DNA of 35,824 nucleotides from an uncultured Pelagibacteraceae bacterium (GTDB lineage: Bacteria; Pseudomonadota; Alphaproteobacteria; Pelagibacterales; Pelagibacteraceae). A program made the position numbers and the translations under genes. Numbering within the stretch: position 1 is the first letter of the stretch; each line of letters opens with the position of its first letter. Below are positions 1 to 35,824 of the stretch, piece by piece. Where the stretch lies: assembly GCA_902589795.1 (NCBI GenBank), contig CACIUJ010000008.1:1-35824 (forward strand), written 5' to 3'. Below the pieces are notes generated by a model, which had not been told where the DNA came from, searched no databases, and worked only from the letters and a program-made list of their open reading frames with translations.

Positions 1-282
1 TGCTTTAAGTGGATTATTTCCTTTTGGAGGCATTGGATAAAGTTGTGCCTCTCCTAGTATTCTTGAAACTCTTAAAGTTGGTTTAGCACCTTTACTAATC
101 CAATGTTTTATTCTCTCTACTTCAAGATTAATTCTTTCTTTTTTTGTTTTTGGTAATAATGGATTGTAAAAACCTACTTTTTCAATAAACCTTCCATCTC
201 TTGGAAATCTACTGTCGGCAACCACTATTTTATAAATTGGTCTTTTTTTGGCACCACCCATTGATAATCTAATTTTAAGCAT
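1..282 (-). CDS. rpsP: 30S ribosomal protein S16 (partial, C-terminus off the left edge)
   Basis: Small-subunit ribosomal protein S16. The first 94 codons are present, starting [19 protein letters not shown] with the family's PIYKIVVAD-type strand, then [12 protein letters not shown] and the [13 protein letters not shown] segment. The frame is open to base 1, so the stop lies outside the window. An AAGGAAA Shine-Dalgarno stands about 8-10 bases before the ATG on the minus strand, which fixes the start. It is the third gene of a minus-strand run behind ffh and a small NTF2-like gene, with only about 20 bases separating it from the latter. An ffh-rpsP neighbourhood is common in bacteria. The identification is secure. 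Confidence 0.96.
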
Positions 283-301
283 AACTTTTGTTTCCTTTCT
301 T

Positions 302-622
302 TTATTTTGTAAGTTTTGTAGCACCAGTTTCTTGGTGTACTATTTTTCCATCTTTAAACTTGTAATAGGACATAACTGCTTCTTTATTACCGTCCTTAAA
401 ACTTGCAATGGCGTGCATGAATCCAACTTCGTTGTTTTCAAAAAGAATTCTCTCTTTATCAAGTTTTACATCTTTCATTCCAACCCATTTAACTACATCA
501 TCTTTGGACAATGTTTTTCCAGATGCGTGCATTAGAAATTTAAAATCATCGTGTATAATTTCTTTCGCACTGTTTGCATCACCTGCATTTACTACTTTAA
601 CTAATTTTTGTATTATAGACAT
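302..622 (-). CDS. Small NTF2/SnoaL-like domain protein
   Basis: A 106-residue soluble protein with no signal peptide or membrane segment. Its pattern is that of the NTF2/SnoaL-like cone fold: an N-terminal helix ([15 protein letters not shown]), a short helix with [23 protein letters not shown], then alternating strands ending in [20 protein letters not shown]. Such proteins can be steroid-isomerase-like enzymes, cyclases or non-catalytic binding proteins, and I cannot assign a substrate. A strong AAAGGAAA ribosome-binding site precedes the ATG. It lies between ffh and rpsP in what looks like one transcript, with 11-base and 19-base gaps. The fold call is by pattern only; the gene itself is convincing from its ribosome-binding site and position. 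Confidence 0.8.
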
Positions 623-633
623 ATTTTTCCTTT

Positions 634-1980
634 CTATTTCAGTTGATTAAATATTTCTGGGGGTATTCCTTCTTCATGACCACCTTTAGACATTTTTTTC
701 ATCATATTAGTCATCATTTTAAATTGCTTGAGCAATTTATTTATAGTGGCTGGATCTGCTCCAGAACCACCAGAAATTCTTTTTTTTCTTGAACCGTTAA
801 TAATTTTAGGATCCAATCTTTCTTCCTTTGTCATTGATAAAATAATTGCTTCATTAACTTTGATAATATTTTCATCTATATTTGCATTATCCATTTGTTT
901 TTTTATCTTTGAAACTCCTGGCAACATTGAAAGAACACCTTCCATGCCACCCATTTTTTTCATTTGTCTAAGTTGACTTAGATAATCTTCCATAGAAAAT
1001 GATCCTGTTCTTAAATTTTTTTCAGTTTCTTTAATTTTTTCTTCATCAAGATCCTGCGCTGCTTTCTCAACAAGAGAAACCACGTCTCCCATTCCTAATA
1101 TTCTATTAGCTATTCTGTCTGGATGAAAAATGTCTATTTCTTCAATTTTTTCTCCTGTTCCAATAAATTTAATAGGAGTGTTGGTAGCAAATTTCATACT
1201 CAAAGCCGCTCCACCCCTACCATCTCCATCTACTCTGGTTAAAATAATTCCTGTCAAATCAACTGCTTTCTTAAATTCTTGTGCAACATTAACGGCGACT
1301 TGACCTGTAAGAGAATCTGCTACCAAAATTGTTTCTATTGGGTTAGCCAAAGATTTGATCTCTTTAATTTCATTCATCATAGCAAGATCAACTTGAGTTC
1401 TTCCAGCAGTATCAAAAATTATTATGTCTGAGCCATTTAAAGTGGCAGCACTCAAAGCTCTTTTAACAATATCGATTGGTAATTGATCTTTAACGATAGG
1501 TAAAGTTTGGATTGAGTTTTTTTCACCTAATGTATTTAATTGTTCTTGTGCTGCTGGCCTGTATACATCTAAGCTAACAAGTAAAGATTTTTTATTATTT
1601 TTTTTTTCTAAATATTTTGCAATTTTAGCGGCAGAAGTTGTTTTTCCAGATCCTTGTAAACCAACAAGCATTAAGCAAGCTGGTGGTACTACATTTAAGT
1701 TTAATTCTGATTTAGCTTCACCTAAAATTTTAACAACTTCATCAAAAACAACTTTTACAATCATTTGACCTGGACTAGTTGATCTTATTATCTCCTGTCC
1801 AATTGCACGTGGTTTTATATTTTTTATAAGTTCCTTAACGACAGACAGGGCTACATCTGCTTCTAATAAAGCAAGACGTATTTTTGCTAAACCTTCGTCA
1901 ACTTGAGCTTCGTTAAGTGAAGGAGCTTTCTTTAAAGAACTAAAAATTTCTTCAAATTTATTTGTTAAATTTTCAAACAT
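634..1980 (-). CDS. ffh: Signal recognition particle protein Ffh (SRP54)
   Basis: GTPase subunit of the signal recognition particle; it binds hydrophobic signal sequences on ribosomes and delivers them to FtsY at the membrane. The 448-residue protein has the N-domain (about 1-100), the P-loop GLQGSGKTT at 107-115, DVYRPAA at 138-144, DTAGR at 190-194 and TRVDGDGRGG around 248-257. The C-terminal M-domain is methionine-rich, with MKKMGGMEGVLSMLPG and the SRP-RNA-binding SRKKRISGGSG motif. Length and motif order are normal. The start has only a weak GGAA about 10 bases upstream. That GGAA falls inside the closing helix of the structured intergenic element, which may matter for regulation. Its receptor gene ftsY lies about 1 kb away on the opposite strand. 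Confidence 0.98.
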   Translation of the reverse strand: MFENLTNKFEEIFSSLKKAPSLNEAQVDEGLAKIRLALLEADVALSVVKELIKNIKPRAIGQEIIRSTSPGQMIVKVVFDEVVKILGEAKSELNLNVVPPACLMLVGLQGSGKTTSAAKIAKYLEKKNNKKSLLVSLDVYRPAAQEQLNTLGEKNSIQTLPIVKDQLPIDIVKRALSAATLNGSDIIIFDTAGRTQVDLAMMNEIKEIKSLANPIETILVADSLTGQVAVNVAQEFKKAVDLTGIILTRVDGDGRGGAALSMKFATNTPIKFIGTGEKIEEIDIFHPDRIANRILGMGDVVSLVEKAAQDLDEEKIKETEKNLRTGSFSMEDYLSQLRQMKKMGGMEGVLSMLPGVSKIKKQMDNANIDENIIKVNEAIILSMTKEERLDPKIINGSRKKRISGGSGADPATINKLLKQFKMMTNMMKKMSKGGHEEGIPPEIFNQLK

Positions 1981-1988
1981 AATTCATT

Positions 1989-2086
1989 TATTCCAGCAAA
2001 AATCGCACTAGTGGGCGAACCCTCGCTGACTAGTGTCGATCCCTCTGTTTCCAGAGACACCGCAAAAACTTCCTTTTGCGGGAATA
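1989..2086. ncRNA. Candidate structured RNA / ffh leader element (4 helices)
   Basis: This GC-rich island (about 45% G+C over 1981-2105) folds compactly. P1 pairs 1989-1994 (TATTCC) with 2081-2086 (GGAATA). P2 pairs 2006-2012 (CACTAGT) with 2029-2035 (ACTAGTG) and carries an inner GCGA/TCGC hairpin at 2015-2018/2023-2026. P3 pairs 2043-2047 with 2052-2056. P4 pairs 2061-2067 (CGCAAAA) with 2074-2080 (TTTTGCG) and abuts P1. All listed Watson-Crick pairs are perfect. The strand is unresolved: three extra positions (1988/2087, 2005/2036, 2014/2027) can form G.U pairs only on the plus strand, while the P3 loop is a GAAA tetraloop only on the minus strand. It could be an ffh or dapF leader or a free small RNA. 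I do not see the conserved 4.5S SRP RNA loop motif. Confidence 0.65.
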
Positions 2087-2105
2087 GCAAGGAAACTACA
2101 TATTC

Positions 2106-2972
2106 ATGTTCAAAAAGTCAATAAATAAAGATAAAACTAAAAGTATGAATAATTTTGAAGCTTATAAAATGGATGGCCTGGGTAATGACTTCATTATATT
2201 TGATAATAGAAAAAAACCTATTTTGCTATCCAAAGAACAAATAATAAAAATTTCTGATCGAAATAATATTGGATGTGATCAAGTAATTTTTATTGGTAAA
2301 GATCATAACAATAATCCATTTTTAAAATTTTATAATTCTGATGGAAATGAGATATCAGCATGTGGCAATGGAAGTAGATGTGTTGCTTATTTATTAATGA
2401 AAGAAAAAAATAATAAAAAGATATCTTTAAAAACAAAAGCTGGAATTCTTGAAGCTAAAATAAATGACAACGATTTAGTTAGTATAAATATGGGTCAACC
2501 TAATTTTAACTGGAACAAAATACCATTATCACACAAAATGGAAAATAAAAATCTAGGATTAAAAATTAATAGCTCTGATGGGAAAGAAGTAATAGGTGGT
2601 TTCGCTTTAAACATTGGTAATCCGCATGTAGTTTTTTTTGTAGACGATATTAATCAATATAATATAAAAAATATTGGTCCTAAAATTGAAAACCACAATT
2701 ATTTCCCAGAAAAATGTAATGTTACTTTGGGAACTATAAAAAATAAAAAACATGTAAAAGTAAAAGTATGGGAAAGGGGTGCTGGTTTAACAGCAGCTTG
2801 TGGAACAGCAGCTTGCGCTACCGCAATTTCAGGAATATCTCTAAATTTAATTGAAAAGTGTGTCGATATAGAGTTTCCAAAGGGATTATTAAATATTGAA
2901 TGGAAGGAAGATAATAATATTTTTATGACAGGAAAAGTTTCTGAAATAAAAAAAATTACAGTTAGCATTTAA
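2106..2972 (+). CDS. dapF: Diaminopimelate epimerase
   Basis: Converts LL- to meso-diaminopimelate for lysine and peptidoglycan synthesis. Both catalytic cysteines sit in family motifs: C86 in GNEISACGNGSRC and C232 in GAGLTAACGTAACA. The N-terminal KMDGLGNDFIIFD block is also present. The 288-residue length is near the family norm of about 275. Two starts are possible. The ATG at 2106 has AAGGAAA at 2089-2095 (10-base spacing), while the ATG at 2145 (residue 14, MNNFEAYKMDG) agrees better with homologues but has no clear ribosome-binding site. The next gene, ftsY, starts 2 bases after the stop, so the two are surely co-transcribed. Confidence 0.97.
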   Translation: MFKKSINKDKTKSMNNFEAYKMDGLGNDFIIFDNRKKPILLSKEQIIKISDRNNIGCDQVIFIGKDHNNNPFLKFYNSDGNEISACGNGSRCVAYLLMKEKNNKKISLKTKAGILEAKINDNDLVSINMGQPNFNWNKIPLSHKMENKNLGLKINSSDGKEVIGGFALNIGNPHVVFFVDDINQYNIKNIGPKIENHNYFPEKCNVTLGTIKNKKHVKVKVWERGAGLTAACGTAACATAISGISLNLIEKCVDIEFPKGLLNIEWKEDNNIFMTGKVSEIKKITVSI

Positions 2973-2974
2973 CT

Positions 2975-3889
2975 ATGGGTATTTTTGATAAATTTAAAAC
3001 AGGATTATACAAAAGTTCAAAAAATCTTTCTTCTGGTTTGAATGATCTATTTTTTAAAAAAAAAATTGATGAAGAAACTCTTAATAAATTAGAAGATTTT
3101 TTAATTCTATCTGATGTTGGAGTCGAATCTTCGAAAGATTTAAGAGAAAAGTTTTCCAATACCAAATTAGATCCGGAAAAATCCCATAAAGACGAAATTT
3201 TTAAAATATTAGCTAGTTATATTTCTGAAATATTAAAACCGCTCGAAAAAAAATTAGAGGATATAAGCATAAATAAACCTAGTGTAATTTTAATTGCAGG
3301 AGTAAATGGTGTGGGTAAAACTACCACTATTGGGAAACTTGGTAAAATTTTAGCAAAAAATAACAAAAAAATAGTTTTGGGGGCAGGAGATACCTTTAGG
3401 GCTGCAGCTGTAAGCCAGTTAGATGTATGGGCAAAAAGAATTGGTGCAGATATTATAAATTCTGAAGATGGAGCAGACCCAGCATCTGTTGCTTATAAAG
3501 CTTTGGATCACGCAAAGAAAAAAAAATTTGATTACCTTCTTATAGATACTGCCGGACGGCTTCAAAATAAAAAAAATTTAATGGAGGAATTCAAAAAAAT
3601 AACAAAAGTAGTAAAAAAAATTGATTCTAATGCTCCTCATGAAACTTTTCTTGTTTTAGATGCTACCACAGGGCAAAGCGCAATTAATCAAGTGGAGGAA
3701 TTTAAAAAAATAACTCCTATTACTGGAATTATTATGACTAAACTGGATGGTACGGCAAAAGGTGGAATTTTATTAGCAATAGGAAAAAAATTCAAATTAC
3801 CCATAGTAGCATTAGGCATGGGAGAAAAAGAAGATGACCTGCATATCTTTGATGCTGAACATTTTGCAAATGCACTAATGTTTAATTAA
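2975..3889 (+). CDS. ftsY: Signal recognition particle receptor FtsY
   Basis: Membrane-associated GTPase receptor for the signal recognition particle. The 304-residue protein has a short N-domain (1-100), the P-loop GVNGVGKTTT at 109-118, DTFRAAAV at 139-146, DTAGRLQNKK and TKLDGTAKGG. The long acidic A-domain of enterobacterial FtsY is missing. The N-terminus instead begins MGIFDKFKTGLYKSSKNL, a short amphipathic basic helix of the kind that binds lipid. It starts 2 bases after dapF with no room for its own promoter. It converges on the minus-strand gene ending at 3891. Confidence 0.97.
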   Translation: MGIFDKFKTGLYKSSKNLSSGLNDLFFKKKIDEETLNKLEDFLILSDVGVESSKDLREKFSNTKLDPEKSHKDEIFKILASYISEILKPLEKKLEDISINKPSVILIAGVNGVGKTTTIGKLGKILAKNNKKIVLGAGDTFRAAAVSQLDVWAKRIGADIINSEDGADPASVAYKALDHAKKKKFDYLLIDTAGRLQNKKNLMEEFKKITKVVKKIDSNAPHETFLVLDATTGQSAINQVEEFKKITPITGIIMTKLDGTAKGGILLAIGKKFKLPIVALGMGEKEDDLHIFDAEHFANALMFN

Positions 3890-3890
3890 A

Positions 3891-4466
3891 TCAATTTATC
3901 AAATTTTCTGAAACTAGTGGTTTGTAAAAAGCACATTTATAAATAGAATTTAAATTTTCATAACCACAATTTTTTAACAATGAAGAGATATACAATTTAA
4001 AATTATTATTTTCTGGTAGCCTTTCAAGTTTTTGATTTCTTATATTAAATTTAAAATTAGATCGTATTGACTTTATCCCACTTATCATAATTAATGTTTC
4101 ATTGTCACTAAGCAAATAATAGGCATAATCTTCTGGAAAAACAGGAAGGTTATAACCTGAACCCAATTCTTTAACTTTTTTTGGAAACCAATCATATGTA
4201 ATTACCGGACTAATTTTTCCTGTATCATTATACAAGATATATAAATCCTGAGGATAATCATTAATATAATTAAATTCCTTACCCTTTGCTAAAATCGCTT
4301 TTTCTCTAGTTTTAAAATATAAAGTAAACTTATCATCATGAGAAAGCATTTTTCCAACATTAAACACTTCTTCAAAATCCCATTTAATTGGAGATGATTC
4401 TTCAGAATTTACTTCCAGCTGAAAGAGTGAGAAGAAAAATATAATATATAAAAGTAATTTTTTCAT
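3891..4466 (-). CDS. Unrecognised exported protein
   Basis: I do not recognise this 191-residue protein. It begins with a clear Sec-type signal peptide (MKKLLLYIIFFFSLFQLEVNS, cleavage probably near residue 21-22) and then a polar mature part with no further membrane segment. Two cysteines near the C-terminus (in NCGYENLNSIYKCAFYK) could form a periplasmic disulfide. The charged and aromatic composition (TLYFKTREKAILAKG, VITYDWFPKKVKELG) suggests a beta-rich periplasmic domain. It lies downstream of the minus-strand hydrolase gene with a gap of about 50 bases and ends 1 base from the convergent ftsY stop. The gene call is good; the function is unknown. Confidence 0.75.
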   Translation of the reverse strand: MKKLLLYIIFFFSLFQLEVNSEESSPIKWDFEEVFNVGKMLSHDDKFTLYFKTREKAILAKGKEFNYINDYPQDLYILYNDTGKISPVITYDWFPKKVKELGSGYNLPVFPEDYAYYLLSDNETLIMISGIKSIRSNFKFNIRNQKLERLPENNNFKLYISSLLKNCGYENLNSIYKCAFYKPLVSENLIN

Positions 4467-4515
4467 ATTAAAAAATTACTTTTTGACTGTGTAATTAGAT
4501 TGTTTAAATTGTGAC

Positions 4516-5358
4516 TTAATTTAAGCTATTGATAAAATCTTTTAATGCTTTTAAAAGATTTTGATTATATTCCATCATATGATCGTCATATTTTGAAAAA
4601 TAAAAATATTTAGGTTCATTGGCAAGTTCATACATTTTTTTACCCATATAAAAAGGAACAATATTATCAACTTCCCCGTGCATAATTAAAATTGGTATTT
4701 TTATTTTTTTTATTTTTTTATAACTTTCATACTTATCTTTTAATAATAATTTTACAGGTAAATAGGGATATACATTTTTTCCAGCTTCTATCATTGAGGT
4801 AAAAGGAGACTCCAAAATAATGCCAGCAAAATTTTTATCTTGTGCAATTTCAGTTGCTACACCTGTGCCTAAAGATTCTCCATAAAGCACAATGTTTTTT
4901 TCTAAAACACCTTTGGATTTTAACCAACTAACTGCACTTCTAGCATCTTCGTAAAGGCCTTCCTCAGTTGGCTGACCCTTGTTACCACTAAAACCTCTCC
5001 ATGCGACAAGTAAAAAATTCACGTTCATATTTTTAAAATGATTAATTTTATGAATTCTGTTTTCTAATGATCCAGCATTTCCATGGAAAAAAAGTATAGT
5101 CTTATAATTATTAATATGTTTATTGTGGTACCAAGACAAAAGCTCAATATTGTCCTGGGTTTTGATTTTTATCCTTTCTACGGAAACAAGTAAATCATCA
5201 CCATAATAATTATTTTCACTTGGATGATATAAGAGATTTCTTTGAAAAGCATAAACCAGAACAACAATAAAAAAATAACTCAATAAAAAAAAAAATAATA
5301 TTATAATAAAATAGTTCATTTTCATTAAGTATTTCTTTAATAAAAAATTCATTTTCAA
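4516..5358 (-). CDS. Membrane-anchored alpha/beta hydrolase (BEM46/ABHD13-like)
   Basis: A serine hydrolase of the alpha/beta fold. An N-terminal membrane anchor (about 14-38, FIIILFFFLLSYFFIVVLVY) leads to a catalytic domain with the oxyanion-loop motif FFHGNAGSLENR, the nucleophile elbow GESLGTG, the acid in HGEVDNIVPF and a C-terminal histidine in YDDHMMEY. This matches the BEM46/ABHD13-like family, whose bacterial substrates are largely unknown; a lipid or ester is plausible. Three clustered methionines (residues 1, 3 and 12) make the exact start uncertain. The promoter region (5359-5380) is shared with a divergent small ORF. Confidence 0.85.
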   Translation of the reverse strand: MKMNFLLKKYLMKMNYFIIILFFFLLSYFFIVVLVYAFQRNLLYHPSENNYYGDDLLVSVERIKIKTQDNIELLSWYHNKHINNYKTILFFHGNAGSLENRIHKINHFKNMNVNFLLVAWRGFSGNKGQPTEEGLYEDARSAVSWLKSKGVLEKNIVLYGESLGTGVATEIAQDKNFAGIILESPFTSMIEAGKNVYPYLPVKLLLKDKYESYKKIKKIKIPILIMHGEVDNIVPFYMGKKMYELANEPKYFYFSKYDDHMMEYNQNLLKALKDFINSLN

Positions 5359-5380
5359 ATGTTAATATTTAACTTATCAT

Positions 5381-5569
5381 ATGTTTAAAAAAAACATGAT
5401 AAAAGAATTTAAAATAAAAGACATACTAAATGCGGTAGAAACTATTTCAAAAAAAGAAAAAAAAACTAAAATGAAGAAAGAAGATAATAATAATGAGTTT
5501 TTGCCTAATAACTGTCAAGTAAAATCAAGCAAAAGTGATATCCTTGTTCTTAACGAAATGATTGAATAG
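5381..5569 (+). CDS. Small hypothetical protein, upstream of zinc-ribbon gene
   Basis: A 62-residue, strongly charged, lysine-rich soluble ORF that I do not firmly recognise. It lies between the divergent hydrolase and the zinc-ribbon gene, ending 23 bases before the latter, which supports co-transcription. The ends look like two short helices (IKDILNAVETISKK and SDILVLNEMIE) joined by a polar linker. The C-terminal piece faintly recalls the conserved helix near the end of alphaproteobacterial DUF2497/PopZ-like polar organisers, but that is speculation. The ATG at residue 6 (5396) is an equally possible start. No good ribosome-binding site is visible, so the confidence is moderate. Confidence 0.5.
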   Translation: MFKKNMIKEFKIKDILNAVETISKKEKKTKMKKEDNNNEFLPNNCQVKSSKSDILVLNEMIE

Positions 5570-5592
5570 AATAATTTAAAAGAAAAAATTAT

Positions 5593-6240
5593 ATGATTAT
5601 CCAATGTCAAAATTGTTCTAAGAAATTTATTGTTAAAAATGAAGATATTCCAAAAGAAGGGAGGAATGTTAAGTGTGGATATTGTTCTGCCACTTGGTAT
5701 CAAGAACCAGTTTCTGTATTAAATAAAACTCCAAAAGTAAACAAAAAAAAACAACCTAAAAAAGCAAATGAATCTCTTTCGGTGGAATCAATAAAAGCCT
5801 CCGATGGTAAAACTTATAAATTTTTGGGAAGTCAATGGGCAGAATTATTACCTTCGGGAAAAACCGGATTATTTGCTAAAAAAAAAATTGGAAAAGAACT
5901 TGATAAAATAACAGGAAGAAAAGTTGAAAAAATTAGTGAAAAGAAAACAAAACAGACTATAAAAGAACTAAACCCATCGTTACAAACTATAAACAACAAA
6001 GATAAATTAACAGATAATTATGAGCAAAAAAATGGGATTGGTTTTTTTGGGTATTTTTGCTTATTAATAATTGTAGGATTTTCTCTTGTAGGAATATTAA
6101 AAACTTTTGAATCAGATTTAATCTTGCATTTTCCAGAGGTAGAGTATGTTTATGAAATGTTAAATCAACAATTAATATATGTCTCAGAAACAGTTAAAAA
6201 TATGATAACAATATTGAAAGATTTAATTGAATCTTATTAA
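5593..6240 (+). CDS. Zinc-ribbon (MJ0042-type) single-pass membrane protein
   Basis: The 215-residue protein opens with a zinc ribbon of the MJ0042 type, with ligands C5, C8, C28 and C31 (MIIQCQNCSKKF ... VKCGYCSATW). A long lysine-rich linker follows, then one transmembrane helix around 150-170 (GFFGYFCLLIIVGFSLVGIL) and an amphipathic C-terminal tail. This architecture is common in Alphaproteobacteria, where such proteins are mostly uncharacterised. The cytoplasmic zinc ribbon suggests a nucleic-acid or protein contact at the membrane. It converges on the minus-strand gene at 6245 with a 4-base gap. The domain call is secure; the role is unknown. Confidence 0.85.
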   Translation: MIIQCQNCSKKFIVKNEDIPKEGRNVKCGYCSATWYQEPVSVLNKTPKVNKKKQPKKANESLSVESIKASDGKTYKFLGSQWAELLPSGKTGLFAKKKIGKELDKITGRKVEKISEKKTKQTIKELNPSLQTINNKDKLTDNYEQKNGIGFFGYFCLLIIVGFSLVGILKTFESDLILHFPEVEYVYEMLNQQLIYVSETVKNMITILKDLIESY

Positions 6241-6244
6241 TTTT

Positions 6245-6430
6245 TTATTTTTTTAAGTCTTTTAAAGAATCTTTTATTAGAAGAAATAGACAAAATATAA
6301 CTATAATCCAAAAAGGAAGACCTCTCCAAAATCCAGCTAGGCCGGTGCTTATACTCCAAGCTAACCCAATTACAAATATAGATACTAGCGCTATACCTAA
6401 TATAACTGTTAATTTTTCACTTAATTTCAT
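6245..6430 (-). CDS. Small two-helix membrane protein
   Basis: A 61-residue protein made almost entirely of two hydrophobic helices (LTVILGIALVSIFVIGLAW and FWIIVIFCLFLLIKDSL) with a basic C-terminal tail (KDLKK), so both ends are probably cytoplasmic. Its start overlaps the end of the amidase gene by 14 bases, which implies translational coupling and membership in the dctPQM-amidase transcript. I do not recognise a named family. It could be an accessory subunit of the TRAP system or unrelated. Confidence 0.65.
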   Translation of the reverse strand: MKLSEKLTVILGIALVSIFVIGLAWSISTGLAGFWRGLPFWIIVIFCLFLLIKDSLKDLKK

Positions 6431-7760
6431 TTATTAATTTTGTCGTTAACCAATTTGCATTTCTAAATAATCTTTCATCATCAAACACTGATGATACAAG
6501 CTGTACTCCCACTGGAAGACCATTTCTTCCTTGAAGCAATGGTAAGCTAATAGAAGGCATTCCACAATAAGTCCAAATTGTACAAAAAATAGGATTGCCG
6601 GTAAAATCTAAACCTTTGGGAGCTTCACCCGTTGCTGAAGGAGTTAAGATTGCATCATAATCATGAAAAAATTGTTTAAAGAAAGTATTTGCTGTATCTA
6701 TTTTTGATACAGCATCATTATATTCAACTGAAGTATATTTCATGCCCCTTTCAATGGCCTCTACAATTTTATTGCTTAATTTATTTTTAGAAGATTTATA
6801 TTCTTTAGAAAAAGAAGTAGCCATGTCTGACTCCATAATTATTTTATGCCACTTAGGAATGTTTTCAAAACCTTCTGGAAGTTCAACTTCATCTATTTTA
6901 CCTTTTAACTTATTTTTTATTTCATCTTTTATTTCTTCAAAACCCTCTTTTACATCTTCTTCTAATTTATCCATAAAAGGTAATTTGATATAGGCCAACA
7001 CTGGTTCCATTGGAGGTTTTTGCTGACAAGCATCTAATAATTTTGGTTTAGGATTTAAGGATGTGTCAGGATCTTGCTTATCATAACCAACAAGCTGCTC
7101 ACTAATTAATGCAGCATCCTCTACAGAGTTAGAAAAAACTCCTATCTGATCCAATTTTCTAGATACCTGCAATACCAAGTGTCGTGAAATTAATCCTCTT
7201 GTAGGTTTATAACCTACTACACCACAGTAAGAGGCTGGCCTAATAACTGATCCATTAGTTTGACTACCAACAGCAAGTGGAACCATATGTGAAGCTACAG
7301 CTGCAGCGGAACCACTTGATGACCCGCCAGGAGTTCTATTAAGATCATGTGGATTTTTAGTTTTTCCAGGTGAATAATAGGCAAGTTCACATGTTACAGT
7401 CTTACCCATAATAACCGCTCCTGCTTGTTTTAATTTTGAAACAACCGTGCTGTCATTGAAGTTTGGATTTTCCTTATGGATTTCAGTACCATCAGTTGTT
7501 GGCATATCCGCTGTATCAAAAATATCTTTAACCCCAACTGGAATACCATGAAGATCTCCATGATTTCCTGATTGATGCAGCAAATCAAGTTTTTTTGCTT
7601 GAGCAAGGACAAGTTCTTCATCAAAGAATTCCCAAGCTTGAATATCTTTTTCTTTTTTTTTTATTTCTTTTATATAATTTTTTACAAGTTCTTCTGATGT
7701 AATTTCTCCCTTTTTAATGGATTTAACCATTTCTACAGCTGAAATATTAAGTGCAGACAT
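6417..7760 (-). CDS. Amidase signature (AS) family enzyme
   Basis: Hydrolyses an amide bond, or transfers from one, by the Ser-cisSer-Lys triad. The triad is visible as K78 (GVKDIFDT), about S147 (TPGGSSSGSAAAVAS) and S171 (GSQTNGSVIRPASYCG). The nucleophile loop is the VIRPA variant rather than the GSIRxPA of GatA, so this is not the tRNA amidotransferase subunit; a small-amide or malonamidase-like enzyme is more likely. Length 447 is normal. It starts 5 bases after the dctM stop and is clearly in the TRAP transcript, which suggests that its substrate or product is linked to what the transporter imports. Confidence 0.9.
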   Translation of the reverse strand: MSALNISAVEMVKSIKKGEITSEELVKNYIKEIKKKEKDIQAWEFFDEELVLAQAKKLDLLHQSGNHGDLHGIPVGVKDIFDTADMPTTDGTEIHKENPNFNDSTVVSKLKQAGAVIMGKTVTCELAYYSPGKTKNPHDLNRTPGGSSSGSAAAVASHMVPLAVGSQTNGSVIRPASYCGVVGYKPTRGLISRHLVLQVSRKLDQIGVFSNSVEDAALISEQLVGYDKQDPDTSLNPKPKLLDACQQKPPMEPVLAYIKLPFMDKLEEDVKEGFEEIKDEIKNKLKGKIDEVELPEGFENIPKWHKIIMESDMATSFSKEYKSSKNKLSNKIVEAIERGMKYTSVEYNDAVSKIDTANTFFKQFFHDYDAILTPSATGEAPKGLDFTGNPIFCTIWTYCGMPSISLPLLQGRNGLPVGVQLVSSVFDDERLFRNANWLTTKLINEIK

Positions 7761-7765
7761 TAATT

Positions 7766-9112
7766 TTATTTAGCAATACCAAAAAAGTAATCTGGTAAAT
7801 ATAATACTAACCCCGGAAAATTATACATAAGAACCATTGTGAATATTACTATGGCCAAATAAGGCATAATACTTTTAAATATTTCTATTAATTCAATCTC
7901 ATCTCCAACCACACCCTTCAAATAATAGGCAGCCATCGCCATTGGTGGAGTCAGAAAGGAAGTTTGAAGGTTTAAAGCAACTAGCATGGCAAAAAAGTAT
8001 GGGTTCACACCAAAAGTATCAAGCATAGGTAAAAAAATTGGAACAAAAATAATTAATATTTCTGTCCATTCTAAAGGCCATCCAAGTAAAAAAATTATTA
8101 ACTGAACTAGAACAAGAAATTGCCAAGGTTCCAAGTTCATAGCAAGAATCCAATGTTCAATTATTGCATGACCACCTAGATATGAAAAAATTGAGGCAAA
8201 AGTCCAAGAACCAACAAATAACCAACAAACCATCGCTGTTGTTTTGGCCGTTAAGAAAATCGAATGTTTCAATGTTTTCCAATTAAGTGATCTGTAACAA
8301 AAAGCTAAAAACAATCCTCCAAACGCACCGATTGCAGCAGCTTCTGCTGGAGTTGCTAATCCGAGTAAAATGGAGCCAAGTACTGTTAAAATTAATAATG
8401 CTAGAGGAACAAAAGAAGTTAATAGTTGAAGTAAAATAACTCTCGATGGTGGAACTTCTTCTTCTATAGGTTTTGGTGCAAGACTTGGATTGAAATATGC
8501 ACGGGTTACAACATAAATCATATAAAAACCAGCTAATAAAAAACCAGGAAAAATTGCTGCTGCGTAAAGTCTCAACGGAGATAATTCAGCTATAACCGCA
8601 TAAACAATGAGCATAATACTTGGTGGAATTAATATTCCTAAAGTTCCACCAGCACAAATTACTCCTGATGCAAAACCTCTATGATAACCAGCTTTAACCA
8701 TGGCTGGGAAAGCTAGTAGTCCCATTAATGTAACAACTGCTCCAATGATTCCGCTAGCAGTAGCAAATATTGCACAGGTAGCAAGCGCTGCTACAGCCAT
8801 TGATCCTGGAAGATGTCGCGTGGCCAATTGTAAACTAAAAAATAATCTATTAACAATATTTGCACGCTCAACAACATAACCCATAAATAAAAATAGAGGT
8901 ATGGCAACTAAAACATCATTTTCCATTACCGAATAGGTATTTTGATTAAGTAAATAAAAAATTTGATTATTAAATAAATTGTCTGCTTGGAAGTAAGCGT
9001 AATAACCAAAACCCACGCCCATAGCAATAAGTGTAAAAGCTATCGGAAAGCCTAATAGAACTAGAAAGATAAACAATGAAAGCATTAACATAGCCACTTG
9101 TGGATCGGTCAT
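7766..9112 (-). CDS. dctM: TRAP transporter large permease subunit (DctM)
   Basis: The 448-residue large membrane subunit of a tripartite ATP-independent periplasmic transporter, which is a Na+-coupled secondary importer fed by a binding protein. About a dozen hydrophobic segments are visible, with the DctM features GIIGAVVTLMGLLAFPAM, CAGGTLGILIPPSIMLIVY, LATPAEAAAIGAFGG and LQTSFLTPPM. It follows dctQ directly with no gap between stop and start. The long loop near 212-224 (KPIEEEVPPSR) and the sequence style suit the DctM type paired with mannitol/chloroaromatic/2-oxoacid-like binding proteins rather than the classic C4-dicarboxylate type; that subfamily placement is from memory. Confidence 0.95.
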   Translation of the reverse strand: MTDPQVAMLMLSLFIFLVLLGFPIAFTLIAMGVGFGYYAYFQADNLFNNQIFYLLNQNTYSVMENDVLVAIPLFLFMGYVVERANIVNRLFFSLQLATRHLPGSMAVAALATCAIFATASGIIGAVVTLMGLLAFPAMVKAGYHRGFASGVICAGGTLGILIPPSIMLIVYAVIAELSPLRLYAAAIFPGFLLAGFYMIYVVTRAYFNPSLAPKPIEEEVPPSRVILLQLLTSFVPLALLILTVLGSILLGLATPAEAAAIGAFGGLFLAFCYRSLNWKTLKHSIFLTAKTTAMVCWLFVGSWTFASIFSYLGGHAIIEHWILAMNLEPWQFLVLVQLIIFLLGWPLEWTEILIIFVPIFLPMLDTFGVNPYFFAMLVALNLQTSFLTPPMAMAAYYLKGVVGDEIELIEIFKSIMPYLAIVIFTMVLMYNFPGLVLYLPDYFFGIAK

Positions 9113-9712
9113 TTAATTATCCTTCTCCAATGCTTTTTTTCTTCTTAGCTCTTCTTCTGTTTTTTTAATTAAATCTTCTTCAGTTTCTCTGACATCTTCA
9201 TGTCTTTTCATCCATGTGCCATTTCTAATACAAAGAATACATCTCATAGATTCTGAAATTCCTTGCAATATTAACAATCCTCCAGCAAGAGGTATTAGAG
9301 ATTTAAAAAAATAAATTTGAATTCGAGCAGGGCTATTCCAGCTAACTTCTTTATATCTCCAAGAGTCACCAGCTATTTCATAACCAAACCAAAGTAAAGC
9401 CAACATCCCAGGAAAAAAGAAAAATATATAGAGTATTAAATCGATCCATGCCTGTGCTTTAACGGGAAATAATCTATATAAAACATCACCTCTTACATGA
9501 GCATCTTGAGCTAATGCATATGCACCGGCCATTAGAAAAAGTCCACCATACATTTGAACCATCATATCGAAGGCCCAAACTGTGGGAGCATTTAAAACAT
9601 ATCTTACAAAAACCTCATAGGTTACGGAAAGAGTCAAAATAAGAATACACCAGCCGAAAGCTCGGCCGATCCATATACTTAAACTTTCAAAGAAATAAAT
9701 AAATTTTTCCAC
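9113..9712 (-). CDS. dctQ: TRAP transporter small permease subunit (DctQ)
   Basis: The 199-residue small membrane subunit of the TRAP system, with four hydrophobic segments (about 12-32, 48-66, 86-106 and 132-150) and the DctQ-type phrases FVRYVLNAPTVWAFDM and HVRGDVLYRLF. The C-terminal tail after residue 165 is an unusually charged helix (DVRETEEDLIKKTEEELRRKK), probably a cytoplasmic coiled coil. It is separated from dctP by a roughly 100-base gap containing a stable hairpin, but abuts dctM, so dctQ-dctM are translated together. Confidence 0.93.
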   Translation of the reverse strand: MEKFIYFFESLSIWIGRAFGWCILILTLSVTYEVFVRYVLNAPTVWAFDMMVQMYGGLFLMAGAYALAQDAHVRGDVLYRLFPVKAQAWIDLILYIFFFFPGMLALLWFGYEIAGDSWRYKEVSWNSPARIQIYFFKSLIPLAGGLLILQGISESMRCILCIRNGTWMKRHEDVRETEEDLIKKTEEELRRKKALEKDN

Positions 9713-9766
9713 GAACCCCTCTAACTAGAAAATAGTTTATATAAAACTACATAAAATTCAATAAGA

Positions 9767-9791
9767 AAGGGCGACCTTTTGGGCCGCCCTT
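9767..9791 (-). terminator. Hairpin between dctP and dctQ (partial terminator / mRNA stabiliser)
   Basis: On the minus-strand RNA, ten pairs form between 9782-9791 and 9767-9776 (AAGGGCGGCC with GGTCGCCCTT, one G.U pair) around a 5-base CAAAA loop. The equivalent plus-strand RNA would have an A-C mismatch at 9774/9784, so the element is designed for the dctP transcript. It begins about 22 bases after the dctP stop and is followed by a short TTTCTTATT rather than a pure U run. That fits an incomplete terminator or a 3' stabiliser that raises dctP over dctQM. Confidence 0.8.
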
Positions 9792-9813
9792 AATAATATA
9801 TCAACTTAAATAT

Positions 9814-10959
9814 TTAAATTGCTTTCGTTGGTTCACCGAAGTGATGTTTGTAAGCCATTGCATAATCAGGTTGGTTAAGCAATAAATATGCCATAACTTT
9901 TTTAGCATATACTTTTTGTGAATCGACAACTTCTTTAAAGAAAGGATCTTTCTTTGAAAATTTGTCCGTTATCACATCCCATGCCTTTAATTGATCAGCC
10001 ATAACACTGTCTGGCGTTCTGTAAACGTTAACACCAAGCTTGTTTTTTAATGTAACAAGGTCATCAGCGTATCTTAACGTGTTGTGCCAGAAGAAGTTAG
10101 AGTTTTCAGCTTCAGAAGCATACTCAAGAATTTTTTGTAATTCTGGAGCAAGACCATCAAATTTTTTCTTATTAAATGTGATCTCAAAAGCTTCTTGCGA
10201 TTGATGGAAGCTTGCTAAGTGATAATGTTTTGATACATCTTGCATACCAAAGTCACTATCAGATGTTGGATTGTTAAACTCAGCAGCATCAATTAATCCG
10301 CTCTTCATTGCTGGTTGAATTTCTGGACCAGGTAATTGAACAACTGACATTCCCATTTCTCCTAGAACGTCTGCAGCTAATCCCACAGTACGATATTTCA
10401 AACCTTTCATTTGAGCTGATTTTTTAATTTGCTCTTTAAACCATCCAAGTGGTTGGGCAGGCATTGGGCTATTGAAGAAACTAACAAGGTTTAATCCTAA
10501 ACTTCCCATCAGTTTATTAAATAGTTGCATACCACCTCCGTACTGTATCCAACCTAGCAACTCTTGTGCGCTCCAGCCCCAACATGGGCCTGTACCGAAA
10601 AGAGAAGCAGCAGGTGATTTACTGTACCAATATGCTGGTACATAGTGAGCTCCGTCTAGAACTCCTCTGTGAACAGCATCTTGCATTTGACTTGTTTTCA
10701 CTACAGAATTTACAGGTAGTAAATCGATTTTCAAACTACCTCCCGCCATATCGTTAACTCTTTTAACGTATGCCTGAGCATTCTCTAGGAAAATTCCTCC
10801 ACCCCAAGCAGCTTGTACTTTTAATGTAGTCGCAGCTTTAGCGATTGAAGGCATAGCCAACGTTGCGGCAGCAACAGCACCTGTTGCAGCGGCAGCTTTA
10901 AAGAATTTACGTCTTGAAGGAGTTTTAATTCCTTTTAACGTTTTATCTTTTTTTGACAT
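9814..10959 (-). CDS. dctP: TRAP transporter periplasmic substrate-binding protein (DctP family, Tat signal)
   Basis: A periplasmic binding protein that delivers a small carboxylate to the DctQM permease. The N-terminus is a twin-arginine (Tat) signal (SRRKFFKAAAATGAVAAATLA, cleavage after IAKA), so it is exported folded. The mature protein has the DctP-type opening TLKVQAAWGGGIFLENAQAY, then FGTGPCWGWSAQELLGW and GLIDAAEFNNPTSDSDFG. This resembles the TakP/FcbT1 group that binds 2-oxoacids or similar. I chose the ATG at 10959 over 10980 because AAGGGGGA lies immediately upstream with ideal spacing; it is among the strongest ribosome-binding sites in the window and suggests very high expression. 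The ligand is inferred, not shown. Confidence 0.93.
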   Translation of the reverse strand: MSKKDKTLKGIKTPSRRKFFKAAAATGAVAAATLAMPSIAKAATTLKVQAAWGGGIFLENAQAYVKRVNDMAGGSLKIDLLPVNSVVKTSQMQDAVHRGVLDGAHYVPAYWYSKSPAASLFGTGPCWGWSAQELLGWIQYGGGMQLFNKLMGSLGLNLVSFFNSPMPAQPLGWFKEQIKKSAQMKGLKYRTVGLAADVLGEMGMSVVQLPGPEIQPAMKSGLIDAAEFNNPTSDSDFGMQDVSKHYHLASFHQSQEAFEITFNKKKFDGLAPELQKILEYASEAENSNFFWHNTLRYADDLVTLKNKLGVNVYRTPDSVMADQLKAWDVITDKFSKKDPFFKEVVDSQKVYAKKVMAYLLLNQPDYAMAYKHHFGEPTKAI

Positions 10960-10960
10960 A

Positions 10961-10994
10961 AGTTCCCCCTTAATTGTCATTAGTTAATTAACTT
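10961..10994 (-). promoter_or_regulatory. dctP leader: strong ribosome-binding site and 12-base palindrome
   Basis: The minus-strand leader of dctP carries AAGGGGGAACT just before the ATG and, a little further upstream at 10983-10994, the perfect palindrome AGTTAATTAACT. The palindrome could be an operator half-site pair or chance in AT-rich DNA. The remaining gap to 11119 shows a possible -10-like TAAAAT and a weak TTCAAT/ATTGAA hairpin at 11090-11106 near the end of the thiolase gene, with no convincing U tract. Confidence 0.4.
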
Positions 10995-11119
10995 ATTAGA
11001 ATTTAACCATATTAGTATTTTAGAGTCTTTCTATTTTTTGAAAAAAAACTTTACTAAATGGCTAAGAATTTAAATTGAAGAGAATTGAGTTCAATCTATA
11101 ATTGAATTTAACAATTTTC

Positions 11120-12302
11120 TTAGTTGTTTCTTTCTAGACACATTGCAATACCCATGCCCCCACCTATGCACAAAGTAGCTAACCCTTTTTTTGAATTTCT
11201 TTTTTTCATTTCATGCAAAAGTGTTACAAGTATTCTGGCTCCAGACGCGCCGATTGGGTGTCCTAAAGCAATAGCACCACCATTTACGTTTACTTTTTCC
11301 TTAGCAATTCCCAAATCTTTTATTACTGCTAAACTTTGTGCTGCAAAAGCTTCGTTGGACTCCACTAAATCTATATCAGAAATTTTCCAATTTGCTTTTT
11401 TTAAAGCTTCCTTAGAAGCAGGAATTGGGCCCGATCCCATTAAAGAGGGATCAACACCACAAGTTGTCCATGAAATAATTTTAGCCAAAGGTTCTAAGCT
11501 TCTTTTTTTAGCCTCATCCTCAGTCATTAAAACAACTGCAGCTGCTCCATCGTTAATTCCTGAGGCGTTTCCAGCAGTTACAGTTCCACCATTTTTAAAC
11601 GAAGGTTTTAATTTTGACAATCGTTCTAAAGTCATATCTGATCTTGGATGCTCATCTACATCTAATTTATTTTTACTATTAAATTTAACTGAAACTATTT
11701 CATCTTTAAATTTATTTTTTTTTTGTGCTTCTTGAGCTTTAAGCTGAGAGGATAAAGCAAAATCATCCTGGTCTTTTCTTGTTATTTGCCATTTATGAGC
11801 TACATTTTCAGCAGTTACTCCCATATGATAACCATTAAATGCATCCCAGAGCCCATCTTTTATCATCGTATCAACTAAATTTGATTCTTCTAATTTTTTT
11901 TTCTTTATCTAAAGAAATGACATGAGGAGCATTACTCATACTTTCTTGTCCACCAGCAATTATAATTTTTGAATCATTGCATTTTATTGTTTGGTAACCT
12001 GCAGCTACTGCTCTTAATCCTGAGCCGCATACTTGATTAATAACATAAGCAGTTTTTTCAAAAGGAATTCCAGATTTAATTGCGGTTTGCCTAGCTGGGT
12101 TTTGACCAGCTCCACTCGTTAATACTTGTCCCATTATCAATTCATCGACATCATTTGCATTTAAATTTGATCTTTTTAGAGATTCTTTAGTTACTAAAGC
12201 TCCTAGATCTTTTGCTTCTAAATCTTTTAAAGAACCTCTGAAAGTTCCAATCGGAGTCCTAACTGCTGATGTTATAACAATATTTTTACTATCTTCGCCC
12301 AT
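11120..12302 (-). pseudogene. Acetyl-CoA acetyltransferase (thiolase), split by a one-base frameshift
   Basis: Thiolase that joins two acetyl-CoA or cleaves 3-ketoacyl-CoA. The gene is open from 12302 to 11871 (143 codons, with the acyl-accepting C92 in NQVCGSGLRAVA) and again in another frame to 11120. The second part holds [30 protein letters not shown], the catalytic [10 protein letters not shown] and [14 protein letters not shown]. The break is at a run of nine T on the plus strand (11894-11902, A9 in the message). With eight A the frame continues as [21 protein letters not shown], exactly like an intact thiolase of 393 residues. All catalytic motifs survive. The cause may be a sequencing or assembly error, slippage that restores the frame, or a recent mutation. 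It starts 3 bases after the upstream dehydrogenase stop. Confidence 0.9.
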
Positions 12303-12305
12303 AAT

Positions 12306-13259
12306 TTAGTTTACTTTATTTTTGCAATTTCCTGTGTCAAAATACTCTTTTATATTATCTATAGCTAAATCTGCCATATCTGTTCGTGTTTTTTTTGTCG
12401 CGCTTCCTAGGTGTGGTAATAAAAAAACGTTTGGAAGATTCAAATATCCAGCATTAATTTGGGGTTCGCCCTTATAAACATCTAGTCCTAAAGCATAAAT
12501 TTTTTTATCTTTAAGAGCTTTTATCATAGCGTCATCTTCTATCATATCTCCTCTAGCACTATTAACAATGATCGCATCTTTGGGAAAATATTCTAAACTT
12601 TCTTTATTTATAATATCCTTTGTTTGTTTTGTGGCTGGACAATTAATGGAAAGGATGTCTGATACTGAAAATAAACTTCTAACATTTTGGTGATAAGTTG
12701 CTTTTAATTCTAGATCAGGGCTTAATTTTTTTCTGTTATGATAGTGAATTTCCATACCAAAAGCTCTAGCTCTTTTAGCAACCGCTCTTCCAATCCTACC
12801 CATTCCTAAAATTCCTAATCGTGATCCAGAAAGTTGCTTACCAATTAAAAAATCTGCTGACCATTTCCAATTTTTTTCTCTTGCTTTTTTAATACCTTCA
12901 GTTGCTCTTCTTGAAGCGCCAAGTATTAATAACATTGCAATTTCAGCAGTTGCATCCGTTAATACATCTGGTGTATTCGTTACAACAATATTTCTTTTCC
13001 TAGCAGCGTCTATATCAATATTTCCAAAACCTACAGCAAAATTTGATATGATTTTTACTTTGTTTGAAAGTTTATTTATAACATTTTCATCTATTGCATC
13101 TGTTATTGAAGATAGTATTCCTTCACAATCTATACTTAGATCAATTAATTTTTTATTTGAATACATTTCATCATTTAAATTTAATTTTGCATTCCACAGT
13201 TTTAATATTCTTTCCTCATTTGATTTTAGTAATTTTCTGGTAACTAAAATTTTCTTCAT
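12306..13259 (-). CDS. D-isomer-specific 2-hydroxyacid dehydrogenase (glyoxylate/hydroxypyruvate reductase-like)
   Basis: NAD(P)-dependent interconversion of a 2-oxoacid and its D-2-hydroxyacid. The Rossmann motif GMGRIG is at 152-157, and the catalytic trio is R236 (NSARGDMI), E265 (YKGEP) and H283 (LPHLGSAT). The 317-residue length matches glyoxylate/hydroxypyruvate or gluconate 2-ketoreductases. The position directly after glcF, with start and stop overlapping, makes glyoxylate to glycolate (or hydroxypyruvate to glycerate) the natural guess. HNRKK after the Rossmann strand suggests a basic NADPH-binding pocket. The exact substrate is not provable from sequence. Confidence 0.9.
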   Translation of the reverse strand: MKKILVTRKLLKSNEERILKLWNAKLNLNDEMYSNKKLIDLSIDCEGILSSITDAIDENVINKLSNKVKIISNFAVGFGNIDIDAARKRNIVVTNTPDVLTDATAEIAMLLILGASRRATEGIKKAREKNWKWSADFLIGKQLSGSRLGILGMGRIGRAVAKRARAFGMEIHYHNRKKLSPDLELKATYHQNVRSLFSVSDILSINCPATKQTKDIINKESLEYFPKDAIIVNSARGDMIEDDAMIKALKDKKIYALGLDVYKGEPQINAGYLNLPNVFLLPHLGSATKKTRTDMADLAIDNIKEYFDTGNCKNKVN

Positions 13260-14563
13260 ATATTTTTTAAAATTTCAGGTTTGGGTCCACCAGTGTACCA
13301 ATCGATGACTTCCACTGTATGTAGAACAGGAATTTTTGTACCATTTGCTATATGTGTTATACAGCCAATGTTTCCAGTTGAAATAAACTGCGGATTAATT
13401 TTTTCAATATTATTAACTTTATTTTTCAATAATTCATTTGCAATTTCATTTTGAAGCAAATTATATGTCCCTGCAGAACCACAACAAATATGACCATCGG
13501 ATATTTCTAAAACGTCATTTCCAGTTTTTTTAATTAAATTAATTGCTTCATTATGAACTTTTTGACCATGTTGCAATGAACATGCTGAATGATAAGCAAT
13601 TTTATATTTTTTTCCGTTTGTTGGTTTAATAACAAAATTAAGCTTAACCTTTTCTTCTAGATATTCAGATATATCTTTTGTTAGTTCTGATATTTTTTTT
13701 GCTTTCTTTTTAAAATCATCATTTGATCTAAAAATAAATCCATAATCTTTTATTGTTGTTCCGCAACCCGATGTATTGGAAATAATTGCGTCTAACCCAT
13801 TTTTTAAATATTCATCATACCAAATTGAAATGTTTTTTTTAAAAGTTTTAAAAGCTAATTCCCCTTTTCCTAAATGATGATCTAAAGAACCACAACAATT
13901 TATTCCTTTTGGAACAACTACTTCTATTCCATGTCTGTTTAATAATCTTATAGTAGCTTCGTTAATTTGAGGAGAAAGAACTTTTTGTACACAGCCAGTT
14001 AGCAGCGCAACTCTGGCTACTGGCTTTTTTCTTTTTAACGGTGAATATATTTGCATTTTAGGCAATGTTTTTTTTGGTAATTTCATGGGCATAAGTGAAA
14101 TCATTAATCTTATTTTTTTTGAAAATAAAAAATAAAATGGCTTTACAAATTGAGTCAAAATTAAAATAAATTTAAATTTAAATGTGCTAGTTAATACACT
14201 AGATAAAAAATTTCTTGTAATTTTATCCCAAAATGGTCTTTTGTAAGTTTTTTCAATATGTGCTCTACCATGATCTATAAGATGCATATAATTAACACCA
14301 GAGGGACATGTGGTCATACAGCTGTAACAAGAAAGGCATCTGTCTATGTGTTTAACAATTTTTGAATTTGCGGGCTTATTATTCTCTAGCATGTCCTTAA
14401 TTAAATAAATTCTTCCTCTAGGACCATCTAGCTCGTCTCCTAAAAGTTGATAAGTTGGGCATGTAGCATTACAAAAGCCACAGTGAACACATTTTCTAAA
14501 AATTTTTTCACTGGATTTATTGTCTTTATCTTTTAATTGTTCTTTAGAAAAATTGGTTTCCAT
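13256..14563 (-). CDS. glcF: Glycolate oxidase iron-sulfur subunit GlcF
   Basis: Electron-transfer subunit of the three-part glycolate dehydrogenase, passing electrons from the flavin subunits to the quinone pool. Two 4Fe-4S ferredoxin-type motifs are intact: C25/C28/C31/C35 (CVHCGFCNATCP) and C76/C79/C82/C86 (CLSCYSCMTTCP). Two cysteine-rich CCG domains follow (NCCGSLDHHLG and ICCGSAGTYNLL). Length 435 is slightly above the E. coli protein. Its start abuts the glcE stop and its end overlaps the next gene by 4 bases, so it is tightly coupled within the glcDEF operon. Confidence 0.95.
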   Translation of the reverse strand: METNFSKEQLKDKDNKSSEKIFRKCVHCGFCNATCPTYQLLGDELDGPRGRIYLIKDMLENNKPANSKIVKHIDRCLSCYSCMTTCPSGVNYMHLIDHGRAHIEKTYKRPFWDKITRNFLSSVLTSTFKFKFILILTQFVKPFYFLFSKKIRLMISLMPMKLPKKTLPKMQIYSPLKRKKPVARVALLTGCVQKVLSPQINEATIRLLNRHGIEVVVPKGINCCGSLDHHLGKGELAFKTFKKNISIWYDEYLKNGLDAIISNTSGCGTTIKDYGFIFRSNDDFKKKAKKISELTKDISEYLEEKVKLNFVIKPTNGKKYKIAYHSACSLQHGQKVHNEAINLIKKTGNDVLEISDGHICCGSAGTYNLLQNEIANELLKNKVNNIEKINPQFISTGNIGCITHIANGTKIPVLHTVEVIDWYTGGPKPEILKNI

Positions 14564-15847
14564 TTATATACCTGTATACATCTTGCCTGGATTTAATATT
14601 CTTTTTGGATCAAAACTTTTTTTTATATTTTGTGATATATTAAATCTTTCTCTGCTAATAGTAAAAACTTCTTCAACATATGGAAGGTATTCTGAATTTT
14701 TTATCATTGTAATATAACCTCCATGATTAATAACTTTTTTTCTAATTGATTCGAACATTTCTTCTGATAACTCAAAAGCCTCTACCCAAATCAATGAACC
14801 ACCCCAATCAAGAAAATATCTAAATTTATTTGAGAATTGATAAATAAGTTGTATCCATTCTGATGGGGGAATGACAATTCTAAAAATGCTATTCTTTGAT
14901 GTTGAAAAAATTTCTAAATTTTTTACTTTGCTCCAAAAAATTTCTGATTGGTAAAAATCCAGTATTGAAATATTAAATTTTTGGTTATTTAATTCTTTCT
15001 CTAGGTTTTTGATTCTTTGGTCAATAGAACTTTTTGATCCTTCTACTCTAATAGCTGTGAGCGAACCCTCTTGTTTTAAATCATTTAGTTTAAATGTTTT
15101 CTCAATATCCATGGTACATCCTTTAACTTTTGGACCCGCAGGGAAAAAAGATGCGCCTGAAATATCATTTGAAGAAGTGACAGCTTCACTCAATGTAGAA
15201 TTAGCAGCTTCTAATTTTTGATTATGTATCACTAATGTCCTACTTTCTTCAGATTGAGGCAGAACTTTAAAAGTAATTTCGGTCAAAGCAACTAAGGTTC
15301 CATATGAACCACAAATTAATTTACTCAAATCATAACCTGTAACATTCTTAACAACGTTACCACCAGATTTTATAATTTCTCCCTTTCCATTAATTCCTCT
15401 AAAACCCAAAACGTGATCTCTAATACTTCCAACTTTAAATCTCCTGGGTCCAGAAATATTACAGGACACTTGACCACCTGCTGAACCGCTATTACTTTTG
15501 CCATGGAATAAATATCCAAAATCAATTGGTTCAAACGCTAGTTGTTGATTATTTTTTTTTAATTCTTCTTCTATTGTTTTTATTGGGGTGCCTGATCCAA
15601 CTTTTATGTAGAGCTCTTCTGGAAAGTATTCTATTATTTCATTTAATTTTTCAAAACTTAAAGTTTTTGAACATTGTAGTGATTTGCCTATACCTTTTTT
15701 TGAACCTAAACCTACAATCTCTATAGGTAGACCAGATTTATAAAATTTTTTTATTAAATTTGATGCTTCTCTTTCGTTTTGTGGTCGCTCTATTAAAAAA
15801 TTAGAATCTTGGAATGTCTGGAAATTTTGTTTTTCCTCTATGGACAT
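14564..15847 (-). CDS. glcE: Glycolate oxidase FAD-binding subunit GlcE
   Basis: The second flavoprotein subunit of glycolate dehydrogenase. The PP-loop FAD-binding (FAD_binding_4) region is visible as LPIEIVGLGSKKG and SGSAGGQVSCNISGPRRFKVG, with VVKNVTGYDLSKLICGSYGTL, and a C-terminal FDPKRILNPGKMY as in the GlcD/GlcE family. I place the start at the ATG at 15847 (MSIEEKQNF), because AAGGGAGAG lies 3 bases upstream; an in-frame ATG at 15868 would overlap that signal. The gene overlaps the end of glcD by 47 bases. Confidence 0.94.
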   Translation of the reverse strand: MSIEEKQNFQTFQDSNFLIERPQNEREASNLIKKFYKSGLPIEIVGLGSKKGIGKSLQCSKTLSFEKLNEIIEYFPEELYIKVGSGTPIKTIEEELKKNNQQLAFEPIDFGYLFHGKSNSGSAGGQVSCNISGPRRFKVGSIRDHVLGFRGINGKGEIIKSGGNVVKNVTGYDLSKLICGSYGTLVALTEITFKVLPQSEESRTLVIHNQKLEAANSTLSEAVTSSNDISGASFFPAGPKVKGCTMDIEKTFKLNDLKQEGSLTAIRVEGSKSSIDQRIKNLEKELNNQKFNISILDFYQSEIFWSKVKNLEIFSTSKNSIFRIVIPPSEWIQLIYQFSNKFRYFLDWGGSLIWVEAFELSEEMFESIRKKVINHGGYITMIKNSEYLPYVEEVFTISRERFNISQNIKKSFDPKRILNPGKMYTGI

Positions 15848-17297
15848 GTACTCTCCCTTCCTCAGCACACTTTCTTAATATTGGGTAAACTTTACCAGGA
15901 TTTAAAAGCGAACTAGCATCTAAAGCTTTTTTTATTTTGATTTGTTGTTGTATATCTCTGTTATTAAACATCTCACACATCAGTTCTCTTTTTTCTACTC
16001 CAACGCCATGTTCACCTGTTAAAACTCCACCAACCTTTACACAATATTTTAATATATCGGCGCCAAATTTTTCTGTTTTTTCCAATGAACTTTTTTCGTT
16101 TGCATCGTACATAATTAAAGGATGTAAATTTCCATCTCCTGCATGAAAAGCGTTTGCAACTGGTAAATTGTATTTTTTAGATAGTCTTGTAATTTCTTTT
16201 AGTACATCAGCAAGCTTTCCTCTTGGTATAGTTCCATCCATACAATAATAATCTGGTGCCATATCACCACACGCAGGGAAAGCGGCCTTCCGACCAGCCC
16301 AAAATTTTAATCTTTGCTTTTCATTTTTACTAATTTTAATACTTGAAGAATTATTTTTTTTTGCAATCTCACTTACTATTTTTATTAAATCATCAACTTC
16401 TGTTTCTGTTCCATCCAGCTCTACAATTAACATTGACTCAGCGTCTCTGGGATAGCCGGCTTTTACAAAATTATCTGTTGCGATTATAAGAGACTTATCC
16501 ATCATTTCCATTCCTGCCGGAATAATACCTTTTGCAATAATTTCGGATACACACTTTCCTCCATCTTCAATTGTAGGAAATCCAATTAAAGCTGCTTTTA
16601 CAGTTTGTGGTTTTCGAAGTAGTTTCACTGTAACTTCGGTAATCACACATAATAAACCTTCGGATCCTGTAATAAGTCCTAGTAAATCATAACCTTCACT
16701 ATCATAAGTTTTGCCACCCAATTTACAAATCGTGCCATCCATGAAAACAACTTCAGCTCCAAGAATATTGTTTGTGGTTGTTCCATACTTCAAAGAATGA
16801 ACTCCCCCGGAATTTTCGGCTACGTTTCCTCCTATTGAACAAGCAATTTGACTAGACGGGTCTGGGGCATAATAAAAACCTTTGTGCTCTACAGCTTTTG
16901 TTATTGATAAATTTGTTACTCCTGGTTGGGCTACCACACATCTATTTTTGTAATCAATATCAATTATTTTATTAAATTTCGTTAAACATAAAAGTATAGA
17001 ATCTTCTAATGGTAAAGATCCACCGGACAACCCAGTGCCGGCTCCTCTTGGAACTACTTTTATTCTTTCTCTATTACAAAATTCCAATACTTTGCTAACT
17101 TGAATAGTATTTTCTGGAAAAACTACAATTAAAGGTTTTTTTTTATAAGCTGACAATGCATCAGTTTCGAATGGTCTTAACTGATCTTCGTGATCTAAAA
17201 TATTTTCTTTCTTAAGAATTTTTTTAAGATTTGCTACAATATCTGACTTTTTTGCCATAAGCTTTCTATCAACTTTTGGCATAGCTAAATTACTCAT
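15801..17297 (-). CDS. glcD: Glycolate oxidase subunit GlcD (FAD-linked)
   Basis: Catalytic flavoprotein that oxidises glycolate, and often D-lactate, to the 2-oxoacid. It has the PP-loop VVPRGAGTGLSGGSLP (81-96), SSQIACSIGGNVAENSGG, KYGTTTNNILGAEVVF, and the C-terminal signatures NAFHAGDGNLHP, GEHGVGVEKRE and LNPGKVYP. At 498 residues the length is as expected. The first ATG is at 17297; later methionines at residues 6 and 14 are alternatives, and no clear ribosome-binding site decides. After the usual LNPGKVYP ending there is an extra basic tail of about 30 residues (LRKCAEEGRVHVHRGK), which is also where glcE overlaps. Confidence 0.95.
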   Translation of the reverse strand: MSNLAMPKVDRKLMAKKSDIVANLKKILKKENILDHEDQLRPFETDALSAYKKKPLIVVFPENTIQVSKVLEFCNRERIKVVPRGAGTGLSGGSLPLEDSILLCLTKFNKIIDIDYKNRCVVAQPGVTNLSITKAVEHKGFYYAPDPSSQIACSIGGNVAENSGGVHSLKYGTTTNNILGAEVVFMDGTICKLGGKTYDSEGYDLLGLITGSEGLLCVITEVTVKLLRKPQTVKAALIGFPTIEDGGKCVSEIIAKGIIPAGMEMMDKSLIIATDNFVKAGYPRDAESMLIVELDGTETEVDDLIKIVSEIAKKNNSSSIKISKNEKQRLKFWAGRKAAFPACGDMAPDYYCMDGTIPRGKLADVLKEITRLSKKYNLPVANAFHAGDGNLHPLIMYDANEKSSLEKTEKFGADILKYCVKVGGVLTGEHGVGVEKRELMCEMFNNRDIQQQIKIKKALDASSLLNPGKVYPILRKCAEEGRVHVHRGKTKFPDIPRF

Positions 17298-17353
17298 GTA
17301 AACATACTATAACCTAAAATGGTAATGGTCAAAAAAGGAAAAAAATGAATTAT

Positions 17354-18517
17354 TTATTTAAGTATTTTGTCTATTTTTTCTATTGCTTTGCTTATATTTT
17401 CTCTCGAGGCTGCAAAGCTAAATCTGACATAATCTGCGGAAAAATTTCCAAATGACGTACCTGGCACTATAGCTACTCCTGCCTCGTGTAAACATCTACT
17501 AGCAAATTCTTCGCCATTCATTCCAGTTCCTATTACATTAGGAAAAGCATAAAATGCTCCACCTGGAATAGTACATTTAACACCTTTTAAACTATTTAAA
17601 CCATCTACTATAAGTTTTCTTCTCAAGAAAAATTTTTCAAGTACATTAATTAATTCATCTTCAGGACCATTTAAAGCCGCAATTCCTCCATATTGAATGG
17701 CTGCATTTACACATGAATGATTGTTTACACAAAACTTAATTACATGTTCTATTAATTGTTCAGGCCATACACTCCAACCCAAACGCCAACCTGTCATGCA
17801 GTAAGTTTTACTCCATCCATCAAGAACAATTAATCTATTATAAAGTTCTGGATAATTAAAAAAAGTAGGCATTTTCTTATTATCAAAAATTAATCTACTG
17901 TAAATTTCGTCACTTAAAATTGTAACTTTAGGAAATTGTTTTAAACCTTTTGCAAGCTCATCAATTTTATTTTTTTCTGTAAAACTACCTGTTGGATTAT
18001 TGGGATTATTTAAAATTAGCAATCTAGTATTATCATTAATTAAAGATAAAATTTTTTCTGGATTAATTGAAAAATCTTTACTTTCAGTTAAATTTAAAGG
18101 AATTGCTTTTGCTCCAGTATAATTAATCATTGATTTATAAATAGGAAAACCTGGATCTGGATATATAATTTCTACACCAGGCTCTCCGAATAAAGCAATT
18201 GCATAGTACATTGTTGGCTTACCTCCCGGCATAATTATAATTCTCTCAGGATCTATGTTTGCTTTATAAAGACTTTTAATTTTTCTACTAACTGCCTCTC
18301 TGCATTCAATTATACCATTGGGCAAAACATATCCATGATGGCCATCCTTTAAGGCTTTAATAGTCGCATTAACTATATGGATTGGAGTTTTAAAATCAGG
18401 TTGACCTAAGCTTAAGTGAATAATTTCTTTTCCTTTTTTTTCTAATTTTTTAGCCTCAGAAAGAACTTTAAATGCTGTTTCTGTACCAAGTCGACTTACA
18501 TTTTTGGCAATTTTCAT
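17354..18517 (-). CDS. Class I/II PLP-dependent aminotransferase
   Basis: A fold-type I transaminase of the aspartate aminotransferase superfamily, 387 residues. The PLP lysine is K237 in DGWSKTYCMTGWRLGW. Other conserved elements are NNPNNPTGS (170-178), SDEIYSRL (202-209) and the carboxylate-binding arginine in DYVRFSFA near the C-terminus. It stands between the FMN-dependent oxidase and glcD, with gaps of 8 and 56 bases. Transamination of glyoxylate (to glycine) or another 2-oxoacid made by its neighbours is plausible. Sequence alone does not separate alanine, aspartate or broad-range donors. Confidence 0.9.
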   Translation of the reverse strand: MKIAKNVSRLGTETAFKVLSEAKKLEKKGKEIIHLSLGQPDFKTPIHIVNATIKALKDGHHGYVLPNGIIECREAVSRKIKSLYKANIDPERIIIMPGGKPTMYYAIALFGEPGVEIIYPDPGFPIYKSMINYTGAKAIPLNLTESKDFSINPEKILSLINDNTRLLILNNPNNPTGSFTEKNKIDELAKGLKQFPKVTILSDEIYSRLIFDNKKMPTFFNYPELYNRLIVLDGWSKTYCMTGWRLGWSVWPEQLIEHVIKFCVNNHSCVNAAIQYGGIAALNGPEDELINVLEKFFLRRKLIVDGLNSLKGVKCTIPGGAFYAFPNVIGTGMNGEEFASRCLHEAGVAIVPGTSFGNFSADYVRFSFAASRENISKAIEKIDKILK

Positions 18518-18525
18518 TAAATAAT

Positions 18526-19677
18526 TTATTTTCTGTAAATTAATTTTGATTGATTGAGCTCTTTAAGATTTTTGCATCCCATTAAAACCATATTTCTATA
18601 AATTTCATCTTGCATATTTTGCAATACTTTTTCCACCCCTTCTTGACCGCCAGCGCTCAAAGCAAATAAAAACATCTTACCAAAACTACATGCTTTTGCC
18701 CCAGCTGCTATTGCTTTTAAAACATGTGTTCCTCTTCTAACTCCCCCGTCTAAAATAATTTCTAATTTATCCCCAACTGCATCAGAAATTTCTTTAACTT
18801 GGTCAAATGGTGATCTAGATCCATCAAGCTGTCTTCCGCCATGGTTTGAAATAATTATTGCGGTACATCCGATATCAATTGCTTTTTTGGCATCTTCAAC
18901 TGACATTACCCCCTTTAGTGCAAAAGGTCCGTTCCATTTTTTTACACAATGCTCAGCATCCTTCCAATTCATTTTTGGATCATATTGTTCATTAATATAT
19001 TCTATGACTGATTTTGAAATATTAGTTCCTTTATCAGTTTTTTTTGCAACATTTGCTAATTCAAATTTTGCATGTGTTAAATAATTAAATACCCACAATG
19101 GATGAGTTGCAAAACTCATTAAACTTTGAAGAGTAAGTTTTGGTGGAGTGGTAAAGCCTGTCCTATGATCTTTTTCTCTATTGCCGGCTACCAATGTATC
19201 TACTGTTAAGCACATTCCATCAAATCCAGAATTTTTACATCTTTCAATTAAATCATCAGTTATAGATTGATCTTTATGAACATATAGTTGAAATAATTTT
19301 GGGCCTTTGGAAATTTTTGATATTTCTTCAATAGTATTATTCGCCATTGTTGACATGCTGTAAAAAGTCCTAAATTTTTCAGCCGCTTTTGCTGAAGCTT
19401 TATCCCCTTCATGGTGGTAAAGCCTTTGCATGGCGGTTGGGGCAAGAAAAACTGGTAAATTTATTTTTTTTCCAAAAATGGTGGTTGATAAATCAGGGTT
19501 GCCTACGCTAGTAAGAACATTGGGCACTAAGTCGCAATCATCAAATGATTTTGTATTCCTTCTTAATGTGATTTCATCATCTGAACCACCATCAATATAA
19601 TGAAAAATTGGAGATGGTAATTTTTTTTTTGCTAATTTTCTAAAATCTTGGAAATTATAACAATCTTTAAGATTCAT
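18526..19677 (-). CDS. FMN-dependent L-2-hydroxyacid oxidase/dehydrogenase (LldD/glycolate oxidase family)
   Basis: Oxidises an L-2-hydroxyacid such as L-lactate, glycolate or mandelate with FMN. Family motifs are present: FHYIDGGSDDEITLRRN (Y27 region), LPVFLAPTAMQRLYH, LYVHKDQ, the catalytic histidine in SNHGGRQLDGSRSPFD, and the FMN phosphate-binding DGGVRRGTHVLKA. Length 383 is typical. The YIDGGSDDE in place of YYxxGAxDE is a normal variant. It leads the minus-strand cluster whose later genes make GlcDEF, so this cell has both FMN- and FAD-type 2-hydroxyacid oxidation encoded side by side. The precise substrate is not predictable here. Confidence 0.92.
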   Translation of the reverse strand: MNLKDCYNFQDFRKLAKKKLPSPIFHYIDGGSDDEITLRRNTKSFDDCDLVPNVLTSVGNPDLSTTIFGKKINLPVFLAPTAMQRLYHHEGDKASAKAAEKFRTFYSMSTMANNTIEEISKISKGPKLFQLYVHKDQSITDDLIERCKNSGFDGMCLTVDTLVAGNREKDHRTGFTTPPKLTLQSLMSFATHPLWVFNYLTHAKFELANVAKKTDKGTNISKSVIEYINEQYDPKMNWKDAEHCVKKWNGPFALKGVMSVEDAKKAIDIGCTAIIISNHGGRQLDGSRSPFDQVKEISDAVGDKLEIILDGGVRRGTHVLKAIAAGAKACSFGKMFLFALSAGGQEGVEKVLQNMQDEIYRNMVLMGCKNLKELNQSKLIYRK

Positions 19678-19704
19678 TGTTTTTTTTAACTAATCTTAAT
19701 CAAA

Positions 19705-20208
19705 TTAAAATTGTTTAAGAAAATTAAACATATAGCTGTTTGCGCCTGGATTTTTTGTACCCAAGCTGGCATTAGAAAGATGGTTGTAAGATAAACCTAG
19801 ATGCGTATTTTCTGACAAACCTAAAGAAATCTGTACTTCACTCTTAAACTCCAAAGGATAACCCAAATCTTTGCCATCTCCATAATTATAATAACCTGGA
19901 GCAAAACTTGGTGTAACAGTCAGAGGTCCAATTTCATATTCTGCTTGCACTCCAGAATAAAGATAAAAAGCATTTTTTTCTGTTAAAAAACCTCCGGTTA
20001 TTGGGGATAATTTTCCTAGAAAACTATCTTTAAATAAATCTTCATTTTGATGTTGTAAACCTAATATTCCTGATTTTTGTTTATCGTCACTAAAATCGAA
20101 CATACCTGTAAAAAAATTAAGTTCAGTTTCTGAAGAATTTTCTTCAGCCAAACTTGCAAAACAAGAGATGAAGAAAGATACTAAAATGCTTAATAAAATT
20201 CTTTTCAT
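19705..20208 (-). CDS. PagL-like outer-membrane protein (lipid A 3-O-deacylase family)
   Basis: A 167-residue protein with a Sec signal peptide (cleavage near ASLAEE, about residue 20) and an amphipathic beta-barrel pattern ending in aromatic FLKQF, as outer-membrane proteins do. The segment LGLSYNHLSNASLGTKNPGANSYMF carries the HxSN motif of the PagL lipid A 3-O-deacylase family, with H143 and S145 in place. The third catalytic residue of PagL, a glutamate a dozen residues on, seems to be N157 here, so activity is doubtful. It is separated from the upstream gene by over 200 bases. Confidence 0.75.
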   Translation of the reverse strand: MKRILLSILVSFFISCFASLAEENSSETELNFFTGMFDFSDDKQKSGILGLQHQNEDLFKDSFLGKLSPITGGFLTEKNAFYLYSGVQAEYEIGPLTVTPSFAPGYYNYGDGKDLGYPLEFKSEVQISLGLSENTHLGLSYNHLSNASLGTKNPGANSYMFNFLKQF

Positions 20209-20284
20209 AGTTGAAACATATAACCTTAAAGCAAAGAAATAAATAGATTTTGTTATTTTAAAAGTAGGATTTTTTGTTTTTATA

Positions 20285-20342
20285 TGCCTAATTAAGAAAT
20301 TTTGAGGGAGATGAAGAGTTTTATGAATCTCTCAACTAGGCA
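20285..20342. other. Stem-loop element in the hspQ/pagL-like gap
   Basis: TGCCTA at 20285-20290 pairs perfectly with TAGGCA at 20337-20342, enclosing a second stem, TTGAG+AGAT (20302-20306, 20309-20312) with ATCTCTCAA (20327-20335), interrupted by a two-G bulge. A small TTAGAC/GTCTAA hairpin follows at 20360-20374. There is no clean U run on either strand, so it is not a textbook terminator; an RNA leader or 3' element is possible. The rest of 20209-20421 shows only AT-rich DNA and an 11-base direct repeat with the 3' end of hspQ. Confidence 0.4.
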
Positions 20343-20421
20343 ATAAATACTTACTATACTTAGACTTTGTCTAACTTTTGAAACAATCTTGTTTAATTTG
20401 AGGCAAAAATCGGCGTACTAC

Positions 20422-20742
20422 TTAATTTGAGGGTCTAAAATAACCAGAGCCTTTTTTTCCTGTAAATATTTCTTCTATTAACGGATGCCTTATTGGCTCA
20501 TCAGAATCATCGTTAACTAAATTTTGCTCAGAAACATAAGCCTCGTAAGTAATATCATTATTTTCAGCTAACAAATGATAAAAAGGTTGGTCTTTTCTTG
20601 GTCTTACATCTTTGGGGATTGATGTATACCACTCTTCAGAATTGTTAAATTCAAAATCAACATCATATATAACACCTCTAAAGTTAAAGTGCTTATGCTT
20701 TACTATATCCCCAATTGAAAATTTAGCTATATCTTTTGCCAT
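20422..20742 (-). CDS. hspQ: Heat shock protein HspQ (YccV-like, hemimethylated-DNA-binding fold)
   Basis: A 106-residue protein with the YccV/HspQ core: AKFSIGDIVKHKHFNFRGVIYDVDFEF, then WYTSIPKDVRPRKDQPFYHLLAEN and TYEAYVSEQNLV with the C-terminal HPLIEEIF. In enterobacteria HspQ modulates Lon protease specificity and binds hemimethylated DNA. I start it at 20742 (MAKDIAKFSIGD). The frame is open 26 codons further, but that would add an odd hydrophobic leader unlike the family. The divergent yciB starts 84 bases away, so the two promoters share this gap. Confidence 0.93.
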   Translation of the reverse strand: MAKDIAKFSIGDIVKHKHFNFRGVIYDVDFEFNNSEEWYTSIPKDVRPRKDQPFYHLLAENNDITYEAYVSEQNLVNDDSDEPIRHPLIEEIFTGKKGSGYFRPSN

Positions 20743-20826
20743 TAGATAAACTAAGAATATGTATATTTTAAAAAAAATCAATAGAAAAAAATACACCTCA
20801 AAACTATCTTGTGTTAACATTTATAT

Positions 20827-21372
20827 ATGAGTAGACCTATAATTAAATTTATAGCTGATTTCGGACCACTGTTGATTTTTTTCACTATATATTTCAAAAA
20901 TAATAATGATTTAAAATTAGCAATTCCTCCATTTATTATTGCGACATTTATTGCCTTGCTTGTAGTTTATGTTTTAGAGAAAAAAATTCCTATAGTTCCC
21001 CTAACCAGTGGAATATTAATTACTTTGTTTGGTGGTCTTACTTTGTACTTTAATAATAATATATTCTTTTATATGAAGCCAACAATAATTAATTTATTAT
21101 TTGCTTGCATATTATTTTTTGGTCAAATTTTTTATAAAAAACCTTTATTAAGATTTCTTTTTCAAAACTCGATTAATTTAAAAGATGAAGGTTGGAAAAA
21201 ATTGAATAGTCGCTGGATTTATTTTTTTATTTTTGTTGCTTTACTTAATGAAATTGTTTGGCGCACACAATCAGAAGTTTTTTGGGTAAATTTTAAAGTG
21301 TGGGGACTTTTACCTATAACTTTTTTATTTACCGTTTCTCAAATACCACTCATAAACAAATATAAATTATAG
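20827..21372 (+). CDS. yciB: Inner-membrane septation protein A (YciB)
   Basis: A 181-residue integral membrane protein of the YciB/IspZ family, involved in envelope and septum integrity. The diagnostic N-terminus is present (IKFIADFGPLLIFFTIYF), followed by five or so helices, KKPLLRFLF and the conserved NEIVWRTQSEVFWVNFKVWG block near the C-terminus. The next gene begins 3 bases after the stop. Confidence 0.95.
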   Translation: MSRPIIKFIADFGPLLIFFTIYFKNNNDLKLAIPPFIIATFIALLVVYVLEKKIPIVPLTSGILITLFGGLTLYFNNNIFFYMKPTIINLLFACILFFGQIFYKKPLLRFLFQNSINLKDEGWKKLNSRWIYFFIFVALLNEIVWRTQSEVFWVNFKVWGLLPITFLFTVSQIPLINKYKL

Positions 21373-21374
21373 CA

Positions 21375-21716
21375 ATGAAACATTTAAAATTAATTGTTAA
21401 TAATCACCCAAAAAAAGTTGATATATTTTTTAATAAAATTGAACTTAAATTAATATTAAATTTATATGCAAAAATGGTATCTAATGGAGAATGGAAAGAT
21501 TATGGATTAAGTTCTGCAAAAAAAGAAGTTAGTTTTAATGTCTATCATAGAGCTTCTGAATACCCAGTTTACAAAATAACAAAAAATTTAAAGCCAAAAA
21601 ATGAAAGTGAAAAATATATAATTAAAGATGGATCTAATAAAATAATTAATAATTCTGAAAATTTAGAAACTGCAATAAAAAAACTATATTGGAAAAAATT
21701 AAAAGTAGTAAATTAA
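21375..21716 (+). CDS. DUF2794-type conserved protein
   Basis: A 113-residue soluble protein that I match to the alphaproteobacterial DUF2794 family from VFFNKIELKLILNLYAKMVSNGEWKDYG-like features: F20-N21 start, YAKMVSNGEWKDYGLSS, then VSFNVYHRASEYPVYKITK. No catalytic residues are known for this family. It is co-transcribed with yciB. It converges on the Bax-inhibitor-family gene, whose stop is immediately adjacent. Confidence 0.85.
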   Translation: MKHLKLIVNNHPKKVDIFFNKIELKLILNLYAKMVSNGEWKDYGLSSAKKEVSFNVYHRASEYPVYKITKNLKPKNESEKYIIKDGSNKIINNSENLETAIKKLYWKKLKVVN

Positions 21717-22472
21717 CTATCTTCTTTGACCAAATAATCTTAACAACATAATAAATAAATTAATGAAATCTAAATAAAGTGTTAAAGCGCCCATCACTGC
21801 TTTTTTGCCCATTACTTCACCTGAATCGCTTACCAGATACATATTTTTAATTTTTTGTGTATCGTAAGCCGTTAGTCCAACAAAAATTAAAACTCCAAGA
21901 ATAGAAATAACAAAGTACATCATTGTTGATTTCATAAATATATTTACTACTGAAGCTATTATAATTCCTATTAATCCCATCATTAAAAAAGAACCAAATT
22001 TTGTTAGGTCTCTTTTAGTCGTGTACCCATAAATACTCATGGCCCCAAAAGTTGCCGAAGTTATAAAAAACACCCTAGCAACACTAACACCTGTATAAAC
22101 TAATAATATCCATGATAATGATAAACCCATAAGAGCAGCAAAAACCCAAAAAACAGTTTGTGCTTTAGAAGCACTCATTTTTTTTATTCCAAAACTCATG
22201 TAAAAAACTATTCCCAGTGGAGCCAGCATTACGATCCATTTGAATCCTGAAAAAAATAATGTATTTCCAAAGTTTGTAAATCCAGTTATCGATCCAGTAG
22301 CATCAGTTACAACTGAAATTTTAAATGAAATTAAAGCTATAATTCCCGTTAGCAAAACTCCAGTTGCCATAAAATTATAAACTTTTAACATGTAAGCTCT
22401 TAAGCCTTCATCTATAACATGTGTTTCCGCAGATGTTGTTTTTGATTGAATATTTTGTCTATTAAATTCCAT
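21717..22472 (-). CDS. Bax inhibitor-1 / YccA-YbhL family membrane protein
   Basis: A 251-residue protein with a short polar N-terminus (to about residue 28), then seven hydrophobic helices. The last ones contain the family-typical GLTAYDTQKIKNMYL and GALTLYLDFINLFIMLLRLFGQRR. Family members are Ca2+-leak or protease-modulating proteins; in bacteria YccA interacts with FtsH. It lies alone on the minus strand, and its promoter shares the 83-base gap 22473-22555 with the divergent aldo/keto reductase gene; a TATATATTG-like sequence there may be its -10 region. Confidence 0.93.
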   Translation of the reverse strand: MEFNRQNIQSKTTSAETHVIDEGLRAYMLKVYNFMATGVLLTGIIALISFKISVVTDATGSITGFTNFGNTLFFSGFKWIVMLAPLGIVFYMSFGIKKMSASKAQTVFWVFAALMGLSLSWILLVYTGVSVARVFFITSATFGAMSIYGYTTKRDLTKFGSFLMMGLIGIIIASVVNIFMKSTMMYFVISILGVLIFVGLTAYDTQKIKNMYLVSDSGEVMGKKAVMGALTLYLDFINLFIMLLRLFGQRR

Positions 22473-22555
22473 TATTCATAGTATATATTGCATTCAAACT
22501 ATTTTTCAAGATGTCAAAAAGATTTAATAAAACTACAAAATATCAAAATTAAATA

Positions 22556-23605
22556 ATGAATTTCAATAAACTTGGAAATACGGACTTAAAAGTAAGCTCA
22601 ATATGCCTAGGAACTATGACCTGGGGGGAGCAAAATAGCCAAAAAGAAGCTTTTCAGCAAATGGATTATGCATTGGAACAAGGAGTAAATTTTTTTGATA
22701 CTGCCGAACTATACGCTGTACCAATGAAGCCTGGAACAAGAGGAAAAACTAATCAATTCATAGGTGATTGGTTTTTGCAGTCAAAAAAAAGAGATAAAAT
22801 AATTTTAGCCGATAAAGTAGTAGGAGCATCTCAAATGTCTTGGATGAGGCTCAATGGTGAAAAAACCTGTTTAAATAAAAAACAAATTAACTTTGCTATC
22901 GATAGAAGCTTAAAAGATTTAAAAACTGATTACATTGATTTATACCAAGTACATTGGCCTGATAGACCTGTGGGTGCCTTTTCTGGAAAATTAGAATACG
23001 AACATAAAAATTCGGATAACACAATTAGTATTGAAGAAACATTAGATGCTTTAAATAATTTGGTAAAAAATGGAAAAGTAAGAAACATAGGAATTTCTAA
23101 TGAAACTGCTTGGGGAGTAAATCAATATTTAAAATTTTCAGAAAAAAAAAAACTTGCAAGAATTGTTTCTATACAGAATGCTTATAATTTTTTAAATAGA
23201 GGTTTTGAGGTAGACTTGTCAGAAATTGCAATAAGAGAAAAAGTTGGTTTACTAGCATATTCGCCTCTTGCTTCTGGCTACTTATCTGGAAAATACAGAA
23301 ATGGAGCCATGCCTAAAAAATCAAGAATGGATTTGTTTTACAATTATTGGCCAAGATATAGAACTATAAACTCTGAAAAGGCTATTGAGGAATATTGGAA
23401 TTTAGCTAAAGAATTTAATTTAAATCTTGCTCAAATGTCAATTAAGTTTTGCGAAATTCAACCATTTGTTACTTCTGTAATAATCGGGGCAACTACAATG
23501 GAGCAGTTGAAAACTAATATAGATAGTGTAAAAACTAATTTAAATAAGGAATTAATTAAAAAAATAGGTGAGATTCAAAAAAGGTACCCAAATCCATGTC
23601 CATAA
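22556..23605 (+). CDS. Aldo/keto reductase (Tas-like)
   Basis: An NADPH-dependent carbonyl reductase of the aldo/keto reductase fold, 349 residues, closest in style to Tas. The catalytic tetrad is present: D48 and Y53 (FFDTAELYAVP), K87 (ADKVVG) and H133 (YQVHWPD). The NADP-binding end has SVIIGATTMEQLKTNI. The physiological substrate is unknown. Its last 10 bases overlap the start of the IalB-like gene, so the two are co-translated. Confidence 0.93.
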   Translation: MNFNKLGNTDLKVSSICLGTMTWGEQNSQKEAFQQMDYALEQGVNFFDTAELYAVPMKPGTRGKTNQFIGDWFLQSKKRDKIILADKVVGASQMSWMRLNGEKTCLNKKQINFAIDRSLKDLKTDYIDLYQVHWPDRPVGAFSGKLEYEHKNSDNTISIEETLDALNNLVKNGKVRNIGISNETAWGVNQYLKFSEKKKLARIVSIQNAYNFLNRGFEVDLSEIAIREKVGLLAYSPLASGYLSGKYRNGAMPKKSRMDLFYNYWPRYRTINSEKAIEEYWNLAKEFNLNLAQMSIKFCEIQPFVTSVIIGATTMEQLKTNIDSVKTNLNKELIKKIGEIQKRYPNPCP

Positions 23606-24102
23606 AAAAAAAAATTTTAATAATTTTGTTTTTATTTACCTGTAATAATTTATATGCAGAAGAAAATTTAAAAAGCGTAGGTAAATTTAAAGATTGGGAA
23701 AGTTTTGTTTTGTTATCAGAAGGTAATAAAATTTGTTTTGCTCAATCGATACCTGTTATTAGAGCTCCAAAAAAACTAAAAAGAGAACCCTCAAGACTAT
23801 TTGTTAGCTTTCGTCCAGCTGAAAATATAAAAAATGAGGTAAGTGTAACCAACGGATATCAATTTAAATTAAAATCACCAATAACAGCAAAATCGGGGAA
23901 AAAAAAATATGATTTATTTTCAAAAGATCGTTTTGCTTGGGTTGTAGATAATGAAGATGAAATAAAATTAATAAGAACAATGAAGAAAGCTTCTAGACTT
24001 ATGATTATAGGAAACACAGAAAAAGGAGATCAAACTACAGATCACTATTCCATGATGGGTTTCACTAAAGCCTATAACGCTGCAAAAAAAAGTTGCAGTT
24101 AA
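23596..24102 (+). CDS. Invasion-associated locus B (IalB)-like periplasmic protein
   Basis: A 168-residue exported protein with a Sec signal (MSIKKKILIILFLFTCNNLYA, cleavage before EEN) followed by the IalB-type domain: FKDWESFVLLSEGNKICFAQS, LFVSFRPAENIKNEVSV, DRFAWVVDNEDEIKLIRTMKKASRLMIIG and a final GFTKAYNAAKKSC. C47 and the C-terminal C167 probably form the usual disulfide. IalB proteins are widespread in free-living Alphaproteobacteria, where the role is unclear and the name misleading. The argG gene follows 8 bases later. Confidence 0.88.
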   Translation: MSIKKKILIILFLFTCNNLYAEENLKSVGKFKDWESFVLLSEGNKICFAQSIPVIRAPKKLKREPSRLFVSFRPAENIKNEVSVTNGYQFKLKSPITAKSGKKKYDLFSKDRFAWVVDNEDEIKLIRTMKKASRLMIIGNTEKGDQTTDHYSMMGFTKAYNAAKKSCS

Positions 24103-24110
24103 AGTAACTA

Positions 24111-25292
24111 ATGAAGAAAAAAAGAAAGATAGTTTTAGCCTATTCGGGTGGACTAGATACTTCTGTAATTTTAAGATGGCTTCAAGAAAAATATAGCGCA
24201 GAAGTAATTACTTACACTGCGGATATAGGACAAAAAATAGATAAAAAAAAAATTATTAATAATGCTAAAAAATTAGGAATAAAAAAAATAGTTATTGAAG
24301 ATCTTAAAGATATTTTCGTAGCAAAATATGTTTTTCCAATGGTTAGAGGACATGCTTTTTATGAAGGTGCTTACTTGTTGGGAACTTCTATTGCAAGACC
24401 CTTAATTGCAAAAAGACAAATAGCTATCGCAAAAAAATTTCATGCTTATGCAGTTTCCCATGGTTCAACGGGAAAAGGGAATGATCAGGTAAGGTTTGAA
24501 CTTGGATATCATTATTTTGGTCCAAAAGTAAAAATTATTGCTCCATGGAGAATTTGGAAATTAAATTCAAGAACAGATTTAATTAATTATGCTAAAAAAA
24601 ATAAAATTTCTATACCTAGAGATAAAAAGGGAGCAAAACCATTTTCTGTCGATGATAATTTATTTCATACCTCAACTGAAGGTAAAGTTTTAGAAAATCC
24701 TAAAAATGCGCCACCAGAATTTATTTATCAAAGAACAGTTGCCCCAGAAAAATCTCCTAATAAATCATCATATGTAACTATAGGATTTAAAAAAGGGGAC
24801 CCCGTTACATTCAATGGTAAAAAATTATCTCCAGGAAATCTTTTACAAAAATTAAATATTATTGCTGGTAAAAATGGTATTGGCAGAGTTGATTTAGTAG
24901 AAAACAGATTTATTGGAATTAAATCTAGAGGTATTTACGAAACTCCAGGCGGCACTTTATTAATAACAGCTCATAGAGCAATTGAATCTGTAACATTAGA
25001 TAAAGAAACTATGCATAAAAAAGATGAGGTTATGCCTCAATACGCAAAACTTATTTACAATGGTTATTGGTATTCAAAAGCAAGATTTAAACTACAAAAA
25101 ATTATTGATAAAAAAAGAAATAAAGTAAATGGATCAGTTAAGCTTAAGTTATATAAAGGCAATATTACAATTCTCTCAAGACAAACTAAAAGTAATGCAT
25201 ACTCAATGAAAAAAGTGTCTTTTGAAGAAAACAAAACATTTAATAAATCAAATGTTGAAAGATTTATTAATTTTCATAAAAAAAAACTATAG
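24111..25292 (+). CDS. argG: Argininosuccinate synthase
   Basis: Joins citrulline and aspartate with ATP in arginine biosynthesis. The ATP-pyrophosphatase P-loop AYSGGLDTSV is at 10-19. Also present are YTADIGQ, the substrate-binding SHGSTGKGNDQVRFE, and GVGR-like GIGRVDLVENRFIGIKSRG. The 393-residue length is normal. It is the last gene of the three-gene plus-strand run, and argH is not nearby. It converges on a minus-strand ORF ending at 25296. Confidence 0.97.
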   Translation: MKKKRKIVLAYSGGLDTSVILRWLQEKYSAEVITYTADIGQKIDKKKIINNAKKLGIKKIVIEDLKDIFVAKYVFPMVRGHAFYEGAYLLGTSIARPLIAKRQIAIAKKFHAYAVSHGSTGKGNDQVRFELGYHYFGPKVKIIAPWRIWKLNSRTDLINYAKKNKISIPRDKKGAKPFSVDDNLFHTSTEGKVLENPKNAPPEFIYQRTVAPEKSPNKSSYVTIGFKKGDPVTFNGKKLSPGNLLQKLNIIAGKNGIGRVDLVENRFIGIKSRGIYETPGGTLLITAHRAIESVTLDKETMHKKDEVMPQYAKLIYNGYWYSKARFKLQKIIDKKRNKVNGSVKLKLYKGNITILSRQTKSNAYSMKKVSFEENKTFNKSNVERFINFHKKKL

Positions 25293-25295
25293 ACT

Positions 25296-25592
25296 TTATA
25301 ATTTATGAAAATGATTTTTAACTTCATTCTTAAAAAGAAAATATAAACAAGATATTTGTAAAAACGTATTTAAAATCAATATAAATCTAACACCTAAACT
25401 TGTTAAATCTATTTCTGGTATTGGCTCATAGGGAACTGATAAGCTAATTGCTATAGCACCAATTAAATCTATAAGTCCTAAAATATTCCAGGAAAGTAAT
25501 ATCCCCCATAAAAAAGAGGAAGGTTTTTTTAATATACCATAAACTAAAAAAAAAGCTGTTGTTCCTATAATAAAGTCACCAATTAATGGCAA
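25296..25592 (-). CDS. Small membrane ORF, possibly a 5'-truncated gene
   Basis: 98 codons from a TTG at 25592, with three hydrophobic segments and a basic tail (FKNEVKNHFHKL). The sequence GDFIIGTTAFFLVYGI, then WGILLSWNILGLIDLIGAIAIS, resembles a family of roughly 200-residue membrane proteins in which this is the C-terminal half. The frame is open upstream to 25649 and reads plausibly as coding (QLTGNERAAPSEWVLP) but has no usual start codon before the TAG of the preceding gene at 25650-25652, which is in the same frame. It may be a truncated remnant, start at TTG, or use an unusual start. Confidence 0.4.
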   Translation of the reverse strand: MPLIGDFIIGTTAFFLVYGILKKPSSFLWGILLSWNILGLIDLIGAIAISLSVPYEPIPEIDLTSLGVRFILILNTFLQISCLYFLFKNEVKNHFHKL

Positions 25593-25649
25593 AACCCATT
25601 CTGAAGGTGCTGCTCTTTCATTACCAGTTAATTGAACTATACATAAATT

Positions 25650-25880
25650 CTATTTAGTTATTTTATCTACAAATTTTTTTGCAAAAGGTCCAACAAATAA
25701 AGCCGTTCCAATAGCAATTGGCAAGCTGACAGTCCAGGCTTTTAAAAACCTTTGCATGTATTCGTCATCCATTCCTGTATTAACAAAGGTAATGATTAAA
25801 GTCATGAGAAGACTCATTAAAAATCCCATAATTAAAACAAATAAGAATTGTGAATATTTTTTTGGAAACATTATGGTCAA
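25650..25880 (-). CDS. DUF2798-type two-helix membrane protein
   Basis: A 76-residue protein with two transmembrane helices (FLFVLIMGFLMSLLMTLIITFV and WTVSLPIAIGTALFVGPFA) and a basic end (AKKFVDKITK). The PKKYSQFLFVLIMGFLMS opening and LPIAIGTALFVGPFAKK fit the DUF2798 family, whose function is unknown. Its start overlaps the folD stop by 4 bases, so it is expressed with folD. It ends in TAG, in frame with the ORF downstream. Confidence 0.8.
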   Translation of the reverse strand: MTIMFPKKYSQFLFVLIMGFLMSLLMTLIITFVNTGMDDEYMQRFLKAWTVSLPIAIGTALFVGPFAKKFVDKITK

Positions 25881-26722
25881 TTAGAATGAGCTTTTTTAAA
25901 ACACTCAACAGTATTGTTTAGTAAACAAGCTATAGTCATTGGACCTACACCACCTGGGACTGGTGTAATTGCTTTAGCAACTTTAGAAACTTCGTTAAAA
26001 TCAACGTCACCCACTATGCCTGAATCAGTTTTATTAATTCCAACATCAATAACTATTGCGCCTTTTTTTACCCAGTCTCCTTTCACTAATTGGGGTATAC
26101 CTACTGCTGCAATAATTATATCTGCTCTAAGACATTCTTTTTTTAAATCCTTCGTCTTTGAGTGGGTAATGGTGACCGTACAATTTTCTTTTAAAAGTAA
26201 TTGAGTCATAGGCTTACCATTTAAGTTAGATCGTCCAATTACTACTGCGTGTTTTCCATTTAAATTTTTTTCAGCTTTTTTAAGTAATAAGCTACATCCA
26301 AGAGGAGTACATGGAATACTACTTTCGTACCCAGAAGATAAATTACCAACATTCATGGGATGAAAACCATCAACATCTTTTTTATGATCTATAGTTTCAA
26401 TAACTTTTCTTTTGTCGATATGTTTTGGTAAAGGAAGCTGAACTAATATACCTGAAACTTTATTATTATTATTAAGTTCCTTAATTTTATTTAATAGTTC
26501 TTTTTCTTCCATATCAGCTGGATATCTAATCACCTCTGAATTCATTCCAACTTCTTTTGCAAATTTTTCTTTATTTTTTACATAGATTTTGCTTGGCGCA
26601 TCTTCTCCTACTAAAATTACAGTTAATCCGGGAACAGAATTAAATTTTGATTTAAGTTCTGCTATCTTTTTTTTAAGTTCTTCTCGCAGCTCAGTCGCTA
26701 TTTTTTTTCCATCTATAATCAT
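25877..26722 (-). CDS. folD: Bifunctional methylenetetrahydrofolate dehydrogenase/cyclohydrolase FolD
   Basis: Interconverts 5,10-methylene- and 10-formyl-tetrahydrofolate with NADP in one-carbon metabolism. The Y-x3-K region (KIYVKNKEKFAKEVG), the substrate loop LVQLPLPKHI, DGFHPMNVG, the Rossmann GRSNLNGKPMTQLLL and the terminal TPVPGGVGPMT are all intact. I start it at 26722 (MIIDGKKIATEL), one base after the yggT stop; the frame extends 10 codons further upstream, but those overlap yggT and do not match the family. Length from here is 281, as expected. Confidence 0.96.
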   Translation of the reverse strand: MIIDGKKIATELREELKKKIAELKSKFNSVPGLTVILVGEDAPSKIYVKNKEKFAKEVGMNSEVIRYPADMEEKELLNKIKELNNNNKVSGILVQLPLPKHIDKRKVIETIDHKKDVDGFHPMNVGNLSSGYESSIPCTPLGCSLLLKKAEKNLNGKHAVVIGRSNLNGKPMTQLLLKENCTVTITHSKTKDLKKECLRADIIIAAVGIPQLVKGDWVKKGAIVIDVGINKTDSGIVGDVDFNEVSKVAKAITPVPGGVGPMTIACLLNNTVECFKKAHSN

Positions 26723-26723
26723 T

Positions 26724-27014
26724 TTAAAACAAACCTGGGGCAAAAATTTCAAAAATTATATTTCTAAGGAACATTAAAAGCAAAATTAAAACAACGGGCG
26801 ATACATCAATTGAACCAAAAGTTGGTATAAAGCGTCTTATTTGATTTAAAGCAGGATCGGTCATTTTATAAGTAGCATCAAGCACAGAAAAAACAAAACG
26901 ATTTTGTGTATTAAGAATATTAAACGCAACTAACCAGCTTAAAATAGCATTAATAATAATTACCCATAAATAAATTGTAATAATACTATCTAGTAAAATA
27001 AATATTGATTTCAT
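26724..27014 (-). CDS. YggT family membrane protein
   Basis: A 96-residue protein with two hydrophobic stretches and the YggT signature: LWVIIINAILSWLVAF, then LDATYKMTDPALNQIRRFIPTFGSIDVSPVVLILLLMFLRN. YggT proteins take part in osmotic tolerance, and in some bacteria and plastids in membrane-complex assembly. The start overlaps the end of the MscS-type gene by 4 bases. The pairing of a YggT protein with a mechanosensitive channel suggests a shared osmotic theme. Confidence 0.93.
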   Translation of the reverse strand: MKSIFILLDSIITIYLWVIIINAILSWLVAFNILNTQNRFVFSVLDATYKMTDPALNQIRRFIPTFGSIDVSPVVLILLLMFLRNIIFEIFAPGLF

Positions 27015-28096
27015 TTTTTCTCAACATAAATAGACTGGCTAGGAAACGCAAAAGAAGCATTATTTTTTTCTACTATTTGTTTAATTTCTATCGCTAACCT
27101 TTCTTTAACTGCTAGCCATTCATCCCAATCATCTGTTACCGTAAAACATCTAATATACATATCAATTGAACTGTCAGAAAATTTGTCAACTCTAACAGCA
27201 TGACCTAGGCTATTTTCAAAATCCTTATGAGTAGTAACATATTTTTCTATTTCGTCTCTAATTTTTTTAAGTTGTTCAATTGTTGTGTTATATTGCAAAG
27301 TAATAGTCCAACTAATTATCCAATTAGTTGTTTCGCTAATATTAATCACGGCATTTTCTGCAAATTGAAAGTTGGGTATGATCGCTATTGATTTATCAAA
27401 TTTTCTTACAACGGTTGATCTAAATCCTATTCTTTCTACAATTCCTTCTATGATCTCCTCAACAATAATCCAGTCACCAACTTTAAATCTTTTTTCTACT
27501 AAAACTAAAATTCCTGATATTAAATTTTTAAATAAATCTTGAGCTCCTAATGCTACAGCAACACCAAACAAACCTAGTCCAGCAATTATTGGTCCTATTT
27601 TTATTCCCCACAGCTCTAAAACAGCTGCAGCTCCTAAAATAACAATGAGTATTTTAAATGCTTTAACTATCCAGCCAATTAACTCTTTAGTTAAAAGTTT
27701 TTCTAACCCCCCTAATAAATAGCTTACAGGCTGAATAAATTGATGAATCAACCAAAAAATTAAAATAGTTATAAGTGATTTATTTACATTATCTATAAAT
27801 GATTGTGACTCTGGGGAAAATTCTAAATAATAACTTGCAATAAAAAAACCTATAACGATTGGAAAAAAACGCGCCGGACCTTCCATCGCTTGAACAAAAG
27901 TATCATCAAGTTTGTTTGTAGTTTTTTTTGCTATTTTTTTTAACCTATTAATAATAACTTTACTAATAAATCCTCTAAATAATAGAAAAATTAAAAAAAT
28001 TCCCAAGCCAATTAAAATTTGGAAAATATCTACACCGAGAATACCTTTTTTCCATACTTCAACAAATAAAGCTGAAAAATTTTCAAATATATTCAT
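27011..28096 (-). CDS. Small-conductance mechanosensitive channel (MscS family)
   Basis: A tension-gated channel that releases solutes on osmotic downshock. The 361-residue protein has about five transmembrane helices. The pore helix TM3 and its junction are seen in GPIIAGLGLFGVAVALGAQDLFKNLISG, followed by the beta domain start KRFKVGDWIIVEEIIEGIVERIGFRSTVVR. The C-terminal cytoplasmic domain is complete. The extra N-terminal helices make it longer than E. coli MscS (286). It is placed 3 bases after hemD, with yggT next. Confidence 0.94.
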   Translation of the reverse strand: MNIFENFSALFVEVWKKGILGVDIFQILIGLGIFLIFLLFRGFISKVIINRLKKIAKKTTNKLDDTFVQAMEGPARFFPIVIGFFIASYYLEFSPESQSFIDNVNKSLITILIFWLIHQFIQPVSYLLGGLEKLLTKELIGWIVKAFKILIVILGAAAVLELWGIKIGPIIAGLGLFGVAVALGAQDLFKNLISGILVLVEKRFKVGDWIIVEEIIEGIVERIGFRSTVVRKFDKSIAIIPNFQFAENAVINISETTNWIISWTITLQYNTTIEQLKKIRDEIEKYVTTHKDFENSLGHAVRVDKFSDSSIDMYIRCFTVTDDWDEWLAVKERLAIEIKQIVEKNNASFAFPSQSIYVEKK

Positions 28097-28099
28097 TTT

Positions 28100-28801
28100 T
28101 TACCTAATTTTGTTTAACAAAAATTCTTCTTCTCCAGGACTAAAAATAAATACTTCTTTCCATTTAATCTCTTTTAGTACTGATAATACTTTCTCGCTTA
28201 TACACATAAGATTACATTGAGTCACTACGTTTAAAAGTGAATATTTATTTATTAGTTTAAATAAATTTTTAGCACTTTTTGAAGAATAAATAAAAATGAC
28301 ATCAGGTGGTTTTTTTTCCAAAAAATCTAATGCTTTTCTATCAACTTCTTCAACTGGAATTGAAGTATAATTAGAAATTCTATCAACTGAATACCCCGAC
28401 TTAATTAAATCTTTATCTAAATCTCTAGAAATGAATTCACTACTTAAATAAAGCAATTTTCCCGACTTGCTATCTAAAGTTCTTTTAATTAATTCAACTA
28501 AAGAATCTACCGTTCCTTCAGATGTATAAGTATTTGTAAAACCCATCTTTCTCGCCATAAGCTCTGTTGATTTTCCTACACAAAAACATTTAATTTTAAA
28601 ATCAAATTTTTCAATATTCATAAATTTTATTGCATTTGAACTTGTAAAAATTAGCGCCTTATAATTTAATAAATTTATTTTTTTTGTTTTTAATTTTTCA
28701 ATTTTAATTACTGGAAGATGAGTTACAACATGACCTAATTTTATTAAGTTTTCAATAAGATGTAACGAATCTTCTTTGGGTCTTGTAATTACGATGTGCA
28801 T
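28100..28801 (-). CDS. hemD: Uroporphyrinogen-III synthase (HemD)
   Basis: Closes and inverts ring D of hydroxymethylbilane in heme synthesis. Conservation in this family is always low; here the two-domain pattern shows as VITRPKEDS at the N-terminus, YKALIFTSSNAIKFM, FCVGKSTELMARKMGF, then LLYLSSEFISRDL and DVIFIYSSKSAKNLFKLI. The 233-residue length is normal. The strongest support is position: it starts 2 bases after hemC. Function is assigned from pattern and context together. Confidence 0.9.
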   Translation of the reverse strand: MHIVITRPKEDSLHLIENLIKLGHVVTHLPVIKIEKLKTKKINLLNYKALIFTSSNAIKFMNIEKFDFKIKCFCVGKSTELMARKMGFTNTYTSEGTVDSLVELIKRTLDSKSGKLLYLSSEFISRDLDKDLIKSGYSVDRISNYTSIPVEEVDRKALDFLEKKPPDVIFIYSSKSAKNLFKLINKYSLLNVVTQCNLMCISEKVLSVLKEIKWKEVFIFSPGEEEFLLNKIR

Positions 28802-28803
28802 TT

Positions 28804-29739
28804 TTAACTTTCTTGACTTGTAAAATCTGAACCAGCTTTTTTTAATAATTCCCTACCTACTTTATAACCTATTTCCTTAGCTTCACTAAAATGTCCCGAG
28901 CTTTGAAACTCAAATTTTTTCTTACCATCATCTGAAAAAAGTTCACTTTTTAAAAATATTTTATCATTTGATAATTTAGCTAAACCCCCAATAGCAGTAT
29001 CACAATCGCCACCTATTGCTTCAAGCAAAGCTCGTTCTGCCTGAATACAATGATAGGTTTCTATATCATTTATTTTTTTTAAAAAATTTAAGGTTCTTTG
29101 ATCATCTTTTCTACATTGTAAAGCAATTGCTCCCTGACCTATGGCTGGTAGCATTTGCTCAATTGTAAAAATTTCTTTTACCTCATTTATTAAGTTAAGC
29201 ATTTTCATTCCTGCTAAAGACAGAACTATAGCGTCATATTCTTTATTTCTTAATTTTTTAATTCTTGTATCAATATTTCCTCTCATTGTAACAATTTCAA
29301 TATCGTTTCTTAAAAGCCGTAATTGAGCATGTCTTCTGAAGGAACTGGTTCCAATTTTTGACTTAGGATCAAGATCGTTAAAAGATTTATTAGAGTAACT
29401 TAAAAATGCGTCTCTTGGGTCATTTCTTTTTACCACAGCTTTAACACACAATCCGTCTGTCATCTTTGTGGGTAAATCCTTTAGAGAATGAACTGCTAAA
29501 TCTATTTTTGATTCTAATAATTCTTCCTCTATTTGTTTGCAAAAAACTCCTTTGCCACCTATTTCTGAAATTCTTTTATTTTGAAAGATATCACCTGAAG
29601 TTTTGATTACTTTTATCTCAATTGAATTATTATCAAGTTTTGAATTAGATTTTATCAATAGATTCTTAGCATGAGTTGAGTAAGCTAAGGAAAGCTTGCT
29701 TCCACGGGATCCAATTATAAATTTTCTATTATCATTCAT
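28804..29739 (-). CDS. hemC: Porphobilinogen deaminase (hydroxymethylbilane synthase)
   Basis: Polymerises four porphobilinogens into hydroxymethylbilane. It has the N-terminal IGSRGSKLSLAYS, HSLKDLPTK (84-92), KRNDPRDAFLS, the GTSSFRRHAQL block and TMRGNIDTRIKKL. The dipyrromethane-cofactor cysteine is C246 in GGDCDTAIGG, the family loop with T where P is common. Length 311 is normal. It is divergent from tsaD with 58 bases between starts, so both promoters must overlap. Confidence 0.96.
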   Translation of the reverse strand: MNDNRKFIIGSRGSKLSLAYSTHAKNLLIKSNSKLDNNSIEIKVIKTSGDIFQNKRISEIGGKGVFCKQIEEELLESKIDLAVHSLKDLPTKMTDGLCVKAVVKRNDPRDAFLSYSNKSFNDLDPKSKIGTSSFRRHAQLRLLRNDIEIVTMRGNIDTRIKKLRNKEYDAIVLSLAGMKMLNLINEVKEIFTIEQMLPAIGQGAIALQCRKDDQRTLNFLKKINDIETYHCIQAERALLEAIGGDCDTAIGGLAKLSNDKIFLKSELFSDDGKKKFEFQSSGHFSEAKEIGYKVGRELLKKAGSDFTSQES

Positions 29740-29797
29740 TATTATAATATTTACTTATGTTATATTATTATTTTATATTTATAGACAGTTAATCAAA

Positions 29798-30871
29798 ATG
29801 AAAGAAAAGCTTATTTTTTTAGGAATAGAAACAAGTTGCGACGAAACAGCAGCATCAGTGGTTCGCGAAAAAGCTGATGGAACAGGAGAAATATTATCTA
29901 ACATTGTTTCAAGTCAAATTGATGAACATAAAGAATTTGGAGGAGTCGTGCCTGAACTCGCGGCTAGGGCACATATAGAAAAAATAGAAATAATTATTAA
30001 AAAGGCTGTAAAAGAAAGTGGAATAAATTTATCAAACTTAGATGGTATAGCAGCAACTGCTGGACCAGGATTAATAGTTTGTTTAACTGTTGGTTTAAAT
30101 ATCGGAAAAGCTATTGCTGGAAGTTTAAACAAGCCTTTCTTAGCAATAAATCATTTAGAAGGACATGCACTAAGTCCCAAGATCAGCAATAAAATTAAAT
30201 TTCCATACTTATTATTATTAATTTCAGGAGGCCATACTCAATTTTTAGAAGTTAATGGGGTAAATAACTATAAAAGACTTGGAACTACAATCGATGATGC
30301 TCTGGGGGAAGCGTTTGATAAAACAGCAAAACTTTTAGGCATAGAATTTCCCGGTGGGCCAAAAATTGAACAATGGGCAAAAAAAGGTGATGAAAATTAT
30401 TTTAAATTACCTAAACCAATTCTTAAAATTGGTGGTTGCAATTTATCTTTCGCAGGTCTTAAAACTGCCGTGCTAAAAACTTCAAAAATATTAAAAAATG
30501 AAAAAGAAAAATATAACTTAGCTGCATCTTTTCAAAAAACTATTAATGAAATTCTTTACGAAAAAACTAAAGTTGCTATGAAAGTATTCTTAAAAAATAA
30601 AGAAAATAAAAATAAATTTTTTGTAATCGCTGGAGGTGTAGCTTCTAATTTATCAATAAGAAATAATTTGACTGAGGTAGCAAAAGAAAAAAATTTTACA
30701 CCTATTTTCCCACCCATAAATTTATGTAGTGATAACGCTGCCATGATTGCTTGGGCGGGAATTGAAAGGTATAAAATTAATTTAATTGATGATTTGAAAT
30801 TTTCATCAAAAGCAAGATGGCCTTTGGATAGTTCAGCGCCTTTTATGAAAGGGGCAGGTTTAAAATTTTAA
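29798..30871 (+). CDS. tsaD: tRNA N6-adenosine threonylcarbamoyltransferase TsaD
   Basis: Transfers the threonylcarbamoyl group to A37 of ANN-decoding tRNAs. It has LGIETSCDETAASVV at the N-terminus, the metal-binding HLEGHALSP, LLLISGGHTQFLEV, and GGVASN near the C-terminus. I begin it at 29798 (MKEKLIFLGIETS): the frame is open to 29696, but that leader would overlap hemC and add a spurious hydrophobic tail. The resulting length of 357 fits the family. The next gene starts 11 bases after the stop. Confidence 0.96.
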   Translation: MKEKLIFLGIETSCDETAASVVREKADGTGEILSNIVSSQIDEHKEFGGVVPELAARAHIEKIEIIIKKAVKESGINLSNLDGIAATAGPGLIVCLTVGLNIGKAIAGSLNKPFLAINHLEGHALSPKISNKIKFPYLLLLISGGHTQFLEVNGVNNYKRLGTTIDDALGEAFDKTAKLLGIEFPGGPKIEQWAKKGDENYFKLPKPILKIGGCNLSFAGLKTAVLKTSKILKNEKEKYNLAASFQKTINEILYEKTKVAMKVFLKNKENKNKFFVIAGGVASNLSIRNNLTEVAKEKNFTPIFPPINLCSDNAAMIAWAGIERYKINLIDDLKFSSKARWPLDSSAPFMKGAGLKF

Positions 30872-30882
30872 ATAAATAAAAA

Positions 30883-31875
30883 ATGAATGAAATTATAGAA
30901 TTTATAAAAAAAACTCCAAAAGCTGAATTGCATTTACACATCGAAGGTACATTAGAGCCTAGTTTTTTATTTAAATTAGCTAAAAAAAATAAAATTCAAA
31001 TTCCATTTAAAAGCATCAATGAAATAAAATCTGCTTATAATTTTACCAACCTGCAATCTTTTTTAGATATTTATTATCAAGGTGCAAATGTATTAATAAA
31101 TGAAGAGGATTTTTTTGACCTTACTTGGTCTTATTTATTAAAATGTAAAAATGATAATGTAGTACATACAGAAATTTTTTTTGATCCACAAACTCACACA
31201 GATAGAGGAATTAAATTTGACACAGTTGTAAATGGAATACATAAAGCCCTTTCTAAAGCAAAAAAAGAATTGGGTATTTCTTCTGAAATTATTATGTGCT
31301 TTCTTAGACATCTAGATGAAGACGCAGCATTTAAAACACTAGACCAAGGTTTGAGACACAAAGACAAAATTATAGGTGTTGGTTTGGACTCTTCCGAAAT
31401 TGGTCATCCACCAAAAAAATTTGAGCGTGTTTTTCAAAAAGCAATTGAATCCGGTTTTTTAACTGTTGCACACGCTGGTGAAGAAGCACCTTCCAAATAT
31501 ATTTGGGAAGCTTTAAACCTTCTCAAAGTAAAAAGAATTGACCATGGTGTTCAATGCCTTAATGATGAAAAATTAGTTAAAAAATTAAGTGACGAGCAAA
31601 TACCTCTTACTGTATGTCCTATTTCAAATGTTAAGCTCGGTGTTTTTAAAAAACTTGAAGAACACAATTTAAAAAAAATGTTGAGTAAAGATCTAATGAT
31701 AATGATTAATTCAGATGACCCAGCTTATTTTGGAGCTTATGTAAATAAAAATTTAATAGAAAGTCAAATTGCATTAAATCTTTCTAAAAAGGAAATTAAA
31801 AAATTAATAATCAATTCATTTAAATCATCTTTTTTATTAGAAAGTAAAAAAAAGGAGTGGATAAGAAAAATTTAA
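30883..31875 (+). CDS. Adenine deaminase / adenosine deaminase family protein
   Basis: A zinc hydrolase removing the 6-amino group of a purine. Ligands and catalytic residues are complete: H17 and H19 (AELHLHIEGTLEP), H197 and E200 (VAHAGEE), H221 (RIDHGVQC), D278/D279 (NSDDPAYFG). The combination HIEGTLEP plus GVGLDSSEIGHPPKKF is typical of the adenosine-deaminase-like subgroup that deaminates adenine rather than adenosine, so purine-base salvage is the best guess. The 330-residue length fits. The substrate should be read as inferred. Confidence 0.92.
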   Translation: MNEIIEFIKKTPKAELHLHIEGTLEPSFLFKLAKKNKIQIPFKSINEIKSAYNFTNLQSFLDIYYQGANVLINEEDFFDLTWSYLLKCKNDNVVHTEIFFDPQTHTDRGIKFDTVVNGIHKALSKAKKELGISSEIIMCFLRHLDEDAAFKTLDQGLRHKDKIIGVGLDSSEIGHPPKKFERVFQKAIESGFLTVAHAGEEAPSKYIWEALNLLKVKRIDHGVQCLNDEKLVKKLSDEQIPLTVCPISNVKLGVFKKLEEHNLKKMLSKDLMIMINSDDPAYFGAYVNKNLIESQIALNLSKKEIKKLIINSFKSSFLLESKKKEWIRKI

Positions 31876-31887
31876 TCAATTTTACCT

Positions 31888-32301
31888 ATGAAACATTGGC
31901 TAATTAAAACAGAACCCGAAGAATGGTCTTGGCAAGATCAAGTAAAATCAGGAAAAAAAGGGGGGGAGTGGAATGGAGTCAGAAACTATCAGGCTGCCAA
32001 TAACTTAAAAAAAATGCAAACAGGTGATAAATGTTTTTTTTATCATACAGGGAAAGAAAAAAGCATTGTGGGTGTAGCAGAAGTTATTCAAGAAGCTTTT
32101 TTGGATAGATCTGACAAAACAAAAAAATTTGTATCTGTTATTATTAGGGCATCATATCCCCTTAAAAGAGAGGTGACTCTGAAAGAAATCAAAAAAAATA
32201 AGGATTTTGCAGATTTTTCTTTGGTAAAACAAAGTCGTTTATCAGTAATGGGGGTAGATTTAAAATACTGGAAAAAAATATGTAAGATGGGTAAAGTTTA
32301 A
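31888..32301 (+). CDS. EVE domain protein (YTH-like fold)
   Basis: A 137-residue protein that is a single EVE domain: MKHWLIKTEPEEWSW, GGEWNGVRNYQAANNLKKMQTGDKCFFYHTG and VGVAEVIQEAF. EVE proteins, like human THYN1, bind modified bases in DNA or RNA through an aromatic cage; bacterial ones are thought to sense modified nucleic acids and are common in genomes without restriction systems. It lies between the deaminase gene (12-base gap) and acs (15-base gap). No nearby modification enzyme gene is visible. Confidence 0.93.
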   Translation: MKHWLIKTEPEEWSWQDQVKSGKKGGEWNGVRNYQAANNLKKMQTGDKCFFYHTGKEKSIVGVAEVIQEAFLDRSDKTKKFVSVIIRASYPLKREVTLKEIKKNKDFADFSLVKQSRLSVMGVDLKYWKKICKMGKV

Positions 32302-32316
32302 CATTCGGAAAAACAT

Positions 32317-34395
32317 ATGGCTAAAAAAAAGAGAAAAAAAAAAATAAAAAAAAGAAGAAGAAAAATAAAGAAAAGAAGAAAAAGTATTAAAAAAGTTAGA
32401 AAAAAAATAAAAAATAAAAAAAAATTTAGAAAGTCTAAAAAAGCCAAATCTCATACTTCAAGTGAACTTATTTTTAAAGTACCAAAAAAATGGTCAAAAA
32501 AAGCGTACGTTGATAAAAGCGAGTATGAAAAAAAATATAATTTATCAATTAAAGACAATGAAGGTTTTTGGAAAAAAGAAGGAAAAAGAATTGATTGGAT
32601 AAAACCTTATTCTAAAATTAAAGATGTTAAATACAGCAATACTGAAGTTAAAATAAAGTGGTATTATGACGGAACTTTAAATGCTTCATCTAATTGTATA
32701 GATAGACACTTAAAAGATAAAAAAAATAAAACTGCAATAATTTGGGTTGGTGATGACCCAAAAGATTCAAAACAAATTAGCTATAAAGAATTGCACAAAA
32801 ATGTATGTAAGGCTGCAAATGGCTTAAAAGAACTTGGTATTAAAAAAGGAGATAGAGTTACAATTTATCTAACCATGATACCTGAGCTAGCATATGTGAT
32901 GTTAGCGTGCGCAAGAATTGGAGCTATTCATTCAATAATTTTTGGTGGTTTTTCACCTGATTCAATAGCTGGAAGAATAAACGACTGCCAGTCAGATTAT
33001 ATTATAACTGCTGATGAAGGAGTTAGGGGTGGAAAAATTATACCACTTAAAAAAATTACTGATGAGGCTTTAAAAAATTGCCCTAATGTAAAAAAATGTA
33101 TTGTTGTAAAAAGAACTGGAAACGAAATTAATTGGGTCGATGATAGAGACGTTTGGTTTGATCAAATTACAAAAAATGCATCAAACTATTGTGAGCCAGA
33201 AGAAATGAATGCAGAAGATCCATTATTTATTCTTTATACATCTGGTTCTACTGGAAAACCAAAAGGAGTTTTGCACACAACAGGAGGGTATATGGTTTAC
33301 GCCTCGATGACTCATCAATATATTTTTGATTACAAAAAAAATGATATTTATTGGTGTTCTGCAGATATAGGTTGGGTTACCGGGCACAGCTACATAATTT
33401 ATGGTCCTCTTTCAAACGGCGCTACAACTATAATGTTTGAAGGTGTTCCAAATTATCCAACTACTTCAAGATGGTGGCAAATTGTAGACAAATATAAAGT
33501 AAATATTTTTTATACTGCTCCTACAGCTTTAAGAGCTCTTATGCGAGAAGGAGATGTGCCGGTTAAAAAAACTAGCAGAAAATCTTTAAAACTTTTAGGT
33601 ACTGTTGGGGAACCAATTAATCCTGAGGCTTGGCTTTGGTATTATAAAATCATTGGCGATTCTCGATGTCCAATAGTAGATACTTGGTGGCAAACAGAAA
33701 CTGGTGGAATATTAATTTCTCCACAACCTGGTGCCATAGATTTAAAACCTGGATCTGCAACAAAACCTTTCTATGGAATTAAACCAGTTATTGTAGACGA
33801 AAAAGGAAAGATTCTAAAAGGAGCTTGTAGAGGCAGACTTTGCATGGCTCAATCATGGCCCGGTCAAATGAGAACAGTTTATGGTGATCATCAAAGATTT
33901 ATTGATACTTATTTTTCTCAATTTGATGGAAAATATTTTACAGGTGATGGGTGTAGAAGAGATGAGGACGGGTATTATTGGATTACAGGAAGAGTTGACG
34001 ATGTTATAATAGTGTCAGGTCACAATCTTGGTACTGCAGAGTTAGAAAGTGCTTTTGTTGCCCATCCTAAAGTTGCTGAAGCTGCAGTTGTAGGTTATCC
34101 GCACGATATAAAAGGAAATGGTTTATATTGTTATGTGACTTTAAATGCAGGTATAAATCCTTCTGGTGAATTAGAAAGAGATTTAAAGCTTTGGGTACGA
34201 AAACAAATAGGACCGATTGCTACGCCTGATTTAATTCAATTTTCCCCTGGATTACCGAAAACAAGATCTGGAAAAATTATGCGAAGAATTCTTAGAAAAA
34301 TTGCTGCCAATGAACATGATCAATTAGGGGATACAACAACATTGGCTGACCCAACTGTAGTGGAAAGTTTAGTAGAAAATAGGAAAAATAAATAG
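32317..34395 (+). CDS. acs: Acetyl-CoA synthetase with a polybasic N-terminal extension
   Basis: Activates acetate to acetyl-CoA through acetyl-AMP. The adenylate-forming core is complete: [44 protein letters not shown] and the C-terminal lid [14 protein letters not shown] with its regulatory lysine. The oddity is residues 2-44, of which 32 are Lys or Arg, before the usual start of homology near [14 protein letters not shown]. No ATG, GTG or TTG codon follows in frame for about the next 60 codons, so the tail cannot be dismissed as a mis-chosen start. Total length is 692 against about 650 for the family. Confidence 0.96.
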
Positions 34396-34916
34396 TGCAT
34401 GGTTTAATAAAAACTTTGATTAAACCAGATTGGGATGACAGCCCAAAAAGATCTGAGATACTGCATGCAGCTAATTTACTTCAAATAGGAGAATTCCAAT
34501 TAATACAATTGTCATACAAAGTTTGGTATGGTGAAGATCTTCCTGAAGAAAAAATAAATATAATATTTAATGAATATATGGTTTCTGGAATTATACCTAT
34601 TTGGGTAACATATTATGCTAAAGATATTATTAAAATGGAAAATGCAAATGTTTTAAATAGTTATGAAGAAAAATATCATGTTTATGATCATGAGTTTGGG
34701 GAGTATTTGCCTGACGACAAAAAAAGAAAAAAGCGTGGAATTTTTTATGCACTTATTATTGGAATAGTTTTTGTGGCTAGTCATTATATGGCTATCAAAT
34801 ATGTTGAGGTTGAGGGCTCAGCAGGTTTTTATCCACCTTATGTTGAAAAAAAAGTGGTTTATCCTGAATTATATAAAGATAATGCTACGGTTGGAAATTT
34901 ACAGAAAAATAATTAA
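34395..34916 (+). CDS. Unrecognised protein with C-terminal membrane segment, coupled to acs
   Basis: A 173-residue protein from a GTG start that overlaps the acs stop codon (TAGTG), a classic translational-coupling arrangement. The N-terminal two thirds are soluble and helical (EILHAANLLQIGEFQLIQLSYKVWYGEDLPEEKINIIF), then a basic stretch (DDKKRKKRG), one transmembrane helix (IFYALIIGIVFVASHYMAI) and a short tail rich in Tyr and Pro. I do not recognise the family. It is not an ActP or YjcH acetate carrier. A membrane partner for the pathway is possible but unproven. Confidence 0.7.
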   Translation: MHGLIKTLIKPDWDDSPKRSEILHAANLLQIGEFQLIQLSYKVWYGEDLPEEKINIIFNEYMVSGIIPIWVTYYAKDIIKMENANVLNSYEEKYHVYDHEFGEYLPDDKKRKKRGIFYALIIGIVFVASHYMAIKYVEVEGSAGFYPPYVEKKVVYPELYKDNATVGNLQKNN

Positions 34917-35119
34917 TGTTTGATTTTATTCCACCTGAATATGAAAATTTAGTAAATATTATATTTTTAATAGCAACAGCATTAATTGCTCGACATGGTA
35001 TAACTTATAGAAAAGAAGATGGTGAAAGAGATTTTGTAAGATTACTCTTCGGTTGCATTGCTGCTACTTATTTTTTTTTAGTACTTTTCAAAGATGTTTT
35101 GGGACTTATAAGTTTTTAA
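34916..35119 (+). CDS. Small two-helix membrane protein
   Basis: A 67-residue protein whose ATG overlaps the previous stop (TAATG). Two hydrophobic segments are visible (LVNIIFLIATALIA and LLFGCIAATYFFLVLFKDVLGLI) with a charged loop between (RHGITYRKEDGERDFVR). The family is unknown to me. The tight coupling to the preceding membrane protein and to acs suggests the two small proteins form a pair. It ends overlapping the convergent TPR gene by 4 bases. Confidence 0.65.
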   Translation: MFDFIPPEYENLVNIIFLIATALIARHGITYRKEDGERDFVRLLFGCIAATYFFLVLFKDVLGLISF

Positions 35120-35742
35120 AGTTTACCAGGCTTATGCATAACCTGTCCCTCGTCTAACTCTTTTATACTTAAAACTCTCTCTTCTTCAGGAAGTTGAAGC
35201 TGTTCATTAAGATATAAAGCTCTTTCCATAACTGATGATGATTTAAATTTATAATTAAGAATAACAGTTCCTAAGCCTGGCCCAGCAACTGCTTCATCGT
35301 CAATCCCAAGTGCCTTAACATAATCTTTCAATGCTGCTTCGTAATTTTTATTTCTATCTTTTATTATACCTCTGTTTGCATAGGCTGCAGCAAGAGCGCC
35401 TATTCCTGTTTTGTCATCATCTTCAAGATTTTTTTCTAAAAAATTTATAAGATTAGTTAATGTATTATCTGCTTCTATATATCTCTTTTCAGAAATAAAA
35501 ATTAATGCTTTACACATCATTGCTCCCCGATGATAGGGAGTTTTATTCAAAGCTTCATTTGCGGCTTTCAAGGCCTCTTCATATTTTTTATCTTTTAGTC
35601 TAATATCACAAACTTCTGTTTCGTAGTCTCCTGGTGGTCTATTCATAAAAGATTTTACAAACCCCCATACTGTAAACATAACAAAGGTTAATATTGCCAT
35701 GTAAATAACGAATCTTTTTAAAACTTTGGTTTCTACATTCAT
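35116..35742 (-). CDS. TPR-repeat membrane-anchored protein
   Basis: A 208-residue protein with one N-terminal transmembrane helix (about 11-30, FVIYMAILTFVMFTVWGFVK) and a soluble periplasmic or cytoplasmic part containing at least two TPR-like repeats: the helix pair KKYEEALKAANEALNKTPYHRGAMMCKALIFISEKRYIEAD, and AAAYANRGIIKDRNKNYEAALKDYVKALGID. TPR proteins of this kind are assembly or scaffolding factors. Cysteines 45 and 77 could pair if it faces the periplasm. Its stop overlaps the preceding convergent gene by 4 bases; 35743-35824 holds only its upstream region. Confidence 0.8.
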   Translation of the reverse strand: MNVETKVLKRFVIYMAILTFVMFTVWGFVKSFMNRPPGDYETEVCDIRLKDKKYEEALKAANEALNKTPYHRGAMMCKALIFISEKRYIEADNTLTNLINFLEKNLEDDDKTGIGALAAAYANRGIIKDRNKNYEAALKDYVKALGIDDEAVAGPGLGTVILNYKFKSSSVMERALYLNEQLQLPEEERVLSIKELDEGQVMHKPGKL

Positions 35743-35824
35743 TGGCTGAAGACTTGGTTAACGTATATGTAACTGAAAATGATACATAATAAAATTGAGG
35801 TGAATGTTGCTCTTTTTTTTAAAC

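Follow-up and report, generated by a model that had tools for sequence, protein, structure and literature searches.

The gap between ffh and dapF in the DNA of an uncultured Pelagibacteraceae bacterium (35,824 nucleotides, referred to here as the window) contains an RNA element that is already catalogued as the ffh motif of 2009 and as Rfam family RF01793. Comparison with related genomes suggests that the catalogued hairpin, H3, is the last hairpin of a larger leader of ffh in which three hairpins stand in a row: H1 is followed by P2/H2, and P2/H2 lies upstream of H3, one base apart. H3 is followed by a conserved tail, and the first two hairpins draw on the same three bases. The element is nearly universal before ffh in Alphaproteobacteria. 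The features of the region are as follows, with positions given in the window.

1981-2105, minus strand: 5' leader of ffh with the entire element (H1, P2/H2, H3 and tail), filling the gap between the ffh start (1980, minus strand) and the dapF reading frame (2106, plus strand)
2097-2121, minus strand: putative promoter-like boxes TTGACT (2116-2121) and TATGTA (2097-2102), just upstream of H1
2060-2081, minus strand: H1 hairpin, CCGCAAAA...UUUUGCGG, whose 3' arm YGG (2060-2062) is shared with P2
2037-2062, minus strand: P2/H2, in which CGGU (2059-2062) pairs with AUCG (2037-2040) and encloses UCUCUG-GAAA-CAGAGG, with one G.G mismatch
2006-2035, minus strand: H3, with a 7-bp lower stem, a C.C mismatch (2028/2013), an A.C position (2027/2014), a 4-bp upper stem and the loop GGGU
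1993-2005, minus strand: tail after H3, CGAUUUUUGCUGG, with a conserved YG-N-U(U)-GG block at a fixed distance, taken from positional frequencies in 100 non-SAR11 and 72 SAR11 leaders
634-1980, minus strand: ffh, SRP protein, 448 aa
1-282, minus strand: rpsP, ribosomal protein S16, in the same operon direction as ffh
2145-2972, plus strand: dapF, with a likely start at 2145 rather than 2106

The minus strand of positions 1998-2050 matches RF01793 ('ffh sRNA') over the whole of the model (1-52 of 52) at 55.7 bits and an E value of 3.9e-8, where the gathering cut-off is 35 bits. This is the sole Rfam match within the whole 35.8-kb window; no riboswitch family was matched in the window and the search for tRNA and tmRNA found none. 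The bacterial small SRP RNA model (RF00169, SRP domain IV) found nothing in 1900-2200 at E values up to 1. The canonical SRP RNA of the same genome sits on another contig and the leader element is therefore not the SRP RNA. The initial annotation had set this gap apart from the 4.5S RNA, had proposed that it is a structured RNA linked to the SRP system, and had raised the possibility of a Pelagibacter motif named after ffh; all three points are borne out. The 2009 work of Meyer et al. on 'Candidatus Pelagibacter ubique' found the motif, depicted it as one bulged hairpin upstream of ffh, with a covarying stem and two near-invariant C residues in the bulge, and left its function open (PMC2704228).

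The same bulged hairpin was found here, 5' of ffh and on the ffh strand. Covariation was assessed by pair counts, and among 79 sequences across the class compensatory changes occurred in 11 of the 12 pairs of H3, with a covariation score of 0.402 compared to 0.137 for shuffled sequences. The upper 4-bp stem (2015-2018/2023-2026) had been overlooked in the initial annotation. The C.C mismatch is C.C in 77/79 sequences, and the position beside it is A.C in 47 but C-G, G-U, U-A or G-C in 25. The 2x2 internal loop drawn by Rfam and by Meyer et al. is thus better viewed as a single invariant C.C mismatch next to a covarying pair position. Two additions to H3 were dropped. An AUCG/CGAU extension is predicted in the window, but species that have AUCA in place of AUCG still have CGAU, and a GUGUC/GACAC pairing from H1/H2 to the base of H3 is present in one SAR11 family and absent from the other (both judged by eye).

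The gap is richer in G+C than its surroundings (44% in 2001-2125 and mostly 20-35% nearby), as had been noted, and on each strand its fold is more stable than those of dinucleotide shuffles, with z scores of -5.9 for the plus strand and -3.2 for the minus strand. Folding of the single sequence indicates structure but not strand, since both strands beat the shuffles. The strand, which the initial annotation had not fixed, was assigned from the relatives because of the bias of G-U over A-C: read on the ffh strand, P2 has 92 G-U cells and 1 A-C cell, and H3 has 23 G-U and 2 A-C cells. Similarly, H2 is capped by a GNRA or YNMG tetraloop in 90 of 125 cases on the ffh strand, compared to only 21 when read on the other strand. 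Judged by these counts, the RNA is on the minus strand, reads into ffh, and is the leader of ffh and not of dapF; an RNA on the plus strand was rejected on the G-U/A-C bias together with the linkage to ffh. The dapF gene itself probably starts at 2145, as most SAR11 homologues match from about residue 14-17 of the reading frame that opens at 2106, and the putative ffh promoter region would therefore overlap the apparent N-terminus of dapF (2106-2145).

All four pairs of complementary segments listed in the initial annotation are present (1989-1994/2081-2086, 2006-2012/2029-2035, 2043-2047/2052-2056 and 2061-2067/2074-2080), but its compact four-helix architecture with a closing stem is not supported: three of the four stems lie within conserved helices and the closing stem is not conserved. 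In the alignment of 72 unique SAR11 leaders the closing stem (1989-1994/2081-2086) has 53.2% of cells paired, compared to 54.0% for shuffled sequences and 50-56% for the majority of slid controls. A duplex test of within-species against cross-species pairing gave a fraction of 0.88 in one SAR11 family, which is no support, and of 0.004 in the other, a weak signal that is confounded by relatedness. The closing stem was rejected as a conserved feature on the basis of these pairing counts and the duplex test. It had been held that an absence of compensatory changes would count against a structured RNA; both P2 and H3 show such changes.

P2/H2 is a longer helix built around the 2043-2056 stem, and its outer pairs (2037-2040/2059-2062) take in part of the hairpin at 2060-2081 (H1). 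In the SAR11 leaders 7 of the 10 P2 pairs are changed on both sides and 96.3% of cells are paired, RNAalifold chooses P2 unprompted, and P2 is kept in many distant leaders. The YGG of the 3' arm of H1 forms the first three bases of P2, such that base 37 (the Y) pairs with base 15 in H1 and with base 62 in P2. The column pair 15-37 of H1 covaries in the 72 SAR11 leaders (63 GC, 8 AU and 1 GU), and the triplet of bases 15, 37 and 62 is G-C-G in most and A-U-A in eight. On the Ffh tree of SAR11, base 37 changed three times. It changed together with both of its partners twice independently, in a clade of seven and in leader L143; in leader L056 it changed to U, which still wobbles with both partners. 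Outside SAR11, leader L011 has A-U-A and leaders L016 and L086 have U-A-U, by inspection and with the P2 side counted in part. H1 was placed by energy folding in distant species, where the helices returned by an automatic finder were spurious, and in 93 of the 98 leaders with both helices placed in this way both H1 and P2 are able to use the shared base. Among the exceptions are leaders L022 and L026, in which the end pair of P2 is lost and H1 is kept. The two folds differ by a median of 1.3 kcal/mol in SAR11, and for the window sequence the H1 fold is preferred (87% compared to 11%).

The simplest reading of these patterns is that H1 and P2 are mutually exclusive over three bases because both use the YGG bases. 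A base triple at 15-37-62 instead of exclusive pairing is possible, and would suit the three base combinations unequally.

The distribution of the element was examined with RF01793, which detects 75/289 alphaproteobacterial genomes, and with a broader model (R1) built from a wider alignment, which detects 145/240. In a sample of the phylum R1 was found in 59 of 67 alphaproteobacteria and in 1 of 182 other genomes, the latter with a weak match. Of the newly found copies that were fetched, 39/40 are located 16-113 nt upstream of ffh on the same strand, and the remaining copy has no ffh in its stretch; the linkage to ffh persists with or without an adjacent dapF. The motif is present in 131 of 147 SAR11 genomes, and in the other 16 the assembly does not contain the beginning of ffh. 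The element also precedes ffh in Skermanella aerolata and Pelagibius litoralis; these belong to the Rhodospirillales, an order that the 2009 survey had listed as lacking the motif (PMC2704228). Downstream, rpsP is found after ffh in 28 of the 28 named loci with room for it, immediately adjacent in two. The reading frame that lies between ffh and rpsP in the window (302-622, minus strand, 106 aa) is SnoaL-like by eye. An alphaproteobacterial-type ffh with its leader was also seen in a contig filed as a cyanobacterium (L235, a record titled Phormidium willei BDU 130791 contig00170), which is probably a contaminant or mis-binned.

The tail runs from a C through a U-rich run in most species to S-S-S-UU-K-G-G. 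Outside SAR11, U occupies positions 10 and 11 in 91% and 84% of leaders, respectively, and 54% of tails have at least four U in nt 2-8, compared to a background of 4.9%; this run looks like a weak terminator. SAR11 tails read U-G-Y-U-G and are without the U-rich run (2.78 compared to a background of 2.40). A GC hairpin directly followed by a U-tract is found in about half of the non-SAR11 leaders and not in SAR11. Termination is unlikely to be general, given the lack of U-rich tails in SAR11 and of any terminator call in the window. A Y-1 G+1 step located 11-13 nt past H3 is present in 88% of non-SAR11 and 99% of SAR11 leaders. Hairpin-dependent pause sites have the same spacing of about 11 nt after the hairpin, and a pause is thus a candidate that would fit all species.

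Upstream of H1, the TTGAC box holds the same position in SAR11 and in other leaders. The TTGACT/TATGTA pair was not called in a promoter consensus scan of the window, where its spacing is short; by eye, the distance from the TTGAC box to the best -10-like hexamer is 13-14 nt in SAR11 and 17 in other alphaproteobacteria. In the window 25 nt separate the end of H3 from the ffh start; across leaders the distance from H3 to the start codon ranges widely (18-292 nt), which disfavors a model in which H3 itself blocks the ribosome site. Direct masking of the ffh ribosome site through a UUCC/GGAA pairing was also rejected, as this pairing occurs only in some SAR11 species. The longest separation, 292 nt, was seen in L002 1-3052, where an apparent small reading frame ends just before ffh.

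We propose that the element is a cis-acting leader with two states that would tune the expression of ffh, and of rpsP with it, through the H1/P2 junction and a pause or terminator formed by H3 and the tail, and we regard the chances that this is correct as evenly balanced. RNA polymerase would start a few bases upstream of H1, which would be the first hairpin to form. Once the strand after H2 emerges it could take over the shared YGG and complete P2, and because of this capture the leader would have two folds that are nearly equal. H3, in which the C.C mismatch is invariant, would then act with the fixed-spacing tail as a pause or a weak terminator, the outcome of which would set the amount of ffh mRNA (SRP protein) and of downstream rpsP mRNA, and terminated or processed leaders would give rise to the small RNA of about 110 nt in relatives. 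The pausing or termination, the regulation and the signal that would tip the balance (the level of Ffh/SRP or a ribosomal protein) are the parts of this scheme that we infer, while the element, its strand and place before ffh, the covariation of P2 and H3, the overlap of H1 with P2 and the conservation of the tail are shown by the sequences. Counting against the two states, H1 and P2 overlap by only 3 bp, and the end pair of P2 is broken in L022 and L026. The wider claim, that competition between H1 and P2 sets a pause or attenuation across the class and so controls the SRP protein in cis in Alphaproteobacteria, is tentative and, in our view, somewhat doubtful.

Several other explanations were weighed. 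The element may be a trans-acting sRNA that is made from the ffh promoter, ends after H3 and has its targets elsewhere, as the Rfam type 'sRNA' implies. A small RNA was detected in S. meliloti (sm5, for which about 108-120 nt is predicted) and, according to Meyer et al., in metatranscriptomes (PMC2704228), the authors of a study on Bartonella bacilliformis leave leader versus sRNA open (PMC7717549), and the tail is U-rich in many species. This explanation does not account for the strict linkage to ffh despite other rearrangements; moreover the sole conserved unpaired seed is the tail, which lies beyond the normal end of a terminator, and SAR11 is without the U-tract. We consider a trans-acting sRNA rather unlikely, though worth keeping in mind. 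A constitutive 5' UTR structure that senses nothing and serves only to stabilize or punctuate the ffh mRNA is unlikely as well: its near-universal, single-copy presence in a housekeeping context and the stable GNRA/YNMG tetraloops on the ffh strand (90/125) would suit it, but the strand shared by two helices, the C.C mismatch and the tail are conserved beyond the needs of a stabilizer.

Two further explanations turn on a protein that binds the leader. A ribosomal protein encoded in the operon (S16, or L19, which lies further on) might regulate its own synthesis, as suggested by rpsP following ffh at every named locus with room, and leaders of this kind are common. However, the ffh-rpsP order is also found in bacteria without the element. 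We consider such autoregulation very unlikely. Meyer et al. found rpsB and rpsL leaders in the genome that gave the ffh motif (PMC2704228). In the remaining explanation H3 mimics helix 8 of the SRP RNA, such that Ffh would bind it and repress its own synthesis. The 5' strand of H3 contains GUCAG, the 5' strand of the symmetric loop of the SRP RNA (the SRP RNA of this genome has GGUCAGGACGGAAACGUAGCAGCC), and an A.C pair is found in both. A mimic that binds Ffh is unlikely in the extreme because ordinary base pairs replace the look-alike loop in many species: C-G, G-U, U-A or G-C stands at the A.C position in 25/79 sequences, and C-G in most of the newly found copies, and the mimic was rejected on these grounds. 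Meyer et al. also saw no resemblance (PMC2704228).

The leader can be compared with several known systems. RF01793 covers the same H3 hairpin on the same strand, in the same place before ffh and in the same organism group, but the model stops at H3, omits H1, P2/H2 and most of the tail, and treats the A.C position as an unpaired bulge. The sm5 RNA of Sinorhizobium meliloti (Valverde et al. 2008) was reported from an array signal on the ffh strand in the dapF-ffh intergenic region, with a predicted size of 108-258 nt and with a sigma-70 promoter and a terminator also predicted (PMC2573895). It is alike in being a dapF-ffh intergenic RNA on the ffh strand; unlike the present element, its description is confined to rhizobia and offers no covariation (PMC2573895). 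An ffh leader RNA was seen by RNA-seq in B. bacilliformis (PMC7717549), and sm5 and this RNA are independent evidence of a transcript in relatives. The bacterial small SRP RNA (RF00169) shares the SRP context and the GUCAG stretch, but it has no match in the leader. Leaders with a his-type pause or an intrinsic terminator share the hairpin followed by a pyrimidine-G step at about 11 nt, or by a U-rich tract in many species, whereas the ffh leader has a C.C mismatch in the stem and a conserved GG past the step, a comparison made at the level of sequence. Literature searches for later functional work on the ffh motif gave nothing beyond listings in Bartonella and Mesorhizobium. We found no mention of the larger architecture, of the revised core, of the tail or of a near-universal distribution in the earlier literature examined, in which sm5 was compared by its text.

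SRP is essential and the control of its protein level is poorly understood. According to the 2009 survey, regulation of SRP protein levels had by then been described at neither the transcriptional nor the translational step (PMC2704228). The leader is a good candidate for a control region of ffh, and the fuller architecture, the C.C core, the tail and the distribution allow precise single, double and triple mutations to be designed for testing ffh regulation. The results also suggest that the Rfam model RF01793 be extended. If true, the leader with two states would be a means of cis control of SRP protein synthesis in Alphaproteobacteria.
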